Made by a program: the position numbers and the translations under genes. The notes below the pieces were generated by a model. The model worked only from the letters and a program-made list of their open reading frames with translations, was not told the DNA's origin and searched no databases. From Kyrpidia tusciae DSM 2912 (GTDB lineage Bacteria > Bacillota > Bacilli > Kyrpidiales > Kyrpidiaceae), in assembly GCF_000092905.1 (NCBI RefSeq), contig NC_014098.1, positions 2,480,001 through 2,544,000 of the forward strand: a stretch of DNA of 64,000 nucleotides, given 5' to 3'. Every line of letters starts with the position of its first letter. The first letter of the stretch is position 1. Below are positions 1-64,000 of this stretch, piece by piece.

Positions 1-218
1 GGGTGGCGCCCACCCTGTCCTTTCGGTCCGCACAGATCGCGCTCCAGGTGAAGGTACACCGCACCAGGAATGTGCCCCTCGCGATACCGCGCCTCCCCGG
101 CGTCCGGCTCGTTCAACGTAAACCGGCAGTCCATCACCGCCACATCCGGGCTTCCGATCCGCTCTTTTAGCCACTGGACGCTCACCAGCGGCCCGTCTTT
201 CGCAGACCCTGTGCTCAT
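1..218 (-). CDS. Rhodanese-type sulfurtransferase, N-terminal part (runs off window)
   Basis: The first 72 codons of a minus-strand gene that continues beyond the left edge. The start ATG at 218 follows a GGAGGGGG ribosome binding site by 8 bases. The translation contains VSVQWLKERIG, VMDCRF and ARYREGHIPGAVYL, which are typical of the N-terminal domain of two-domain thiosulfate/3-mercaptopyruvate sulfurtransferases (SseA/TST family). The catalytic cysteine would lie in the missing C-terminal domain. Such enzymes move sulfane sulfur onto thiols, and rhodaneses are known feeders of TusA/DsrE relays, which this window also encodes, although some 30 kb away. Whether it serves that pathway is inference. 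Confidence 0.85.
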   Translation of the reverse strand, partial: MSTGSAKDGPLVSVQWLKERIGSPDVAVMDCRFTLNEPDAGEARYREGHIPGAVYLHLERDLCGPKGQGGRH

Positions 219-269
219 CCGACATCCCCCCTCCTTCAGATTGTCGGCCCAAGGCCGAGGTCAGCGGCG

Positions 270-407
270 TCAAGGTTCCTCCAAGCGTTCGGGCGGCAAG
301 GTGTGATCCAGGGCGGCCATCATCCCGGCGGCGTACTCCCGGGCAGATTCCTTGGCCGCCCGGACCCCATCCCCCCACTCCTCCATCGGTCGCGCCAAGG
401 ACTCCAC
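270..407 (-). CDS. Small hypothetical protein (45 aa), doubtful
   Basis: A short minus-strand frame reads VESLARPMEEWGDGVRAA and ends PPERLEEP just upstream of the rhodanese gene. A GTG at 407 or an ATG at 386 could start it; neither has a convincing ribosome binding site. Its composition (Glu/Ala-rich, amphipathic helix) resembles real small Firmicute proteins more than a random antisense frame, and it lies collinear with the rhodanese gene. I recognise no family. It may equally be the end of a decayed gene, since the same frame continues upstream after a single TGA. Confidence 0.25.
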   Translation of the reverse strand: MESLARPMEEWGDGVRAAKESAREYAAGMMAALDHTLPPERLEEP

Positions 408-561
408 GAGCGCCAAATCTCATTCAAATGACGTCACGACTTGTGCCACATCGGTCCCTCCATGACAAATCCCGCACAACTGCGATCTTTTTCATTCTAC
501 CACGGGACGATAGGTGTGAGAATCCGATACAATGGAAGAATAAGTATCCGGAGGGTTGCCC

Positions 562-984
562 ATGACGGCTTTTTATATCATTCTCGCCTTTCATCTGGCT
601 GCGGTAGCGGTGAAATTGGGAGTGTTGCTCTATGTGCCCCGCCTCAAAGAGGTGGGCCAGGTTCGGGCGTTTCTATCCACCTATCGCCGACTGGACTGGA
701 TCACCGACTGGGTACTATGGCTGACCGGGGCGGGATTTTTCCTCGTCACATCCTGGCGCTATCTGCTTCAGCTCTGGCTGCTCGTCTCCATGCTGATCTA
801 CATGATCATTTTTATCCTCATCAAAGTCGTGGTGGTGGGCGGGATGAAAAAGGTCGCCGCCACCAAGAAGTTGCACGCTTATGAGGAAGTCAGCAAGCTC
901 CGTTTTGAAAATGTCTGCACCATTGTGTCGGTGGTGGGACTTTTGGGAATCATCGCCTACCTGATGGTGACCAAGCCCTTTTGA
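562..984 (+). CDS. Small integral membrane protein of unknown function
   Basis: This encodes 140 residues. The ATG at 562 is preceded by GGAGGG with a 6-base gap, which favours it over a TTG two codons earlier. The protein has about four hydrophobic helices: residues 2-22, roughly 50-67, 70-94 and 118-138. A basic, Tyr/Arg-rich loop (RAFLSTYRRLDW) follows helix 1 and a Lys-rich loop (GGMKKVAATKKLHAYEE) precedes helix 4. The overall shape resembles small CopD/DUF2269-like membrane proteins, but no diagnostic metal-binding histidine pattern was found, so no function is assigned. A TACAAT hexamer at 528-533 could be its -10 element, without a good -35. Confidence 0.75.
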   Translation: MTAFYIILAFHLAAVAVKLGVLLYVPRLKEVGQVRAFLSTYRRLDWITDWVLWLTGAGFFLVTSWRYLLQLWLLVSMLIYMIIFILIKVVVVGGMKKVAATKKLHAYEEVSKLRFENVCTIVSVVGLLGIIAYLMVTKPF

Positions 985-1091
985 TCCCGGGCCATACCGA
1001 GCTCCCTGCGGTCGGTGCATGAAACGATACCCGGAGGGGGATCCTCACGGAGACGGGTTTCGTTTTCGCCAGACAGAGAGGAGAGGTGACC

Positions 1092-2165
1092 GTGCCCTTT
1101 CTCGTCCACATCGCCACCACAACACCCCCTCATCGGTACAGCCAAGAGGAAGTCCGGACGATGTCCAGGGAATTGTTTCGGACGAGCTTCCGGGACATCG
1201 ACCGCCTGCTCCGCACCTTCGATACCGCGGGTATCGAGTGGCGGCATTTTTGTCGGCCGGCGGAATGGTATATCCAGGGCCGCCCCTTTTCCGCCCGCAA
1301 CGCCGTGTATCAGGAGGAAGCTGTCGCCTTGGGGACGGAGGCGGCCCGGACATGCTTGACCCAAACCGGCGTCGACCCCCGGGCGATCACCGACCTGTGG
1401 TGGGTCTCCTCTACGGGCCTGGCCACGCCGAGTCCGGATATGCGGATCGCCCAGCGCCTTGGCTTGTCCGGGAAAATCAGGCGCACGCCGATCTGGGGGC
1501 TGGGATGCGCCGGGGGCGCCGTGGGACTGAGCCGGGGTCTGGCCAGCGCCGCCGCCGATCCCGATGCCCACGTCTTGGTCGTGGTCGTGGAACTGTGCAG
1601 CCTGACCTTTTTGGCGAGAGACCAGCGAAAAAGCAATCTCATCGCCACGGTGTTGTTTGCCGACGGAGCGGGCGCGGCATTGATCCTGGGAGATCGGGCC
1701 TATGAGCGGTGGAGCAAAAGGGTCCAAGAGCGTGCGGGGTCGTCCGGAGCATGGGAATGGAAGGGCTCCCACAGCATCCACTGGCCGGATACCGAAGATA
1801 TGATGGGTTGGGAGGTGGGGGACGACGGGTGGCGGGTCGTGTTCTCCCGGGACATCCCGGAATTCCTTCGTCGGCAAAAACGGGAACACTTTGCCCCGGC
1901 TGAAGAAACAATCGACCACTGGGTGGTACACCCGGGTGGGGCGAAGGTTTTGGCCGCCTATGAAGAGGTGCTTGGCTTGAACCAGGAGAGCCTGGAGTCT
2001 GCCCATGAGACGTTGAGACAGTATGGCAACATGTCCGCCCCCACCGTTTTGTTCGTCTTAAAGGACCTGGCTGAGCGGCGTTCTCTCCGGTCCGGGGACC
2101 GGACGGCTCTCCTGGCCCTGGGTCCGGGATTCTCCAGTGAACGGGTGATGCTCCAATGGAGGTAG
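1092..2165 (+). CDS. bpsA: Type III polyketide synthase (chalcone synthase-like)
   Basis: This is a 357-residue condensing enzyme of the chalcone synthase/BpsA family. Such enzymes extend fatty acyl starters with malonyl-CoA to make alkylpyrones or alkylresorcinols. The catalytic triad is visible: Cys139 in WGLGCAGGAVG, His280 in VVHPGGAKVL and Asn313 in YGNMSAP. The C-terminal LALGPGFSSE matches the family GPGF loop. GTG 1092 is preferred over GTG 1086 because the AGGAG at 1079-1083 is then 8 bases away. Its end overlaps the following methyltransferase-like gene by 10 bases, the same pairing as bpsA-bpsB (ypbQ) in Bacillus, where the products are methylated alkylpyrones. Product identity here is inferred from family and neighbour. 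Confidence 0.9.
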   Translation: MPFLVHIATTTPPHRYSQEEVRTMSRELFRTSFRDIDRLLRTFDTAGIEWRHFCRPAEWYIQGRPFSARNAVYQEEAVALGTEAARTCLTQTGVDPRAITDLWWVSSTGLATPSPDMRIAQRLGLSGKIRRTPIWGLGCAGGAVGLSRGLASAAADPDAHVLVVVVELCSLTFLARDQRKSNLIATVLFADGAGAALILGDRAYERWSKRVQERAGSSGAWEWKGSHSIHWPDTEDMMGWEVGDDGWRVVFSRDIPEFLRRQKREHFAPAEETIDHWVVHPGGAKVLAAYEEVLGLNQESLESAHETLRQYGNMSAPTVLFVLKDLAERRSLRSGDRTALLALGPGFSSERVMLQWR

Positions 2166-2866
2166 GACAGCTTTTCCCCTGGCTGATCGGCGGGGTGATC
2201 GCCCAGCGCCTGGCGGAGCTGGGCCTCGCCCGTCATAACGCCCGCTGGATCCGGGCCCGGGGTGGTTTTGAAGTTGGACGGGGACACTATCCCTGGATTG
2301 TTGTTTTGCACGTGTCCTTTTTTGCCGGGATGGTGGCGGAAGTCCGGATTCGCGGATTGGCGGGCTTTTCCGTGTGGTGGCCCGCCCTCGCCCTTTTTGC
2401 CGCCAGCCAGGGACTCCGGTACTGGTCTTTGCGCAGCCTCGGCCATTATTGGAACACCCGGATTTTCGTGATCCCGGGCCATCCACCGGTGCGGCGCGGC
2501 CCCTACCGGTGGCTGAAACACCCCAATTACCTCGCCGTCATGGTGGAGCTCGTAAGCCTGCCTTTAGCCTTTCACGCCCATTGGACGGCCCTACTTGTAT
2601 CGGTGGCCAATGCCCCGCTGCTCGCTTTGCGCATTCGGGTGGAGGAAGGAGCTTTACGTCACCCGGCTCGAACCCGGCTGGAAGTGCGTGGAGAGATGCA
2701 AGGCGACCCATCGAGTTTAAAACCCTCAACGAGCCCGGCCGAAGAAAATGAGCGGACCGGAGACGAATCCCCGGCCGCTCCCGCAACTTCCGTGGCCCAA
2801 TCCTTGTCTGCTACGAGCTCGCCCCCTGTCGCTACTGCGTCTGAACATAGCGGGGAGACGACGTGA
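2156..2866 (+). CDS. bpsB: Isoprenylcysteine carboxyl methyltransferase-like protein (BpsB/YpbQ family), possibly frameshifted
   Basis: A membrane methyltransferase of the ICMT/YpbQ family, presumed to O-methylate the alkylpyrone made by the upstream synthase. Family signatures are LRYWSLRSLGHYWNTR and RRGPYRWLKHPNYLAV, which form the SAM/membrane active region, within four or five hydrophobic helices over residues 5-160. The family normally ends soon after a motif like RIREEE. Here RIRVEEGAL is followed by about 70 residues of Ser/Pro/Thr-rich sequence overlapping the opposite-strand gene. Omitting one G near 2648 gives RIRVEEELYVTRLEPGW and a stop at 2718-2720, for a 187-residue protein of normal family size. 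The long tail is therefore suspect. Confidence 0.8.
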   Translation: MEVGQLFPWLIGGVIAQRLAELGLARHNARWIRARGGFEVGRGHYPWIVVLHVSFFAGMVAEVRIRGLAGFSVWWPALALFAASQGLRYWSLRSLGHYWNTRIFVIPGHPPVRRGPYRWLKHPNYLAVMVELVSLPLAFHAHWTALLVSVANAPLLALRIRVEEGALRHPARTRLEVRGEMQGDPSSLKPSTSPAEENERTGDESPAAPATSVAQSLSATSSPPVATASEHSGETT

Positions 2867-3707
2867 GATACCCCACAGTGCCGTCTGACAGCCGTACCTT
2901 GTACCACCAATCGTTAACCGTGGCCAGTCGTTCCGCCGACTCCCCGAGATGGAGCACGGCGACTTTCGGTGCCGAAGTTGAAGGGGCGCTCCTCACCGAG
3001 ACCCACCCTTTGACGGGGGTCACCCGATCCGTGGCACCGGAAGGAGCTGAAGCCACCGTCGAACCCGGGGAATCGGTCACCGGAGCCGCCGGCGGGCTTT
3101 GCACCGACGTGGACGGGGTGGAGGGCACGCCCGGATTCTCGGCTGCCCGCACGTGGTTCAATGGTCGACGCGCGTACAGAAAATGTGACGTCCACCATTT
3201 GTTGTTCGTGTAATCGTACTCACCCAGGGGCACCTTTGGTGAGTACGTGTGAATGATTTTCAACGTTCCATCTTGCAGCGCGATCCCCACGTGACCCACT
3301 TTACCGCCCGAGTCCGAAGTGGAGAAAAAGAGGAGATCCCCCGCTTTGATGTCGCGAATGTTGTAATAAACTCCCCAATCCCGATACTGGTTCAGATCCC
3401 CCTGTTTCTTTGAACTCGAGGAAAACCGATATCCCACCGCCGTTTGGTAGACATATTGGGTAAAATTCGAGCAGTCAAAGGTAGAATCGCCGCGAAGTTT
3501 GTTGGTTCCCCACTTATATGGAGTGCCGATCTGCGTCTCCGCCGTGTCGATCACCTTTTGCACCAGCGGATCGGCATAGTGGGCCGGATGCGCCACGTGT
3601 CCGCCGACCGGAGCCGTATCCTGGGCCAGCACCCCTGGCACTCCTGCAACTAGGCTTGTCCCAAAAAGAACCGCAACAAGGGCCAGTTTAACATGGTTAC
3701 GATACAT
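2832..3707 (-). CDS. Secreted NlpC/P60 cell-wall endopeptidase with C-terminal SH3 domain
   Basis: This encodes 291 residues with a signal peptide (residues 1-29, basic MYRNHVK then a hydrophobic core, cleavage after VLAQ). The NlpC/P60 domain spans about 45-200 with the papain-like triad Cys79 (FDCSNFTQYVY), His139 (VGHVGIAL) and His153. A Pro/Ser/Thr linker leads to an SH3-type domain (about 228-290, VSVRSAPSTSAPKVAVL) that probably binds peptidoglycan. The likely activity is gamma-D-glutamyl-diamino acid endopeptidase in cell-wall remodelling or sporulation. The AGGAG abuts the ATG at 3707, but an AAGGGG lies at about 9 bases, so this start fits the signal peptide best. It converges on and overlaps the bpsB-like tail by 35 bases. 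Confidence 0.9.
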   Translation of the reverse strand: MYRNHVKLALVAVLFGTSLVAGVPGVLAQDTAPVGGHVAHPAHYADPLVQKVIDTAETQIGTPYKWGTNKLRGDSTFDCSNFTQYVYQTAVGYRFSSSSKKQGDLNQYRDWGVYYNIRDIKAGDLLFFSTSDSGGKVGHVGIALQDGTLKIIHTYSPKVPLGEYDYTNNKWWTSHFLYARRPLNHVRAAENPGVPSTPSTSVQSPPAAPVTDSPGSTVASAPSGATDRVTPVKGWVSVRSAPSTSAPKVAVLHLGESAERLATVNDWWYKVRLSDGTVGYLTSSPRYVQTQ

Positions 3708-3815
3708 CTCCTCTCGCCCCTTTCCTGGTCGTCGCCCGCCCACATTCACGGTACCATAGGCAACAACCATTTGGGCACCCGGAGGTTGGTGGATCGCATT
3801 CCTGCATCTGACAAA

Positions 3816-3980
3816 TCACCAGGCCCCCATACGGGAAAAATGCAAATAGATTGCGCCGCAGATGGTTGTGATGATGAGAACCAAAATGCCCAGGGGAGTC
3901 ATTTGACGCAACAACATGCCTTCCCGCCCGGTCAAGTTTGTGATAAAAGCAGCGAGAGCGACGCGCGACGGAGATTCCAT
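3816..3980 (-). CDS. Small single-pass membrane protein, hypothetical (54 aa)
   Basis: The frame reads MESPSRVALAAFITNLTGRE, then one hydrophobic helix (LGILVLIITTICGAIYL), ending FSRMGAW. The codon pattern and a clean transmembrane segment suggest a real small gene, but the ATG at 3980 has no ribosome binding site; a longer start at 4055 also lacks one. It lies between the NlpC/P60 gene and the divergent yfhH. No family was recognised. Confidence 0.4.
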   Translation of the reverse strand: MESPSRVALAAFITNLTGREGMLLRQMTPLGILVLIITTICGAIYLHFSRMGAW

Positions 3981-4087
3981 GGTCAAATTGGAGTTGGCCG
4001 GTCGCACATCGTACCCCCGCGCTCTGGTCCAACGGCCACTGGGTCGTGGTATCATGAAGACAAAACCACTGGGCGGAGGGAGTCGCC

Positions 4088-4432
4088 ATTTATAAACTGA
4101 TGTGGCAAATGAGCCAAGAAGAACTGTTGGCGGAGATGGAGCGGTTGCAGAAAGAGGCGGAACGGTGCCGGGAGGAAGGGCGCTGGAACGAATGGGAAGT
4201 CCTGAAGCGCAGATACGACGTCGCCCGCTCCCACCTGGTGGAGGCGGGGACGGTACGAGTGGGGGGCCAATACCGCGTGGAGGATCACGAGGGGCTATTC
4301 ACCGTCACCCGGGTGCGGGGGATCATGGCCTTTGGGTATTTCACGCCGCCGGGCAACGACCCGACACAAGAAGAACAAGCTTTTCTGGTGGCCCTGCTGC
4401 ATCCGCCGGGGGACGACCCCGATGAAAAATGA
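4088..4432 (+). CDS. yfhH: YfhH-like protein (DUF1811), apparent AUU start
   Basis: A homologue of Bacillus YfhH: MSQEELLAEMERLQKEAE forms the N-terminal helix, followed by the beta-rich core VGGQYRVEDHEGLFTVTRV and GIMAFGYFTPP. Function is unknown; in bacilli it sits beside recX/mutY-region genes. The start is odd. An ideal GGAGG (4075-4079) is 18 bases or more from ATG 4100 or ATG 4109 but 8 bases from an in-frame ATT at 4088. Starting there adds IYKLMWQ before MSQEEL, which matches the number of residues that I recall preceding the equivalent Met of B. subtilis YfhH. I therefore annotate the ATT start. If that is wrong the gene begins at 4100. Confidence 0.85.
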   Translation: MYKLMWQMSQEELLAEMERLQKEAERCREEGRWNEWEVLKRRYDVARSHLVEAGTVRVGGQYRVEDHEGLFTVTRVRGIMAFGYFTPPGNDPTQEEQAFLVALLHPPGDDPDEK

Positions 4433-4520
4433 CCTTCCTCCGGGAACACATCCGAATCTTTTCGAGCCTGCAAGATGCCCTTCGGGCCGGATTCCGCCCC
4501 TGCAGACGATGCCGGCCCGG

Positions 4521-4994
4521 TCACGAATCCTCCGTCCCGAATACGCCTCCGGACTCGTCTTCTTCCGAGTAGACCGGGATGCCGTGGCGCTCCAACAGAG
4601 CAGCCGTCACCCCGCGCCCGGGGCGCATATTTCCCGTAAAGGTGCCGTCATAGATCGCGCCGCATCCGCAGGATGGGCTCCTCTGTTTCAACACGGCGGC
4701 CGATGCACCGACCATACGGGCGAAGTGAAGAGCTTCTTCGGCGCCCCGCACGAAGGACTCGGATACGTCCTTGCCCTCTTGGGTCAGTACTTTGGCCCGC
4801 CCATCCAACACATCCCCGCCTTCACCGCCGACGATCTGGGCCGGCGGCCTCGGGGTGGGAAGACCGCCGAGCTGCTCCGGGCAGACGGGGATGGCCCGGC
4901 CCTGGGCCACCCACTCCTCAATCCACGACAACCCCCGGCTGGAGCCGTCGTATCGACAATGACAACCCGCCAGACACGCCGAGACCAGAATCAT
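4521..4994 (-). CDS. DUF523 family protein
   Basis: This encodes 157 residues starting MILVSACLAGCHCRYDG, with the family's N-terminal cysteine cluster (Cys7, Cys11, Cys13) and the second conserved motif SPSCGCGAIYDGTFTG. VCPEQLGGLPTPRPPA is also characteristic. DUF523 (YbbK-type) proteins have no firmly established reaction; the conserved cysteines suggest metal or sulfur chemistry. Its ATG overlaps the stop of the upstream alkyltransferase gene in an ATGA arrangement, so the two are translationally coupled. Confidence 0.85.
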   Translation of the reverse strand: MILVSACLAGCHCRYDGSSRGLSWIEEWVAQGRAIPVCPEQLGGLPTPRPPAQIVGGEGGDVLDGRAKVLTQEGKDVSESFVRGAEEALHFARMVGASAAVLKQRSPSCGCGAIYDGTFTGNMRPGRGVTAALLERHGIPVYSEEDESGGVFGTEDS

Positions 4995-5482
4995 TCCGCC
5001 AGCGCCCCTTCCAATCGCAGTAAATGGGCTTTCAGATCGGTCCGGGACCCGGCATATCCCACCAAGTCCCCTTTTTTTCCCACCACTCGGTGACACGGGA
5101 TAAAAATCGGCAAGGGGTTGGCCCGATTGGCTTGGCCCACCGCCCGCACCGCCCGGGGGTTCCCGAGGGCCGCGGCGATCTCCCCGTAACTTCGCACCTC
5201 TCCGTAGGGGATCTCGCACAGGGCCGCCCATACCCGCCGGCGAAACGGACTGTCCTCGGGGAGCGACAGGGCCACATCAAAGGCGCGACGGCGCCCGGAA
5301 AAATACTCATCGAGCTGGCGGACGGCATCGCGACAGGACTCCGGATCCCGGACGAGGTCGTGAAACTCCCGCTGGATCTCTCCCCAATCCTCCTCGGTCA
5401 GCGCCACCCGGCTCACGCCGACCGAATCCATGACCACACGAAGGGTCCCAAGAGGCGTTTCCAGTTCATCATACACGGCCAC
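4991..5482 (-). CDS. ogt: Methylated-DNA--protein-cysteine methyltransferase
   Basis: This 163-residue suicide repair enzyme takes alkyl groups from O6-alkylguanine. The acceptor Cys130 is in the invariant PCHRV motif, preceded by the helix-turn-helix and arginine finger region (GEVRSYGEIAAALGNPRAVRAVGQAN). The GTG at 5482 is chosen over GTG 5503 because GGAGGG lies 7 bases upstream of it and nothing precedes 5503. It forms a coupled pair with the DUF523 gene. No regulatory Ada domain is fused, so it is the stand-alone type. Confidence 0.93.
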   Translation of the reverse strand: MAVYDELETPLGTLRVVMDSVGVSRVALTEEDWGEIQREFHDLVRDPESCRDAVRQLDEYFSGRRRAFDVALSLPEDSPFRRRVWAALCEIPYGEVRSYGEIAAALGNPRAVRAVGQANRANPLPIFIPCHRVVGKKGDLVGYAGSRTDLKAHLLRLEGALAE

Positions 5483-5631
5483 AGTCCATCCCTCCCCGAT
5501 CACAGATTTTATCGCTTCACGATCGCCCGGTGGGAATGCCTTCAGCGGTGATAAACAATTCGCGCTCGCATGAAGCTATTATAAACAGGCAAGTCTCAAG
5601 TCACAACCGTGACCACCGCGTCCTCAAGCAA

Positions 5632-5678
5632 CAAGGCGGCCCTTTCGAGCCGCGTCCACCTTACACCCGTGTGCGTCT
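5632..5678. repeat. Left copy of 47-bp direct repeat flanking the helical-repeat gene
   Basis: The sequence starting caaggcggccctttcgagcc recurs at 7788-7834 in the same orientation with 42 of 47 positions identical. The core is a GC hairpin (GCGGC, 8-base loop, GCCGC). The right copy lies just downstream of acxC; this copy lies just downstream of an acxB scrap, so both occupy the equivalent position. Confidence 0.8.
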
Positions 5679-5701
5679 TTGCTCTCAGACCATCCAGTCT
5701 T

Positions 5702-5755
5702 CGTCTAGTCCCTGACCCCACAAACCATGCGCAGGGAATGCCACATATTTCCACC
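5702..5755 (-). pseudogene. Decayed fragment of acetone carboxylase acxB
   Basis: This 54-bp segment matches positions 9144-9197, inside the intact acxB, at about 47 of 54 bases. On the minus strand it still reads GGN-W-SLRM-GxRD like the intact gene (GGNAWQSLRMVWGARDW), but a TAG stop replaces the final Trp. No further homology was seen on either side. Together with the 47-bp repeat immediately to its left it indicates an ancestral second copy of the acx 3' region, internally deleted and degenerating. The rest of 5483-6048 shows no gene: only a possible promoter (TTGGTG at 5923-5928, TACAAT at 5948-5953) before the next gene. Confidence 0.75.
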
Positions 5756-6048
5756 GCTTTCCACCTATGCGGAGAAAGCGCCAACGTCGGTTTCATGAAC
5801 ACGTACAGCGCATGATTGCAACCCGCCGATTTGAGAAACCGGCCGCCGCATCCTCCCCATTTTAATGGAGGAAGCAGCATTGGCTTTTGTGCGGAAAAGC
5901 TCAAGCCATTCAACGATCGATGTTGGTGGCTTTATTTACTTATTTGATACAATATGACTATAAGCGGTACCCGTACAGGGCGATGATCTCCGTCGCCTTC
6001 AGCGCATATCCGTACGGACGACCATACATATAGGAAAGGAGCATGAGC

Positions 6049-7773
6049 ATGGCTGCGCTGAGCTACAAGGAGTTTATCGAAGAGGTACGGACGCGTATAA
6101 GCCGGTTTACGGCGGATGATTTCCGGGACCTGATCTTGCACTGGGCCAGCGAGGAGCCTTCATCCACAAGACAAGAATTTCTGAACAAATTGATCCCCCG
6201 TGAGCGGGGGAAGCAAGAAACTCTTCCGGATGCGACCGGACTGATTGAGGAGATAGATGCTTTTGCCCAAAGAGTGAAAGATGGCGATTATTGCGACGGA
6301 TGGGGGTGGGATGAAGATATCCATGAAGCGCGGGACTGGGGCGATGAAAGCTGGGCGAGGGAAATGGACGGTTTTTTCCTGCAAACAAGAAGCTTGCTGT
6401 TGCAAGGGGATTACGAGTCTGCTGAAGAAGCTTATGTGAGGCTGTTCGGCATACTGAAGATGGGCGAGGAACCGGGACATCTTCCCGGCGCGGACTATGC
6501 GAACATGCTGGAGGTCGATCTGGCAGAGCAGGTTGCCCTTTTTCTCTGTTGTGTATATATGAATTCAGCTCCGGAACAACGGCCGGCTTCGATATACGAT
6601 GCCATGAAAAAATACGGGTATCTGGGTTCAGGCATTACGCTAAAAAGCATCACCGGCGGATTAGATATTTCGCTGCCGGACTTTGACGTTTTTTTGGCAG
6701 ATTGGATTGACTTTTTGAAAAATCAAAATCACTGGCAGGCCAGCGAGTGGCTCAGGGAAGCGGTTTTCATGAAAGGCGGCGTGCCGGCGATTGCCGAGTT
6801 TGCAAGGGAATATGCGGAAACGTATCCGCTGGCCTATATGGATTGGATAAGGGCCCTGGAGGCGCAAGGCGACACGGATGCCGTCATCCGAGTGGCCCGA
6901 GAAGGGCTGAGCAGGATCCCACGCGACTACACCCTGAGAGCGGAGATCGCGGATGTCATTGCGAAACTCGGTGAGAGCCAAGGTGACCCGCAGCTAAAGC
7001 TGGAGGGGCACAAAGAGAGCTTTTACTCGTCGCCTTCCATGGAACGTCTGGTTGATCTGTATACAACGGCCATCGAATGCGGATGCTTTGAAGAGATACG
7101 CGAGGTAGCCGAGCAGAGGATGACAGAACTTCTAAGCAGAAGCGGGACACTGCCGAACAATGGCCACAATCGCGAGCGGCATATGGCCTGCGTGCGGGAC
7201 GGAGTCTTTTTTAATGCGTTGCTTTTGGCGGGAAAATATGAGGAGGTATTTGAACATTGTCGCAAGGCGGGGCAGTTCGGATGGAGCAGCAGCGACAACC
7301 CTAAGCCTGTATTTGTCGCTTTTATGATGATGCTATTATCTAAAGGTGGAGATGACGCGAAGGTGCTGCTCCAGCAATGGGAGGATGCCATCGGACAAAC
7401 AAGCGCTCATGGCGGCGCGGAGTATGTCGGGAAGTATCAGCGTATTATAGAACATACGATAGCAACCATTGCTCTGACCGGAGAACAGGAGCAGTTTTTT
7501 TTGAAATGGTGCATGGACGAGATCGAAAAAAGAGTGGACACTATCGTAGGCAACCAGCATCGGGGGAGTTATCATAAAGCGGCGGGGCTGTTGGTCGCTA
7601 TGGCCGAGACTTTGGCGAAAAGGGGAGAGAAGCAAGCTGGCGCCAATTTAATTGAAAAGTATAGAAGCAGGTATCCGCGGCATAGCGCTTTCAGAAACGA
7701 GGTTTCCGCGGCCATGCAAAGGTCGGGGATTTTCGAGTCGGGCGCATCGGCTAAAGGAACAAAAAAGAGATGA
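6049..7773 (+). CDS. Large helical-repeat (TPR-like) protein of unknown function
   Basis: This encodes 574 residues, predicted mostly alpha-helical. An acidic, Trp-rich N-terminal part (GDYCDGWGWDEDIHEARDW) is followed by paired helices resembling tetratricopeptide or solenoid repeats (YPLAYMDWIRALEAQGDTDA, LLAGKYEEVFEHC). The C-terminus is basic (GTKKR). ATG 6049 is chosen because AAAGGAG then lies 7 bases away; the ATG at 6043 would be too close. Base composition is visibly richer in A/T than its neighbours, with codons such as AAA, TTT and ATA more common. It is flanked by 47-bp direct repeats, so it was probably acquired by transfer. It resembles uncharacterised solenoid proteins of paenibacilli; no function is assigned. 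Confidence 0.85.
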   Translation: MAALSYKEFIEEVRTRISRFTADDFRDLILHWASEEPSSTRQEFLNKLIPRERGKQETLPDATGLIEEIDAFAQRVKDGDYCDGWGWDEDIHEARDWGDESWAREMDGFFLQTRSLLLQGDYESAEEAYVRLFGILKMGEEPGHLPGADYANMLEVDLAEQVALFLCCVYMNSAPEQRPASIYDAMKKYGYLGSGITLKSITGGLDISLPDFDVFLADWIDFLKNQNHWQASEWLREAVFMKGGVPAIAEFAREYAETYPLAYMDWIRALEAQGDTDAVIRVAREGLSRIPRDYTLRAEIADVIAKLGESQGDPQLKLEGHKESFYSSPSMERLVDLYTTAIECGCFEEIREVAEQRMTELLSRSGTLPNNGHNRERHMACVRDGVFFNALLLAGKYEEVFEHCRKAGQFGWSSSDNPKPVFVAFMMMLLSKGGDDAKVLLQQWEDAIGQTSAHGGAEYVGKYQRIIEHTIATIALTGEQEQFFLKWCMDEIEKRVDTIVGNQHRGSYHKAAGLLVAMAETLAKRGEKQAGANLIEKYRSRYPRHSAFRNEVSAAMQRSGIFESGASAKGTKKR

Positions 7774-7787
7774 TTCTGTCCCAAGAG

Positions 7788-7834
7788 CAAGGCGGCCCTT
7801 TCGAGCCGCCTCCACCCTACACCCGCTTACGTCT
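7788..7834. repeat. Right copy of 47-bp direct repeat; hairpin downstream of acxC
   Basis: Partner of 5632-5678. Here the hairpin is perfect (GGCGGC 7791-7796, GCCGCC 7805-7810). It lies between the convergent helical-repeat gene and acxC, and could terminate or stabilise the acx transcript, although no strong U-tract follows on either strand. Confidence 0.75.
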
Positions 7835-7844
7835 CTATCCAGGC

Positions 7845-8351
7845 TTATTTCCCTTGCGAACCGGGCACAGGCCGGCCCAACCACTCCTCGTAAAAAGCGT
7901 CGATGTCCGGTTCAAAGTCGTGGATCACGGGATACCACGGCGTCACCGCCTCCACCTCCAGTTGGGTGCCGCAGCTCGGGCAGTAGTACTCGCGAATCAC
8001 CTGCCACTCCGGATCCGGCGCCAACAATTTCGGGTAGATTTCATTCAGTTTCTCTTCGGTGTCCCGCACATAGATCAGCGCATACAACTTCCAGTTATCG
8101 CGATAATCGCAAAATTCATGGCCGCACTCACATTTTACCACCCGGTCGCCGTTTGATTTTTGAACGATATACAGGTGCAATCCCGCCGGGAGCAGAATCG
8201 GGTCGTCCCAGGGCACCCGCTCCTGCAGAATTTGCAGATAGATATCAAAGCGTTCCGGATCTTTGTGACTGGAGAGCATCTCTTTAATTTTATAAAACTC
8301 GAGTTTTCCGTCGACCAGCTCTTCGATGGTTTTCCGGTCGTATTTCGCCAA
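7845..8351 (-). CDS. acxC: Acetone carboxylase gamma subunit
   Basis: This encodes 168 residues, the normal length of the small subunit of acetone carboxylase, the enzyme that makes acetoacetate from acetone, bicarbonate and ATP. Two cysteine pairs (KCECGHEFC and CPSCG) suggest a bound metal. DNWKLYALIYVRDTEEKL and EFYEEWLGRP-like C-terminal sequences are characteristic. The TTG at 8351 is chosen as start because GGAGGT lies 8 bases upstream and the product then begins MAKYDRKTIEEL as in homologues. The gene follows acxB by 36 bases. The presence of this subunit separates the system from hydantoinases, which lack it. Confidence 0.93.
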   Translation of the reverse strand: MAKYDRKTIEELVDGKLEFYKIKEMLSSHKDPERFDIYLQILQERVPWDDPILLPAGLHLYIVQKSNGDRVVKCECGHEFCDYRDNWKLYALIYVRDTEEKLNEIYPKLLAPDPEWQVIREYYCPSCGTQLEVEAVTPWYPVIHDFEPDIDAFYEEWLGRPVPGSQGK

Positions 8352-8387
8352 ATTTCCCCACCTCCAGGTTTCCGAATGCCGGGTCAA

Positions 8388-10730
8388 TCAGTAGGTCCGC
8401 AGTTCGCCGTAGCCGAGCACCTCGGTGTGACCCTTGATGTTGATTCGGTCCGCCGGCCGGTACCACGCCCAGTGAGCTCCGTAGACCGGCATTTCCAGTT
8501 CGTCTTCGTACAGCATCCAGTCTTCGGGAAGGTTCCAGAACCGCTTGAAGTTCTCCGTCATTTTTTTACTGATGGCAAAACTGCTGGCATACATGTGCCG
8601 GACCTGCAGAGAAGCTTCCTTATCTAAGATTCGTCGCCGCTCCTGCTCCATCCATTTCTTCGTCGGCACGCCCCGGGATATCCGTTCTTTTTTCATCTGC
8701 TGCCGCCGTTCGCGGGTTTTATCCGCATCGACGACGTATGTCCCGTCTTCCCGCCGTTCGAATACCGCCCCGTACACCCGCTCCGCATACCTGGGCAACA
8801 CATGACCCTGGTTCAAATCTTCCTCGACTTTTGCCGGGTCCCGGTCCAGGGGATCCCCGAATCCCGGCCCTCCGCGCAGGGTGTTCAGGTACAGGTCGTA
8901 ATCGTGGAACAGTTCCTCCGTCGTCACGCACTGCTTGTCGCGGTGAATCTCCCGGGCGCCGAACAGCGAGGCATAGGCGAAGTTTTCAGGATCCGGGTCT
9001 CCGCCGGTGGGGATGGGGAGTTTTTTCGCAATGCGTTCTTTCAAATCGGTGTCGTGGGCGCAAAACCGATATCCCGACGCAGCGGGATACCCGCCCATCA
9101 AACCGCAGTCGGCGCACATATACCCGTTGCCGGAGAAAAACATCGTCCAGTCCCTGGCCCCCCAGACCATGCGCAGGGACTGCCACGCATTTCCACCCCG
9201 AAATTTGCCGGCCCCCCCGGAACTCGGAAGAATTTGGCGACCGAGGTAGATGAGGGGTTCCACCAACTCCCAGATCTCCATGTCCCCCATGTCGCCCTCG
9301 GGATTCCAAAGCGCCGCGGCGTGGCTGATCCCGTCTTTGACGGCGCTGGCCCCCACTCCGTGAGCCGCCGCCTCAAAGCTGTTCACCGCGTGAATCTCCC
9401 CGTATTGATTGATGCCGCCCCCCTGCAGCCAGTTGGTGGTATGGGCATTCCCGGCGTTCACTTCCTCAAGATAACCTCGGCCAAAATAACACCGGCTGAG
9501 TCCCCGCCACAGGGGTGTCCAGGCGGTGACCAAGGCGTGCCAGGTTTCCGAGTGGGCGGTGCGGATGTCGTCCGGGTTCAGCCAGGACCCGCGGGGAATG
9601 CCGAATTTACTCGCGTAATATGGCCCGTCGTTGATGCGGTCGTTGGGCACCAAAGTCTGGGAGAGCATCACCCATATGCCGCTGGTGATGGACACGGGGG
9701 TGGCGTTAAAGCTGTGCCAGCCCCAGCGATTCGTGCCCTCAAAGTCGATTTCCAAAGTGCCGTCTTTGTGGACCGTGATTTCCGAGGGGGAGTGCATAAT
9801 CGTGTCCACCTTGGCATAAGCGGGCACGCTATTATTTTTCATCGGAACGTCACAGAAGGACACACCCCGATAAACCCCGGGAATGAGCAGGGATTTCACC
9901 TGATTGACGAAGCCCCTCCGCCCGTCTTCGATCACCTCCCGGATAAACTGTTTGTAAGTGTCAATCCCTTCCTCTCGAATCACATCCAAAACCAGATCCC
10001 GGATCATGTGACAACCCGCCACCCGGGTTTTTTCATCCAAAACCCAGTACTTGGTGGTGCGGATCGAGCGCTGGCTCTCCAGGATCCAGTCTTTAAGCAG
10101 CGTGTCCTTTTTCCCGATCTTCCGGCATGTCACCTGGTAGCCGTCTTCATACCGCTCCACCGGCCCAATGGCCATGCTTCCCGGCGCCACGGCCCCGGTG
10201 TCGATGACGTGGGTCACGCCCCCCGCCCATCCGACCAGTTCACCTTCCCAAAAAATCGGCACGATCGTATGGACGTCACAGGTATGGACGTTGCCGACGC
10301 TGTTGTCGTTGTTGCAGAAGATATCCCCGTCCTCGATGCCGGGATTGTCCTCGTAATCGTTTTGAATCATGAACTTGATCGCCGCCCCCATGGTGCCCAC
10401 GTGAATGATGATGCCCGTGGAGGTGACGATGGAGTCCGCCTCAGGGGTGTACAGACTGAAGCACAGTTCGCCTTCCTGCTCCACAATCGGCGAGGCCGCC
10501 ACCTTTTTCGCCGTTTCCCGGGCGTGGACGATCCCGCCCCGGAGCTTCGAAAAGATCTTCTCGAAACGGATGGGGTCCGACTCTTTTAAGGGCAGGGAGG
10601 TCAAGCCTGCGTAGTGGCCCGTTTTCTTGCTCAACTCGGTGATCTCTTTACGCATCTGTTTCAGCGTTTTCCCGTTCCACCCGATGGGCTTGCGCCTGGT
10701 ATCCATCACATCTTCGATCCGCGTCGCCAT
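8388..10730 (-). CDS. acxB: Acetone carboxylase alpha subunit (hydantoinase B/HyuB type)
   Basis: This encodes 780 residues, matching the roughly 775-residue HyuB-type subunit of acetone carboxylases. The start ATG has AAGGAGGG 7 bases upstream. Family stretches include GTMGAAIKFMIQNDYEDNPG, GDIFCNNDNSVGNVHTCDV and TNRWGWHSFNATP. In characterised enzymes this subunit holds the Mn-dependent carboxylation site, while the HyuA-type partner binds ATP. It is the middle gene of a three-gene operon (acxA, 33 bases, acxB, 36 bases, acxC). A short segment of this gene is duplicated and decayed at 5702-5755. Confidence 0.95.
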   Translation of the reverse strand: MATRIEDVMDTRRKPIGWNGKTLKQMRKEITELSKKTGHYAGLTSLPLKESDPIRFEKIFSKLRGGIVHARETAKKVAASPIVEQEGELCFSLYTPEADSIVTSTGIIIHVGTMGAAIKFMIQNDYEDNPGIEDGDIFCNNDNSVGNVHTCDVHTIVPIFWEGELVGWAGGVTHVIDTGAVAPGSMAIGPVERYEDGYQVTCRKIGKKDTLLKDWILESQRSIRTTKYWVLDEKTRVAGCHMIRDLVLDVIREEGIDTYKQFIREVIEDGRRGFVNQVKSLLIPGVYRGVSFCDVPMKNNSVPAYAKVDTIMHSPSEITVHKDGTLEIDFEGTNRWGWHSFNATPVSITSGIWVMLSQTLVPNDRINDGPYYASKFGIPRGSWLNPDDIRTAHSETWHALVTAWTPLWRGLSRCYFGRGYLEEVNAGNAHTTNWLQGGGINQYGEIHAVNSFEAAAHGVGASAVKDGISHAAALWNPEGDMGDMEIWELVEPLIYLGRQILPSSGGAGKFRGGNAWQSLRMVWGARDWTMFFSGNGYMCADCGLMGGYPAASGYRFCAHDTDLKERIAKKLPIPTGGDPDPENFAYASLFGAREIHRDKQCVTTEELFHDYDLYLNTLRGGPGFGDPLDRDPAKVEEDLNQGHVLPRYAERVYGAVFERREDGTYVVDADKTRERRQQMKKERISRGVPTKKWMEQERRRILDKEASLQVRHMYASSFAISKKMTENFKRFWNLPEDWMLYEDELEMPVYGAHWAWYRPADRINIKGHTEVLGYGELRTY

Positions 10731-10763
10731 AGAGCGCCCTCCTTTTCCTGAAGAAAATCCGTG

Positions 10764-12896
10764 TTATACTTCTTTGAGGTGGAAAATCCGATGGGCATCC
10801 AACACCGTTTCGAATCCCGGCGGAATCACGAAGGTGGTCGCCGGAGACTCAATGATCGCAAAAGCGCGAATCCGGTTGCCGGGCTTTAATTTTTCCATCT
10901 CCCAGATGTCCGCCTCGGTCCACTCACCGTTCCAATACACCCGGCGGGTTCCCACCAAGGCCTCCCGGGGCGGCGTTTCCCCAGCCAGGGGCTCTTGGGG
11001 GATTTTGGGTTTTGGCACGTCCACCACGCCCCGGACGATAGCTCCGGTGACGCTGTACCCCAATTCCGGTGACAGGGCGGATTTGGCGTACACCCGGCTG
11101 TAGACATCCTCGAAGGTCCGCACCAGCGCTCTCCAGTCGCCAGGACCGTCGAACCGCCGGATCGGGGCTTCGATTTCCAGATCATTTAACTGCCCTTGGT
11201 ACTGCATCCGGTAAAACAGGCGGAAGTTAACGTTTTGTTTCGAATACCCGCTTTTTGCGAATTCGTCTGCTACTTTATCTGTCAATTCATCCCAGGCAGC
11301 CTGCAGTTCCCTGCCGGCTTCCATGACCACCTCATCACTGGCCCCATCGGGAACGTTAATGTCCAGGGTTTTATCATACCGATACTCAAAATCCGCCGCA
11401 CCGCAGCCGAAGGCCGAGAACCCCGCCGCCCAGGCCGGCACCAAGACGTCCTCGAATCCGAGCCCCTTGGTGTACCCGGCAGTGTGCAGGGGCCCCCCAC
11501 CTCCATAGGAGAAGCACACATATTGCGAAGGGGTATACCCTTTGCCGAGGATCATCGACTCCAAGTAGTTGCGCAGTTGGGACTCCAACAACTGGATGAC
11601 GCCGAAAGCCGCGTCTTCCACGGACAGGCCCAGAGGATCCGCCACCTGTTCTTTAAGGGCCGCGTAGGCGCGCTCGGGGTACAATTTTACCTCGCCGCCG
11701 AGGAAGTTGTTCGGGTTGATGAGGCCGAGCACCACGTGGCAGTCCGAAACGGTGACCGTGTCCACGCCCCCTTCGGGATAACAGACGCCCACCCTGGACC
11801 CGGCGCTGTCCGGACCTAAGGTCAGGTTGCCGTAGTTCGGATCCACCCGGACGAAACTGCCCGTTCCGGCCCCCGTGGTATCCATGGACACCAAAGGAAC
11901 GGAGAGGACGAGGCGCGCCATGTCCGGGCTGGGGTTGATGCTGAGATCTCCTTGGGTGATCAGGGCGATGTCAAAACTGGTGCCCCCGATGTCCGAACAG
12001 GCAATGTTGGCAAGGCCGAGGTGCTCGCCCAGGTATTTCGCCCCGATAACGCCGCCGATCGGGCCCGAGACCAGGGTGCGGGCGAGCTCGTTCGCCCGAA
12101 TGCCGATGGTTCCCCCGTGGCTGGCCATGATCCGGAGGTCAAATTTGCTGCCGTGATCCCGCAGTTTATTTTCGATGCGCTGCAGGGTGACGCGGGAGGG
12201 ATCGGCGGCATAGGCTTCGACGATGGCGGTGTTGGTCCGGTGGGACTCTTTTCGCACGGGATAATAATCCACCGACGCGAACACCGGGATGTCGAGGTTC
12301 GCCTGGCGAATCATTTCCCGGGCTATATCCCGGATCCGCCGCTCGTGCTCCGGATATTTGTAGGAATGGAGCAGGCTGATGACTATCGCTTCCACATTTT
12401 TCTCAAGAAGGGTGCGGATGGCCGGTTCCACCTCGTGTTCGTACAGGGGAATCACCACATTGCCGAACATGTCCACCCGTTCGGTCACCCCCACGGTCAA
12501 TTCTCTCGGGACCAGGGGTGGGTCAAAATGGTGGGTGTTGATGTGAATCCGGTCGGAGTACGAGTAACCGAGGTACGACTGGACGGCCCGACCCATGCGG
12601 TGGTTATCTTCCATGCCCTTATTGACGATGAGCCCCACCCGGCGCCCCTTCCGCGATACCAAACGATTGAGCATGGCAGTCCCGGAGTATACCCCGGCCA
12701 CCAAATGGGGCAATTCCTCTTCGACCTTTGTTCCCCAGTGATTCAACGCATCCCGGGCGGAATTGATGAGACCCACGGATTCGTCCTCCGGGGTGGATTG
12801 CGCTTTGCCGACGACAAATTCACCGTTCTCATCAATGATGAAAGTGTCGGTCATGGTGCCGCCGGCATCAATGGCGAGAATTTGGGATCTGGCCAA
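10764..12896 (-). CDS. acxA: Acetone carboxylase beta subunit (hydantoinase A/HyuA type)
   Basis: This encodes 710 residues. The N-terminus ILAIDAGGTMTDTFIIDENG is the ATP-binding phosphate loop of the HyuA/ASKHA superfamily, and CSDIGGTSFDIALI is the second nucleotide loop. It activates acetone and bicarbonate with ATP in the alpha2-beta2-gamma2 acetone carboxylase. The TTG at 12896 fits the family start and has AAAGGAG 9 bases upstream; a more distal start would add residues not seen in homologues. It is the first gene of the operon, with a sigma-54 promoter about 45 bases upstream. Confidence 0.95.
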   Translation of the reverse strand: MARSQILAIDAGGTMTDTFIIDENGEFVVGKAQSTPEDESVGLINSARDALNHWGTKVEEELPHLVAGVYSGTAMLNRLVSRKGRRVGLIVNKGMEDNHRMGRAVQSYLGYSYSDRIHINTHHFDPPLVPRELTVGVTERVDMFGNVVIPLYEHEVEPAIRTLLEKNVEAIVISLLHSYKYPEHERRIRDIAREMIRQANLDIPVFASVDYYPVRKESHRTNTAIVEAYAADPSRVTLQRIENKLRDHGSKFDLRIMASHGGTIGIRANELARTLVSGPIGGVIGAKYLGEHLGLANIACSDIGGTSFDIALITQGDLSINPSPDMARLVLSVPLVSMDTTGAGTGSFVRVDPNYGNLTLGPDSAGSRVGVCYPEGGVDTVTVSDCHVVLGLINPNNFLGGEVKLYPERAYAALKEQVADPLGLSVEDAAFGVIQLLESQLRNYLESMILGKGYTPSQYVCFSYGGGGPLHTAGYTKGLGFEDVLVPAWAAGFSAFGCGAADFEYRYDKTLDINVPDGASDEVVMEAGRELQAAWDELTDKVADEFAKSGYSKQNVNFRLFYRMQYQGQLNDLEIEAPIRRFDGPGDWRALVRTFEDVYSRVYAKSALSPELGYSVTGAIVRGVVDVPKPKIPQEPLAGETPPREALVGTRRVYWNGEWTEADIWEMEKLKPGNRIRAFAIIESPATTFVIPPGFETVLDAHRIFHLKEV

Positions 12897-12920
12897 ATGC
12901 TGTCGCTCCTTTCGGGGAGA

Positions 12921-12936
12921 ATACGTGCACACGTAT
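12921..12936. promoter_or_regulatory. Inverted repeat in the acx leader
   Basis: ATACGTG and CACGTAT arms separated by two bases lie between the sigma-54 promoter and the acxA start codon, at about the expected transcription start. It could be an operator for a second regulator or a short leader hairpin. There is no independent evidence for either role. Confidence 0.4.
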
Positions 12937-12939
12937 TCA

Positions 12940-12957
12940 AAGCAAAGGACGTGCCAA
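12940..12957 (-). promoter_or_regulatory. Sigma-54 (-24/-12) promoter of the acetone carboxylase operon
   Basis: On the minus strand the sequence TTGGCACGTCCTTTGCTT matches the RpoN consensus YTGGCACGNNNNTTGCW at every fixed position, with correct GG-GC spacing. It lies about 45 bases upstream of the acxA TTG start, and the divergent gene encodes a sigma-54 activator, so acetone induction through that activator is the natural reading. Confidence 0.92.
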
Positions 12958-13020
12958 GCGGACCAGGGGGCGCATCGGCCTCGAATGACAGGGGAAAACG
13001 GAAGCCCGACGCGGTGCAGC

Positions 13021-13063
13021 TGTCATGCTACAAGACGTCCATCGACTCATGTGTAGCGCTACA
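13021..13063. promoter_or_regulatory. Candidate enhancer sites for the sigma-54 activator
   Basis: A perfect 12-bp palindrome TGTAGCGCTACA (13052-13063) and a related imperfect copy TGTCATGCTACA (13021-13032) are spaced 31 bp centre to centre, about three helical turns. They lie 64-123 bp upstream of the -24/-12 promoter, the usual enhancer position for AcoR-type activators, which bind TGT-N-ACA dyads. The remaining intergenic sequence holds a TATAAT at 13129-13134, the likely -10 of the activator gene, without a good -35. Confidence 0.7.
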
Positions 13064-13188
13064 GCTGTTGCGCAGAGAATTTAGGGAAAATAAAAAGTCA
13101 CACCCATCCCCAGTCAGCCGAAATTTAGTATAATAGTGCAAAACCCTAGACAGCTCTGACGCGACTCCAACAAAGTGGGGTGTAACCG

Positions 13189-15324
13189 TTGTATCACGCA
13201 CATCGCACGGTGTTGTCCCTCGAGGAACTCAGTAAGCAGCGCCGTCGGTTGGAGGAAAGTTGGGACCATTTTTTACGCGATCCCCGGGCGGCAGGAAACT
13301 CTTCCATTCGTTCCGTCGTCTTGGAGTCCTGGAGCCGATGTGTACAGTCCGGGGTTGACCCTCGCCGCAAGGCGACGGATATTTCTCTAAAAGAAGATCA
13401 GATCAAAGACATTCTTCAATATTCTCAGTTATATGAACTCTCCTTTCCTATTTTGCAGGATTTATCCTTGCAGGTGAAAGAGACGGGTTATCTGGTCACC
13501 CTCTGCGATCCCAAGGGCCACATCCTGTTCCTGGACGGGGACCGCCAGGTTCTTAAGAAAGCGGAACGGATGAATTTCGTAGTGGGAGCGGATTGGAGCG
13601 AGCAGTCCATCGGGACCAATGCGATCGGCACATGTTTGGAAGTCGGCCAGCCAGTACAGATTTTCGCCGCCGAACATTTTTGTGTGGGGGTGCAGGACTG
13701 GACCTGTTCTTCGGCGCCGATTCGGGATCCCATTTCCCGGGACATCATCGGGGTGGTGGATGTCACCGGCCTGTGGCGGGACAGTCAGCCCCATACCCTG
13801 AGCATGGTGACCATGGCCTGTGGAACCATCCAGTCCCGGATGAACCAACAGATTGCAGGAGCGCGGTTGGAACTTTCCGAACATTATCAGCAGACCCAGC
13901 AGCGATACCCGGGAAACGGCGTGATGGCCCTGGACGCCGCCTTCCATCCAGTGGCCGTCAATGAAGAGGCCAGGCGGATTTTGCGGCGGCATTCCGGTCG
14001 GGAAGTGGAGCAGTGGTGGGACAATGAACGAATCCACGCCGCACTGTTTGCATCGCGGAGTCCCTCCGTAGATGAGGGGATGTACGAAGTGACCCTGGAG
14101 GAATGCGGGATTCGCGTGGTCGTCGAGGAGGTCCAGTGGTCCGGACGGCGGGTTGGCTACCTCCTGATCCTTCGGCCCATGGGTTCCCAGAAGACGGCGG
14201 GAGGCCCCACGGTGGCCTGGGGAGGAGTGATCGGTCGCAGTCCGGAGATTCTCTCGGTCATCTCCCGTTGCGACGTGGTGGCCCATACCGACGTGCCGGT
14301 ATTGCTGCTCGGGGAAAGCGGGACCGGAAAGGAACTGTTCGCCCGGGGCATCCACCAAGCCGGCCCCCGCCGGAACGGGCCCTTTATTGCCGTCAACTGC
14401 GGGGCTCTGCAAAAGGATCTTTTGGCCAGTGAACTGTTCGGTTACGCCCCCGGGGCCTTTACCGGCGCCTCGAAAACGGGGAAGGCGGGGAAGTTCGAGG
14501 AGGCCCAAAACGGTACATTGTTTTTGGATGAGATCGGCGAAATGCCCCCAGAATTTCAGGTTCATCTGCTTCGCGTGCTCCAGGAGCGCGAAGTGGTTCG
14601 GCTGGGGTCCTCTCAACCGATCCCCGTCAACGCCCGGATCATCGCCGCAACCCACCGAAACCTGGAGGAGATGATGAGAAGAGGGGAATTCCGGGAAGAT
14701 TTGTATTTCCGCCTGCATGTGGTCAGTTTGACGATTCCACCGCTTCGCGATCGCCGCGGGGACATTCCCCTGCTCATCGACCACATCTTGGACCAGCTGT
14801 CCAAGCGCTACCACATTCCCAGACCGGGCCTGGAGCCTGAAGTGTTCGATTTCTTCGTCCACCACTACCCGTGGCCGGGAAACGTGCGGGAACTCAAGCA
14901 CGCCCTGGAATACGCTGTGCTTTTCTGCAACCGCGTCATCACCTGGCGGGATTTGCCCGAAACCCTGCGCAAAGCCGCGTTCGGCGATTCAGGTCGGTCC
15001 CTGACGCCATACGTTTCAAACGTAGTGTCAACACCTGGGGATCCCCGACCGGCTTTGGAGAGATCCACCGCCCGTCCAGCACCGAGGCGTGCCTTACCCG
15101 GAGCTGTGGAGGCCGTTCCGGCCTCGAAATTGGAGCCAACCCCTGAATCAGGAGCCAATCCCGGGCCGGTGGACGCCGCAGCGGACCGTCAGCAGCTCTT
15201 GCAGCTGTTGGAGGAAGTGGGCGGCAATCTTTCCGAGGCGGCCCGAAGACTTCGCATCGCCCGCACCACCTTGTATCGCCGACTTGACCGATACGGAATC
15301 CGCAAGCACCTGAAGATCGAATAG
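13189..15324 (+). CDS. acxR: Sigma-54-dependent activator, acetone carboxylase regulator (AcoR/AcxR type)
   Basis: This encodes 711 residues. The N-terminal sensor (about 30-200) is GAF-like and includes NFVVGADWSEQSIGTNAIGT, typical of AcoR-family regulators that sense small ketones or acetoin; a second PAS-like part follows (about 230-325). The AAA+ domain has Walker A GESGTGKE near residue 375, the sigma-54 contact motif GAFTGA near 422 and LFLDEIGEMP. A Fis-type helix-turn-helix (GNLSEAARRLRIARTTLYRR) ends the protein. The start is TTG 13189, with only a weak GGGGTG upstream. It is divergent from the acx operon, whose promoter is sigma-54 type, so it is the presumptive activator. Confidence 0.92.
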   Translation: MYHAHRTVLSLEELSKQRRRLEESWDHFLRDPRAAGNSSIRSVVLESWSRCVQSGVDPRRKATDISLKEDQIKDILQYSQLYELSFPILQDLSLQVKETGYLVTLCDPKGHILFLDGDRQVLKKAERMNFVVGADWSEQSIGTNAIGTCLEVGQPVQIFAAEHFCVGVQDWTCSSAPIRDPISRDIIGVVDVTGLWRDSQPHTLSMVTMACGTIQSRMNQQIAGARLELSEHYQQTQQRYPGNGVMALDAAFHPVAVNEEARRILRRHSGREVEQWWDNERIHAALFASRSPSVDEGMYEVTLEECGIRVVVEEVQWSGRRVGYLLILRPMGSQKTAGGPTVAWGGVIGRSPEILSVISRCDVVAHTDVPVLLLGESGTGKELFARGIHQAGPRRNGPFIAVNCGALQKDLLASELFGYAPGAFTGASKTGKAGKFEEAQNGTLFLDEIGEMPPEFQVHLLRVLQEREVVRLGSSQPIPVNARIIAATHRNLEEMMRRGEFREDLYFRLHVVSLTIPPLRDRRGDIPLLIDHILDQLSKRYHIPRPGLEPEVFDFFVHHYPWPGNVRELKHALEYAVLFCNRVITWRDLPETLRKAAFGDSGRSLTPYVSNVVSTPGDPRPALERSTARPAPRRALPGAVEAVPASKLEPTPESGANPGPVDAAADRQQLLQLLEEVGGNLSEAARRLRIARTTLYRRLDRYGIRKHLKIE

Positions 15325-15356
15325 CCCGGCGCTCCGAAGCGCCGGGCCCGCAATTT
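15325..15356 (+). terminator. Rho-independent terminator after the sigma-54 activator gene
   Basis: A perfect 9-bp stem (CCCGGCGCT, loop CCGA, AGCGCCGGG) begins one base after the TAG stop and is followed by CAATTTT. It separates this gene from the convergent mntH. Confidence 0.85.
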
Positions 15357-15401
15357 TCCAATTCGGAAAACCCGTGATTATTCCTATAACGTAAGCCACC
15401 G

Positions 15402-16709
15402 TCAATTGCCCAAGAAAGGCGCCGGGCCACCCAAAGCTTGATAGATGAGGAGGGCGTTCAGCACCGTCACCACCGCCGCCACGACGCTCGCCACCCAGGT
15501 CGTCAGCCGGCGGTTCACCAGGATTCCCATGATGTCTCTTCTCCTGGCAAAATAGATCAAGGTGATGACCGGAACCGGCAGGACCAAACTCAGCACCACC
15601 TGACTGATCACGAGCGTCCGGGTGGGATCCACCCCCAAGGCCACCACGATAACCGCGGGAATCATCGTCACCACCCGCCGCAGCCACACCGGAATCGTGA
15701 ACCCCACGAATCCCTGCATGATCACCTGCCCTGCCATCGTCCCCACCGTCGAACTGGATAGGCCCGAAGCCAGGAGGGAGATCAAAAACACCGTCGCCGC
15801 CGCCGGGCCCAAAAGGGGGGTCAGCGTTTGATACGCCGTGGTGATGTCGGCCACCGCGGTATGACCGCTGGCGTAAAACACCGATGCCGCCATGTACATC
15901 ATCGAAAGGTTGATCAGCCCGGCAATCCCCATGGCGATCACCACTTCTTTGACACTGAACCGATTGATCATCCGCTTTTCCCGGTCGTCCCGGGGAATGA
16001 TCCGGCGCTGGGTCAGTCCCGAATGCAAGTACACCACGTGAGGCATCACCGTGGCCCCGATCACGCCCACGGCCAACATGACACTTTCTTGGGGTCCGAG
16101 CCAGGGCACCACACTGTGGTACACAACCTGGCCCCATTCCGGCTTGGAAAGGATCGTCTCCACCAGATAACTCAGTCCAATCACGGCCACCAATCCGGCA
16201 ATGACCTTTTCCAACGGTCGGAATCCGAATCGCTCCAAGGTCAGAAGAAGGTAAGTGACCACCCCTGTGATGAGGACCGCCACCAACATCGGGATGTGGA
16301 AAAGCAAGTGCAAAGCCAGGGTCGCTCCAAGAAATTCGGCCAAATCCGTGGCCATGGCGGCCAACTCCGACACGATCCATAAGGTGACTGAAACGCCTTT
16401 TGGAAAATGATCCCTGCACAATTCCGGCAGGTTTTTCCCCGTTGCGATGCCCAGCTTTGCGGACATGCTCTGGATCAGCATGGCCATTAAGTTCGCCATC
16501 ACCACCACCCAGAGCATCTGGTATCCGAACTGGGAGCCACTTTCAATGTTGGTGGCGTAGTTTCCGGGATCCATGTACGCCACCGACGCGACGAAGGCCG
16601 GACCGACAAAGGGCAAGAGCGCCCGAAAGCCTCTTCTTTTGCCGCTTATGGCCATCCTGGCCGCGGCCACCGCCTTGCGATCGCGAATCCCAACCGATAT
16701 CTCGGTCAC
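15402..16709 (-). CDS. mntH: Nramp-family Mn2+/H+ symporter
   Basis: This encodes 435 residues with eleven predicted membrane helices. The metal-site motif DPGN is at residues 47-50, and the second signature VMPHVVYLHS (helix 6) is intact, so the protein should import Mn2+ (or Fe2+) with protons. The GTG at 16709 is preferred to the GTG three codons earlier because the AGGAGG would overlap the earlier one. The gene is monocistronic, with its own promoter and an inverted repeat in the leader. Manganese is also the expected metal of the nearby SoxB-like protein and acetone carboxylase, but that link is speculative. Confidence 0.93.
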   Translation of the reverse strand: MTEISVGIRDRKAVAAARMAISGKRRGFRALLPFVGPAFVASVAYMDPGNYATNIESGSQFGYQMLWVVVMANLMAMLIQSMSAKLGIATGKNLPELCRDHFPKGVSVTLWIVSELAAMATDLAEFLGATLALHLLFHIPMLVAVLITGVVTYLLLTLERFGFRPLEKVIAGLVAVIGLSYLVETILSKPEWGQVVYHSVVPWLGPQESVMLAVGVIGATVMPHVVYLHSGLTQRRIIPRDDREKRMINRFSVKEVVIAMGIAGLINLSMMYMAASVFYASGHTAVADITTAYQTLTPLLGPAAATVFLISLLASGLSSSTVGTMAGQVIMQGFVGFTIPVWLRRVVTMIPAVIVVALGVDPTRTLVISQVVLSLVLPVPVITLIYFARRRDIMGILVNRRLTTWVASVVAAVVTVLNALLIYQALGGPAPFLGN

Positions 16710-16745
16710 CTCAGTCACCTCCTCTTTTCTTTATGACTGAAACAA

Positions 16746-16763
16746 ATTGTCAATCCGGACAAT
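16746..16763. promoter_or_regulatory. Inverted repeat in the mntH leader (possible metalloregulator operator)
   Basis: Arms ATTGTC and GACAAT are separated by six bases, between the promoter and the mntH start. Size and place suit an MntR or Fur-family operator, but it does not closely match the B. subtilis MntR consensus that I know. Confidence 0.45.
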
Positions 16764-16792
16764 ATGTTGGCTGAGGGAAACTTATCGCCATT

Positions 16793-16821
16793 ATTATACG
16801 ACACTCCCTCCAGTTTTGAAA
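16793..16821 (-). promoter_or_regulatory. Sigma-A promoter of mntH
   Basis: On the minus strand there is TATAAT at 16793-16798, preceded at 17 bp by TTTCAA (16816-16821). The -10 is perfect and the -35 weak. It leaves a leader of about 70 bases containing the inverted repeat. Confidence 0.6.
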
Positions 16822-16945
16822 CCCCCTCTGCAGAGCCGGCGAGAAAATCCTTCCCACAGTTCCTCAGCATCCAGCGACACCTGGCGATCCCGAAATCACC
16901 GGACCCGAGACCGCCCGACTCATCCATATTTTCACAGCGCCGATT

Positions 16946-17041
16946 TAGCTGCCCGTGATGGTCCCACCACTGACGTGAATCACCTGACCCGTAACAAAGG
17001 CGACTTTGTATCCTATGTCAGCGACCTGGGCGTGGTGCCAC
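16946..17041 (-). pseudogene. C-terminal remnant of a short-chain dehydrogenase gene
   Basis: The minus strand reads HAQVADIGYKVAFVTGQVIH, then VSGGTITGS and TAA at 16946-16948. VTGQVIHVSGG is the hallmark C-terminal motif of FabG/short-chain dehydrogenases. No upstream coding part remains, so this is a 32-codon scar. The rest of 16822-17100 shows no gene. Confidence 0.7.
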
Positions 17042-17126
17042 AACCCCCTGCCCGATAGGACGAATCCTTCTCCATTGTTGAGCAAATGTAAAAGGTAAAA
17101 AGTATTATGTGATCCCGGGTATTTTG

Positions 17127-17135
17127 TGCTAGAAT
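17127..17135 (+). promoter_or_regulatory. Extended -10 promoter of the soe operon
   Basis: TGC followed by TAGAAT forms an extended -10 element; no strong -35 is seen. The predicted transcription start near 17142 falls immediately before the folded leader. Confidence 0.5.
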
Positions 17136-17141
17136 ACCCCT

Positions 17142-17260
17142 AGAGGTAGAGGCATCCCGGCGACCACTCGCTTTCGGGTTACACCATGGCCAACCTCTCA
17201 CCGGGCATGTCCGAAAAGGGGAACGATTGCCCGTTCTTGGACTCATGCCGATTTCGGGCC
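17142..17260 (+). ncRNA. Structured leader RNA, candidate molybdenum-cofactor riboswitch
   Basis: Several nested pairings can be drawn by eye: GGCAT (17151-17155) with ATGCC (17245-17249); CCCGG (17156-17160) with CCGGG (17201-17205); GGTT (17177-17180) with AACC (17192-17195); GTCC (17209-17212) with GGAC (17239-17242); and GAACG (17221-17225) with CGTTC (17232-17236). This gives a closed multi-branch domain of about 110 bases directly after a promoter and upstream of a two-gene molybdopterin oxidoreductase operon. A 7-bp hairpin at 17340-17358, just before the ribosome binding site, could be the switching element. Assignment to the Moco motif is inferred from size, architecture and the gene controlled. 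Confidence 0.5.
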
Positions 17261-17339
17261 ATTTCAGAGCCATCACAATACGCTGTATCCTCACGACGCA
17301 CGGATCTCCTCCTTCTTCCCCGAACCGGAGCCCGGTTTC

Positions 17340-17358
17340 GGCGCGACACCCTCGCGCC
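17340..17358 (+). promoter_or_regulatory. Hairpin before soeBC (possible expression platform)
   Basis: Perfect arms GGCGCGA and TCGCGCC surround a 5-base loop and are followed by a mildly T-rich stretch (CATCATCATTTTAT), then AGGAGG. It could act as an intrinsic terminator or attenuator for the leader RNA. Confidence 0.5.
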
Positions 17359-17392
17359 CATCATCATTTTATCGTCAGGAGGGATGTGATTG

Positions 17393-18952
17393 ATGATCGA
17401 GCTCGAAACAGCGCCCAGAGAACGCCCCCCGGTGAAATGGGGCAAAGTGTTCAACCAGGACGCCTGTATCGGCTGCCACGCCTGCAGCACCGCGTGTAAG
17501 TCGGAACACCTGGTGCCCCTCGGCGTGAACCGGACCTATGTCAAACAGGTGGAAGTGGGCATCTACCCCGAGGTGAGCCGGGAGTTTCAAATCACCCGGT
17601 GCAATCAGTGCGAGGATCCTCCCTGTGTCGCCATCTGTCCGGTGTCCGCAATGTTTCAGCGGCCCGACGGCATCGTGGATTTTGACCGCGAGGTCTGCAT
17701 CGGCTGCAAAGCGTGCATGGCGGCCTGTCCTTATGATGCCATTTACATTCATCCGGACATCCACAGTGCGGAAAAATGCAATTTTTGCGCACACCGGATC
17801 GATCAGGGGCTGGAGCCGGCCTGTGTGGCCGTCTGTCCGGTGGAGGCGATCGTGGTCGGCGACCTCAACGACCCCGAGAGTGAGGTTTCCCAGCTTATCG
17901 CCCGGAATAAAGTCGATGTCCGCAAGCCCGAGAAAGGCACCAATCCAAAAGTTTTTTACGTCGGAGCCAGCGATTACACTCTCAATCCGACCAAGAGCAG
18001 TTACGAGTCGATGCACGTGTACGCCGAACAAAAAGAAGGCTATCCGGTCGGCCGAAAGCCCCAGAAAGAGGAAGGCGGCTCCCGGTCGGTGGCCGCAGCT
18101 CGGCTGGCCTACGATGTCAACCATCACTCCCCTTGGCACTGGGAGGTCTCCTTGTACACCTGGACAAAGTCCATTGCGGCTGGAGTGTTCATTCTATTTG
18201 CCATTCTCACCTTTGCCGGACAAAACCTCTCCCCGGCCTGGGGGATCGCCAACGCCGTGGTCGGAGGCGCCTTTTTGGGCCTGACCGGTTTGCTGTTGAT
18301 TGCAGACCTGGAGCACCCCGGACGATTTCTCCGGCTGTTTACCCGGCCTCAATGGCGATCGTGGCTGGCCCGGGGGGCGATGATCATTTCGGGCTACAGC
18401 ATCGTGCTGTTGATTCAATTTGTGCTCAGCCTGGAGGGCGTGACGACCACCAACACCGTGTTGTCCGTTTTCGGCCTGGTCCTTGGGGCCTTTACCGCTA
18501 TGTACACCGCATTTTTGTTCGCCCAGGCCAAAGGGCGGGATCTCTGGCAGAATCCGAGCCTGCCGCTCCACTTGTTGTCCCAAGCCGGGCTGAGCGGCGC
18601 GGCGGTTTACCTGCTGTTGAACCTGTTCCTGCCGCTACCCGAAGGGGCCGTGCCCCTGGTTCAGATCACGTTGATCGTCTCTTTGGGCTTGCACCTGGCC
18701 CTGGTGCTCAGCGAATGGGTGATCCCCCATACGTCCGAAGGGGCCAAAATCGCTGCCGAGCATATGTTCCGCGGGCGGTATAAGGGCTACTACTGGACCG
18801 GGGTGATCCTCGGGGCGGTGATCCCGTTCATTCTGTCCTGGTTTACCGGGATTCCCGCACTGCCGGTTCTCGCGGGAGTACTCGGCCTCATAGGCCTGTT
18901 GGCTTATGAACACGCCTATGTGCAAGCGGGGCAATCGGTGCCGTTGAGTTAA
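17393..18952 (+). CDS. soeBC: Fused iron-sulfur/NrfD-type membrane subunit, SoeB-SoeC-like
   Basis: This encodes 519 residues joining two usually separate subunits. Residues 1-215 are a four-cluster ferredoxin with CIGCHACSTACK, CNQCEDPPCVAICP, CIGCKACMAACP and a fourth set starting CNFC and ending CVAVCP. Residues 245-515 contain about eight membrane helices of the NrfD/DmsC/SoeC type, with WHWEVSLYTWTKS at the start. The fusion would pass electrons between the catalytic molybdoprotein on the cytoplasmic face and the quinone pool. The ATG at 17393 has AGGAGG 9-10 bases upstream; a TTG one codon earlier is also possible. It forms an operon with soeA (16-base gap) behind a structured leader. 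A polysulfide/thiosulfate reductase role is the alternative. Confidence 0.88.
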   Translation: MIELETAPRERPPVKWGKVFNQDACIGCHACSTACKSEHLVPLGVNRTYVKQVEVGIYPEVSREFQITRCNQCEDPPCVAICPVSAMFQRPDGIVDFDREVCIGCKACMAACPYDAIYIHPDIHSAEKCNFCAHRIDQGLEPACVAVCPVEAIVVGDLNDPESEVSQLIARNKVDVRKPEKGTNPKVFYVGASDYTLNPTKSSYESMHVYAEQKEGYPVGRKPQKEEGGSRSVAAARLAYDVNHHSPWHWEVSLYTWTKSIAAGVFILFAILTFAGQNLSPAWGIANAVVGGAFLGLTGLLLIADLEHPGRFLRLFTRPQWRSWLARGAMIISGYSIVLLIQFVLSLEGVTTTNTVLSVFGLVLGAFTAMYTAFLFAQAKGRDLWQNPSLPLHLLSQAGLSGAAVYLLLNLFLPLPEGAVPLVQITLIVSLGLHLALVLSEWVIPHTSEGAKIAAEHMFRGRYKGYYWTGVILGAVIPFILSWFTGIPALPVLAGVLGLIGLLAYEHAYVQAGQSVPLS

Positions 18953-18968
18953 CAAAGGGGGATGGGGC

Positions 18969-21953
18969 ATGAGCGTTCGTGAAGAAAAACTTTCAGCCAT
19001 TCAGGGATACGGCGGTCTCAAGAGCCATCCGGATCCCGACCAGTGGGACGATTGGCGGGAGCTGGACTCCCGGGCTTGGCCGCGAAAGCAGTACAAACAT
19101 TACCAATTGGTCCCTACGGTGTGTTTCAACTGTGAAGCAGCCTGTGGGCTGGTGGCCTACATCGATAAGGAAACGGGGGAGATCCGGAAACTGGAAGGCA
19201 ACCCCCTGCACCCGGCGAGCCGGGGTCGCAACTGCGCCAAAGGCCCGGCCACTTTGGTGCAGGTGACCAACCCGGACCGGATTCTGTATCCGCTCAAACG
19301 CGCTGCGGGCCGGGGGGAGGGCAAATGGGAACGGGTCAGCTGGGACGAGGCCCTCAACGACATCGCCGGGCGGATTCGCAAAGCTATTCTTGATGGGCGA
19401 AAGGATGAGATCGTCTATCACGTCGGCCGCCCGGGGGAGGACGAGTACACCGAACGCGTCCTGAAAGCCTGGGGGGTGGATGGCCACTCGTCCCATACCA
19501 ATGTCTGCTCTTCGGGGGCCCGGACGGGGTATGCGTTCTGGATGGGCATCGACCGCCCGGCTCCGGATTATGAGAATGCCCGGTTTATCCTGATGATGAG
19601 TTCCCACCTGGAGAGCGGCCATTATTTTAATCCCAACGCCCAGCGCATCATCCAAGCCCAGCAGAACGGGGCGAAGGTGTGCGTCATCGACACCCGGCTG
19701 TCCAACACCGCTTCGAAGGCGGATTACTGGCTCTCCCCGTGGCCCGGCACGGAAACGGCCTTCTTACTCGCGGTGGCCAATCAACTGATTCAAACGGAAC
19801 GCTTCAACCGGACCTTCGTCGAAGAGTGGGTAAACTGGAGACAATTCATGGAGGACCGGGACTACCTGGAGGATCTCCAGCGCCGGGGCTTTTTGGACCG
19901 GGTGCCCGAAGGCCGGAGTTTCGACGATTTTGTCTCGGTGCTAAAAGATCTGTACAAAGACTACACGCCGGAGTTTGCCGAAGCGGAGACGGGAATTGCG
20001 GCGCGCTGGGTCAAAGTGGTGGCCGACGAAATCGCCCGGGCCGGCACGGCATTTTCGTCCAATATCTGGCGCAATGCCGCCGCCGGCAACCGCGGGGGGT
20101 GGATGATCACCCGGGCGCTCATGTTCCTCAACGTGTTGATGGGTGCCGTGGGCGAGCCGGGCAGCATGATCCCCAACGCCTGGGCCAAGTTTGTCCCCCG
20201 ACGCAACACCATGCCGGATCCCATTCAGATGTGGAATGAAAACCATTGGCCGAGGGAGTATCCGCTGACATACTTTGAACTCAGCTATGCCCTCCCCCAC
20301 ATCCTGAAGCGGCGGAACAAACGGCTTGAAGTGTATTTTGCCCGGGTGGTCAACCCGGTGTGGACCTTCCCGGATGGGTTCACGTGGATCGAGTTCCTGA
20401 AGGATCCCGAGCGACTCGGCTGCCACGTCGTCCTCTCCCCCACCTGGTCGGAAACCGCCCAGTACGCCGATTATGTCTTGCCGGTGGGCCTGGCGCCTGA
20501 GCGGCACGATCTGCACAGCTACGAAACCCACGCCTCCCAGTGGATCGGGTTTCGCCAGCCGGTCAAGCGCGCCGCCCGGGAGCGGGCTGGCATCCCGGTG
20601 CGGGACACCCGGGACGTCAACCCCGGGGAGGTTTGGGAAGAAAATGAGTTCTGGATCGAGCTGTCTTGGCGGATCGATCCGGACGGGTCCCTGGGTATTC
20701 GCAAACATTTTGAATCCCCGTATCGCCCGGGAGAGAAAATCACAGTCAGCGAGTACTACCGGTGGATTTTTGAAAATGCTGTCCCCGGGCTGCCGGAAGC
20801 CGCCGCCCGGGAGGGGATTACGCCCCTGGAATACATGCAAAAATACGGGGTGTTCGAGGTCACCAAAGATGTGTATCGCCAGGACCTCACCCCGGTTCCG
20901 GAAGAAGTCCTTCGGGATGCGGTCATTGTGCCCGAAGAGGCCGAGGACCGGGTGGACGACGGCGAAGAGCCGGGGATCTGGGTGGATCATCCTGTGCACG
21001 GGGCAAACCACCGGGCCTACCCGGGGCCGTTCAAAAACCGCCGGGGGCAGTTCCGGGCCGGGATTATGGCAAAGGGCCGCGCGGTTCAGGGTTGGCCGAC
21101 GCCCTCGGGAAAACTGGAGTTTTTCTCCACGACCCTGAGGGATTGGGGATGGCCGGAATACGCCATTCCCATCTATCCGCGCAACGAAGCGGAGCGCCGG
21201 CAGATGGTCCACATCGTCAGCCAGGTGCACCCGAAAACCCTCGACCGGAGCCAAAACGAATTCGTGCTCTTGCCCACCTTCCGGCTGCCGATGCTCATCC
21301 ACAGCCGGACGAACGGGGCGAAGTGGCTGCATGAGATCGCCCACGTCAATCCCGTGTGGATGAATCCCATCGACGCCCAGCGCCTCGGGGTGGACACCGG
21401 GGATCTGGTCAAAGTCTCGACCGAGACCGGTTATTTTGTCGACAAGGTCTGGGTTACCGAGGGCATTCGCCCGGGCGTGGTGGCTTGTTCCCATCACCTG
21501 GGCCGCTGGCGGCTACAAGAGGACCACGGCAGCGACCGCTGGAGTTCGTCCCTGGTCTCCATCGAGGAAGTGGAACCGGGAAAATGGAGCATGCGGCAAA
21601 AACACGGGCCCCGGCCCTTTGAGAGCACCGATCCCGACTCCGGGCGGATCTGGTGGTCAGACGGGGGGGTGCACCAGAATATCGTGTTCCCGATCCAGCC
21701 CGACCCCATCAGCGGCATGCACTGTTGGCACCAGCGGGTGCGGGTAGAAAAAGCGGGGCCGAGTGACCGATATGCCGACATCGCCGTGGACACGAAGAAA
21801 GCCTACGAGGTGTTCGAGCGGTGGCTGCAGCTCACCCGCCCAGCGCCGGGACCAGGGGGACTGTACCGGCCGCTGTGGATGCTTCGGGTGCTCAAACCAC
21901 ATCCTGACGCCTACGTGATGCCCGAAGCGCGGACGGAAGCTGTGAAATCGTGA
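18969..21953 (+). CDS. soeA: Molybdopterin oxidoreductase catalytic subunit, SoeA-like (sulfite oxidation)
   Basis: This encodes 994 residues of the DMSO-reductase superfamily. It has an N-terminal 4Fe-4S motif (CFNCEAACGLVAYIDK, then GRNCAKG) and a cofactor-binding region HTNVCSSGARTGYAFWMG, where the Mo-ligating residue sits. No twin-arginine signal is present (it starts MSVREEKLSAIQGYGG), so the protein should stay in the cytoplasm, as SoeA of SoeABC sulfite dehydrogenase does, unlike exported Psr/Phs/Ttr enzymes. Length agrees with SoeA. sHdr releases sulfite in the cytoplasm, and that gene set lies a few kb away, so oxidation of sulfite to sulfate is the best inference. Polysulfide or tetrathionate reduction is not excluded. 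Confidence 0.82.
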   Translation: MSVREEKLSAIQGYGGLKSHPDPDQWDDWRELDSRAWPRKQYKHYQLVPTVCFNCEAACGLVAYIDKETGEIRKLEGNPLHPASRGRNCAKGPATLVQVTNPDRILYPLKRAAGRGEGKWERVSWDEALNDIAGRIRKAILDGRKDEIVYHVGRPGEDEYTERVLKAWGVDGHSSHTNVCSSGARTGYAFWMGIDRPAPDYENARFILMMSSHLESGHYFNPNAQRIIQAQQNGAKVCVIDTRLSNTASKADYWLSPWPGTETAFLLAVANQLIQTERFNRTFVEEWVNWRQFMEDRDYLEDLQRRGFLDRVPEGRSFDDFVSVLKDLYKDYTPEFAEAETGIAARWVKVVADEIARAGTAFSSNIWRNAAAGNRGGWMITRALMFLNVLMGAVGEPGSMIPNAWAKFVPRRNTMPDPIQMWNENHWPREYPLTYFELSYALPHILKRRNKRLEVYFARVVNPVWTFPDGFTWIEFLKDPERLGCHVVLSPTWSETAQYADYVLPVGLAPERHDLHSYETHASQWIGFRQPVKRAARERAGIPVRDTRDVNPGEVWEENEFWIELSWRIDPDGSLGIRKHFESPYRPGEKITVSEYYRWIFENAVPGLPEAAAREGITPLEYMQKYGVFEVTKDVYRQDLTPVPEEVLRDAVIVPEEAEDRVDDGEEPGIWVDHPVHGANHRAYPGPFKNRRGQFRAGIMAKGRAVQGWPTPSGKLEFFSTTLRDWGWPEYAIPIYPRNEAERRQMVHIVSQVHPKTLDRSQNEFVLLPTFRLPMLIHSRTNGAKWLHEIAHVNPVWMNPIDAQRLGVDTGDLVKVSTETGYFVDKVWVTEGIRPGVVACSHHLGRWRLQEDHGSDRWSSSLVSIEEVEPGKWSMRQKHGPRPFESTDPDSGRIWWSDGGVHQNIVFPIQPDPISGMHCWHQRVRVEKAGPSDRYADIAVDTKKAYEVFERWLQLTRPAPGPGGLYRPLWMLRVLKPHPDAYVMPEARTEAVKS

Positions 21954-21968
21954 CACACGCAAAAAATC

Positions 21969-22010
21969 GAGCCCCGGGGCGGGCCGCCCGGCCGACCCCT
22001 GGGCTCTTTC
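21969..22010. terminator. Bidirectional terminator between soeA and tauE
   Basis: A long GC hairpin (outer stem GAGCCC at 21969-21974 with GGGCTC at 22001-22006, plus inner pairing) is followed by TTTCCCTTTG on the plus strand and by CGATTTTTT on the minus strand. It can serve both converging genes. Confidence 0.8.
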
Positions 22011-22072
22011 CCTTTGCATCTGCATGATGGTCGCGTCCAAATCATTTCCCCAGTGGGCATGCACTTGTTGGC

Positions 22073-22864
22073 TTATGGAAGTAGAATGCCGGTCCAAATC
22101 TTCACGGTCACGGCGATGATGACCACCCCGAGGACGGCCCGGAGCACCCGAACGTCTATCATCCGACCGACCTTCACCCCCAGGGGAGCCACGATGACGC
22201 TGGCCACCACCACGATGGCCGCCGCCGTCCAAGGAATGTCTCCGGCCAATACCTTCCCGACGGAGGACCCGATGGACGACAGGAATGTAATCGCCAGGGA
22301 GGAGGCGATGGTGACACGGGTGGGGATCTTCAAAATCTGCAGCATGACCGGAACGAGCAAAAAGGCCCCGCCTGCTCCGACAATCCCCGCCGCGAGTCCC
22401 ACCGTCAGAGACGAGACGACAGCCATGGTCTTATTAAACTCGATCTCGTGGAGGGCGAGGTCTTCTGAACCCCGTTTGGGAAGAGACATGAGGATTGCTG
22501 CGGCAGTCGCTAGAATGGCGTAGATGATGTTCACAATATTCCCCGACAAAAACTTCGCTCCGTACCCTCCGACAAAACTGCCCACCAACACCGAGATCCC
22601 CATGATCAGCACCAGTTGCCTGTGGATCACGTTATCCCCGCGCTGGGCAATCACGCCGGACAACGTGGAGAACAGCACCTGAAGCGCCACGATCCCGGCC
22701 ACTTCGTGAGGACTATACCCCGGTAACCCCAGCATGGGCGGAATGTACAGGATCATCGGGTAATTCACAATTGCTCCGCCAATTCCGAGCATACCGGATA
22801 ACAAAGCCCCGATCACGCCAATGACAATCAATGTAGCAACGAGCTCAATCGTCACATCGCGCAT
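22073..22864 (-). CDS. TauE/SafE-family membrane permease (candidate sulfite exporter)
   Basis: This encodes 263 residues with eight hydrophobic helices in two homologous halves. Each half carries the family glycine motif (GALLSGMLGIGGAIVNYPMI and VGLAAGIVGAGGAFLLVPVM). Family members move sulfite, sulfonates or other small anions across the membrane. Between the SoeA-like and SoxB-like genes a sulfite-export or sulfur-anion role is likely but not proven. ATG 22864 directly abuts AAAGGGGG, so initiation at the in-frame GTG 22855, 9 bases from it, is possible. A promoter, a 16-codon leader ORF and about 100 bases of leader precede the gene. Confidence 0.85.
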   Translation of the reverse strand: MRDVTIELVATLIVIGVIGALLSGMLGIGGAIVNYPMILYIPPMLGLPGYSPHEVAGIVALQVLFSTLSGVIAQRGDNVIHRQLVLIMGISVLVGSFVGGYGAKFLSGNIVNIIYAILATAAAILMSLPKRGSEDLALHEIEFNKTMAVVSSLTVGLAAGIVGAGGAFLLVPVMLQILKIPTRVTIASSLAITFLSSIGSSVGKVLAGDIPWTAAAIVVVASVIVAPLGVKVGRMIDVRVLRAVLGVVIIAVTVKIWTGILLP

Positions 22865-22893
22865 CCCCCTTTTCAGAATGGGTTCGACCCCGA

Positions 22894-22944
22894 TCAGAAG
22901 GAGATGGTTATTTCAAACGATTCGAAAATAATGTTTCTTCTCAT
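22894..22944 (-). CDS. Candidate leader peptide upstream of tauE (16 aa)
   Basis: An ATG at 22944 follows CGGAGGG by 3 bases and opens MRRNIIFESFEITISF, with a stop at 22894-22896, about 30 bases before the permease gene. It lies inside the predicted transcript. Good initiation signals suggest it is translated, perhaps coupling translation to tauE expression. It contains no run of a single regulatory amino acid. Confidence 0.4.
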   Translation of the reverse strand: MRRNIIFESFEITISF

Positions 22945-22969
22945 ATACCCTCCGGGGTTCCCTATTCTC

Positions 22970-23000
22970 ATTATAGCGGAAATATCACCTTTGATGTCAA
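22970..23000 (-). promoter_or_regulatory. Promoter of tauE with consensus hexamers and a 19-bp spacer
   Basis: On the minus strand a perfect TTGACA (22995-23000) and a perfect TATAAT (22970-22975) are separated by 19 bp. Spacers of 19-20 bp are typical of MerR-family-controlled promoters. A small dyad ATCA-N4-TGAT lies within the spacer. Confidence 0.75.
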
Positions 23001-23030
23001 GGATCCTAGGAAATTGCGGCCTGCGAAAAT

Positions 23031-24734
23031 TTAGTGAAAAGTGTACGTTGTCCCCGGCAATTGTGACAATACAAATCCATGGGCATCCGTGGCCTTCACC
23101 CGGCCCTCGATCTCGTACTGAACCGGCCCGGTCTTTTTCAAGAAATTTTCAATCGCTTGAAACATGTCAAGGTCGAGGATTTGGGGGTCACGCACATTTT
23201 GAAACCGGCACAAAACGGTGGGCTTCTCCCCTTCCCGGACACAGGCTGCAATGGTGTAGGTTTTATTCGGTTGCAGCGGTTCTCCCCCGATGGTCATCGA
23301 TTGTACGCGCTTGCCGTACGGGTTTGCGATCGTCATGGTAACTTGCATTCCGGAAAAACGAACCACCCATCCCCCCACCCGCTTCGTCGGATCGGGAGAA
23401 AACACATTTTCCAATTCTTTTTCCATCCAGTCCCAAATCTGCTTTCCGGTCACTTTCCCAATTTCCAGTTGCGAATTCGTGGGCAGCATACTGTACAGAT
23501 GCTCCACAGTGAGGTCGCCCGGGGGAATCGGCGGACTAAAGCGGAAACCGTTCGAAATACCGATATCGGCGCTGGTGGCGTCCCGGATGGCATCGGTGAT
23601 CAAGTTATCCATAGGCGTTTCCAACACATTGTAACGGTACAAGTAGCCTTTGGTTTCGCCAATTTTGCGTTCCATGACCGGGAGGTAGGGTTTCCGCTCC
23701 GCTTCCACCACACTTTTGATCGCCGGATCTTCGGGGTACTGGTTCTCGTCTACAACCAAGAGCTTGTAAGTGTAGTCCTTGATTTTGCCGTCCTCCACCA
23801 CCACATCCAGCCGACCGACGAAAGACCCAAAGGACCCCGGCTCCACCACCGGGCAATGGCCGCCCACGATGGGTTCGTAAGTCCGCTCGTGGGTATCCCC
23901 GCCGAACAGGAAGTCGACGCCTTGACATTGGGGCTGTTTCGCGAGGTATACCTGCTGAGTCAGGCCCAGGTGGCAAAGCATCATCACAAGCTGACATTTG
24001 TAATTGTTGCGCAAGATGTCGACCAGCCGGGGGATCGAATCGGTCGGGAGGCCGAACTGGATTTCCTTCGACCAGGCCGGCGACTGCCGGACTTTGGTTA
24101 ACGGGTCGTTATAACCGATGAAGCCGATTCGGACCCCTCCAAGTTCTTTAATATAATATTCCGGAAACAGATCCCGATTTGGCTGGGGGCCTTGCTCGTT
24201 CCACACCATATTGGAACAAATCACGGGGAAATTGTAGCTTCGCGATAAGTCCACCAAAGTTTTGGACCCATAGACCACTTCCCAATTGCCAGGAATCGCC
24301 AGGTCGTACCCCATGCGGTTCATAATCCGCACCATCGCCCGGCCCTTGCTGAGGGCCGCCAGGGCTGAACCCTGATAACAGTCCCCGGTATCGACGATAA
24401 ACACGTTACCGGGGTTCTCGGCTCGGACTCGTTGGAACAAGGTGGCAATCCGGCTCATGCCCCCTGTCCGGCGAAAGACCATCTGGTTGTTCTCCCAGAA
24501 AAACTCGGGGTGAGTAAGCACCTGACCGTGAATGTCGGTGGTTTGAAGAAAGGTCAAACGTTTGACGCGGCTCGAGGTGGCCGCAATCTCCCGGTCCCGG
24601 TTGAGGCCGGAAGCCAGTCCTGTAACCAGGGGAAACATCCCCAGCCCCAGCCCGAAGGCTCCCATGTACTTTAACATGTCTCTGCGGGAAATTTTCTTTT
24701 CCACATGAGTGTCGTCGCCGCACTTTTGACACAT
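23031..24734 (-). CDS. soxB: SoxB-like thiosulfohydrolase of the 5'-nucleotidase superfamily, Tat-exported
   Basis: This encodes 567 residues. A twin-arginine signal is present (SRRDMLKYMGAFGLGLGMFP, about residues 16-42), so the protein acts outside the membrane. The metallophosphoesterase domain has QTTDIHGQVL, DTGDCYQGS, GNWEVVYG and GGDTHERTYEP, with DxH and GDxxxG metal ligands; GNWEVVYG resembles the GHWEFTYG of SoxB. The C-terminal domain carries SMLPTNSQLEIGKVTG. SoxB is a di-manganese enzyme that releases sulfate from SoxYZ-bound thiosulfate. No soxXA or soxYZ genes are in the window, as in organisms that combine partial Sox with sHdr. A general 5'-nucleotidase is the alternative. 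Confidence 0.75.
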   Translation of the reverse strand: MCQKCGDDTHVEKKISRRDMLKYMGAFGLGLGMFPLVTGLASGLNRDREIAATSSRVKRLTFLQTTDIHGQVLTHPEFFWENNQMVFRRTGGMSRIATLFQRVRAENPGNVFIVDTGDCYQGSALAALSKGRAMVRIMNRMGYDLAIPGNWEVVYGSKTLVDLSRSYNFPVICSNMVWNEQGPQPNRDLFPEYYIKELGGVRIGFIGYNDPLTKVRQSPAWSKEIQFGLPTDSIPRLVDILRNNYKCQLVMMLCHLGLTQQVYLAKQPQCQGVDFLFGGDTHERTYEPIVGGHCPVVEPGSFGSFVGRLDVVVEDGKIKDYTYKLLVVDENQYPEDPAIKSVVEAERKPYLPVMERKIGETKGYLYRYNVLETPMDNLITDAIRDATSADIGISNGFRFSPPIPPGDLTVEHLYSMLPTNSQLEIGKVTGKQIWDWMEKELENVFSPDPTKRVGGWVVRFSGMQVTMTIANPYGKRVQSMTIGGEPLQPNKTYTIAACVREGEKPTVLCRFQNVRDPQILDLDMFQAIENFLKKTGPVQYEIEGRVKATDAHGFVLSQLPGTTYTFH

Positions 24735-24740
24735 GCCTGA

Positions 24741-24968
24741 TCACGCTCCCGAAGATTGCACCGTTGGATCAATTTTGCTTAGGGGAATGGCCTGGATCCA
24801 GTCGTAGGAATTCCCCAGATACATCGTTTTGCCCACAATAACCGGATTGACGATCCCAAACCGGCCCCCCGGTTCATAAGACCCGAGTTCCTTGCCCGTT
24901 TTGGGATCCAGGGCGTAGACCTTTGACCCCGCCGCCGCCACCGCGGACCATTTTCGTCCGACCTTCAT
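24741..24968 (-). pseudogene. Truncated PQQ-like beta-propeller gene, C-terminal remnant (75 codons)
   Basis: An ATG at 24968 with GGAGGTGA 6 bases upstream opens MKVGRKWSAVAAAGSKVYAL, continuing with DPKTGKELGSYEPGG and NPVIVGKTMYLGNSYDWIQA. KVYALDPKTGKELW-type blades are the hallmark of PQQ-dehydrogenase-like propellers of 350-600 residues, so a 75-residue product can be only one or two blades. The start signals are intact while most of the gene is missing, suggesting an internal deletion joining the first codons to the last blades. It is immediately upstream of soxB and probably co-transcribed with it. Confidence 0.65.
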
Positions 24969-25095
24969 GGTTTCACCTCCAGGGACTTCTAAGTATTCTG
25001 ATGAACCTGGAGATACCATACAGCGAACGGCAGCTGAAATTCTATTGCCCAATCCTCTTATTTTTTCTAAACAGACGAGTCAAGCGGAAGTTTTT

Positions 25096-26058
25096 CTAAG
25101 ACTCTTGACTCATGGCGTCGGAACCGCCAGCGCTCTCCGGTCCCGCGTCCCCCTGGCCGCGAAAAATGAGACAATGTTTCCGGGCCCAAACGGTGAGTTC
25201 CTCTCGACTATGTACTTGGGTCTTGCGCATCATCCCGGCGACATGGGCCCGGACCGTGCCTTCACTGATTTGTAAATGTTGTGCGATTTGGCGATATGAC
25301 TTATTTTCTGATAATAAACAGAGGACTTCGAATTCTCGGGGGGTAAAAAGCTCAAGAGCCTCTTGACGGCGGGCGATGATTTGTGCGAAGATTCGCCCCG
25401 CCTCCACGCCTTTTGATCGACTCGCTGTTTGACATAGCTCTTCCAATAAAACCCGTATCTGTTCTTGCTTGAAAACATTTTCCCCGATTCCCATCGGCGA
25501 CATCATCGTCGCAAGCAGTTCGGTCAACGCTTCTTTCAAGGCGTGACGCTGGCGGTCTAATCCCGCCTGGAGCTCGTTCAGCCGGGCGATGGTATAGGCG
25601 AGAAGGCCCATAAGAAGCGTCGCGGAGGCAATACCCACCGCCCAGCCGGGGTGAATCCAGCCTTCTGGCCCACGGTTGATCGTCGCCATGCGAAGAGCCA
25701 AGAGCAATGCTTCAGCACCGATCGCCCAAATAAAGCCACGGGCACCGAAAGCGAGAAACACCTCGGCCAGCGCGGGTGGGGCGAGGAGCAAGGCGGGAAC
25801 CCCGGGATTTTCCAAGAAGAGTGCGTAAAAAATCAGCGCATAGATAACGTCCCGAAAAGCGGTCCATCGGTCCGCCCCGTAGACGGTCGACGCACGCAAT
25901 TGAGACCCGATGTCAATGGCGACATCCACGGCACTGGCCAAGAACAGGCCCATGAGAGGCAGTCCGAAATCTTCCGTCGACCCAATGACACCTAGACAAG
26001 CGAGGGGAATGACGGAGCGAATCCACAAGACGGGAGAAAACTTGGTTACTCTCACCAT
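25096..26058 (-). CDS. Membrane-anchored LuxR-type transcriptional regulator
   Basis: This encodes 320 residues. The N-terminal 170 residues form about five or six membrane helices. A coiled-coil-like stretch (IARLNELQAGLDRQRHALKE) follows, then a C-terminal LuxR/NarL-type helix-turn-helix (LTPREFEVLCLLSENKSYRQ, IAQHLQISEGTVRAHV). The ATG at 26058 is chosen for the GGGAG 8 bases upstream; an ATG at 26106 would add 16 residues. No receiver domain is present, so it probably senses a membrane-related signal directly. It lies downstream of lipS2 in the same direction, separated by a 10-bp hairpin. It may regulate the sulfur island; the bacterial sHdr regulator I know of is ArsR-type, so this would be different. 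Confidence 0.85.
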   Translation of the reverse strand: MVRVTKFSPVLWIRSVIPLACLGVIGSTEDFGLPLMGLFLASAVDVAIDIGSQLRASTVYGADRWTAFRDVIYALIFYALFLENPGVPALLLAPPALAEVFLAFGARGFIWAIGAEALLLALRMATINRGPEGWIHPGWAVGIASATLLMGLLAYTIARLNELQAGLDRQRHALKEALTELLATMMSPMGIGENVFKQEQIRVLLEELCQTASRSKGVEAGRIFAQIIARRQEALELFTPREFEVLCLLSENKSYRQIAQHLQISEGTVRAHVAGMMRKTQVHSREELTVWARKHCLIFRGQGDAGPESAGGSDAMSQES

Positions 26059-26110
26059 CTCCACGGCTCCCAATAGACAGATTGACCGTTCAGGTCGAGA
26101 TTCCATCAAT

Positions 26111-26146
26111 CCGGGCCGCCCTGGCCGGAACTCCGGGGCGGCCCGG
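26111..26146 (-). terminator. Strong hairpin between lipS2 and the LuxR-type gene
   Basis: A perfect 10-bp stem (CCGGGCCGCC 26111-26120, GGCGGCCCGG 26137-26146) starts 10 bases after the lipS2 stop. There is no U-tract, so it may stabilise or attenuate the transcript rather than fully terminate it. Confidence 0.55.
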
Positions 26147-26156
26147 CCTGGTGATC

Positions 26157-27128
26157 TCAGTTCAACACAGAACAGCATTGTTCGTGATAACTGATCCGGA
26201 TCCCAAGTTGCTCTGCGTAGGCCACCGTTTCCGGCAACGGATACGCGATACTTTGAACCCCTACCCGAAGGGCCCACCGCTCCATCGATCGCTTTTCCGG
26301 GCCGGCCGGGCGCGCGCAACCTAAGGAGATCGGCATACCCGGCATCATAATCCGGGCGGCCGCCAGGACTTTGCCCACCTCGTCTCCGGAAACGCTCCGC
26401 ACCCCGGCCATGCCCGTGCCAGGCAAGGGTTGCAGGGCGACAATGACCAGTTGCGACGCCCCCTCATCCCGGATCATGCGCAGGGCTTCCCACTCCCCGA
26501 GAATTTCCCCAAAATGAAGCCCCACCACCACATGGGGAATGGCGGAGAGTCCTTCTTCGCGAAGGATGCGCAGGGATTCCCGATACGCTTCGGTGGTACG
26601 GTCCAGATGGTACACCTCTCGAATCGTCCGATCATCCCCAATGATGTCCAACAGAATTTGGTCGACCCCCGCCGCCTTGAGTCCCCGGGCGATCTCCCGG
26701 CGAACCAGACCGGTGTGGACGAGGACTTTGAGCCCTTTCTCTTTCAGCCGGCCGATGTCTTCGAGAAAGCGATCCAGGGGAACGGACCCGTCGTCGAGAC
26801 AGCCACCGCTGATCAGAACTCCCCTCGCCCCCTCGTCGACTAAAGCAGCCCCGATCTCGGCCAGGGCCCCCGGGGCCCTCGCCGGCATCATTCCATCCAG
26901 GACCTTCGTCCCACAGTGTTCACAGCGCAGTGCGCACGCCTGGCCGGTGACACTAATGGTGCGAAAAGCCCGGCGTTCATTGCGGTATCCCCCTGTGTCG
27001 TAGTACTTTTGACTGGGGGCGGCAAAGAGGATCTCCCGGGGAAAAAACTGATCGGTCAGCTCCCGGGCCTGGTCGACCAGAGACGGGAGATCTAGGTCAG
27101 CCCAAGGCGCTTTGGTCGTGAGCATCAT
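26157..27128 (-). CDS. lipS2: Radical SAM lipoyl synthase component LipS2
   Basis: This encodes 323 residues with a radical-SAM cluster CALRCEHC (CxxxCxxC) and partial TIM-barrel sequence (ARGVLISGGCLDDGSVP, GLKVLVHTGL). LipS1 and LipS2 together replace LipA: each inserts one sulfur into octanoylated carrier protein to make lipoate, and the pair is commonly linked to sHdr gene clusters. The start overlaps the end of lipS1 by 32 bases, behind GGAGGGGG and GGAGG boxes. Here it would complete lipoyl-LbpA. The identification rests on pairing with LipS1 and on the surrounding ligases. Confidence 0.88.
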   Translation of the reverse strand: MMLTTKAPWADLDLPSLVDQARELTDQFFPREILFAAPSQKYYDTGGYRNERRAFRTISVTGQACALRCEHCGTKVLDGMMPARAPGALAEIGAALVDEGARGVLISGGCLDDGSVPLDRFLEDIGRLKEKGLKVLVHTGLVRREIARGLKAAGVDQILLDIIGDDRTIREVYHLDRTTEAYRESLRILREEGLSAIPHVVVGLHFGEILGEWEALRMIRDEGASQLVIVALQPLPGTGMAGVRSVSGDEVGKVLAAARIMMPGMPISLGCARPAGPEKRSMERWALRVGVQSIAYPLPETVAYAEQLGIRISYHEQCCSVLN

Positions 27129-28275
27129 CCTCCCCCTCCCAATCGCTCCACAGTTGCATGCGAATCTCTTCAATGTCTTTCGGCGTCGGGATGAAGGGGA
27201 AGTTGCGCATCGGCTCGCTCGGGCGACCGTTCCCGTACGGGCGATTGCAGGCCGTGGCCCCGTGTTCATCCGGACAACCCGAGGTCATAAAGGGCAGCCC
27301 GCTATCGATCACTGCGTCGAGCTCCTCCGGGGCTACACCGAAATCCACGACCTGACCGGCCCGATTAAACCGAAACCGGCGAAAATCCCGGCCCATTTCG
27401 TTGATGAGATACCGGCCCAACTGGCAGCGCCGATACTGCCCCAAGGGAGGCTGCGGCCAGTCCCCCAGCAGGGTGCTGGGTTCCGGATTGAAAGAGAACA
27501 GGTGGGTCACGACACCCATCTCCTGGGCCCTGTGACAGGCTCCCAGAAGTTCCTTTTCTGTCTCTCCGAGTCCGACCACCAAGTGGATCCCCACCGTCCC
27601 AGGTTCAAACACCTTGGTGGCCTCCTCCGTCACCCACCAGAAATGGTCCCAACGATGTGGCCCTTTGACCGGCCGCCCTCGATGCTTTTCAAACAGTTCC
27701 TCGGTGGCCGCATCAATCGCGATATCCACCCGGTCCGCCCCGGCGTCCTTGATCATTTGGAGGTGTTCCCGGGAGCGGATGAGAGAGGCGGTGATCAGTC
27801 CGGAGATGAGCAGGTCGGTTCGCTCCCGGAATTCCCGGATCACTTGAAGAGAGTCGTTAAAGGACCGGTGATTCGCCAACATCCCCACGCACACCCGGCG
27901 CATGTGATGAGGAACCTGGTTCGTGCGATCAATCACCTCATCCAGGTCCACCACCGGCCATTTCACCCGAATGAAGGTGGTTTGTTCTCTGGGTACTCGC
28001 CTCTCCCGGGACATGCCGCAGTAGGAACAATTCGCCGAGCAGTTCTCTTTGTACGTCATCAGTACGTTGAGTCCCCGGAGGACGATCTCCTCCCGGGCGA
28101 ACTTGCCTTTCTCGATTCCCAGGGCCATCGCCCCCGCCAGAGAGACCATCACGGCGTCCGGGCTTTCGGGCACCCCCTCTTGATGCGGCCGTTCCTCCAC
28201 CTGGTCTTCGGAAAACGCCTTGACGTCTCCAGTCTGGGGTTCGAGAACCTGTGCCTCTCGGTGCGTCGGTGTCAT
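27097..28275 (-). CDS. lipS1: Radical SAM lipoyl synthase component LipS1
   Basis: This encodes 392 residues. The radical-SAM motif is CSANCSYC, followed by GMSRERRVPREQTTFIRV; a biotin/thiamin-synthase-associated (BATS)-like region follows (IHLVVGLGETEKELLGACHR). The C-terminus has extra cysteines (SGCPDEHGATACNRPYGNG), which may hold the auxiliary cluster that donates sulfur. The ATG at 28275 has AGGAG 7 bases upstream. LipS1 acts first and LipS2 second on the octanoyl group. It lies 40 bases downstream of a lipoate ligase gene and upstream of lipS2. Confidence 0.88.
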   Translation of the reverse strand: MTPTHREAQVLEPQTGDVKAFSEDQVEERPHQEGVPESPDAVMVSLAGAMALGIEKGKFAREEIVLRGLNVLMTYKENCSANCSYCGMSRERRVPREQTTFIRVKWPVVDLDEVIDRTNQVPHHMRRVCVGMLANHRSFNDSLQVIREFRERTDLLISGLITASLIRSREHLQMIKDAGADRVDIAIDAATEELFEKHRGRPVKGPHRWDHFWWVTEEATKVFEPGTVGIHLVVGLGETEKELLGACHRAQEMGVVTHLFSFNPEPSTLLGDWPQPPLGQYRRCQLGRYLINEMGRDFRRFRFNRAGQVVDFGVAPEELDAVIDSGLPFMTSGCPDEHGATACNRPYGNGRPSEPMRNFPFIPTPKDIEEIRMQLWSDWEGEDDAHDQSALG

Positions 28276-28315
28276 AACGCCTCTCCTCCCTTCTCGACCT
28301 TTGATCCACCCCGCC

Positions 28316-29374
28316 TTAGGCCAGGGCCTGTTCGAACAGGCGCAGCCAGTCCTCCACCGCCACTCCAATGTATCGATTGCCCTGGTCATAGTGACGGCGC
28401 AGCAACTCTTCGATTTTCCGGATGTCGGCGGGCGCCTCTTTTAGCATCGCTTCTAAATCCATAACGGCTCGTTCGGGATAAACGAAAAAGTCCCCGGTGA
28501 TAAACGCCCGGCGAATCCGCTTCGCCCCAGGATCGACGATCACCGATGCTTTAATCAGCCCTCCGGGCGCCTTTGTACTGACGGTACGCAATTCTGGTTC
28601 AACAGCAGGCGGCTTCCGCCGATCGATCCACTCGGGATCGCGATAAGTATCCTGAATCGTTTCCCATTCTTCTTGCTCCTCAGGCGTCAAGCCAGGAGGC
28701 CCCCAATCGATCCCGAGTACCCGGGCCGCCGCCTCCACCATCGCCCCTTTTACCGCCGTCATCTCAGGCGCTTCGCCCAACAGTTCCCTCATGGTCACTG
28801 TGCGGCGGCGAAAAGAATCCACTTCTTTGTCACTCAACTTTTCGATGGGAAGCCTTAATACCCGAATCATCGTGTCCACGTCAAAATCTACCAAGAGCGT
28901 GCCCTGATAGATCAAGGCGTCTCCCCACTCGGTTCCTCCGGTGCCAGAAATCTTGCGCCCATCGACCTCCACATCGTTAACCGGGCGAAACCTGGCCTCA
29001 ATGCCCCACCTCGCCAAAGTCTCAATGACGACGGTGGAAAGCCGGCGGTACACCGTTTCCGGATCGGCGGGAAGCCCGGGATCATCTTTGCGCAAACAGA
29101 TTTCCCAACCCAACTGCCGGGAGTCGAGATAAATGGCCCCCCCGCCGGTGATGCGGCGATTATACTCGATCCCCAGGGCTTCGCACTCGTCCCGGCGCAG
29201 CTCGAGATCGATCGCCTGATGGTACCCCACGAGTACTGCATCAGGATTAAACTCCATAAACCGAAAGGTGTTTGGCGCCCGCCCTTCCGCCCGGGCCCGA
29301 ATCACCACCGCATCGAGAGCCATTTGGCGCCAGGCCGGCATGGGCCCGGGATCCAATAATCGCCACTTTTCCAT
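28316..29374 (-). CDS. slpl(AB): Lipoate--protein ligase, sHdr-associated type (first of three)
   Basis: This encodes 352 residues of the LplA/LipB/BirA-like ligase fold: YNRRITGGGAIYLDSRQLGW is the (S/T)GGG nucleotide loop, and DGRKISGTGG holds the catalytic lysine. The length includes the C-terminal accessory domain (STKAPGGLIKASVIVDPGAK, then FFVYPE), matching the sLpl(AB) type, which attaches lipoate or octanoate to LbpA. Its ATG shares one base with the stop of the LbpA-like gene upstream (TGATG), implying coupling to its substrate. The two other ligases in the cluster are clearly divergent paralogues. Confidence 0.88.
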   Translation of the reverse strand: MEKWRLLDPGPMPAWRQMALDAVVIRARAEGRAPNTFRFMEFNPDAVLVGYHQAIDLELRRDECEALGIEYNRRITGGGAIYLDSRQLGWEICLRKDDPGLPADPETVYRRLSTVVIETLARWGIEARFRPVNDVEVDGRKISGTGGTEWGDALIYQGTLLVDFDVDTMIRVLRLPIEKLSDKEVDSFRRRTVTMRELLGEAPEMTAVKGAMVEAAARVLGIDWGPPGLTPEEQEEWETIQDTYRDPEWIDRRKPPAVEPELRTVSTKAPGGLIKASVIVDPGAKRIRRAFITGDFFVYPERAVMDLEAMLKEAPADIRKIEELLRRHYDQGNRYIGVAVEDWLRLFEQALA

Positions 29375-29799
29375 CAGTGGGCACTCCCGGCGGCCAGAGA
29401 AAGTAGCAACGCCTGATACTCCCGGGGGCTGAGCAGGCGGTGGACATCCTCGGAGCGGTTCGGGCGTATTTTGCAGATCCACCCGGCCCCATAGGGGTCC
29501 CGATTCAACAACTGGGGGTCCTCCTCTACCCGGGGGTTTGCATCCACCACGACCCCGTCAAAGGGCGCGTAGATTTGCCCGACCCATTTGCCCGACTCCA
29601 CGGAGCCCATTGGCTCCCCTGCTTGAATCCGTGCCCCAACCCGAGGCACGGACAGGTACAGAATGTCTCCGGCTGTATCCTGGGTATAGTCGGTGATGCC
29701 CACAGTCACCGTGGAACCGATCAAAAGGTACCACTGGTGGCGATCATCATACCGCCGATCCTCGGGAACTCTCCATTGCTGCGGCTGCTCAACGGCCAT
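29374..29799 (-). CDS. lbpA: Lipoate-binding protein LbpA (GcvH-like), copy A
   Basis: This encodes 141 residues with the H-protein fold (STVTVGITDYTQDTAGDILY). The lipoylation site is Lys71 in ESGKWVG, the variant seen in sHdr-associated LbpA rather than the ESVKAAS-type site of glycine cleavage H proteins. No gcvT or gcvP genes are nearby. LbpA carries the lipoyl group that accepts sulfur or electrons during sHdr catalysis. The start at 29799 has AAGGAGG 8-9 bases upstream; 11 bases of it overlap the preceding ligase gene. It is sandwiched between two ligases, which is notable. Confidence 0.9.
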   Translation of the reverse strand: MAVEQPQQWRVPEDRRYDDRHQWYLLIGSTVTVGITDYTQDTAGDILYLSVPRVGARIQAGEPMGSVESGKWVGQIYAPFDGVVVDANPRVEEDPQLLNRDPYGAGWICKIRPNRSEDVHRLLSPREYQALLLSLAAGSAH

Positions 29800-30688
29800 C
29801 TCCTTCCCCCTCCTTAAGAAAAGATTCCCGCCACACCCGCAGGATGCGGTTGTGTTCGCGATCGATTTCGACGACGGCATCCCGATAGCGCGGATCGTCC
29901 ACCGTCCCGATGTACACGCCCTCCCGAACCTTGACCTCTCGGCTGTTCGACGCCCGGGCGGGCCCCGGCTGCCGCAGCCAGTCGTCGCGAAGCAGCTCCC
30001 GGCCGATCCTCTTCAGGCGGCCCCGCCAACGCTCCCAGGGGAAAGGGGCAGGGACCGCCCCAAGGCGATCGATGAACACCTGAGCCAGATCTTTCGCCAC
30101 CTGATCTGCGGACCAGCGCCGGTCCGGGGCCAGCTCCCGCAGCGTCGTCAGATGGGCCCGCATACTTTCTTCGTACGCCCGGCGCCAGAGTGGACTTGGA
30201 GCCCGACGAGCCCGGGCCATGGCCTCCGTGGGAAAATCCAGCAGGATATTGCCAACCACGACGACCCGATCCCCCAACTGGCCCCCGGCGTTCCCCGAAA
30301 TCTTGCGCCCGCCGACGACGATGTCCGCCGGGAGGCGCAACTCGGCCGAAAAACCCTGCTCCCGCAGATAGGCCACCACAGGATCCAAGGCATGGCGATA
30401 CCACTGATCCGGAGTGCGCTTTCCCGGAGTTGCGCGGGGGTTCAGGATGATTTGGAAAAATACTTGGTTTTGATCTAAGTACACGAGGGAACCGCCCACT
30501 TTCCGCCGCACCACGGGTAATCCCGAGGATTCGTCGTAGTCGCTCCAACTCTGATGACATCCGAGGCAGACGTAGGGCGTCAAAGGTCGGCACAATATCA
30601 CGGCCTCCTCGCCGAATTCCGCCAAACCGTGGTACAGCGTCTGGGTCGTGAGCCAATCCACCTCGCCCACGGAGTACAATGGCAACAT
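29789..30688 (-). CDS. Lipoate--protein ligase-like protein (second of three), altered glycine loop
   Basis: This encodes 299 residues, a ligase-fold protein shorter than its two paralogues and lacking most of the C-terminal accessory domain. The catalytic lysine context is kept (VGGRKISGNAGGQLGDR), but the glycine loop reads RRKVGGSLVYLDQNQ instead of the RR-x-TGGG seen in the other two. It may therefore be an octanoyl/lipoyl transferase or have a narrower substrate. Its start follows the dsrE2-like stop by 9 bases with only a weak AGGG. The 3' end overlaps the adjacent lbpA start, which argues for a dedicated partnership. Confidence 0.82.
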   Translation of the reverse strand: MLPLYSVGEVDWLTTQTLYHGLAEFGEEAVILCRPLTPYVCLGCHQSWSDYDESSGLPVVRRKVGGSLVYLDQNQVFFQIILNPRATPGKRTPDQWYRHALDPVVAYLREQGFSAELRLPADIVVGGRKISGNAGGQLGDRVVVVGNILLDFPTEAMARARRAPSPLWRRAYEESMRAHLTTLRELAPDRRWSADQVAKDLAQVFIDRLGAVPAPFPWERWRGRLKRIGRELLRDDWLRQPGPARASNSREVKVREGVYIGTVDDPRYRDAVVEIDREHNRILRVWRESFLKEGEGDGR

Positions 30689-30697
30689 AACCGGTCC

Positions 30698-31087
30698 CTA
30701 GAACGTCACCGTGACATCGGCATCAAAGGCGTATTCGAGGAAGGCCGCCGCGCCTCCAACGGGACACCGATCGGGCAGTTGTTCCTGGGTGATCCCCATG
30801 ACATCCATCGTCATCTGGCACCCCAACAGTTCCACCCCAGATTCCCGGGCCATGTCCAGCATTTCTTTAACGGAGGGCAGCCCCCCCTGCCCGAGAGCGG
30901 CTTGTAAGTGCTCTTTACCGGGCGGCATCTGCAGGGATTCCGGTGCCGTGAGGATGTTCAAACCCTCAAAGGTGAAGAAAATCTTCACTTCCGCGTCCAT
31001 CGATGCAGCTGCCACCGCGATGTTCAACACTTTGTACGCGGTGTCCAGCGTGCCTTGAGACGCAATAATCGCCACGCGACGTGCCAT
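30698..31087 (-). CDS. DsrE-family sulfurtransferase, DsrE2-like
   Basis: This encodes 129 residues with the DsrE/DsrF fold (VAIIASQGTLDTAYKVLNIA). The conserved active cysteine is Cys90 in LLGCQMTMDVMG, and a second lies at Cys108 (DRCPVGG), the two-cysteine pattern of the DsrE2 subgroup; the usual membrane helices of DsrE2 are absent. It should carry sulfane sulfur and exchange it with TusA. The start at 31087 follows a GGAG-rich leader. It lies between an unknown gene (41-base gap) and a ligase in the sHdr operon. Confidence 0.85.
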   Translation of the reverse strand: MARRVAIIASQGTLDTAYKVLNIAVAAASMDAEVKIFFTFEGLNILTAPESLQMPPGKEHLQAALGQGGLPSVKEMLDMARESGVELLGCQMTMDVMGITQEQLPDRCPVGGAAAFLEYAFDADVTVTF

Positions 31088-31128
31088 AACCCTCTTCTCC
31101 TCCTTCATGAAATGGGGAAATCCCCTGT

Positions 31129-31512
31129 TCAAGATGGGTTTTGCGAACGGCCATACTCTTCGACCAACTGATCAAACCGAGCAAGCCACTCCGGAGTTTC
31201 GCAGCGGAGGATGAGTTCACCCACCGGCCGCTTATCTTTGAGCCTTCCCTGCAGCGCCAACTGGTAAGGTTTGTCCCGAGGTTCAATGACCAGCTGCCAC
31301 CGGCCCACCGAAGGCGGGCGACCCGAACCCCGGGGGCCGAGTTCCGACATCATGTAGATCGTGTATCCTTCGATGGGCTCGTAATAGGGCAGATGATCAT
31401 TGCGGCCAAAATTGATATTGCGCAGGACTTCGTGAAGAGTGTTCAGAAACTCCAGCCGGTCCTCGAACCAGGGGGCGAGATCGGGCAAAGGCACCTCGAT
31501 CCTCCGGGTCAT
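31129..31512 (-). CDS. Unknown 127-residue protein in the sHdr operon
   Basis: The product begins MTRRIEVPLPDLAPWFEDRL and contains LHEVLRNINFGRNDHLPYYE and GRWQLVIEPRDKPYQLAL. It has no cysteine except one near the C-terminus (LRCETPEW) and no membrane helix or signal; the order looks like helix followed by beta strands. The start is set at 31512 (AAGGG at 8 bases). It is tightly packed: 4 bases after the GAF-domain gene and 41 bases before the dsrE2-like gene. I recognise no family. Its place between two sulfur-relay genes suggests a soluble accessory or scaffold. Confidence 0.85.
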   Translation of the reverse strand: MTRRIEVPLPDLAPWFEDRLEFLNTLHEVLRNINFGRNDHLPYYEPIEGYTIYMMSELGPRGSGRPPSVGRWQLVIEPRDKPYQLALQGRLKDKRPVGELILRCETPEWLARFDQLVEEYGRSQNPS

Positions 31513-31516
31513 GTTC

Positions 31517-32059
31517 TCAACCCTTCCTTTCATCGTTAGAACCATCCTTGGGAGCTGCCTGTGAGCACAGCCCCTGTTTTGGCCACCGGTCTCCGACGCG
31601 CTTTGTGGCGGCACTGAAGAGTTCCACCTCAATCACGCTGAATCGATCGACTTGCTGCGATTTGACCGAGAGCACCCCCTGGACGATTCCGGATCGGATC
31701 ACGGGCAGAGCCACTTCCGACCGGGTCCCGAGTCGGTCCCGGAGATTCCCGGGAAACCGCCGCACGTCAGCCACAATCTGTACCGCTCTCTCAAACGCGG
31801 CGGAACCCACCACCCCCTTTCCCCAGCCAATTCGAGGCACGGTGGGCGGACCTTGAAAAGGCCCTAACGTCAGATCCCCGCCCACACTTTCTGTGACATA
31901 CCAGCCGAGCCAACTCAGGTCCGGAAGTTCATGGAACAAATAGCTCGTGACGTTGCACAGTCCAGGCAGAAAGGCACCGCTCTCGTCCAACAGTCGATCC
32001 ACCTCGGCGATGATGGCGGGGATGGAAACTTCGCCGCCGGACACCGGATCTTCTGCCAT
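31517..32059 (-). CDS. GAF-domain protein related to free methionine-R-sulfoxide reductase, without its cysteines
   Basis: This 180-residue protein aligns by eye with fRMsr (E. coli YebR): LSWLGWYVTESVGGDLTLGP and FQGPPTVPRIGWGKGVVGSA. The three catalytic cysteines of fRMsr are all replaced: ACVRI is TVPRI, GVCGTA is GVVGSA, and ACDAASNSE is LRDRLGTRSE. The ligand pocket may persist while the reductase chemistry should be lost. Its ATG shares one base with the stop of the dsrE3-like gene, so it is translated as part of the sulfur operon. A role in binding a small sulfur or lipoyl metabolite is possible; this is inference. Confidence 0.85.
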   Translation of the reverse strand: MAEDPVSGGEVSIPAIIAEVDRLLDESGAFLPGLCNVTSYLFHELPDLSWLGWYVTESVGGDLTLGPFQGPPTVPRIGWGKGVVGSAAFERAVQIVADVRRFPGNLRDRLGTRSEVALPVIRSGIVQGVLSVKSQQVDRFSVIEVELFSAATKRVGDRWPKQGLCSQAAPKDGSNDERKG

Positions 32060-32439
32060 CAGAAACTCACCACCAAATCGGCCTCCAACAACATTTCGTT
32101 CACCGCGGTGCCCCCCACCACCCCATCGATCTCAATCAAATCTTCCACTGTGACATCGTTGAGGTCGAGACTTGGGGCGCAGACGTAAAATTTGACGCCA
32201 GCGTCCCGGGCTTGATCGATAAAAAACTGGAGATTCGCCCCTTCTCCCCCTTCCTTTACCTGAAGGGTCTCTGCGACGCCCTTTTTCAAAAGGCCCGTGG
32301 CCTTGATGGTAAAAACCATCGAGACGTCGTAGTCCATCAAAGCAGCGGTCGTGGCGAGAAAAAATGGCGAGGCCGCCCGGTAGGGAGCTTCAACCCCCGA
32401 CGTATGAATGTATACACATTTCTTCGTTTCCTCGGACAC
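32059..32439 (-). CDS. DsrE-family sulfurtransferase, DsrE3-like
   Basis: This encodes 126 residues. The DsrE-like fold has a conserved cysteine Cys87 in KFYVCAPSLDLN and a second at Cys8. The DsrE3 subgroup occurs next to tusA in sulfur oxidisers, where the pair relays sulfane sulfur toward sHdr or Dsr. The GTG at 32439 is preferred to the TTG two codons earlier because GGAGGG is then 7 bases away. It lies 12 bases downstream of tusA. Confidence 0.87.
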   Translation of the reverse strand: MSEETKKCVYIHTSGVEAPYRAASPFFLATTAALMDYDVSMVFTIKATGLLKKGVAETLQVKEGGEGANLQFFIDQARDAGVKFYVCAPSLDLNDVTVEDLIEIDGVVGGTAVNEMLLEADLVVSF

Positions 32440-32451
32440 AGACAATCCCTC

Positions 32452-32688
32452 CTATTTTGTACGTTTGATTCGATACACGTAGATCCCTTGATTTTCTGTA
32501 GCCTGCAAAAGATCGTGGCCGGTGGCCCGGGTCCAAGCTTCAAAGTCCGCCATGGAGCCGGGATCCGTGGCTTCTACTTCGATCACCTGTCCGACCTCGA
32601 TACCCAGAATGGCCTTTTTGACCCGCACCACGGGCAGTGGGCATTTCAGCCCTTTCGCGTCAATTTTCAATGCGACATCCTCCGCCAT
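32452..32688 (-). CDS. tusA: TusA sulfur-carrier protein
   Basis: This 78-residue two-layer sandwich protein has the catalytic Cys16 in the invariant KCPLPVVRVKKA motif. It carries persulfide sulfur between rhodanese/DsrE proteins and the oxidising complex. The ATG at 32688 lies 9 bases from GGAG. It belongs to the group of TusA proteins linked to dsrE3 in sulfur oxidisers rather than the tRNA-thiolation type, judged from context. Confidence 0.93.
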   Translation of the reverse strand: MAEDVALKIDAKGLKCPLPVVRVKKAILGIEVGQVIEVEATDPGSMADFEAWTRATGHDLLQATENQGIYVYRIKRTK

Positions 32689-32713
32689 GAACATCCACTC
32701 CTTTATAAGAGAT

Positions 32714-33769
32714 TCAAAATCCATGGGTGGCCCGAAAAGCCTGCATCAAATCCTCCACGCCCACCCCCGGGATTGACGCCTCTTCCATCAGCCACTCAGC
32801 CGCCAAAACCCACTCCTCTTCACAGACCTTGCGACCGATGAGCCGCTCGGAAAAACGCTCCAGGGCATCTTCGGGATATGCGAAGAAATCCCCCGCCAAC
32901 AGCACATCGTCAAAAAGACCATCCCGGGTGCGGTAGATCAACCGGATGAGCCCGCCGGGGGCTTTGTGGACCCCTTCGTACAGGCGCACAGCCTCCGAGA
33001 TCTTCACTCCGCTGCGAAGAATCCCTTCGGAGCGGAAAACAAAAGGTTCGGAGAAGAGGAGTTCTTCGAACTCCCTGAGCGCCTGTTGCTCCCGTTGCGA
33101 AAGCCGACCGGCCCGGGCGGGTTCCTGGAGAATCGACGCGAATTCCTCCACTAAAATCGCTGTCACCTGCTCGCGCTCCGGCAGCGGCTGACCTGCCAGT
33201 TCCCGGCGAATGGAGGTCACATATTCCGATAAGCCCGAAACCAGTTTATCGCGAAATTTTTCCGATGGAACCCGCAGGACCTTCGCCATGGCGTCAACGT
33301 CAAAATCCATCATGATGCTGCCGACCAGCACGATGGACGTGCCAATCGTCGCTGCGCCGGTACCCCCGATCTTGCGGGGACCCACCACGATGTCGTTGAC
33401 CGGCCGGTGTTCGGCGGCAATTCCGATGCGGTGGTACGCACGGACTGGCGCTTGCAGCCAGGTCTCATAGAGGCGTTGTACCGGAACCTGGGATTCCGGG
33501 AGGATGAGGTGCCAAAAAATCTGATCCTGATCCAGATACACAGCCCCGCCCCCCGTCATGCGCCGGCCAACGGGAATGCCCTGCTCCCGACAGTATTCGA
33601 CATCGATTTCTCGACTGGTCACCTGATGAAAACCGGCGCATACGTACGGTGTGCGGGGGCTGACGACGATGAGGGTCGCCTCGTCGCCTGGGCGAGCCTC
33701 CCGGGCGACGGCATGATACACCGCCTGGGACCTCTCCGCCGAGACGATTCCCAGATTCAGATAGCGCAT
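32714..33769 (-). CDS. slpl(AB): Lipoate--protein ligase, sHdr-associated type (third of three)
   Basis: This encodes 351 residues. The glycine loop is GRRMTGGGAVYLDQDQIFWH and the catalytic lysine is in VGPRKIGGTGAATIGT. An accessory C-terminal domain follows (VHKAPGGLIRLIYRTRDGLF). It is the paralogue closest in architecture to the ligase at 28316. It lies downstream of two LbpA genes and upstream of tusA. It probably loads those LbpA proteins with octanoate for LipS1/LipS2 or with free lipoate. Confidence 0.88.
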   Translation of the reverse strand: MRYLNLGIVSAERSQAVYHAVAREARPGDEATLIVVSPRTPYVCAGFHQVTSREIDVEYCREQGIPVGRRMTGGGAVYLDQDQIFWHLILPESQVPVQRLYETWLQAPVRAYHRIGIAAEHRPVNDIVVGPRKIGGTGAATIGTSIVLVGSIMMDFDVDAMAKVLRVPSEKFRDKLVSGLSEYVTSIRRELAGQPLPEREQVTAILVEEFASILQEPARAGRLSQREQQALREFEELLFSEPFVFRSEGILRSGVKISEAVRLYEGVHKAPGGLIRLIYRTRDGLFDDVLLAGDFFAYPEDALERFSERLIGRKVCEEEWVLAAEWLMEEASIPGVGVEDLMQAFRATHGF

Positions 33770-33820
33770 GTCCTCACCCCTTGCCCTGACCTGCCCATAG
33801 CCTTGAACGAAAACATTATC

Positions 33821-34294
33821 CTAGACCGCTCCAGGGTTTGATTCATCTGAAGGGATACACCGAAGGCAGGTGAGCCCTTCCTCGCGAAGTTTTTGCTCAA
33901 AGAGTGGTACCGCTTGGTCTGCGGGCAGCAGGTTTCCTTGGGGCCACTCCTGGCTGGAGGGTTCCATCTGAACGATCCAGCCCTCTTCATAGGGACTGCG
34001 GTTGATCACATTGGGATCCTCCGCCACTGCGGGGTTGAGCCGCAGCACTTTACCCTGCAGCGGACTGGTGATGGGGCCAACCCACTTCCCCGATTCCACT
34101 GTAGCCACACTCTTACCGGCCCCGACGACCTTCCCGACGCGAGCTCGGATCTGCAAGATCTTGCCCGCCCGGGTCTGGGCTGGATCGGTCATCCCGAGCA
34201 ACACGGTGTTGTCTTCGAGTCGTTTTACCCAGACATCGAGTTCAACATCGTACCACAGGTCATCGGGAAACTCGCACATCATCACCCTGGCCAT
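33821..34294 (-). CDS. lbpA: Lipoate-binding protein LbpA (GcvH-like), copy B
   Basis: This 157-residue H-protein-fold carrier has a lipoyl site Lys70 in ESGKWVGPI. The C-terminal extension (LRCIPSDESNPGAV) has an unusual pair of cysteines (TCLRC) after the last helix, absent from copy A. ATG 34294 is used; an internal AGGGTG before MMCEF offers an alternative. It lies 21 bases downstream of copy C, and the two share the pattern GMTDPAQ/GMTDVAQ and a similar start, suggesting a local duplication. Confidence 0.9.
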   Translation of the reverse strand: MARVMMCEFPDDLWYDVELDVWVKRLEDNTVLLGMTDPAQTRAGKILQIRARVGKVVGAGKSVATVESGKWVGPITSPLQGKVLRLNPAVAEDPNVINRSPYEEGWIVQMEPSSQEWPQGNLLPADQAVPLFEQKLREEGLTCLRCIPSDESNPGAV

Positions 34295-34315
34295 GGGCTC
34301 ATCTCGCCTCTCCCT

Positions 34316-34750
34316 CTAATGGCTGCACTTGATTCCCTCAGCTTCCAGCTTTTTGCGATACTCTGCAACCCCGCCCGCCCCGGTAGCCAGATTCTGGGAG
34401 TCGGTGTTCCAGTCCGCGGGCTCAACGCGAATCAACCAGCCCGCGCCATAGGGATCGGTGTTCACCAGGTCGGGCTGCCCTTTGATCTGTTCATTGATCG
34501 CAATCACTTTGCCCGCCACTGGAGTCGGGATCGTCCCGACCCACTTTCCGCTTTCAAGAGTTCCGGCGCTCTTGCCCCGGGCCAAGTTTTTCCCCAGGGA
34601 GCGCAAATTCACCACAATGATCTTGCCGGCCAAGCTCTGGGCCACATCGGTCATGCCCACCAACACCGTGCCGTCCGGCTCCGGTTTTGCCCACACGTGC
34701 TTGTCGATCCAGTAATAGAGGTCTTCCGGAAGAATGCAGCCATCGCTCAT
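34316..34750 (-). CDS. lbpA: Lipoate-binding protein LbpA (GcvH-like), copy C
   Basis: This encodes 144 residues with lipoyl site Lys69 in ESGKWVGTI. Its ATG overlaps the stop of the EtfD-like gene (ATGA), so translation is coupled to the electron-transfer genes. It ends EGIKCSH, with a single terminal cysteine. It is probably the carrier most closely matched to the sHdr core, because it follows the core and Etf genes directly. Confidence 0.9.
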   Translation of the reverse strand: MSDGCILPEDLYYWIDKHVWAKPEPDGTVLVGMTDVAQSLAGKIIVVNLRSLGKNLARGKSAGTLESGKWVGTIPTPVAGKVIAINEQIKGQPDLVNTDPYGAGWLIRVEPADWNTDSQNLATGAGGVAEYRKKLEAEGIKCSH

Positions 34751-36888
34751 GTCACTGTCTCCTCCACGACTTCGTTCGCGAGCCCCAGGGCCTTTTCCAG
34801 CAGGAACACGAGATCTCCCACTTCCAACTGTCCTTCATACCCCGCCGTCTTCACGGCATCGGTATACATCACCAGATCTTTGGGGCAAGCGACGATGAAA
34901 TGAGTCACTCCATCAAGTTGTTTCGCTTCTTTGATGCGACTTTCCGCCGGCTTTGTGGGATAGAGGGTATCTCCCATCCAGATTCTTCCTCCCCCCGCTC
35001 CGCAACAGAAGCTGTTTTCCCGGTTGCGGGGCATTTCCACCAAAGTCGCCCCGACGTGAGCGATGAGGTTGCGCGGAGGATCGAAGACTCGATTGTACCT
35101 TCCGAGATAGCAAGGGTCGTGGTAGGTCACTTTGACGTTCTGGGGATATTTCACCGGCAGCCGGTTTTCCCGGGCCAGGCGATCGAGAAGCTCCGTATAG
35201 TGCTCGATCTCCACCTCCAATCCATAAGCCGGGTACTCGTTTTTGAGGGTATTGTACGTGTGCGGATCGGTGGTCAGGACCTTTTTGAACTTTGCCGACT
35301 GGATGGCCTTGATGTTTTTCTCCACGAGGGTTTCGAACAGCCCTTCCTCACCCACTCGCCGCACATCGTTCCCGGCGTTCCGCTCCGCTTCATACAAGAT
35401 TCCAAAACTTACTCCCGCATGAGTGAGAACCCGGGCCAGAGCCTGAGCCACTTTTTGCGCCCGAGGATCGTAGCTCGCGTAGTCCCCGACGAACCAGAGG
35501 TATTCCACCTCTTGTTTTCGGGCGTCCGGGACGGGGACCCCCGCCTCCTTGACCCATTTCGCCCGATTGCGTTCCGACTGGCCAAAGGAATTCCCTTTGC
35601 GGGCAAAATTCATCAGTGTGGCCGACAGGTTGCCGTCCATCGTGCCTTGGTCGATGAGCGAGCGGCGCATCTGCACGATGATAGGAACGTGCTCAATCCC
35701 CACCGGGCAGGTTTCCACGCAGGCCCGACAGGTGGTACAGGACCACAAAACGTCGGGAGCAATCAGCTCTCCAGGTTCGAGGGCGGCGGAAACCTCTTGC
35801 GAAGACAGGTCCGACTCCGCCACCAAGTGGCCAACTTTGGCCCCCGGCCTCTTCATGCCATGAAAACCACTGATCGCCTCCCGCAAATCCAGGATGAGGT
35901 CCCGAGGGGATAGTGGCGCTCCGGAGTTGCGGGCAGGACATACATCGTGACAGCGGCCGCATTTTGTACAGGCATCGAAATGCAAGAGTTCTTTCCAACT
36001 GAGATTTTCAGCGGCAGGAGCCAGCGGCAGCCCCGGCTCGGTCTCTGACGGCGGCGGTGGCAGGGCGATCCCGGCTTTCGGATTGCGTACGGTCAAGCTC
36101 GCCCAGGACGCCAGCATGTGAACAGATTTGGCATAGGGTAGATAGGCAATAAACCCCAGTGCCAGGAAGGCGTGAACCCACCAGGTGATAAAATGCCAAT
36201 CCATCGCCGTCTGGGGAGTCATTCCGGTTGCCCGGAACCCTTGGGCAACCAGGGATCCCACCGGGGAATAAGCCTCAAACCACGGCCGATCTGCCACAAG
36301 CCGGAACGCCTCGATCAAGAGGCCTGTCACGCCGATCAACAGAAGCTGACCGAGAAACCACCAGTCCTCTTTCTTGTAGTTCGAGCGATCCACCGGCTTG
36401 TTGTCCACCCGGGCGTAGTTCAGCCGGGCTACGGCAAAAAATGCTCGGCGCACCGCCAACATCCCCAGGCCGATGATAAACAGGACCATGGAAATGTCCA
36501 TGACGACCGAGAAAGCGAGGAAAAAATCCCCTTTCCAAAACTGGAGTTTCGGTGCTATGAGTCTCAGTATGTCATTGTCAATGAAGATGATCGTGGTTCC
36601 GAGAAACAGAAAACCGAACGACCAGAACACAAATCCGTGGGCAATGCCGGTATAAAGGTCCCTGCGCCCGATTTTGCGACTGGTCAGCACCTCTGCGGTG
36701 GCCCGGATCAGCCGCTTGGGCCAATCCGGGTACCACGGCTGCCGGCGACCCGCCCGATAACGTTGGATCCGGCGAATGACGCCGTAAAGGAACACACCGA
36801 TGGCGATGAATGCCAGGACGTAAAAGGCCGGCACCAGCCACGTGTGCTCGAATCCTTCGAATACGGGCCGTTCAGCAACGGGATTCAC
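34747..36888 (-). CDS. etfD: EtfD-like membrane iron-sulfur oxidoreductase (Etf:quinone link)
   Basis: This encodes 713 residues. The first 280 residues hold about six membrane helices resembling the heme-b subunit of nitrate reductase (NarI). Two 4Fe-4S motifs follow (CTKCGRCHDVCP, CTTCRACVETCP), then CCG-type cysteine domains (HDPCYLGRYNRVFD, FCCGAGGGRIWMG) as in HdrD. This is the EtfD/FadF architecture that passes electrons from EtfAB to menaquinone. It starts with GTG 36888, 25 bases after etfA, and overlaps lbpA copy C. Placing it inside the sHdr operon suggests a quinone outlet for electrons from sulfur oxidation. Confidence 0.88.
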   Translation of the reverse strand: MNPVAERPVFEGFEHTWLVPAFYVLAFIAIGVFLYGVIRRIQRYRAGRRQPWYPDWPKRLIRATAEVLTSRKIGRRDLYTGIAHGFVFWSFGFLFLGTTIIFIDNDILRLIAPKLQFWKGDFFLAFSVVMDISMVLFIIGLGMLAVRRAFFAVARLNYARVDNKPVDRSNYKKEDWWFLGQLLLIGVTGLLIEAFRLVADRPWFEAYSPVGSLVAQGFRATGMTPQTAMDWHFITWWVHAFLALGFIAYLPYAKSVHMLASWASLTVRNPKAGIALPPPPSETEPGLPLAPAAENLSWKELLHFDACTKCGRCHDVCPARNSGAPLSPRDLILDLREAISGFHGMKRPGAKVGHLVAESDLSSQEVSAALEPGELIAPDVLWSCTTCRACVETCPVGIEHVPIIVQMRRSLIDQGTMDGNLSATLMNFARKGNSFGQSERNRAKWVKEAGVPVPDARKQEVEYLWFVGDYASYDPRAQKVAQALARVLTHAGVSFGILYEAERNAGNDVRRVGEEGLFETLVEKNIKAIQSAKFKKVLTTDPHTYNTLKNEYPAYGLEVEIEHYTELLDRLARENRLPVKYPQNVKVTYHDPCYLGRYNRVFDPPRNLIAHVGATLVEMPRNRENSFCCGAGGGRIWMGDTLYPTKPAESRIKEAKQLDGVTHFIVACPKDLVMYTDAVKTAGYEGQLEVGDLVFLLEKALGLANEVVEETVT

Positions 36889-36913
36889 GTGAGTTCAACT
36901 CTCCTTTCCCTGA

Positions 36914-37858
36914 TCAAGCGCCTTTGACCTTCTCGGTGAGGGCGGGCACCAGTTCGAGAATGTCTTCGACGATTCCATAATGGGCAACGTCGAAGATCGG
37001 CGCCTTGGGGTCGGTGTTTACGGCGATGATGCAATCCGCGTCCCGCATACCTTCCAGGTGTTCGGGGGCCCCGCTGATCCCGAGGGCCAAGTAGACTTTG
37101 GGCTTGACTTTTTTGCCCGATTTCCCCACCTGCCGAGATTTCGGGAGCCATCCGGCATCAATGACCGGCCTTGAGGCCGACACCACCGCCCCGAGGGCTT
37201 CGGCCAATTCTTCCACCACCTCGATATTGTCCTTGTCACCAATGCCCCGGCCGATGCTGACGAGGATGTCCTGTTTGGTGATGTCTACGTCGCTGCTGTC
37301 GGGCATGGAAAGTCCCTCATATGCCGTGGCTGCCGCCTCCGCTGCGGTAATGGTTTCCACCGCGGGGTTTCCCTGAATGTGCCCCCGCTCGGCATCGCCG
37401 GCACCAGCCAGGACTTGTAGGATGGTGAGTTCGGTCACTTCTGCCGTGGCGACCATTTTGCCACCGAGAATCACCGATTCCACCTGCCACCCCTGTCCCG
37501 CGGGTTCCACCTTCTGGACCGAGGCGATGGTCGAGCACCCTGCCCGGCTGGCCGCATAAGTAGCCACGTCCATCCCCACGGCGGTATTTCCCACAAGAAC
37601 CAGGTCCGGGGATACTTGATCCATCGCTTGGGCCAAGGTTTTGCCCAGGGATTCCGGCAGGTAACGATTATCCGGATTGTCGGCCCACAGCACCCGGTCC
37701 GCCGCCCCCAGTTCCGAGGTGAGACCGGCGGGCATGACGGCGAGGGCTGTCACCGTGCCGCCATCCCCTGTCACCCGGCGCGCGAGATCGAGCAACTCGT
37801 ATGTGATATCGGCAATCTTCCCGTCCAAGGTCTCTACGAAAACCAATGCTGTTGACAT
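36914..37858 (-). CDS. etfA: Electron transfer flavoprotein alpha subunit
   Basis: This encodes 314 residues. The C-terminal FAD-binding domain is clear: VSIGRGIGDKDNIEVVEELA, SRPVIDAGWLPKSRQVGKSG, ALGISGAPEHLEGMRDADCI and NTDPKAPIFDVAHYGIV. The start at 37858 has GGAGG 7 bases upstream. It pairs with etfB, 31 bases upstream. It accepts electrons from a partner dehydrogenase, here presumably the sHdr complex, and hands them to the EtfD-like protein. Confidence 0.95.
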   Translation of the reverse strand: MSTALVFVETLDGKIADITYELLDLARRVTGDGGTVTALAVMPAGLTSELGAADRVLWADNPDNRYLPESLGKTLAQAMDQVSPDLVLVGNTAVGMDVATYAASRAGCSTIASVQKVEPAGQGWQVESVILGGKMVATAEVTELTILQVLAGAGDAERGHIQGNPAVETITAAEAAATAYEGLSMPDSSDVDITKQDILVSIGRGIGDKDNIEVVEELAEALGAVVSASRPVIDAGWLPKSRQVGKSGKKVKPKVYLALGISGAPEHLEGMRDADCIIAVNTDPKAPIFDVAHYGIVEDILELVPALTEKVKGA

Positions 37859-37889
37859 TCTCCCGCCTCCCCACATTAGACAGCTAGAT

Positions 37890-38657
37890 TCAAGCGATCA
37901 CTCCGCGTTCTTTTAGCAAGGCCAGGATCCGGGCGGCTTTCTCGTCCAGATCGCCTTCGATCATTTCGGCATGCCCCTCCGATACCGGAACGGCCATCTT
38001 CGTCACCCGGATTCCCGGAACCTCCGGCACCTCAACCTCCATCTCTTCCAGGGTGGCCGTTTTCATCATTTGCCGAACCCGGGAGATGGGGGCGTAACGG
38101 GGAGGTGTTGGAGACACTTGGATGCCGAGCACAGCCGGAGGGCGAACGGTGAGCGATGCCGTAATGCCTCCGGAGAACTCTTTTTTGACGAGAATCTGGG
38201 TGTCCTTGGCCTCGACCTCGGCCACAACGGTGACAAAAGGATATTCGAGCAATCCCGCCAACCAGGTGGCCAACTGGCCGTCCAGGTCATCATTGGCCTG
38301 AACTCCGGTTAAGATGAGATCCGGCGTGGTCGCCGAGACGACGTTCCTGAGAATCTCGGCGTATTGGCGATTGCTCAAGCCCTGTTCGAGGCCGTCCCCC
38401 ACCAGCTTGATGGCCCGGTCCGCCCCTTTTGCCAACGCCGTGTACAGGGCGTCGTCCACATCCCCGGTTTCGGCCGCGACGGCGATGACCTCGCCACCCG
38501 CCGCCTCTTTGATGAGAAGAGCCTGCTCTAATGCCTGTTCATCCCACTCGTTCAATTTCAACGCCACAGCTTCTCGATCGAGGCTGTCCCCGCTGTCTGA
38601 CACGACCAGTTCTTCCACCACGTCCGGAACCAATTTCATCGGTACCAACATTTTCAT
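37890..38657 (-). CDS. etfB: Electron transfer flavoprotein beta subunit
   Basis: This encodes 255 residues. It starts MKMLVPMKLVPDVVEELVV, and the AMP/FAD-binding signature is LTGVQANDDLDGQLATWLAG with VRPPAVLGIQ further on. The typical V-R-Q loop is VRQMMKTATLEEMEV. GGGAGGGG lies 8 bases before ATG 38657. It lies 42 bases downstream of the fused C2-B2 gene, in the core of the sHdr operon rather than with fatty-acid oxidation genes, none of which are nearby. Confidence 0.95.
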   Translation of the reverse strand: MKMLVPMKLVPDVVEELVVSDSGDSLDREAVALKLNEWDEQALEQALLIKEAAGGEVIAVAAETGDVDDALYTALAKGADRAIKLVGDGLEQGLSNRQYAEILRNVVSATTPDLILTGVQANDDLDGQLATWLAGLLEYPFVTVVAEVEAKDTQILVKKEFSGGITASLTVRPPAVLGIQVSPTPPRYAPISRVRQMMKTATLEEMEVEVPEVPGIRVTKMAVPVSEGHAEMIEGDLDEKAARILALLKERGVIA

Positions 38658-38699
38658 AGACGTCCCCTCCCACCATTCCGTACAGCTTTTACTGGCCGA

Positions 38700-39992
38700 C
38701 TACTGGCCGACCTCGACCGGACTTTCCAGCAATCCGGCGGACTGGGCGAGCAATTCAGCGATATCCATCACTTCCAATTTTCCTGCGTTGCCGGTCGATT
38801 TTACCGCGTCCTCAAAACGCGAGACCTCAAAGGGACAAGCCACGGCGAGGATGTCCGCCCCGTACTCGATGGCCTCCAGCACCCGCCGTTCAGACAGGCG
38901 CATGCTCAGGTGGTCGCGGTTAAATCCATCCAGCCACATCCCTCCTCCGCCACCTCCGCAGCAATACGCGGTCTCCCGGCAGTGCCCCATTTCCACCAAT
39001 TCAAGACCCGGGATCGCATGCAATAGCTTGCGGGGTGCGTCGTACTCCCCGTTGTGCCGGCCCAGATAGCAGGGGTCGTGGAACGTGACCCGCTTTGGAA
39101 TCGGGATTTTTAAATCCAACTCGTGAATTTTAGAAGCGAGATACTGAGTGTAGTGCACCGTTTGAAAGTCGCCGCCCAGGGCCGGGTATTCGTGTAGAAA
39201 CGCGTTGTACGCGTGGGGATCGGTCACCACAATCTGGTTGAACCGGTACTTCGAGAGCATCTTGATGTTGTGCTCGGCGAGCATTTCGAATAGGCCGCGC
39301 TCTCCGGCCATCCGCTGGGAGTCCCCGGCACACTTCTCCTCGTGGCCGAGAATGCCAAAATCGACCCCCAAGGCGTTGAAAATCCGCGCCAAGGCGATAG
39401 ACGCGTCCTTGCCCCGGGGGTGGTAAGAGGGGTAGCACTCCACAAACCACAGGACATCCACCGGAGCGTTGTGTTTGCTCATGATGGGTACCGGTACCCC
39501 CGCTTGTTTCGTCCAGTCCGCCCGTTTCCGGGGGGATTCGCCCAGGGGGTTGCCATAACGGGCCGTCGCCTCAAAGGCGTCGAGCAACTCTTTCGGGGCT
39601 TTCCCCTCGAGCACAGCCTTCTCCCGCACCGCCGGCATGATTTTGATCATGTTGACCTCTTTCGGACATACCCGCAGGCAGTTCCGGCAGGTCGTACAGA
39701 GCCAGAGGTCCGGGCTGTCTAACAAGGAGGCGCCGAGTTGGGTACGGCGAAACACCTTGCGCGGCGAGTAATCGCCCACCGTGTCGATGGGGCAGACCCC
39801 CGTGCATTTGCCGCACTGGTAACAATATCCAAGGGACTCCGCCCCTTCGATGGAGGTAACCGTCTCCAAAGCGGATAGGTCGTACTCTGTGATGGGTCGC
39901 GGTTCAAACATCCGGTTAAACGAACCGGTGAGCCGCATGCCGTCGACAACCACTTCGTAGAATTCAAAGCTTTTGGCTTTCGCGTTGCTCAA
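38700..39992 (-). CDS. shdrB2: sHdr C2-B2 fusion (HdrD-like iron-sulfur protein)
   Basis: This encodes 430 residues. The N-terminal ferredoxin module has two 4Fe-4S motifs (Cys57, 60, 63, 67 in CYQCGKCTGVCP; Cys99, 102, 105, 109 in CTTCRNCLRVCP), matching HdrC. The rest is a CCG-domain protein (HDPCYLGRHNGEYD, YCCGGGGGGMW), matching HdrB. In many sHdr operons C2 and B2 are separate genes; here they are joined. The TTG at 39992 has GGGAGGGAG 6 bases upstream, and 28-29 bases overlap the preceding gene. It should form the second electron-transfer arm of the sHdr complex and adjoins etfB. Confidence 0.85.
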   Translation of the reverse strand: MSNAKAKSFEFYEVVVDGMRLTGSFNRMFEPRPITEYDLSALETVTSIEGAESLGYCYQCGKCTGVCPIDTVGDYSPRKVFRRTQLGASLLDSPDLWLCTTCRNCLRVCPKEVNMIKIMPAVREKAVLEGKAPKELLDAFEATARYGNPLGESPRKRADWTKQAGVPVPIMSKHNAPVDVLWFVECYPSYHPRGKDASIALARIFNALGVDFGILGHEEKCAGDSQRMAGERGLFEMLAEHNIKMLSKYRFNQIVVTDPHAYNAFLHEYPALGGDFQTVHYTQYLASKIHELDLKIPIPKRVTFHDPCYLGRHNGEYDAPRKLLHAIPGLELVEMGHCRETAYCCGGGGGGMWLDGFNRDHLSMRLSERRVLEAIEYGADILAVACPFEVSRFEDAVKSTGNAGKLEVMDIAELLAQSAGLLESPVEVGQ

Positions 39993-40713
39993 GTTGCACT
40001 CCCTCCCCGTGCCGGATGCCCAGTAGGCCTTCCACGACTCTCGCGAACGGCGGCAGCACCTGGGTAAACTCAGTAGTCATGCGCCAGGATGTCACGGTAA
40101 ACATATAGACGGCATACACCAAGGACAAACAGATCATCGGACGATGGCTGTCCGGAACCCGCGGCAGCCGGTGAATCGACTCCAGCACCGCCCCCAAGAT
40201 CCCCATGCCCTGTGCAATCTGCCCATACTGCTGACTGGGGGGAACCCTTGGTTCCATCACCCGGGGATCATCCAGCAGGAGAACGAAGGCGCCGGTCTGG
40301 TTGCCGGGGTTGTACAGCCACCGCGTCCACCAGGGAGCGCGCTCGGGATTTGCAAGATAAAACCAATACGTCGCCCATTCCAGGGCCCACTTTGGCCGCT
40401 CCTCCCAGTTGTCGACCGACTGCCAAAACTGCTGTCCATTCCCGCTTTCCGCCAGCCGAGCCAAGACATAAGCCCGCTCTGCACCCCGCTCCCGTTCTGC
40501 CGCCGGCAGGCGTCGGGTGGCAGGAATCAGATGCCACGGCAATCTCCCAGGATCCCCCCGACTTTGTTTTATGAGATCAAACTGTTGGTTTGCCGACCGG
40601 AGGCGCCGGTCCAAGTGATCAGCCCACGACCCAAAGGCATCTTCTGGAATGAAAGGCTCGGCTTTATCCAGAAACTCCTTGAGCGCCTCCGCATCGATCA
40701 TCACGCCGTTCAT
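39964..40713 (-). CDS. sHdr-cluster conserved hypothetical protein (hyp position)
   Basis: This encodes 249 residues, starting MNGVMIDAEALKEFLDKAEP. It is rich in Trp and Arg (WALEWATYWFYLANPERAPW) and contains RPMICLSLVYAVYMFTVTSW. It has only one cysteine and no cofactor motif. It occupies the slot between shdrA and C2-B2 where bacterial sHdr operons keep a gene of unknown function called hyp, so I assign it to that role by synteny. Its ATG overlaps the shdrA stop in an ATGA arrangement, and its own end overlaps the next gene, so it is made in step with the complex. Confidence 0.82.
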   Translation of the reverse strand: MNGVMIDAEALKEFLDKAEPFIPEDAFGSWADHLDRRLRSANQQFDLIKQSRGDPGRLPWHLIPATRRLPAAERERGAERAYVLARLAESGNGQQFWQSVDNWEERPKWALEWATYWFYLANPERAPWWTRWLYNPGNQTGAFVLLLDDPRVMEPRVPPSQQYGQIAQGMGILGAVLESIHRLPRVPDSHRPMICLSLVYAVYMFTVTSWRMTTEFTQVLPPFARVVEGLLGIRHGEGVQLEQRESQKL

Positions 40714-41777
40714 CCGACAGACACGCGTTGCAGCCGGTTCAGCAGCGCCACCGCTTTCATCGCCGCAGCCCCGCCCATGGAAATCGAATCCTCCAGGTCC
40801 TTTGGCCCGGCGGCCGCCCCGGCGACAAAAATTCCCGGCACGGGTGTGGAAACGGTGTCCAGGGGCCCCCCTTGGGTCGCCAGAAAGCCATGATCCTCCC
40901 GAGGAATGTTGAAAATACGGCTCATCTCGATCGTCCCCCGGGACGGTTCCATCCCCACCGAAAGAATAACCATGTCCATAAGAACTTCCACGGGCCGGCC
41001 CATCGTGGTGTCTTCCCCTTTGACCAGCAGCCGATCGCCTTTCCGGATGATCTCGGTCACAATCCCGCGCACGTAGTTCACTTTGTACTCTTCCTGAGCT
41101 TTCCAATAAATCTGATCTTCCCAAAACCCATACATGCGCATGTCGATATAGAAAATAAAGACTTTTGCGTTGGGCAACATCCTCTTGATCTCGATCGATT
41201 GTTTGGAGGCGATCCCACAGCACACTTTCGAACAATACTTGTTTCCGATCTGCCGGTCCCGGGAGCCCACACATTGAATAAAAGCCACCCGTTCCGGGGG
41301 TTCACCCGTCGAAGGACGCACAATCTTGCCTTGTTTCATCATTTTTTCGGCGTCAACCAGGGTGATAACATCGTCGTACTCGTAATACCCGTACATCTGG
41401 GTCTCCCGGCCGGGATCGAAATGTTGAAATCCCGTGGCGATGATGACCGCACCCACTTCTTCTTCCACCTGGGCACCATCCGCCCCTGCCAGAGTCACTC
41501 TAAACTCCCCTTCTCGCCCTTCGCTTTTGACGACCCGGGTCCCGAGCCGAAGGTCCACCAAGGGATGTTTGCGAACATCTCCCAGTAATCCGGCCATCTC
41601 TTCCTCAGTATCCCGCAGGTCGGGGGTCAAGGTGGCGTAACTCGAAGCATAGGGAGTTCCGCCCAATTCATCCCGCGCTTCCACCAGAATCGCTTTCTTT
41701 CCAAGATCGGCGACACCCCTCGCCGCCTCCAGGCCCGCGGGCCCGCCCCCCACAATCAACACGCTATCTTTCGGCAT
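40710..41777 (-). CDS. shdrA: sHdrA, FAD/iron-sulfur subunit
   Basis: This encodes 355 residues. The FAD-binding Rossmann motif is at the start (VLIVGGGPAGLEAARGVADL) and a 4Fe-4S motif is formed by Cys169, Cys182, Cys186 and Cys187 (QCVGSRD, then YCSKVCCGIAS). A second nucleotide motif, PGIFVAGAAAGPKDLEDSI, is near the end. It lacks the extra ferredoxin and thioredoxin-reductase inserts of methanogen HdrA, as sHdrA does. ATG 41777 has AAAGGGG upstream and gives the standard N-terminus. This flavoprotein is the presumed core for oxidising carrier-bound sulfur to sulfite. Confidence 0.92.
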   Translation of the reverse strand: MPKDSVLIVGGGPAGLEAARGVADLGKKAILVEARDELGGTPYASSYATLTPDLRDTEEEMAGLLGDVRKHPLVDLRLGTRVVKSEGREGEFRVTLAGADGAQVEEEVGAVIIATGFQHFDPGRETQMYGYYEYDDVITLVDAEKMMKQGKIVRPSTGEPPERVAFIQCVGSRDRQIGNKYCSKVCCGIASKQSIEIKRMLPNAKVFIFYIDMRMYGFWEDQIYWKAQEEYKVNYVRGIVTEIIRKGDRLLVKGEDTTMGRPVEVLMDMVILSVGMEPSRGTIEMSRIFNIPREDHGFLATQGGPLDTVSTPVPGIFVAGAAAGPKDLEDSISMGGAAAMKAVALLNRLQRVSVG

Positions 41778-41818
41778 ACCGGTTCCCCTTTCTGCATCGG
41801 AATCGGAACTCAGTTGGA

Positions 41819-43021
41819 TTACATGACTGCTTCCCAAGTGAGCGTCTCCACCGCGCCGCTGCGGATTTTTTCAAGGTCTTGCTCGAATTCCGCCCACGCC
41901 GCTTCGTGGTCGATGCCCATCTTGTTGAGAAGGGCGGCGGTATCGGTGGAATGCCAGTGCAGTTGAGCCACCCGATAGGGATGAGCACCCAAAGCCAGGG
42001 CGGCGAACTGGGACTCGGACATCACCGGCACCCCGACATTCCGGTCGTGGGCCCGGGCCGCGAACTGGCTCTTGTCGAGCGAAGTCACGCATCCCGTGTC
42101 GTGGGTCAACACCACATCGGGGTTTGCTTCTTCTTTCATCACTTCAATCTTGCGCAAGGTCGCAAAACTCCGGGTGAAATCGCGTTCCACGAGGATGTGT
42201 CGGAAACCAAATCCACAGCAGTCATACCACGTGGAATAATCGGCGACGTTCCCGCCCAAGGCCGTCACCACCGCCGTGACCACCGCCGTCCTCTGTCCGT
42301 TGTAAATTTCCGCGTCATAGACCGCATCCGCCCGCTGCAGTTTGTAATAGTGACAGGCTGGATGAACCGCTACTGTAATATTGGACACGTCCCGCACCCG
42401 CCGGGCGGCCAATTGATCCCGCACCGCATACATCCATTCGCTGTAATGTACAATCTCCTCGGGCATCACGAAGGGCCGCCCGAGCTTGTGCAGGATATCC
42501 CGGACCTGCCGGCGCAGATTCGCGTCGTGGACCAACTCGTGACGAACCTCTTTGTAATGGCCAAAGCTGGTTCCGCAATGAATGAGGGGATAATATCCTG
42601 TCTCATACGCGGCGGCAAAATTCCGCATCGCCACCGCGGCTTGGGCGGCCTGGTTGGAGGTGGCAGAAGCGTAGTAATTCCACCCCGTGCACGACGTTTG
42701 ATCCCGGGGATCAAAATAGTCGTACCCTAACAACCGATTCAGCCAAAAGATGGACGTGGAATAGCCCGGGATATGCCCGCACTGGCCGCAGCTCTTGTGG
42801 TGCCACGTTTTTTGGAGCGGGATCTTCTTCTTCCATCCGAACTTCGTGCGCACTTCCACATAAGGTTCGGGAACCGGCTGGACAATCCATTCCCCTGCCC
42901 TCCCCAACTCCCACACCGCTTCCCGGATGTCCTCATCCGGCGCCTCGTTGGGATCGGGTTCAAACACGCGCTGAGTGTCAACCTGCAAGACTCCTCCACT
43001 TTTCGCATCCCGGTCAGGCAT
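41819..43021 (-). CDS. shdrB1: sHdrB1, CCG-domain iron-sulfur subunit
   Basis: This encodes 400 residues with cysteine-rich CCG-type motifs: SCGQCGHIPGYSTS and SCTGWNYYASATSNQAAQAA in the first half; VHPACHYYKLQRADAV, YDCCGFGF and HDTGCVTSLDKS in the second. Such domains bind the noncubane 4Fe-4S pair in HdrB, where disulfide chemistry occurs. The ATG at 43021 follows AAAGGAGAAGAGG. It is flanked by shdrC1 (53-base gap) and shdrA (41-base gap), the canonical order. Confidence 0.88.
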   Translation of the reverse strand: MPDRDAKSGGVLQVDTQRVFEPDPNEAPDEDIREAVWELGRAGEWIVQPVPEPYVEVRTKFGWKKKIPLQKTWHHKSCGQCGHIPGYSTSIFWLNRLLGYDYFDPRDQTSCTGWNYYASATSNQAAQAAVAMRNFAAAYETGYYPLIHCGTSFGHYKEVRHELVHDANLRRQVRDILHKLGRPFVMPEEIVHYSEWMYAVRDQLAARRVRDVSNITVAVHPACHYYKLQRADAVYDAEIYNGQRTAVVTAVVTALGGNVADYSTWYDCCGFGFRHILVERDFTRSFATLRKIEVMKEEANPDVVLTHDTGCVTSLDKSQFAARAHDRNVGVPVMSESQFAALALGAHPYRVAQLHWHSTDTAALLNKMGIDHEAAWAEFEQDLEKIRSGAVETLTWEAVM

Positions 43022-43074
43022 CGATCCTCTTCTCCTTTCTCCTCGTAACCCGACAGAGTGATCTGTGATGTCCA

Positions 43075-43956
43075 TCAGTCGAAGGTGAGACCCATCTCCT
43101 CCAGTTCGTCTTCCATCAGCTCTTCGATAATGGCGTGCAACCCCTCATCCAGGGATGCAATCATATCGAGGGCCCCGGTCATTTTCCAGATCGCAAACAA
43201 CTCCCGGGTGGTGCGCTCGTCTACCGCCCAGGAAGTCGCCGTGGTGTGCATCGTATCCGGCGGGAGCGCCTTGCGCCACGTGTCGAGGTTCCGGGATACC
43301 TCCCGCACCTGGGGCCCCCAATCCGGAAACGCGTCTTCCTGCAACATATCCGGGGAAACCTGGGTGCCGGTGGTCATAATTTTATAAATGACCCGGGTGT
43401 ATCCCGCCAATGCCTCTTGTGTCGACCGCAGGCCGTTTTTCACCGCCACTTCCCGCATAATCGTGATCAAACCACCGGGGTTATTCTTGCGCGGACAACG
43501 CGTACAAGAGAAACATTGGGAGCAGTTCCAGACGTCTTCGTTCAATTGGACGTAGAACGTTTCAACGTCCTCTCGGGCCAGGGTTTGCGCGATCTTACGC
43601 GGGGAAAAATCGTAAAATCGCGCCGATGGGCAGGCGGCCACACAAATCCCGCACTCATAACAGCCATATAGATAATCATGGAAGCGGGGGTCGGCCTTTA
43701 CTTCCGCAAAAAGTCTCTCTTTTTCTTCCAGTGGAATTTCGGTATAGCTCAAGGTCGCCGACGGCAATCGCAGTCCCCCCTCAACCGAAATGGTTCGCCG
43801 GTGGTGCAAATGGACATCGATATTCTGTGATGAAACTGTATAATCCCAAACATCGACCTCCTCTGTGAACTCTGCATATGAATGGGGCTGATTTTGAGTT
43901 GATTCAGACTCCGCCTCCTTTTCCGACTCCACCAATGCTATTGAAGAGCTCGACAT
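43075..43956 (-). CDS. shdrC1: sHdrC1, ferredoxin-like subunit, first gene of the sHdr operon
   Basis: This encodes 293 residues. The two 4Fe-4S motifs are CYECGICVAACP and CSQCFSCTRCP, within an HdrC-type module (YDFSPRKIAQTLAREDVE, NNPGGLITIMREVAVKNGL). The first 75 residues are an acidic extension not needed for cluster binding. ATG 43956 is the best start but has no ribosome binding site, so initiation may be weak or the start misplaced. The gene begins an array of about 21 collinear genes extending to lipS2. A promoter, a palindrome and tandem repeats lie upstream. Confidence 0.88.
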   Translation of the reverse strand: MSSSSIALVESEKEAESESTQNQPHSYAEFTEEVDVWDYTVSSQNIDVHLHHRRTISVEGGLRLPSATLSYTEIPLEEKERLFAEVKADPRFHDYLYGCYECGICVAACPSARFYDFSPRKIAQTLAREDVETFYVQLNEDVWNCSQCFSCTRCPRKNNPGGLITIMREVAVKNGLRSTQEALAGYTRVIYKIMTTGTQVSPDMLQEDAFPDWGPQVREVSRNLDTWRKALPPDTMHTTATSWAVDERTTRELFAIWKMTGALDMIASLDEGLHAIIEELMEDELEEMGLTFD

Positions 43957-44033
43957 CAAGTGACGGCCGCAGATCTTATCGCCACCGCTTCATCGTCCAG
44001 ACTGAATCAAAGGGTACGACTTGGGCAGGAAAG

Positions 44034-44072
44034 GAAGTGTTTGATGGAAGTGCTTCATTGAAGTGCTTCTAT
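44034..44072. repeat. Three tandem 13-bp repeats in the sHdr leader
   Basis: GAAGTGTTTGATG, GAAGTGCTTCATT and GAAGTGCTTCTAT follow one another without gaps (44034, 44047, 44060). The core GAAG-TG-CTTC is itself a small dyad. A further AAGTGCTGTG lies nearby at 44089-44098. The arrangement suits cooperative binding of a regulator within the first 120 transcribed bases of the operon. Confidence 0.7.
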
Positions 44073-44101
44073 ACGAGGTGCAACATCCAAGTGCTGTGTG
44101 G

Positions 44102-44115
44102 GTACCGCGCGGTAC
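44102..44115. promoter_or_regulatory. Perfect 14-bp palindrome downstream of the sHdr promoter (candidate operator)
   Basis: GTACCGCGCGGTAC is fully self-complementary and is followed at once by a second dyad, GGTACGATACC. It lies about 37-50 bases downstream of the predicted transcription start, a position suited to a repressor roadblock. sHdr operons elsewhere are repressed by ArsR-type regulators; no arsR gene is in the window. Confidence 0.6.
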
Positions 44116-44158
44116 TGGTACGATACCCGGTAGGGTTCACTGTTTATTCATGGTTTTG

Positions 44159-44187
44159 ATTATAATCCACATTTATGGTCTCGACAA
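44159..44187 (-). promoter_or_regulatory. Sigma-A promoter of the sHdr operon
   Basis: On the minus strand there is TTGTCG (44182-44187), a 17-bp spacer and a perfect TATAAT (44159-44164). It gives a leader of roughly 195 bases before shdrC1, holding the palindrome and tandem repeats. The rest of 44188-44290 shows nothing further. Confidence 0.75.
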
Positions 44188-44292
44188 CCCTCTTTATTGT
44201 TTTTTAACTTATCTGTTTTCTCTGCACATCCCTTTCGCCGGATCGAAAACATTTCCATCCCCTCGGTTCGGCGAAACTGTTTGCTGCAAGCC

Positions 44293-44317
44293 AAAAAAAG
44301 GCCCGCACAAGCGGGCC
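44293..44317 (-). terminator. Rho-independent terminator after spoVR
   Basis: On the minus strand GGCCCGC, loop TTGT and GCGGGCC are followed by seven T residues. It lies 184 bases beyond the spoVR stop; no convincing gene fills the gap 44318-44500. It insulates the sHdr promoter from the upstream sporulation operon. Confidence 0.9.
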
Positions 44318-44500
44318 CTGGGTGTAATGCGAAGTTAGCGGCAATGTCGATGATGGTGCCTCTTGCACTTGACGACCAAGATCTGACCTGGATGCAGACA
44401 GATGAAAATCTTCTTCGGTTTCCGCACCTATCATCACCACCTTCCCCCTGCTACATCCTATGCAGCCGGAAACTGGACAGAGTGGACGATCGTTCCAGGA

Positions 44501-45925
44501 TCAAAGAAATTTTCGATGGTTCTTTTTCCCGTCATAGCTGAAAAGGATCGCCCGGCTATCCAACACCGTTTCCAGATGGACCGGACGCCCCCACAACCGA
44601 TACACATAAGGGAGCGTTTTTTCCACATACTTGACGTCCAACTCCACCCCTTCATACCGGTGCTTGAGATACAGCTCACCGTTTTGCAAGTAATCCCCGT
44701 CCTGCACGAGAATCACGGGAAATCCGCCGTTGACCCGGGCGGCGCACAGAGTGTCCCGCACTTTCTCCCAATCCGTCTCCACCACCCGCCACTCATTGCC
44801 CATCTTCTGGTAAAGATAGAGGTTCAGTTCCTCCACCAGCTCTTTGGTCAAATAGTTGCGCAAAAAGGAGGTGTCTGTCTCGGTCTCCCGCACCTCAAAC
44901 ATCTTCGCCCGCCCTTGGCCGGGTCTCGCTCCAAAGCGCCGGCAGGCCTCCTCAGGCGGATCATTCCACCGTTTCTCGATATCCTCCCAGATGGCGAGCC
45001 CCACATAGTACGGGTTAATGGACGTCTTGGACGGAAGCACCACTCCGGAATGCATCTGAGAAAAATCCACCGCTTCGTCGGAAGTGAGATCCATTTCTCT
45101 CATGATGCGCAAATGCCAGTAGGTCGCCCAGCCTTCGTTCATAATCTTCGTCTCGATCTGCGGCCAGAAATACAACATCTCGTCCCGCAGCACCGAGAGA
45201 ATATCCCTTTGCCAATCTTCCAATACCCGGCTGTGCTCAATCAGAAACAGGACGAGATCCTTCTCCGGCTCCGGTGGAATTTTCCGCGGTACAGCCAGTT
45301 CCGCAGGTTTCGCCGCCGACGGGGGCTGATCGAGCGCCCACAGATCGCCATAGGGAGTTTGCGGCTTCTCCACTTGTTGCCCCTTCTCTCGGCGCTCCTC
45401 CCAGTCTCTGGGGCGACGGCGAAAAGTCACCGAAGGGTCGACGTGTTCCTGGATGGCGAGAGCGGCATCCAGAAACTGTTCCACCACGTCTTTGCCATAT
45501 AGCAGTTCGTAGCTCCGAATCCGCTCGGCGCTGGCCGCCATACTCTCCACCATGAACCGCGAGGTATGGGCGAAGTGGGCGTTATTCTTGAAAAAGTCAC
45601 AATGGGCGAGAACGTGGGCCGCCACGAGTTTATTTTGCAGCAGCGAGTTGCCGTCCAGTAAAAATGCGTAACAGGGATCCGAGTTGATCACCAGTTCGTA
45701 GATCCGGCTGAGGCCAAAGTCGTACTGCGTTTTCATCCGGTGAAAGGCCTTGCCGAAACTCCAGTGGGAAAACCGGGTCGGCATCCCGTACGCCCCAAAG
45801 GTGTAGATAATGTCCGCCGGGCAAATTTCAAAACGCATCTCATAAAAATCGAGCCCGAATCCTCGGGCGAGATCCATCATCTGTTCGATGGCCTGTTCCA
45901 GCTGGCGTATCTCCTCCCGGTTCAT
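44501..45925 (-). CDS. spoVR: SpoVR-family protein
   Basis: This encodes 474 residues matching Spo[61 protein letters not shown] and [20 protein letters not shown] are characteristic conserved blocks. In Bacillus it contributes to spore cortex formation; the biochemical activity is unknown. GGAGGGGAG precedes ATG 45925. It is the last gene of prkA-yhbH-spoVR, a conserved trio, with a strong terminator downstream. Confidence 0.95.
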
Positions 45926-45938
45926 CCCTCTCCCCTCC

Positions 45939-47096
45939 CTAGGACGCCTGCTGATCCGCCCCCGGCGAGAAAAATGTGGTTAAAGCCTTGTAGACGTCCC
46001 CTTTCTCCCGGATCAAAACCGCCCGGAACTTCGGATTGTGAATGTGGCGATAGGCACTCATCAACGTGGAGGTCCGCTGATACTGGTTCACTTCTCCGTA
46101 ACCGAAGATGTTACATTTGCCCATCAATTCATTGACCAGCTGAACACACCGCTCATTGTCCGAAGAGAGGTTATCCCCGTCCGAAAAATGGATCGGGTAG
46201 ATGTTCCACCGCTTTACGGGATACTCATGATCCACGAGATCCAAAGCGAGTTGGTACGCGGACGAGCAAATCGTCCCTCCGCTCTCTCCTTTGGTGAAAA
46301 ATTCCGTCTCACTCACGATCTTGGCCTCGGTATGGTGGGCGATAAACACAATGTCCACCTTTTGGTACTTGGTGCGGAGAAACCGCACCGTCCAGAAAAA
46401 AAATGTCCGGGCCACGTATTTTTCAAAAACGCCCATGGATCCGGAGGTATCCATCATCGCAAGCACCACGGCGTTGGAGCGCGGTTCTTCGATCTCTTCC
46501 CAGGTCTTATATCGCAGATCGTCCGGCGAGATGGGGTGGATACCCGGCTTCCCCTGCATGGCGTTACGCTTCAGGGTTTCGAGGATCGTCCGTTTCTTAT
46601 CGATGTTCGAGGACAGACCTTTTTTGCGCACATCATTAAACCTGATATCTGTCACTTCTGTCTCGAACTGGTCCTTGGGCTTGAGGTCTGGAAGCTCCAG
46701 ATCTTTAAAAAGGACTTCCTCGATATCCTCCACCGACACGTCGGCCTCGTAGTAGTCGATTCCCGGCTGATCGCCGGCACCCGGACCGGTTCCCGGTCCT
46801 TGGGCGGGTTCGCCGTCTCTTCCCAGCACATCGCCGGGTTTGGCGTTCCCATCCCCGGTGCCGCCATGTGCCTGTTTTTCGTAATTAAATCGGAACCGGT
46901 ACTCGTCCAGGGAACGAATCGGCACCTTGACGATCTGCCGCCCGTCTGTCATAACGATGTTTTCTTCCGTGATGAGGTCCGGGAGATTCTTCCGGATGGC
47001 CTCTCGCACTTTTTCCCGGTGGCGCTGCTGATCCTGATAGCCTTTGCGGTGAAGGGACCAATCTTCCTTGGAAACGGTGAATCGAACCGGTGCCAC
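45939..47096 (-). CDS. yhbH: YhbH-family protein (DUF444) with von Willebrand-type domain
   Basis: This encodes 385 residues. The N-terminal part is basic and helical ([20 protein letters not shown]), a Gly/Pro-rich linker follows (near residues 78-110), and the C-terminal half is von Willebrand A-like with the metal-site motif MDTSGSMG and [13 protein letters not shown]. It is the usual partner of PrkA and SpoVR in sporulation and stress; exact role unknown. The GTG start at 47096 has GGGGAG 4 bases upstream. Only 13-19 bases separate it from its neighbours. Confidence 0.93.
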
Positions 47097-47115
47097 GTTT
47101 CTCCCCGCCCTTTCG

Positions 47116-49014
47116 CTACCGATTGAGCAAACTGCCGGTGTACCGCAGCAGTTCGTTCGCGCAGATCGGACAATACCCGTGTTCCTCGATCAACTGTTTG
47201 GTAACTTCGTTGATTTTCTTGAGTTGCTGGGCGTCCGGCGTCTTGGTGGAAGTGGTGATCTTCACCACATCCTTCAGGTCGGCGAACAGCTTTTTTTCGA
47301 TGGCTTCCCGCAGGCGCTCGTGGGAGTGGTACTCGAACTTCCGTCCCCGGCGGGCGTAGGTGGACATGCGAATCAGAATTTCCTCCCGGAACGCTTTTTT
47401 GGCGTTTTCCGAGATGCCGATCTGCTCTTCAATGGAACGCATCAGTTTTTCATCCGGATCGATTTCTTCTCCCGTAATAGGATCTTTCAATTTTTGCCAA
47501 TTACAATAGGCCTCAACATTGTCCAGGTAATTTTCGAACAGGGTTCTGGCCGATTCTTCATACGAATAAACGAAAGCCTTTTGCACTTCTTTTTTCGCCA
47601 TGTCGTCATATTCTTTTCGCGCCACGGCGATGAAGTTGAGCAGCCGCTCTCGGTCTTCTTTGGTGATGGAGGGGTGCTGGTCAAGCCCGTCCTTCAGCGC
47701 GCGCAGGACGTCCAAAGCATTGATGCAGGGGGTGTCCCGCCGAATCAGCGCACTGGAGATCCGGTTGATGACATACCGGGGATCGACGCCGGACATGCCT
47801 TCATCCGGCGCTTCCTGGCGCAGCTCTTCAATATCCTTTTCCTTAAACCCCTCCACCGTCTCCCCGTCGTACAGGCGCATTTTTTTCACCAAATCCATAC
47901 CCTGTTTCTTGGAGTCCCGAAGCCGGGTGAGCACTGAGAAGATCGCTGCCGTCCGCAGGGCGTGAGGGGCGATGTGCACATCCCGGAGATCACTCTGACG
48001 CACTAATTTTTCATAGATCCGCACTTCATCGGTGACGCGCAGGTTATACGGGATCGGCATGACGATCATCCTGGATTGCAGGGCTTCATTCTTCTTGTTC
48101 GCGATAAACGCCCGGTATTCCGCCTCGTTGGTATGGGCGATGATCATTTCGTCCGCAGAGATGAGGGCAAACCGCCCGGCTTTGAAATTTCCTTCTTGGG
48201 TGAGAGAAAGCAGATGCCAGAGAAACTTTTCATCGCATTTCAACATCTCCTGGAACTCCATCAGCCCGCGATTGGCTTTGTTGAGTTCCCCGTCGAATCG
48301 ATAAGCCCGGGGGTCGGACTCGGACCCGTACTCGGAAATGGTGGAAAAATCGATGCTTCCGGTGAGGTCGGCGATATCCTGGGATTTCGGGTCCGAAGGG
48401 CTAAAGGTGCCGATGCCCACCCGATCGTCTTCGGAAAGGAGCACCCGTTCCACGGGCACTTCCTCCACTCGGTTGTTGTACTCATCCTGGACCCGCAGGC
48501 GACACGCGGGACACAAGGTCCCTTCGATCTTGATCCCGAACTCCTGTTCAAAGTCCGGCCGGAGTTCCGGAGGGATCAGGTGCAGGGGTTCCTCGTGCAT
48601 GGGGCACCCCTTGATCCCGTACAACGCGCCTGGGTCGGTGCGGGAGAACTGCTCCAAACCGCGCTTGAGCATGGTCACGATGGTGGATTTGCCCCCGCTG
48701 ACAGGACCCATCAAAAGCAGGATCCGCTTTCGGACGTCCAGACGCCGGGCGGCCGAATGAAAATATTCCTCCACCAACCGTTCGATCGCGGAATCCAAGC
48801 CGAAAATTTCCCGTTCAAAGAATTTATAGTGTTTCCTTCCCTGTTTGTCGGTCTGCACACCGGCAGCGGCGATCATTTGATATATACGGGAGTGCGCAGA
48901 CTGCGCAACGTGTGGTTTGGCTCGGACGATGTCGAGGTAGTCTCGGAATGTGCCCTCCCAACGGAGTTGCTCTTCACGAGCCCGGTATTCCGACAGGCGG
49001 TCTAAGATGTCCAT
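47116..49014 (-). CDS. prkA: Serine protein kinase/AAA+ protease PrkA
   Basis: This encodes 632 residues, the standard family length. The Walker A motif [14 protein letters not shown] is near residue 103, in an AAA+ domain; downstream are [20 protein letters not shown] and [20 protein letters not shown]. The C-terminal kinase-like part contains YVDN-like helices and ends [15 protein letters not shown] with a CxxC. PrkA acts in sporulation, reported as a kinase and as an ATP-dependent protease. GGGGGAG precedes ATG 49014. First gene of the trio; no confident sporulation-sigma promoter could be assigned. Confidence 0.95.
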
Positions 49015-49135
49015 GATGTCTCCCCCTTTTCATCGGGCTCTTGCCCCGATCCTTTCCGGAAGGGTTGTGATTTTGTAAAATATATTCATGTCCGTTAGTC
49101 TGATAGCACCGATCCCGTCGTCCTGGGTCACAAAG

Positions 49136-49164
49136 TTGACAACGTCCTACGTATTCCATATATA
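49136..49164 (+). promoter_or_regulatory. Candidate sigma-A promoter of the transglutaminase-like gene
   Basis: There is a perfect TTGACA (49136-49141), a 17-bp spacer and TATATA (49159-49164). It points to the TTG start at 49213 with a leader of about 40 bases. Confidence 0.6.
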
Positions 49165-49212
49165 TGCGGCGCGATGAGTCCTGTTGCCTGGCGAACCGGA
49201 GGTGGCTGCCCA

Positions 49213-50361
49213 TTGGACCATAATTGGATCACTCTCATTGCGGCCTTCCTGCTGCTATCTCCCATTGTCATCGGCCTGTGGCGCGGGTTGCCGGGTGAAT
49301 TGGAACTGATGAAGTACAGCATTCGTTCGGCACTCGGATCTGTGCAGTGGATTCTGGCGTCCCTGGCCGCTCTGTGGCTTTTGCGGACGGTGGTTGCCCA
49401 AAACGCCTGGGGCATCCCTCAGTTGCAGTGGGTCAGCCGTCAGCTTCACGGAAGTTTGATCGCATGGGCCGTGGCGGTGCCGGTGACGGCGTTCCTGTTT
49501 TCGTGGATTTTGGATCTGTTCGCCCAACCGGTGATCGGCCTGGCCGTGGGCGTGCTTCACCGGCTGCAGGGGTTGGCCTCTCGGCTGCCCAGAGCGTTGA
49601 ACCATACCCTGGGTGGTCTTCTCCAAGTTCCCCGGGGCGCCCTTCACATGTTGGTGTTTGTAGCAGCCATTCACCTCATCCTGCCCTATATCCATGCCCC
49701 GACCGTGGAGGCGATGGCAAAGGAAAGTTCTTTGTATCGATGGGCGGATACCCGGGTGGTGGCGCCGCTTCTGTCGAGCCCAATCGCGCACAAGGTTCCC
49801 GTTCTCGGGGATCAAGCCAATCGATGGCTGACCGAGTTAACCCAAGAGGCAGCCAAAAACGCCCCGCCCGAGGCCCGGGGGTTCTTGACCTGGCAAACCC
49901 GCTTCCAATCGAATAGCCAGATCGATGCCACTGCAAAGCAGGTGGTTCAAGGAGCCCGGACAGACCGGGAAAAGGCTTACCGACTGTATCGCTGGATCGG
50001 GGAACACGTGCAGTACGATAATCAAAAAGCGGCCGCCATTGAACAGGGGCAGATTCAATCGCTATCCTTCGGGGCGATCTCGACGTTTAACACCGGCAAG
50101 GGCGTGTGCACCGATTACTCCGCGCTCATGGTCGCCATGGGCAGGGCCGTTGGCCTTCAGGTCAAACAGGAGTTCGGTACAGCGGTGTTGCCCGATGGAA
50201 GTGGCGGACCCCACGCCTGGAATGTGGTCTATTTGGCGGACGAGAAAAAATGGATCCCCTGCGACCCGACGTGGGAACAGGCGGGAAATTACTTTGACAA
50301 CCCGGACTTTTATGCAACTCACCGCCCGGATCATCAGACGGGAGCCGATGCGGCCCAATGA
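49213..50361 (+). CDS. Membrane-anchored transglutaminase-like cysteine protease-fold protein
   Basis: This encodes 382 residues. The first 170 residues carry four membrane helices with a CvpA-like look (LFAQPVIGLAVGVLHRLQGL). The C-terminal domain is transglutaminase-like with Cys in GKGVCTDYSALMVAMGRAVG, His in GGPHAWNVVYL and Asp in CDPTWEQ, so the catalytic triad is complete. Such domains often cleave or cross-link peptides at the cell envelope. The TTG at 49213 has GGAGGT 8-9 bases upstream and is preferred to an upstream ATG at 49174. Function in this organism is unknown. Confidence 0.85.
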   Translation: MDHNWITLIAAFLLLSPIVIGLWRGLPGELELMKYSIRSALGSVQWILASLAALWLLRTVVAQNAWGIPQLQWVSRQLHGSLIAWAVAVPVTAFLFSWILDLFAQPVIGLAVGVLHRLQGLASRLPRALNHTLGGLLQVPRGALHMLVFVAAIHLILPYIHAPTVEAMAKESSLYRWADTRVVAPLLSSPIAHKVPVLGDQANRWLTELTQEAAKNAPPEARGFLTWQTRFQSNSQIDATAKQVVQGARTDREKAYRLYRWIGEHVQYDNQKAAAIEQGQIQSLSFGAISTFNTGKGVCTDYSALMVAMGRAVGLQVKQEFGTAVLPDGSGGPHAWNVVYLADEKKWIPCDPTWEQAGNYFDNPDFYATHRPDHQTGADAAQ

Positions 50362-50416
50362 AGCGGGTGAAAAGTGGATCGGTGGTTTGGGGCATACTGA
50401 AGGCGGAGGGATCGAG

Positions 50417-50635
50417 GTGGAAGATATTCGTCGGATCGTCGAACAAGCCGCCGGGGGAAAGCCGGTCTCCGTCCAGGTGCTGTCCTACGGAGCAACGGTG
50501 AAAACGGATAGTGTGGAAACCCGCAAACAGGTGGCTCGCGCCTTGGAAGCCGCGGGCTTCGTTGTCCAACCCGTTTACGGCGAAGGAGAGGAGTTTCTCT
50601 ATCACCTGAATGTCAGCCTTCCGGTCATGCACTGA
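50417..50635 (+). CDS. Small conserved-looking hypothetical protein (72 aa)
   Basis: A GTG at 50417 with GGAGG 7-8 bases upstream begins VEDIRRIVEQAAGGKPVSVQ. The frame continues with VETRKQVARALEAAGFVVQP and FLYHLNVSLP. The helix-strand alternation and clear initiation signal indicate a real gene, probably co-transcribed with the transglutaminase-like gene 55 bases upstream. No family was recognised. Confidence 0.75.
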   Translation: MEDIRRIVEQAAGGKPVSVQVLSYGATVKTDSVETRKQVARALEAAGFVVQPVYGEGEEFLYHLNVSLPVMH

Positions 50636-50643
50636 GACATCCT

Positions 50644-50671
50644 GGGCGGCCGACCGGGACGGCGGCCGCCC
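50644..50671. terminator. Hairpin between convergent genes
   Basis: A perfect 9-bp stem GGGCGGCCG (50644-50652) and CGGCCGCCC (50663-50671) lies between the stops of the 72-residue gene and the L,D-transpeptidase gene. The U-tracts are weak on both sides. Confidence 0.6.
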
Positions 50672-50676
50672 GGAAT

Positions 50677-51444
50677 TCAATCGTGAATAACGACCTTCGT
50701 CTCAGGTGGAATATTGTCATAAAACCATTTGGCATCCGGCACCGAGAGACGCAGGCATCCGTGAGACGCTTTCTGCCCCAGCTTGTCCGCCTCGCTTTGA
50801 ATGATCTGCTGATTCTGGTCCATGGGAACACTATGAAAGAGAAATTCGAGCCCTTTGAACGAGACCCAATACATCCCGCCTTCTTTTTCTTGGGCATTAT
50901 AAAACCAAGTATCCCGCTGGCCAATCTGGAAAGTTCCCCGGGGAGTGGAATTGTCCGGATTCGTATCCAGTCCCGACGAGGTGACCATAACCTTGAGCAC
51001 CTGATCGCCATCTTTGATGTACACCCGCTGCTGAGAAAGATTGCAATCGATCCACAGATTCTTGCGCTGTTTCAGGGCTTCCATGGTCAGTTGGCTCGCG
51101 GGCACAAAATCCTCTGAACTCGCCCGCATGCCTCCACTGGGCCCCATTGTCTGCTGCATGGCCCCGGCTCCATGCCCTTGGGCCGCCTCCGGCCCCGCTC
51201 CTGGCGCAGATCCAGGAGTCCCATCGTTTCCCCCCTGCCCCTGCGCCGACCCTGCCGACTGTCCCGCCGGTTTCGCGGCGGAGGCCGATCCTCCACCCGG
51301 CTGCCCTTGACCCGATGGGGCTCCCGCTGCCCCGCCCGCTTGCGAACCCGACTGGGTAGCGGGAGACGGCTGTGCAAGCCCCATCCCACATCCCGCCAGC
51401 GTTAGAGACAGGACCATCGCCACCGCCATGCGCATTCGCCGCAT
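50677..51444 (-). CDS. L,D-transpeptidase lipoprotein (YkuD domain)
   Basis: This encodes 255 residues. A lipoprotein signal is present (MRRMRMAVAMVLSLTLAGCG, lipidated Cys19). A long Gly/Ser/Ala/Gln-rich linker (about 25-110) reaches through the wall to a C-terminal YkuD domain with the catalytic SHGCLRLS motif. It should form 3-3 peptidoglycan cross-links or attach proteins to the wall. The ATG at 51444 has AGGAGG 7-8 bases upstream. The low-complexity linker is unusual in length. The HAD gene lies 17 bases upstream in the same direction. Confidence 0.92.
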   Translation of the reverse strand: MRRMRMAVAMVLSLTLAGCGMGLAQPSPATQSGSQAGGAAGAPSGQGQPGGGSASAAKPAGQSAGSAQGQGGNDGTPGSAPGAGPEAAQGHGAGAMQQTMGPSGGMRASSEDFVPASQLTMEALKQRKNLWIDCNLSQQRVYIKDGDQVLKVMVTSSGLDTNPDNSTPRGTFQIGQRDTWFYNAQEKEGGMYWVSFKGLEFLFHSVPMDQNQQIIQSEADKLGQKASHGCLRLSVPDAKWFYDNIPPETKVVIHD

Positions 51445-51461
51445 TCCACCGCCTCCTCGCG

Positions 51462-52175
51462 TTAAATTTCCCTGTGTTTGATCCACTCCAGCACGTCCGT
51501 CAACGTCCCGGTCCAGGCCGGGGAGCGGTCCGCCGGCACCGATCCCACGAGACAGTCGGTGACGAGACCCACCGGGATTCCCGCCTCTGCCGCTGCCCCG
51601 TCCTCCACAACATCGTTGCCGATCATCGTACACTCCTCCGGACATCGGCCGATCTTCGTCAGAATCTCGCGGTAATACTGAACCCGGGGCTTACAGTAGT
51701 GGGAATTCTCCATGGTCGTCACCAGCCGAAACGGAATGGCCTCAAGGCCCGCCCAGCGCAGTCGCTCATGAATTGCCTTTTCGGGAAAAATCGGATTGGT
51801 GGCCACCACCAGCTCATAACCTTGCTCCAGAGCTGTGCGACAAATTTCCTGGGCCAAGTCCGTCGGCCTTGCCAAATGGCGAAGCTGGGCAAACTCTTCC
51901 TCATAGAAGGCCTTCATCTCCGCCCAGACTTCTTCCTTCCCGGCGCCGGCCCTGGCCATGAAGGCCTCCCGGAATACTTCGTCGTTCGTGCGATGGGGCT
52001 CGTCGTTCTTCACGGTGTCTTTGACCGCCGCCCAAATCAAGTTCACCAGTTCATCCGGCGCCAGCCAGCGGTCCACCCGGCGGGCCATGCCCGAGAAACA
52101 GCCGTGCAAAAAGGTCTCCAGATCCAGCGGCAAAAGCGTCCCATCGAGATCAAACAACAGGGCCCTCCGGGTCAA
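51462..52175 (-). CDS. HAD-superfamily hydrolase
   Basis: This encodes 237 residues. Motif I is LLFDLDGTLLPLD with Asp9 and Asp11, motif II is VVATNP, the motif III lysine is in CKPRVQYY and motif IV is IGNDVVEDGAAAEAG. The cap is a helical C1 type (residues 16-95). It is a phosphatase-type hydrolase of unknown substrate. The TTG start at 52175 follows the stop of the phosphorylase gene by 3 bases, so the pair may act in one pathway, perhaps nucleoside or methylthio-sugar phosphate turnover. That is inference. Confidence 0.88.
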   Translation of the reverse strand: MTRRALLFDLDGTLLPLDLETFLHGCFSGMARRVDRWLAPDELVNLIWAAVKDTVKNDEPHRTNDEVFREAFMARAGAGKEEVWAEMKAFYEEEFAQLRHLARPTDLAQEICRTALEQGYELVVATNPIFPEKAIHERLRWAGLEAIPFRLVTTMENSHYCKPRVQYYREILTKIGRCPEECTMIGNDVVEDGAAAEAGIPVGLVTDCLVGSVPADRSPAWTGTLTDVLEWIKHREI

Positions 52176-52178
52176 GCC

Positions 52179-53024
52179 CTATCGCCCCTTTCCGATGTTT
52201 TCCTTCGTCAGCAGGGTATCCTTCCGCAGGTCCCGGCATCCGCAATCTTCATCAAGAGGCGTTTCGCGCAGGGCATCGAGCAGAATCCGGCCCACCGCCC
52301 GGGCTTCTTGAAAAAACAAGTCCCGCAATTCCTCGTGCCGCCAATCCCGCACCACCCCTTCGGCATAATTCACCACCAAGTCGACCCGGGCGTAGCAGGC
52401 ACCGATCTCCCGGGCCAGGTACACCTCCGGGCACATGCTCTGCCCGATCACGTCTGCCCCCATCATCTGCAGCGCCCGTACTTCGGCTACGCTTTCAAAA
52501 TGACGCCCATCGGTGTTGGCGTACACCCCGCGTTCGAACACCCGACCAAGGCCGGCATCCCGGGCAGCTCGGGCCAATCGCCGTCGGCCGTGGGGACAAG
52601 TGGGCTGGCGCATCACCAACAGATACGGACCCCCCAATCCCACATCTTTGCGCATGGACTGATCGATGTAGTCATCGGGAATGACCACGTCCCTCACATC
52701 CAGCAAGTGATTGCACGCTCCAACTCCACCTTCGGCGTACACCTTGCGCACTCCGGCTTGGCCGAGAATCCAAAACAGTTGTTGAGACGCCCGTCCTCTC
52801 GGCAACCCCTCCTCGGGGCGCCAGCCGTGCATCTTCACCGTCCAAACTCGCTTGTCCCCGAACGTAAACAACTTCATCTCCGGCCCGGGACCATAAGGGG
52901 TGTCGAAACGGACTCCACTTTTGAGCACCTGTACATCTTCCGTTTCGACATCCTCTGGAAAGTGCAGCGAAAAGGTGCTCGAGCCCCCGATGATCGCAAA
53001 CTCCGCCGAATCAATTTCAGACAC
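52179..53024 (-). CDS. MTA/purine nucleoside phosphorylase family protein
   Basis: This encodes 281 residues of the PNP/MTAP family: FAIIGGSSTFSLHFPEDVET is the phosphate-binding start, and FTFGDKRVWTVKMHGWRPEE and ERGVYANTDGRHFES and GADVIGQSMCPEVYLAREIG are substrate-binding regions. The last matches the GM-T-xPE-LARE motif of MTA phosphorylases. It likely cleaves 5'-methylthioadenosine or a related nucleoside with phosphate. The GTG at 53024 follows AAAGGGGGGG; the more distal GTG 53045 has no ribosome binding site. The C-terminus carries a CGC motif (DEDCGCRD). Confidence 0.82.
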   Translation of the reverse strand: MSEIDSAEFAIIGGSSTFSLHFPEDVETEDVQVLKSGVRFDTPYGPGPEMKLFTFGDKRVWTVKMHGWRPEEGLPRGRASQQLFWILGQAGVRKVYAEGGVGACNHLLDVRDVVIPDDYIDQSMRKDVGLGGPYLLVMRQPTCPHGRRRLARAARDAGLGRVFERGVYANTDGRHFESVAEVRALQMMGADVIGQSMCPEVYLAREIGACYARVDLVVNYAEGVVRDWRHEELRDLFFQEARAVGRILLDALRETPLDEDCGCRDLRKDTLLTKENIGKGR

Positions 53025-53060
53025 AGGCGCCCCCCCTTTTGCCACTTCATGAATCCGGAT

Positions 53061-53534
53061 TCACACGAGACCCGGAAAACCGTTCTGCCGAAGCGCCTCA
53101 AACAACGCCAGCGCCACAGAGTTCGACAGATTTAAGGACCGGATGTCCGGACGCATGGGGATCCTCAGCGTTTGCTCGGGAAATCGCTCCAACAGCGCGT
53201 CGGGCAACCCCCGAGTTTCTTTTCCAAACACCAGAAAATCCCCGGGCCGATACCTCACCTCGGCATACTGACGCTTCCCCTTGGTACTAAAATAAAAAAA
53301 GCGCCCCTCCGGGTGTTCTTCCAGCAAATCTTCAAACCGATCGTGGTACTCAACGTGAACCCAATGCCAATAATCCAACCCCGCCCGACGCAGGTGGCGA
53401 TCATCCACCTCAAATCCCAATGGACGGACCAGATGAAGGACCGTTCCCGTGGCCGCACACGTGCGTGCAACATTTCCGGTGTTGGGAGGAATCTCCGGCT
53501 CCACCAGCACCACGTGAAAAGGTCGTCTCTCCAT
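53061..53534 (-). CDS. trmL: tRNA (cytidine(34)-2'-O)-methyltransferase
   Basis: This 157-residue SPOUT methyltransferase has family motifs EIPPNTGNVARTCAATG, VFGKETRGLPDALLE and IPMRPDIRSLNLSNSVALAL (trefoil-knot SAM site). It methylates the wobble ribose of tRNA-Leu. The start at 53534 follows GGGGGTG. It stands between phoR and the phosphorylase gene in the same orientation. Confidence 0.95.
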   Translation of the reverse strand: MERRPFHVVLVEPEIPPNTGNVARTCAATGTVLHLVRPLGFEVDDRHLRRAGLDYWHWVHVEYHDRFEDLLEEHPEGRFFYFSTKGKRQYAEVRYRPGDFLVFGKETRGLPDALLERFPEQTLRIPMRPDIRSLNLSNSVALALFEALRQNGFPGLV

Positions 53535-53647
53535 CCCTGCACCCCCATTATACTGCGCCCTGGGCGGCGCCTCCAAGAGCCCGTCCCGGCTTTCCGGCCC
53601 GCCGCAGACCCTCGAGCCCCCGGACCCACTCCCTTCTTCGGCCATTG

Positions 53648-55516
53648 TCAGGGTAAACTGTCCGGAGGCCACCGGCGGGGGAATTGAACAAAAAAACGAC
53701 TCCCCTTGCCCACTTCACTTTCAACTCCCACCCGGCCTCCGTGAAGCTGCACCACATGTTTGACGATGGCGAGCCCCAGCCCTGTGCCGCCCGTGGTCCG
53801 GGCCCGGGCCTTATCCACCCGGTAGAAGCGTTCAAACACCCGATCCCGGTCTTCGGGGGGGATTCCAACTCCCGTGTCCGCGACCTCCACCTTGACTTCC
53901 CGGGGATCCGTGCCCAGGACCCGGACATCCACCCGGCCTCCCGCCGGAGTGTATTTTAGTGCATTGTCAATCAAATTGCTCAGTACCTGCCGCACCCGGT
54001 CGGGATCCACTTCCGCCCGGCAATCGCCCTCTTTGTCCAAATAAAGATCGGTCCCGGCTTGCTCCGCCGCATACCCGTAATCCTGCACCACATCCCGGGC
54101 CATCTCCGCCAGATCCACCGGTCTCCGATGCAGCGTGGTCAGGTGGGATTCCAGCCGGGAAAGATCCAACAGATCCCGGACCAGCTGTTCCAGTCGCCGG
54201 GCCTCCCGATGGATCAACTCCAAAAAATGTCTTCGCTCCTCAGGGGCTAAATCCTCTTCCACCACGGTCTCGGCCAGTCCGCAAATGGCGGTCACCGGGG
54301 TTTTGAGTTCATGGGAGACATTGGTGACGAACTCTTTGCGCACCTGTTCCAGCCTGCGGCGTTCGGTCACATCGTGAATGATCACCACGGCCCCGCCAGA
54401 CAAACTGCTTCCCCTTAAGAAGTGCCTCCCTTCCGGTCGACCCACATCCTTCGTCGATCCGGCCTCTTGCCCCTGGCCCGGGATCCGGGGGATCGGCACC
54501 ACGTGCACCTCCACCTCCCGGCGGGCCGGGCCGAACACCCCGTCGTATCGGCCCCCTTCGCCGTTGCGAACCGCCTGATCAATCATCGCATAGATCGGTT
54601 GGAACGCTTGAATGCCCCAGAACCGCCGACCGATCACCCGCTGCTCCCCGATCAACTCGGCCATGGCCGGGTTAATCCATTCCACCCGACCCCTGCCGTC
54701 CAGGGCCATAACCCCGCTGACCAGATGTTGCATCGTGATTTCCAGCCGGTCCTTTTCCAGGTGAAGTTTCTCCACACTCATGGCCAGATCCTCCGTCGAG
54801 CGCTGGAGGGCAGAGGCCATCTCGGCCAACTCCTCGGCCACTTGGCCAAGTTCATCCTTGCGTCGAAAGGGCAGCCCGTGGTATCGCCCCTGAGCCCAAA
54901 CCGCCGCTGCCTGTCTGAGTTGGAGCAACCCTGTGCGGATGTCCCTCGCTACCACCGCCGACCAGGCCACTCCCAAACTGACGCTGACCCCCAAGCCCAC
55001 CAGCCAAGCCCACCACGCGCCAAAGGGCGCCACCACCTGGGCCAAGGGTGTTTCCAGCCACACAACTCCCAGGATGCGATCCCCTGCCCGGACTGGCGAC
55101 GCCGCCCGCACCACCAACCGGCCCACGGGATTCTGCTGGACATCGGTGGCCGTCTCGCCGTCCAAAGCCCGGTTGAGTTCCACCCCAGGCCAAATCTGGG
55201 CGGCTGCGTTCGAATCGGCCGAACCCCCGGTTTCCCCGGAAGACGCGATTACCCGTCCATCGGGGCCATACACCCGGCATGTCGCATCGAGCAACCCAGC
55301 AGTCTGCTCGGCCCATCCGATCAGCCTCACCGGCTCGGACCAGCGCATACTCGCGTCCTGAGCCGCCAGTGCCGCCTCCCGGGCGGCGATGCCCTGCACC
55401 TCGCTCATCGAGCCCCGCACCTCACTGCGCACCACCCAAAGCCCCGTCCACAGCCCGGCCACAGCCGACAGGACGAATCCCATCACCACCAGCCGGCGAC
55501 TTAACGATCGCCCCAT
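53648..55516 (-). CDS. phoR: PhoR-type sensor histidine kinase
   Basis: This encodes 622 residues. Two membrane helices (about 9-28 and 163-185) bracket an extracytoplasmic sensor; a HAMP-like region, a PAS domain (MQHLVSGVMALDGRGRVEWI) and HisKA (VTNVSHELKTPVTAICGLAE, phospho-His) follow, then the HATPase with NLIDNALKYTPAGG and GTGLGLAIVKHV. The ATG at 55516 has GGAGG 9-11 bases upstream and overlaps the phoP end by 16 bases. It probably responds to phosphate limitation or envelope stress. Confidence 0.92.
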   Translation of the reverse strand: MGRSLSRRLVVMGFVLSAVAGLWTGLWVVRSEVRGSMSEVQGIAAREAALAAQDASMRWSEPVRLIGWAEQTAGLLDATCRVYGPDGRVIASSGETGGSADSNAAAQIWPGVELNRALDGETATDVQQNPVGRLVVRAASPVRAGDRILGVVWLETPLAQVVAPFGAWWAWLVGLGVSVSLGVAWSAVVARDIRTGLLQLRQAAAVWAQGRYHGLPFRRKDELGQVAEELAEMASALQRSTEDLAMSVEKLHLEKDRLEITMQHLVSGVMALDGRGRVEWINPAMAELIGEQRVIGRRFWGIQAFQPIYAMIDQAVRNGEGGRYDGVFGPARREVEVHVVPIPRIPGQGQEAGSTKDVGRPEGRHFLRGSSLSGGAVVIIHDVTERRRLEQVRKEFVTNVSHELKTPVTAICGLAETVVEEDLAPEERRHFLELIHREARRLEQLVRDLLDLSRLESHLTTLHRRPVDLAEMARDVVQDYGYAAEQAGTDLYLDKEGDCRAEVDPDRVRQVLSNLIDNALKYTPAGGRVDVRVLGTDPREVKVEVADTGVGIPPEDRDRVFERFYRVDKARARTTGGTGLGLAIVKHVVQLHGGRVGVESEVGKGSRFFVQFPRRWPPDSLP

Positions 55517-56214
55517 TCCAGGCTCCCTCCGAACCCGTAACCCACACCTCGAACTGTCGTGATATACCGTGGCTTTCTGGGATTCTCTTCGATTTTGTCC
55601 CGAAGGTGGCTCACTATGACGTCGACAATCCGGGTATCGCCGGCATAGGTGTAGCCCCACACCCGATCGAGCAACTCGTCCCGGGTCCACACCCTCCCCG
55701 GTTTCGACGCCATCACCGTCAACAATGTGAACTCCCGGGCAGTGAGTTGCACCGGCTTCCCCGCCACCTCCACCCGGTACTCCTGGGGCCAAATCACCAC
55801 ATCTCCGACGCGAATCTCGTGGCTCGCCCCCCCTTGGCGACGGGAACTGGCGGCTGCCCGGCGCAAAACCGCTTTCACCCGGGACACCAGCTCCCGGGGC
55901 AAAAACGGTTTTGTGACATAATCGTCGCCGCCCAAATCCAGCCCCAACACCCGGTCCACTTCGTCATCTCGGGCTGTAAGAAAAATCACCGGAATTCCAA
56001 TCCCGTCGTCTCGCCAACTGCGGCACAGACTCAAGCCGTCCATCCCGGGGAGCATTACATCGAGGACCACCAGGTCCACATTTCCCTCCCGGACTTTTCG
56101 ATCCGCCTCCTCGCCACTCTCCGCCGTGTCCACCGCATACCCCGCCTTCTTGAGGTGCCAGGACACGAGCTCGACAATGGCCGGCTCGTCATCGACGATC
56201 AGTACATGGCCCAT
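55501..56214 (-). CDS. phoP: PhoP-type response regulator (OmpR family)
   Basis: This encodes 237 residues. The receiver domain has VLIVDDEPAI, the phospho-acceptor Asp in VVLDVMLPGMDG, and LTARDDEVDRVLGLDLGGDD followed by KPF. The winged-helix DNA-binding domain follows (LTAREFTLLTVMASKPGRVW, VDVIVSHLRDKIE). AGGAG lies 8 bases before ATG 56214. It is translationally coupled to the kinase gene. The region upstream (56215-56280) contains a CTAGTCCTAG dyad that may be an autoregulatory site. Confidence 0.94.
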   Translation of the reverse strand: MGHVLIVDDEPAIVELVSWHLKKAGYAVDTAESGEEADRKVREGNVDLVVLDVMLPGMDGLSLCRSWRDDGIGIPVIFLTARDDEVDRVLGLDLGGDDYVTKPFLPRELVSRVKAVLRRAAASSRRQGGASHEIRVGDVVIWPQEYRVEVAGKPVQLTAREFTLLTVMASKPGRVWTRDELLDRVWGYTYAGDTRIVDVIVSHLRDKIEENPRKPRYITTVRGVGYGFGGSLEWGDR

Positions 56215-56356
56215 GCTCACCGCTCCTCGCCGCACGGTACTCTCCCTAGTCCTAGTGTACCACGTGTCGCCGCGGCTTGTCTCACAGCTCTTCCAGACCC
56301 TTGCAGTGAGACAACTCGTTTACATGCAGGTCTGGCATTTGGGCGTTTCCTCAGGT

Positions 56357-58627
56357 TCACGACCGCTGTGCAGGACGCTCCACCACAGCCAAAGCCGCCT
56401 GGCCGAGACTGATGCCGCCGTCGTTCGGCGGCGCTTCCCGACCGATCCATACTTTCATCGGGCCCCCGGCCAACAGTTCCTTGAGGTCACTCAACAGAAG
56501 GGTGTTTTGAAACACGCCTCCGGACAGCACCACCGTATCCACACCGTGGGTTCGCCCCAGGTCGAGCGCGGCACGATGAACGCCCTCGGCGACGCCGCGG
56601 TGGAACGACCGGGCGATCTCCGCCGCGTCCCGACCCGCCAGACGATCCCTCATCACCGCCTGGAGGAGTGGGCGAAAATCCAGCTCCCGCCCATCCCATG
56701 GAAACGGATACACCGTCTCCAAGGGGGCTTGACGGGCGAGATGCTCCAGCCAGATCGCCGCCTGGCCCTCGAAGGAAATCGCACCGGTAAACCCCAGAAG
56801 GGCGGCCACCGCATCAAAGAGCCGTCCGACCGAGGTGGTGGGAAAGGTCTGAATGCCCTTTTCCGCCAGTTTCAATGCCTTGACAAAGCGTTCGGGCAGC
56901 TGAAGACGCGCGGCCGCTTCCGACGCCCACTCCGGAAGCTCGGCGAGAAAACCGGCCAGCGCCTGCAACGGCACCCGGGCGGCCGCATCACCCCCGGGCA
57001 GCACCGCGTAATGAAGATGCCCGGCGCGCACCAATCCTTCCACCGCACTTCCCAAAAACAGCTCTCCGCCCCAGATCGCCCCATCGTCGCCAAAGCCCGT
57101 GCCGTCAAACACCACCCCCACGACCCGACGGTCCAGCGCGTTTTGCTCCGCCAGGACTGCCGCCACATGGGCGCGATGGTGCTGCACCCCGAGATGATGG
57201 CGGACCGCCAGGGAGCGGGCGAAGGCCGAAGAGCGAAAATCCGGATGGAGATCGTGGGCCACCACCGTCTCCTCCAAGGGAACGTCGTACATGTTCAGCA
57301 GATCGCCGACCGTCTGCTCGAAGGCGGCATATGCCTCGTACTGATCCAAATCCCCGAGGTGTTGGCTCATGATCGCGCGACCGTCCACCACCAAAGTGAC
57401 CGTATTTTTGAGATCGGCGCCCACGGCGAGGACGGGACGGTCGCCGGGCAAAGGGGCCACGGGAAGCGGCGCATAACCCCGCGCCCGCCGCAGCACGGTC
57501 GGCCCGAACGGGCCCGCGCGGGCCACCGAATCGTCCACGCGCCGGGCAATGGGCCGTTCTCCGATCAGCCAGGCGTCGGCGATTCCCCGGAGGCGTTCCC
57601 GAGCCTCCTCGTCTCGATACACGATCGGCTCGCTGGAGCGATTGGCGCTCGTCATCACCAGAACCGGCGGCGCTCCAAAGGCAAAAAGCAGGTGGTGCAG
57701 CGGCGTATACGGCAGCATCACACCCAGGTCGCCGTTGTCCGGGGCCACCTCCGGCAACGGCCGCCGGGCCGGAGCCAACACGATGGGACGCATGGCCGAG
57801 GTCAGCAGGGCCTCCGCCTCGGGCGACAGATCCACCAACTCCCGCGCCACGTTCAGGTCCTTGGCCATGACGGCAAAGGGCTTGGCCCCGCGGCGCTTCC
57901 GCTCCCGCAGCGCACGAACAGCCCCGGCGTTCTTTGCATCGCAGGCCAAGTGATAACCGCCCAGGCCTTTGACGGCGACGATCGCCCCCCGGCCCAGCAG
58001 GTGCACCGCTTCGCGCAGGGCCGCCTCATCCCCGCGCACCGTCTCGCCCTCCCGCCCCAGCACATAATAATGGGGTCCGCACCGGGGGCAGGCGATGGGC
58101 TGGGCGTGGAACCGCCGATCCAAGGGATCGCGGTATTGACCGGCGCAATCCGGGCACATCGTCCAGCCCTTCATGGTGGTTCGAGGGCGGTCGTACGGCA
58201 GCCCTTCGATCACGGTATAGCGCGGACCGCATTCTGTGCAATTGATGTACGGATACAGATAGCGCCGGTCCGCCGGGTCGAACAGTTCCTCCAGACAGGC
58301 GGCGCACACCGCCGAATCCGCCGGAATGTTCACCGTCGGCCGGCCGCTTCGCCGGCTTTCGCGAATCTGAAACACCTCATGGCCCTCCGGCAAGACCTCC
58401 TGAACCTCCGCGTCCGTCACACGGGACGCCCCCGGAGGGTGCGCCTTCATCTCACGCAAAAATGCGGCGAGTGCCTCGGAATCTCCTTCGGCATGGATGT
58501 CCACTCCGCCTTCGCCGTTTTGCACCCATCCCGAAAGGCCCCATTCTTGCGCCAGGCGAAACACAAAAGGCCGAAAACCGACTCCTTGAACCACGCCGCG
58601 CACGCGAATGCGCCATGCCGCTTTCAT
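56357..58627 (-). CDS. hypF: Carbamoyltransferase HypF ([NiFe]-hydrogenase maturation)
   Basis: This encodes 756 residues with all four HypF modules in order: acylphosphatase domain (VRGVVQGVGFRPF, 1-90), double zinc finger (CAACLEEL to CTEC; CPDCAG to CPRC), YrdC-like domain (RGAIVAVKGLGGYHLACDAK) and Kae1-like carbamoyltransferase (VAHDLHPDFRSSAFARSLAV, HHRAHVAAVLAE). It turns carbamoyl phosphate into the thiocarboxamide precursor of the cyanide ligands, passing it to HypE. The ATG has GGAGG 7 bases upstream. Last gene of the hyp array. Confidence 0.96.
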   Translation of the reverse strand: MKAAWRIRVRGVVQGVGFRPFVFRLAQEWGLSGWVQNGEGGVDIHAEGDSEALAAFLREMKAHPPGASRVTDAEVQEVLPEGHEVFQIRESRRSGRPTVNIPADSAVCAACLEELFDPADRRYLYPYINCTECGPRYTVIEGLPYDRPRTTMKGWTMCPDCAGQYRDPLDRRFHAQPIACPRCGPHYYVLGREGETVRGDEAALREAVHLLGRGAIVAVKGLGGYHLACDAKNAGAVRALRERKRRGAKPFAVMAKDLNVARELVDLSPEAEALLTSAMRPIVLAPARRPLPEVAPDNGDLGVMLPYTPLHHLLFAFGAPPVLVMTSANRSSEPIVYRDEEARERLRGIADAWLIGERPIARRVDDSVARAGPFGPTVLRRARGYAPLPVAPLPGDRPVLAVGADLKNTVTLVVDGRAIMSQHLGDLDQYEAYAAFEQTVGDLLNMYDVPLEETVVAHDLHPDFRSSAFARSLAVRHHLGVQHHRAHVAAVLAEQNALDRRVVGVVFDGTGFGDDGAIWGGELFLGSAVEGLVRAGHLHYAVLPGGDAAARVPLQALAGFLAELPEWASEAAARLQLPERFVKALKLAEKGIQTFPTTSVGRLFDAVAALLGFTGAISFEGQAAIWLEHLARQAPLETVYPFPWDGRELDFRPLLQAVMRDRLAGRDAAEIARSFHRGVAEGVHRAALDLGRTHGVDTVVLSGGVFQNTLLLSDLKELLAGGPMKVWIGREAPPNDGGISLGQAALAVVERPAQRS

Positions 58628-58687
58628 CTCATCGCCTCCGAACCGACGACCGCGCGGATCGCGCGTCCGAACACAACTCGAAGCGCC

Positions 58688-58927
58688 TCATTCCTCAACA
58701 GAGGGGAGTGAGACGATGCATCCCCGCCCCTGATACCCCACCTGCACGACACGGCCGTCCTCCACCAATACCGGGACCGTGCGCCCCCCCGTCAAATCCA
58801 ACACGCGCTTCAACGCTTCGAGATCCTCCTCGACATCGTATTCCTGGAACTCCTTCCCTTCCCACAGAAGATTTTCCCGAAGCTCCCGGGTGTACGGGCA
58901 GCCCTGGGTACCGTACAGCTCAAGCAT
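58688..58927 (-). CDS. Monothiol glutaredoxin-like protein
   Basis: This 79-residue thioredoxin-fold protein has active-site CPYT (Cys10), starting LELYGTQGCPYTRELRENL and ending with the TVPVLVEDGR cis-proline motif. It may transfer iron-sulfur clusters or reduce thiols. Its start overlaps the end of the SIS gene by 8 bases, so it is tightly coupled to the hydrogenase maturation genes, where a glutaredoxin is not part of the standard set. A role in supplying the small-subunit clusters is speculative. Confidence 0.88.
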   Translation of the reverse strand: MLELYGTQGCPYTRELRENLLWEGKEFQEYDVEEDLEALKRVLDLTGGRTVPVLVEDGRVVQVGYQGRGCIVSLPSVEE

Positions 58928-60092
58928 CGTTCCCGACCACCTCCAGACCTTCTCGGATAATATGGTACACGGATGCTTGAACCTCCTGAATGCGAGGAAT
59001 GTAATCGGACCGCACAATCACGGCGATATCCGCCAGGCCGCGGCGCATCACCTCTCCGCCGTCGTACCCGAGCAAGGCCATGGTCACCAGTCCCCGTTTT
59101 TTCGCCTCTTCAAGGGCCGACAGGATGTTTTTCGAACCCCCGCTCGTCGAGATCCCCACCGCCACATCTTCCCGGTTGGCATGGGCAATCAGTTGCCGGA
59201 CAAACATCACCTCGGCGCCCACATCGTTGGCCAAGGCGGAGAGGACGGCGGGCTCCATGGACAGGGAGACGGCCGGATGCGGACGCATCCCGGCCGGGGG
59301 AAGCACCATATCCAGAGCCCAGTCGTTGGCGTCGGTGGCCGAACCCCCATTGCCGAACACGATGAGTTTTCCGCCTTTCGCCAAACAGTCCGCCAGGGTG
59401 TGCACGGCGCGAACCACGTTCGACATCTCCTCGGCCGCCACCTGCATGCGCAGGCGCTCCACTTCCCGGGCTTTCGCCTCGATGGACTCCGCCACCTCGG
59501 CCACCACCTTCGAGGTATCCTGCCGCCGGGAACCGAGAAATGGGTACAAAAACTCCGCTTCTCCGGCCCCGCTCCCCAATTCCCGATGTTCAAAAAAGAC
59601 ATGCACCGTCTCCCACAGGGTGTGGTACAGGATCTCGATCAATTCCTGATGCACAAAGGGATCGGAGTCGGGGGCATCCACCGCGTAGCTGCCCTCTGTC
59701 CCCGGCAGCGCAAAGGTTTGCGCCCCCCCGGCTCTTGCCCGGGCCAGGGCCTCGGCGACGGCGGGATCTCCGCCGGGCGCGCCGAACCCCATCACCATAT
59801 CCTCGGGGCGCAGGACGGAGTTCAGCCACTCGGGGAACGCCATGGACAGATCAAGGGCCGGCAATGCCCGCTTGCCCACGATGACCGGGTGGACAAACTC
59901 CACCGACACATGCTGGGCGTCTGTGGCATATGGTCCCCGGCCAATGGCGATCAGCCGCCCACCGTCCAGAAACCGTTCCGCCATTTCCCGGCAGGCCGCC
60001 GCCAACCGCCCGGCTTCGCGGGGAAAAAACCTGGCCGAGACGTCGTTTCGATACTGAAAGCGCTCCTTCGCCCACCGCTCCACAGGATCCAT
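58920..60092 (-). CDS. Tandem SIS-domain protein (phosphoheptose-isomerase-like, duplicated)
   Basis: This encodes 390 residues with two sugar-isomerase domains. The first (about 10-175) has GGRLIAIGRGPYATDAQHVS; the second (about 195-385) has KLIVFGNGGSATDANDWALD and VAVGISTSGGSKNILSALEE, closely like GmhA. The first copy is more divergent and may have lost activity. GmhA-type proteins appear in some high-affinity [NiFe]-hydrogenase operons, with unknown purpose. No heptose biosynthesis genes are nearby. The start ATG 60092 follows GGGGG by about 9 bases. Confidence 0.87.
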   Translation of the reverse strand: MDPVERWAKERFQYRNDVSARFFPREAGRLAAACREMAERFLDGGRLIAIGRGPYATDAQHVSVEFVHPVIVGKRALPALDLSMAFPEWLNSVLRPEDMVMGFGAPGGDPAVAEALARARAGGAQTFALPGTEGSYAVDAPDSDPFVHQELIEILYHTLWETVHVFFEHRELGSGAGEAEFLYPFLGSRRQDTSKVVAEVAESIEAKAREVERLRMQVAAEEMSNVVRAVHTLADCLAKGGKLIVFGNGGSATDANDWALDMVLPPAGMRPHPAVSLSMEPAVLSALANDVGAEVMFVRQLIAHANREDVAVGISTSGGSKNILSALEEAKKRGLVTMALLGYDGGEVMRRGLADIAVIVRSDYIPRIQEVQASVYHIIREGLEVVGNDA

Positions 60093-60107
60093 GGTCGATC
60101 GCCCCCT

Positions 60108-61148
60108 TCAACAGATGCGCGGCAGCGGATCGCCGACGAGCATATCCACCACCCGGGTGCCGCCGTACCGGGAACTGGCCAGGACCACCTTCGCCGGCGT
60201 TTCTCGAATTTCGCCCACACGGGTCGCCGCCTCGCCCCCCGGCACTCGTTTCAGGGCCTCCAGGGCCGCGTCGGCATACTCCGGGGACACAACGGCAAGA
60301 AACTGCCCTTCATTGGCGATATGGAGCGGGTCAAATCCGAGAATCTCGCAGGCGCCCCGCACCACCGGCCGAACGGGAACGGCTTCCTCTTCCAACAGAA
60401 CCGCCACCCCGGCCTCCCGGGCCAACTCATTCAGAGCGGTGGCCACGCCGCCGCGCGTGGGATCGCGCATCCAACGCAACCCCGGCGCCGCCGCGTCAAC
60501 CAGAGCCGCCACCATGGGCCACACCGGCCTTGTATCGGATGCGAGATCGGCTTCCAGATCCAGTTCGCCGCGCGCCAAAAGCACCGTGATGCCGTGGTCG
60601 CCGATCGGGCCGGAAAGCAGCACCTGATCCCCCGGGCGCACCCCTTTCGCGGAGAGACTCACGCGCGAATCCACCACGCCGACCCCCGCCGTGGTGATAT
60701 AGAAGCCGTCCGCCTTGCCGTGCTCGACCACTTTGGTATCCCCGCCCACCACCGCTACGCCGGCTCTCCGGGCCGCCTCCGCCATGGCGGCCACTTCCGC
60801 TTCCAACGCCGAGGTGGGCAAACCCGCCTCCAGAATCAGGGTGGCCACCAGCGCCAGCGGCTTCGCCCCCGCCACGGCCAAATCGTTCACCGTCCCATTG
60901 ATCGCCAACTCTCCGATGGATCCTCCGGGAAACACGGGCGGTTTCACGACGAAACTGTCCGCCGTCACGGCCAATCGCACTCCCTGGACCTCCAGATACG
61001 CCGCATCGCCGAGATCGGCCAAGGCCTCATTGGACAAGTACGGCAGCAACAATCCTTCAACCAGTCGCCGACTGGCCTTTCCCCCCGCCCCATGGGCGAG
61101 TTCAATGCGCGGATCGCCGAAGCGCACCTTCGTTGCCCCGGTCACCAT
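60108..61148 (-). CDS. hypE: Hydrogenase maturation protein HypE
   Basis: This encodes 346 residues of the PurM-like fold: IELAHGAGGKASRRLVEGLL at the start, AVVGGDTKVVEHGKADGFYI in the middle and the invariant C-terminal tail DPLPRIC. The last cysteine becomes thiocarbamoylated by HypF and then dehydrated to the thiocyanate that donates CN to iron. It lies 15 bases upstream of the SIS gene. Confidence 0.97.
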   Translation of the reverse strand: MVTGATKVRFGDPRIELAHGAGGKASRRLVEGLLLPYLSNEALADLGDAAYLEVQGVRLAVTADSFVVKPPVFPGGSIGELAINGTVNDLAVAGAKPLALVATLILEAGLPTSALEAEVAAMAEAARRAGVAVVGGDTKVVEHGKADGFYITTAGVGVVDSRVSLSAKGVRPGDQVLLSGPIGDHGITVLLARGELDLEADLASDTRPVWPMVAALVDAAAPGLRWMRDPTRGGVATALNELAREAGVAVLLEEEAVPVRPVVRGACEILGFDPLHIANEGQFLAVVSPEYADAALEALKRVPGGEAATRVGEIRETPAKVVLASSRYGGTRVVDMLVGDPLPRIC

Positions 61149-61218
61149 CCACGAATCGCCTCCTTCTCAAGTGTCCCGCGGGTTCACCCCCGCCGCCGCA
61201 GTGGACCGGGGAAAACGA

Positions 61219-62238
61219 TCACCTGCTGTTTCCCCACCGTTCTTCCAACCGCCCCACCTTCCACACGCCGTAGGAGACCGCCCAGGTCACAATAAACAGC
61301 CCGATCACCACATATCCCAGCCCACCCAGATCCAGGTTGCGGAGCCAATCCCACCATCGCCCTTGAAACTCAAGTTTTTCCTCTATGACCTGCAGCAATT
61401 CGATCCCGCCGATCACCAGCGCGACTGCCACCGAAAGCCCGGTCACCGTCAGGTTGTAGTAAAGCTTTCGCAAAGGCGTGGACAGGGCCCAGCCGTACGC
61501 CCGGGTCATAAACACTCCGTCCGCGGTATCCATCAGGCTCATGCCGGCGGCAAACAGCAGGGGAAGCGCGAGAATGCCCGACCAGGAGAGGGAAGTGGTG
61601 CTTCCGGCGGAGAGGGCCAGCAGGCTGATCTGGCTCGCCGTGTCGAATCCCAGCCCAAAAAGCAGGCCCAGGGGGTAGACGTGCCAAGAGCGGCCGATGA
61701 ACCGCCAGAGAGGTTTGACAAGCCGGGCCACCAGCCCGCGATTCATCAGCAGCGCATCCAGGGAACCCGGCTGCTCCTCTCCGCGGCGCAAAGACCTGAA
61801 AAGCCGCCAGATATCCATCCAGATCATCAGGTTCACCGCAGCGATGACCACAAGGAAAATTCCCGACACGAGAGTGCCGATCAGCCCGCCCACTTCCTGA
61901 AAGGCGGGTATCTTCTCCTGCAGCCAGTGCGCCGCCAGTGCCGTGGCCAACGCGGCGATGAGAACCACCGTGGAATGCCCCAGAGAAAAATAAAATCCGA
62001 TGCCGGAGGGATTTTCTCTCTGTTGGACCAACTTCCGCACCGTGTTGTCAATGGCGGCGATGTGGTCGGCGTCAAAAGCGTGACGAAGCCCGAAGGTGTA
62101 AGCCAGGAATCCCATCCCCAGCACGGCCGGATTATGGCCGGCACCCACCAGCAACAAGAGAACTCCCAGCAGGTGAAGGATCCCGACGCCGAGCGCATAA
62201 GGCCACCAGGGATAACGGATATCGGTGCCGCTGTGCAT
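61219..62238 (-). CDS. Nickel/cobalt permease of the NiCoT (HoxN/NixA) family
   Basis: This encodes 339 residues with about eight membrane helices. The helix II signature RHAFDADHIAAIDN is intact, with LGFDTASQISLLAL and GMSLMDTADGVFMT as further family motifs. It imports Ni2+ for hydrogenase. The ATG at 62238 follows GGGAGG by 9 bases. Its place between hypE and hypD supports nickel rather than cobalt as substrate. Confidence 0.94.
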   Translation of the reverse strand: MHSGTDIRYPWWPYALGVGILHLLGVLLLLVGAGHNPAVLGMGFLAYTFGLRHAFDADHIAAIDNTVRKLVQQRENPSGIGFYFSLGHSTVVLIAALATALAAHWLQEKIPAFQEVGGLIGTLVSGIFLVVIAAVNLMIWMDIWRLFRSLRRGEEQPGSLDALLMNRGLVARLVKPLWRFIGRSWHVYPLGLLFGLGFDTASQISLLALSAGSTTSLSWSGILALPLLFAAGMSLMDTADGVFMTRAYGWALSTPLRKLYYNLTVTGLSVAVALVIGGIELLQVIEEKLEFQGRWWDWLRNLDLGGLGYVVIGLFIVTWAVSYGVWKVGRLEERWGNSR

Positions 62239-62275
62239 ACGCCTTGCCTCCCTTATCGTATTGCCCTTCTCCCCA

Positions 62276-63388
62276 TCATTCCCCCGCCGCTTCACGCAGG
62301 TAGACATGGTGGTAATAGGCTGCACAGGCACCCTCCGACGACACCATCAGAGCGCCCACGGGATGCTCCGGCGTACACTCCTTGCCGAAGAGTTTACATT
62401 GATGAGGCTTGAGAACTCCTTTCAGCACCTCTCCGCACTGCGCCGCCTTGGGATCGGTCACCCGAACCCCCTGGACGGAATAGCGCATTTCGGCATCCCA
62501 GGGAGCAAACGCCTCTCGGAGTTTTAAGGCCGATTGCGAGATAAATCCCAGGCCGCGCCATTCAAAAAACGGCCGGACTTCAAACACTTCGGCCATCGCT
62601 TGTAAGGCCGGGCGATTGCCCTCCCAAGGAACCACCCGGGCATATTGATTCTCCACCTCGGATCTCCCTTCGCGCAACTGCCGGATCAACATCAGAATGG
62701 ATTGCAGCAAATCCAGCGGTTCAAAACCGGAGATGACCACCGGCTTGCCGTACTCCCGAGCGACAAACTCGTAAGGACGAGCGCCGATGACGCTGGACAC
62801 ATGGCCGGGGCCGATAAAACCGTCAATGCGCATGTCCGGGGAGTCCAAGATGGCCCGAATGGCCGGCAGGATCAGCACGTGGTTGGAAAAAACGCTAAAA
62901 TTGCGCACCCCCGTCTCCCGGGCTCGGAGAAGGGTCAGTGCCGTGGACGGCGCCGTGGTCTCAAAACCAATGGCAAAAAACACAACCTGACGATCCGGGT
63001 GCTCGAGAGCGAGCTTCAGGGCATCCAAGGGAGAATACACCATGCGCACATCGGCTCCCTTGGCGCGCAATTCCAAGGGGCTCCCCCGGCGCCCCGGCAC
63101 CCTCATCACGTCCCCGAACGCGGTAAAAATCACCTTCGGCTGCTCGGCGATGGATAAGCCGTCGTCCATGCGCCCCATCGGAAGAACGCAGACCGGGCAG
63201 CCCGGCCCATGGATGAGCTCAATGTTATCCGGAAGCAAATTTTGTAATCCAAAACGATAAATGGAAAATGTGTGCCCTCCGCACACCTCCATCAACCGAT
63301 AATGACGATTGGGGTCCACCGCGCGCCGGATCTCCTCAGCGGTTTTTTGAATCAATTCCGGATCGCGAAATTCATCGACGTATTTCAT
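62276..63388 (-). CDS. hypD: Hydrogenase maturation protein HypD
   Basis: This encodes 370 residues. The essential cysteines are seen in MEVCGGHTFSIYRFGLQNLL, HGPGCPVCVLP and the C-terminal cluster region (AAQCGEVLKGVLKPHQCKLF, GKECTPEHPVGALM). HypD, with HypC, holds the iron on which CO and CN are assembled. Its ATG overlaps the stop of the small hypC-like gene (ATGA). Confidence 0.97.
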   Translation of the reverse strand: MKYVDEFRDPELIQKTAEEIRRAVDPNRHYRLMEVCGGHTFSIYRFGLQNLLPDNIELIHGPGCPVCVLPMGRMDDGLSIAEQPKVIFTAFGDVMRVPGRRGSPLELRAKGADVRMVYSPLDALKLALEHPDRQVVFFAIGFETTAPSTALTLLRARETGVRNFSVFSNHVLILPAIRAILDSPDMRIDGFIGPGHVSSVIGARPYEFVAREYGKPVVISGFEPLDLLQSILMLIRQLREGRSEVENQYARVVPWEGNRPALQAMAEVFEVRPFFEWRGLGFISQSALKLREAFAPWDAEMRYSVQGVRVTDPKAAQCGEVLKGVLKPHQCKLFGKECTPEHPVGALMVSSEGACAAYYHHVYLREAAGE

Positions 63389-63645
63389 GGTTCCACATGC
63401 ACCTCCAAGGCCCGACCGATGGCCACACCCAAGTGAACCAGGAGAATCTCGCCCACCCGGACATCGGGCACAAAGTCGACCGCCACCTCGGCCCGCTGCC
63501 CCTTGCGGTCTTCCACCACCGCTTCATTCCCCCGAACCTCCAGCACCTGCACGGGAACGGCCACGTCGCCGCACACGGCACAGCCGTCCTCCGCCAATGT
63601 GGCGCTTCCAAACCGTTCCCATTCAGGACTCGGAAATGGCTTCAT
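63385..63645 (-). CDS. Second, divergent HypC/HupF-like protein
   Basis: This encodes 86 residues. VPVQVLEVRGNEAVVEDRKG and VGEILLVHLGVAIGRALEV follow the HypC beta-barrel pattern, including the LVHLGVAI strand. It lacks the N-terminal Met-Cys of HypC: the sequence starts with 20 extra residues, and its only cysteines are in DGCAVCGDV. The HypC cysteine binds the iron and contacts HypD and the large subunit, so this paralogue must work differently or use Cys25. ATGA overlaps on both sides couple it to hypC and hypD. Confidence 0.85.
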   Translation of the reverse strand: MKPFPSPEWERFGSATLAEDGCAVCGDVAVPVQVLEVRGNEAVVEDRKGQRAEVAVDFVPDVRVGEILLVHLGVAIGRALEVHVEP

Positions 63646-63980
63646 GATCGAACATTCCTTTCCTCGGCATCCGGAATGTCCTCCCCGGACGCCAACCCGC
63701 CCGGTGCAATCTCTTCAAAACGGTATCCGCGAACCTCTTCCTCGGCCTGTGCCGCTTCCCCCAACATCGTCAGCAGCCGGATCTGTTCTTCCGCCTGTTC
63801 CTCACTGATCTTGCTCATGGCGAAGCCCACGTGGATCAGCACCCACTCACCCAGCTGCATCCCTTCGTGCCGGAGCAACCCGATATTGATGGTTCTGCGC
63901 ACTCCTGACACATCCACCACAGCGTATTGCTGTTCCTCATCGAGCAACTCCACGATCCGACCCGGTATGGCCAAACACAT
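63642..63980 (-). CDS. hypC: Hydrogenase maturation chaperone HypC
   Basis: This encodes 112 residues, starting MCLAIPGRIVELLDEEQQYA with the essential Cys2. The barrel continues VSGVRRTINIGLLRHEGMQL and ends with the conserved LIHVGFAMSKISEEQAEE helix, plus a 35-residue C-terminal extension. HypC delivers the Fe(CN)2CO group with HypD. AAAAGGAGGAAC precedes the ATG. It overlaps the next gene by 4 bases; further hyp genes may lie upstream beyond the window. Confidence 0.96.
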   Translation of the reverse strand: MCLAIPGRIVELLDEEQQYAVVDVSGVRRTINIGLLRHEGMQLGEWVLIHVGFAMSKISEEQAEEQIRLLTMLGEAAQAEEEVRGYRFEEIAPGGLASGEDIPDAEERNVRS

Positions 63981-64000
63981 GGGCGATTGTTCCTCCTTTT

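Follow-up and report, generated by a model that had tools for sequence, protein, structure and literature searches.

A decayed partial copy of the distal acx operon beside the intact operon of Kyrpidia tusciae

On the chromosome of Kyrpidia tusciae DSM 2912 (3,384,766 bp in a single contig), a hairpin-bearing sequence that follows the last gene of an acx operon is encountered a second time on the far side of a neighbouring gene, next to a fragment of acxB, which raises the question of how these pieces of the operon came to reside outside of it. The window, by which we refer to the entire analysed stretch of 64,000 nucleotides (G000:C1:2480001-2544000), contains the intact operon and its surroundings with the following features:

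7778..7834, minus strand: intact post-acxC sequence with the hairpin GGCGGC-TCGAAAGG-GCCGCC, a possible weak acx terminator
7845..8387, minus strand: acxC, acetone carboxylase gamma subunit (PF08882, E 3e-54)
8388..10730, minus strand: acxB, Hydantoinase_B subunit (PF02538; corresponds to the alpha subunit of the solved acetone carboxylase, 5m45/5svb), from which two of the relic pieces derive
10764..12932, minus strand: acxA, Hydantoinase_A subunit (by Pfam)
13189..15324, plus strand: probable activator gene of the acx operon, acxR-like by sequence and syntenic with the sister species

The joint presence of Hydantoinase_A, Hydantoinase_B and Acetone_carb_G subunits is the signature of an acetone carboxylase operon, and the stretch 7845-12932 is thus assigned to this enzyme by gene content and protein families. 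The hairpin at 7778-7834 could act as its terminator, although it lacks a strong T-run.

A sequence-only reading of the region had described a 47-bp repeat with a hairpin core, identical at 42 of 47 positions, on either side of a helical-repeat gene, and beside its left copy an acxB fragment matching at about 47 of 54 bases and carrying a premature TAG. Both are reproduced in our alignments, the repeat with the same identity (5632-5678 and 7788-7834) and the fragment with 48 of 55 identical bases (5701-5755 and 9143-9197), each with a score of 82 compared to means of 26-28 (sd about 2.7) in dinucleotide shuffles. Between the two resides a third match that the reading had missed, where 5671-5703 corresponds to acxB 8498-8526 with an exact core of 13 bases (5691-5703 and 8514-8526) at the collinear position, and whose score was equalled in 2 of 1000 shuffles of 7835-9142. 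The left block can consequently be described as follows:

5620..5678, minus strand: decayed copy of the post-acxC sequence with hairpin (7778-7834), in which a C>G change at 5654 breaks one stem pair
5671..5703, minus strand: second relic piece, a copy of acxB 8498-8526, whose initial bases overlap the first junction
5674..5678: first deletion junction with CGTCT microhomology, joining 7830-7834 to 8501-8505 with the loss of 671 bp
5701..5703: second deletion junction with TCG microhomology, joining 8524-8526 to 9143-9145 with the loss of 619 bp
5701..5755, minus strand: relic of the acxB codons GGNAWQSLRMVWGARDWT, a copy of 9143-9197 with a Trp codon turned into a stop

With the third piece added to the two main matches and the two microhomology deletions, the whole of 5620-5755 is accounted for as a continuous 136-bp relic of the distal acx operon (7778-9197) adjoining the intact operon, whose three pieces (7778-7834, 8506-8526 and 9146-9197) are collinear and on the same strand. 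The predicted product of the two deletions agrees with the observed sequence in 115 of the 130 bases aligned, and the latter has six additional bases at the left. In a control restricted to 25 usable products, and therefore of little weight, random two-deletion products reached at best 146 compared to 179 for the relic. Judged from these alignments, the relic represents a single stretch of the distal operon after two deletions, each at a short direct repeat, which supports the earlier proposal that the left side once carried acx sequence and has lost its middle. The duplicated stretch is traceable over 7778-9197 only, and a full second operon lies outside that evidence. That the similarity would reflect chance or convergence of GC-rich sequence, which is favoured by the shortness of the pieces and by nothing else, is hardly credible in view of scores that are about 20 sd above those of shuffles, the collinear order and the complete account of all 136 bp. 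Whole-genome searches retrieved acxB as the sole match of the acxB fragment, thus arguing against its occurrence at many unrelated loci. Two further paralogs of hydantoinase type in the genome (51%, 41%) were considered as its source and rejected, as they gave chance short matches only.

The space between the relic and the intact operon is occupied by unrelated sequence:

5777..5833, plus strand: 3'-end relic of a Fic-type gene (86% over 57 bp; fuller copy ending at G000:C1:2059037-2059093, L013)
5831..5868, plus strand: left end of a TnpB-bearing element of IS200/605 type, the remainder of which is missing (97% over 38 bp)
6043..7773, plus strand: TPR-like helical-repeat gene of 576 aa, intact and without a match in close relatives

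The Fic-like assignment rests on the motif HPFGDGNGR, and at the Fic locus elsewhere in the same genome the sequence continues without an IS insertion. Longer copies of the IS200/605-type left end are present in K. tusciae, in its sister species and in a genome of a different genus (G000, G001 and G003), and this dispersed sequence (TTGAGAAACC...CCCCATTTTAATGGGG...GGCGGCC; L014-L022) precedes a TnpB-type ORF in L014 (PF07282). As a separate observation, the 30 bases at 5868-5897 are 97% identical to L004 1501-1530 in G004, whose genome belongs to a different family. The earlier characterization of the TPR gene as AT-rich and foreign-looking appears fair, since its GC3 is 0.58 compared to 0.64-0.77 in the neighbouring genes measured and it is absent from 60 relatives and from the sister species, while homologues with 44-55% identity are found in more distant, scattered Bacillota. 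Inspection of their neighbourhoods by eye revealed no conserved gene partner, and no defence-system family was matched. A phage or plasmid origin of the gene was rejected after no match was obtained in plasmid, phage and viral collections. As the Fic-like 3' end and the IS left end lie between the relic and the TPR gene, the latter may have arrived separately, and the order of the debris thus leaves a link between its arrival and the duplication unsupported.

The close spacing of the repeats around the TPR gene, whose stop codon ends at 7773 while the right repeat starts at 7778, would also be compatible with a small mobile element that carries this gene and has the repeats as its ends, att sites or target duplications. 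We consider such an origin very improbable. The homology is not confined to the ends of the insert but continues from the left repeat into the collinear acxB pieces, no intact integrase or transposase gene is located between the two copies, and no homologues of the TPR gene were found in the plasmid, phage and viral collections. Moreover, the 47-bp repeat is present in two full copies only in the genome, with an additional match of 16 bases, and is thus not the common dispersed element that could have undermined its relation to acx. In G002 and G003, the matches are partial and extend over 15-24 bases. The 19-base hairpin core has nine exact matches in viral contigs. A search for a tRNA that might serve as integration site found none.

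The relation between both copies is further reflected in the kind of changes that distinguish them. Among 15 substitutions between the relic and the intact operon, 11 replace G/C by A/T and two proceed in the opposite direction. Within the acxB piece, this bias applies to all seven changes, of which six are nonsynonymous, including the stop, and one is synonymous. The in-frame TAG noticed earlier takes the place of a Trp codon that does not vary among the relatives compared, and wherever a changed codon can be polarised, the relatives favour the intact right copy as ancestral and the relic as derived. The excess of nonsynonymous changes, the stop and the ancestral state of the right copy together illustrate that coding constraint was lost in one copy only, the relic. 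Although the mutation counts are small as a consequence of the short length of the relic, their pattern is, as far as can be read from the sequence, that of the neutral decay of a pseudo-copy, whereas two working copies would diverge mainly at synonymous positions. The predicted RNA fold of the hairpin has a z-score of -1.56 in the relic compared to -2.42 in the intact copy. With 7/55 changes, the divergence of the relic resembles the 7/64 found in intergenic sequence of the sister species, with overlapping intervals, a comparison that is too weak for dating.

Comparison with a relative lacking the TPR gene is provided by the sister genome Kyrpidia EA-1 (G001, 3,352,175 bp), which aligns collinearly with the window as far as 5609, interrupted by a single gap close to 5543, and does so once more from 13087 onwards. 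EA-1 thus retains the flank containing the ada-like gene to the equivalent of 5609, and the scar is absent. The interval instead harbours a different acx operon, whose proteins are 63-67% identical to those of K. tusciae, together with an acyl-CoA ligase gene. This ligase gene, which follows acxC in EA-1 and G003 and is also found on a G002 contig, has no counterpart in the K. tusciae operon; it is 94-96% identical among G001-G003, while its best match in K. tusciae reaches 38%. In a tree of acxB, EA-1 is placed beside Hydrogenibacillus, and K. tusciae branches off first within a clade with full support that otherwise consists of Bacillaceae and relatives. The ligase-acxC-acxB block of EA-1 (L011 7294-10720) is 94% identical to its equivalent in G003, which belongs to a different genus (L148 6798-10193), whereas the flanking gene is only 68% identical, thus pointing to an exchange of operons at this locus and to a recent cross-genus transfer of the operon at the same site. 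By these comparisons, the genus has undergone at least one replacement of the acx operon between the ada-like and the activator gene. The K. tusciae interval contained no relics of an EA-1-type operon, and EA-1 in turn contained none of the hairpin or of acxB in their K. tusciae form. An earlier stage of the duplication was not seen in the genomes sampled, G001-G003, nor is any strain known to carry it in undecayed form.

Three further observations concern these genomes. The left edge of the EA-1 acx block (L011 about 6800-7000) contains, by eye, an apparent remnant of an IS3-type transposase. The G002 contig with the ligase block (G002:C86, L145 1-3221) matches G003 with 97% identity from end to end although G002 is filed in Kyrpidia, and may be misbinned. 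Finally, the fourfold-site divergence from EA-1 (JC) is 0.04-0.16 to the left of the locus (1086-5503) compared to 0.30-0.32 to its right (13189-16718), a contrast that suggests recombination in the flanks too.

The exchange of operons at this site raises the prospect of loss followed by regain, where a previous acx operon of the K. tusciae type would have decayed to 5620-5755 and the intact operon, perhaps together with the TPR gene, would later have been imported by recombination on the acxR side. The transfer described for EA-1, the separation of both operons in the acxB tree and the position of the repeat boundary at the end of the operon are all compatible with such a course of events. 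However, a diverged donor would be expected to add mainly synonymous differences, and these are few, with the small numbers described above, while the polarisable changes lie on the side of the relic, which makes this scenario rather unlikely.

Our data are probably best explained by recombination at acx that created a partial second copy of the distal operon, followed by its decay through two deletions and biased point mutations, with foreign debris accumulating between the copies. Such an event would have left a second distal end, comprising the hairpin, acxC and a portion of acxB, in the space that separates the ada-like gene from the intact operon. It would have been either an unequal crossing-over or one crossover with an acx-bearing molecule that came in from elsewhere and differed in what lay downstream of the operon. 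In both copies, the homology starts at the end of the operon, on the left beside the ada flank and on the right beside the stop codon of the TPR gene, a shared boundary that would be expected if the partners in a single crossover were two acx molecules with different downstream neighbours. The same product would result from a tandem duplication whose breakpoint was close to the end of the operon, and our data do not separate the two. As non-functional DNA, the spare copy would subsequently have been reduced to 136 bp by the 671-bp deletion at CGTCT, the 619-bp deletion at TCG and mutations biased from G/C to A/T, while the Fic-like 3' end, the IS200/605-type element, of which the left end is left, and the TPR gene, which is intact, would have filled the space between the copies in an order that we can only infer. 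The sequence-only reading had already arrived at duplication or recombination at acx with ensuing decay, which our analysis upholds; its proposal that the same event introduced the TPR gene is not supported by our data, as the Fic-like and IS debris lies in between. A single event is unlikely to account for the entire insert since the latter contains several unrelated pieces. We tentatively entertain the broader and somewhat doubtful idea that the ada-activator interval might be an exchange site through which Kyrpidia and neighbouring genera trade entire acx operons that are of distant origin, with the scar as footprint of one exchange that also brought in the TPR gene. A literature search on this locus retrieved nothing.

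Collectively, the locus combines features of several known systems. In gene content and protein families, the intact operon resembles the acxABC acetone carboxylase operon (5m45, 5svb). By itself, the relic is a textbook pseudogene scar, and it shares with bacterial pseudogene remnants of partial duplications the collinear partial copy, the deletions at short direct repeats, the premature stop and the bias of changes from G/C to A/T, differing from them in its locus only and in the fact that both junctions are still readable, which makes it a clear example of such decay. Its surroundings add a catabolic operon that is of different origin in a sister species with conserved flanking genes, and of which one version has apparently moved across genera. 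As in xenologous operon replacement, K. tusciae and EA-1 differ in the acx operon that is enclosed by their ada-like and activator genes, which are themselves syntenic, but in contrast to such replacement, the scar in K. tusciae is a relic of its own type of operon rather than a trace of the other.
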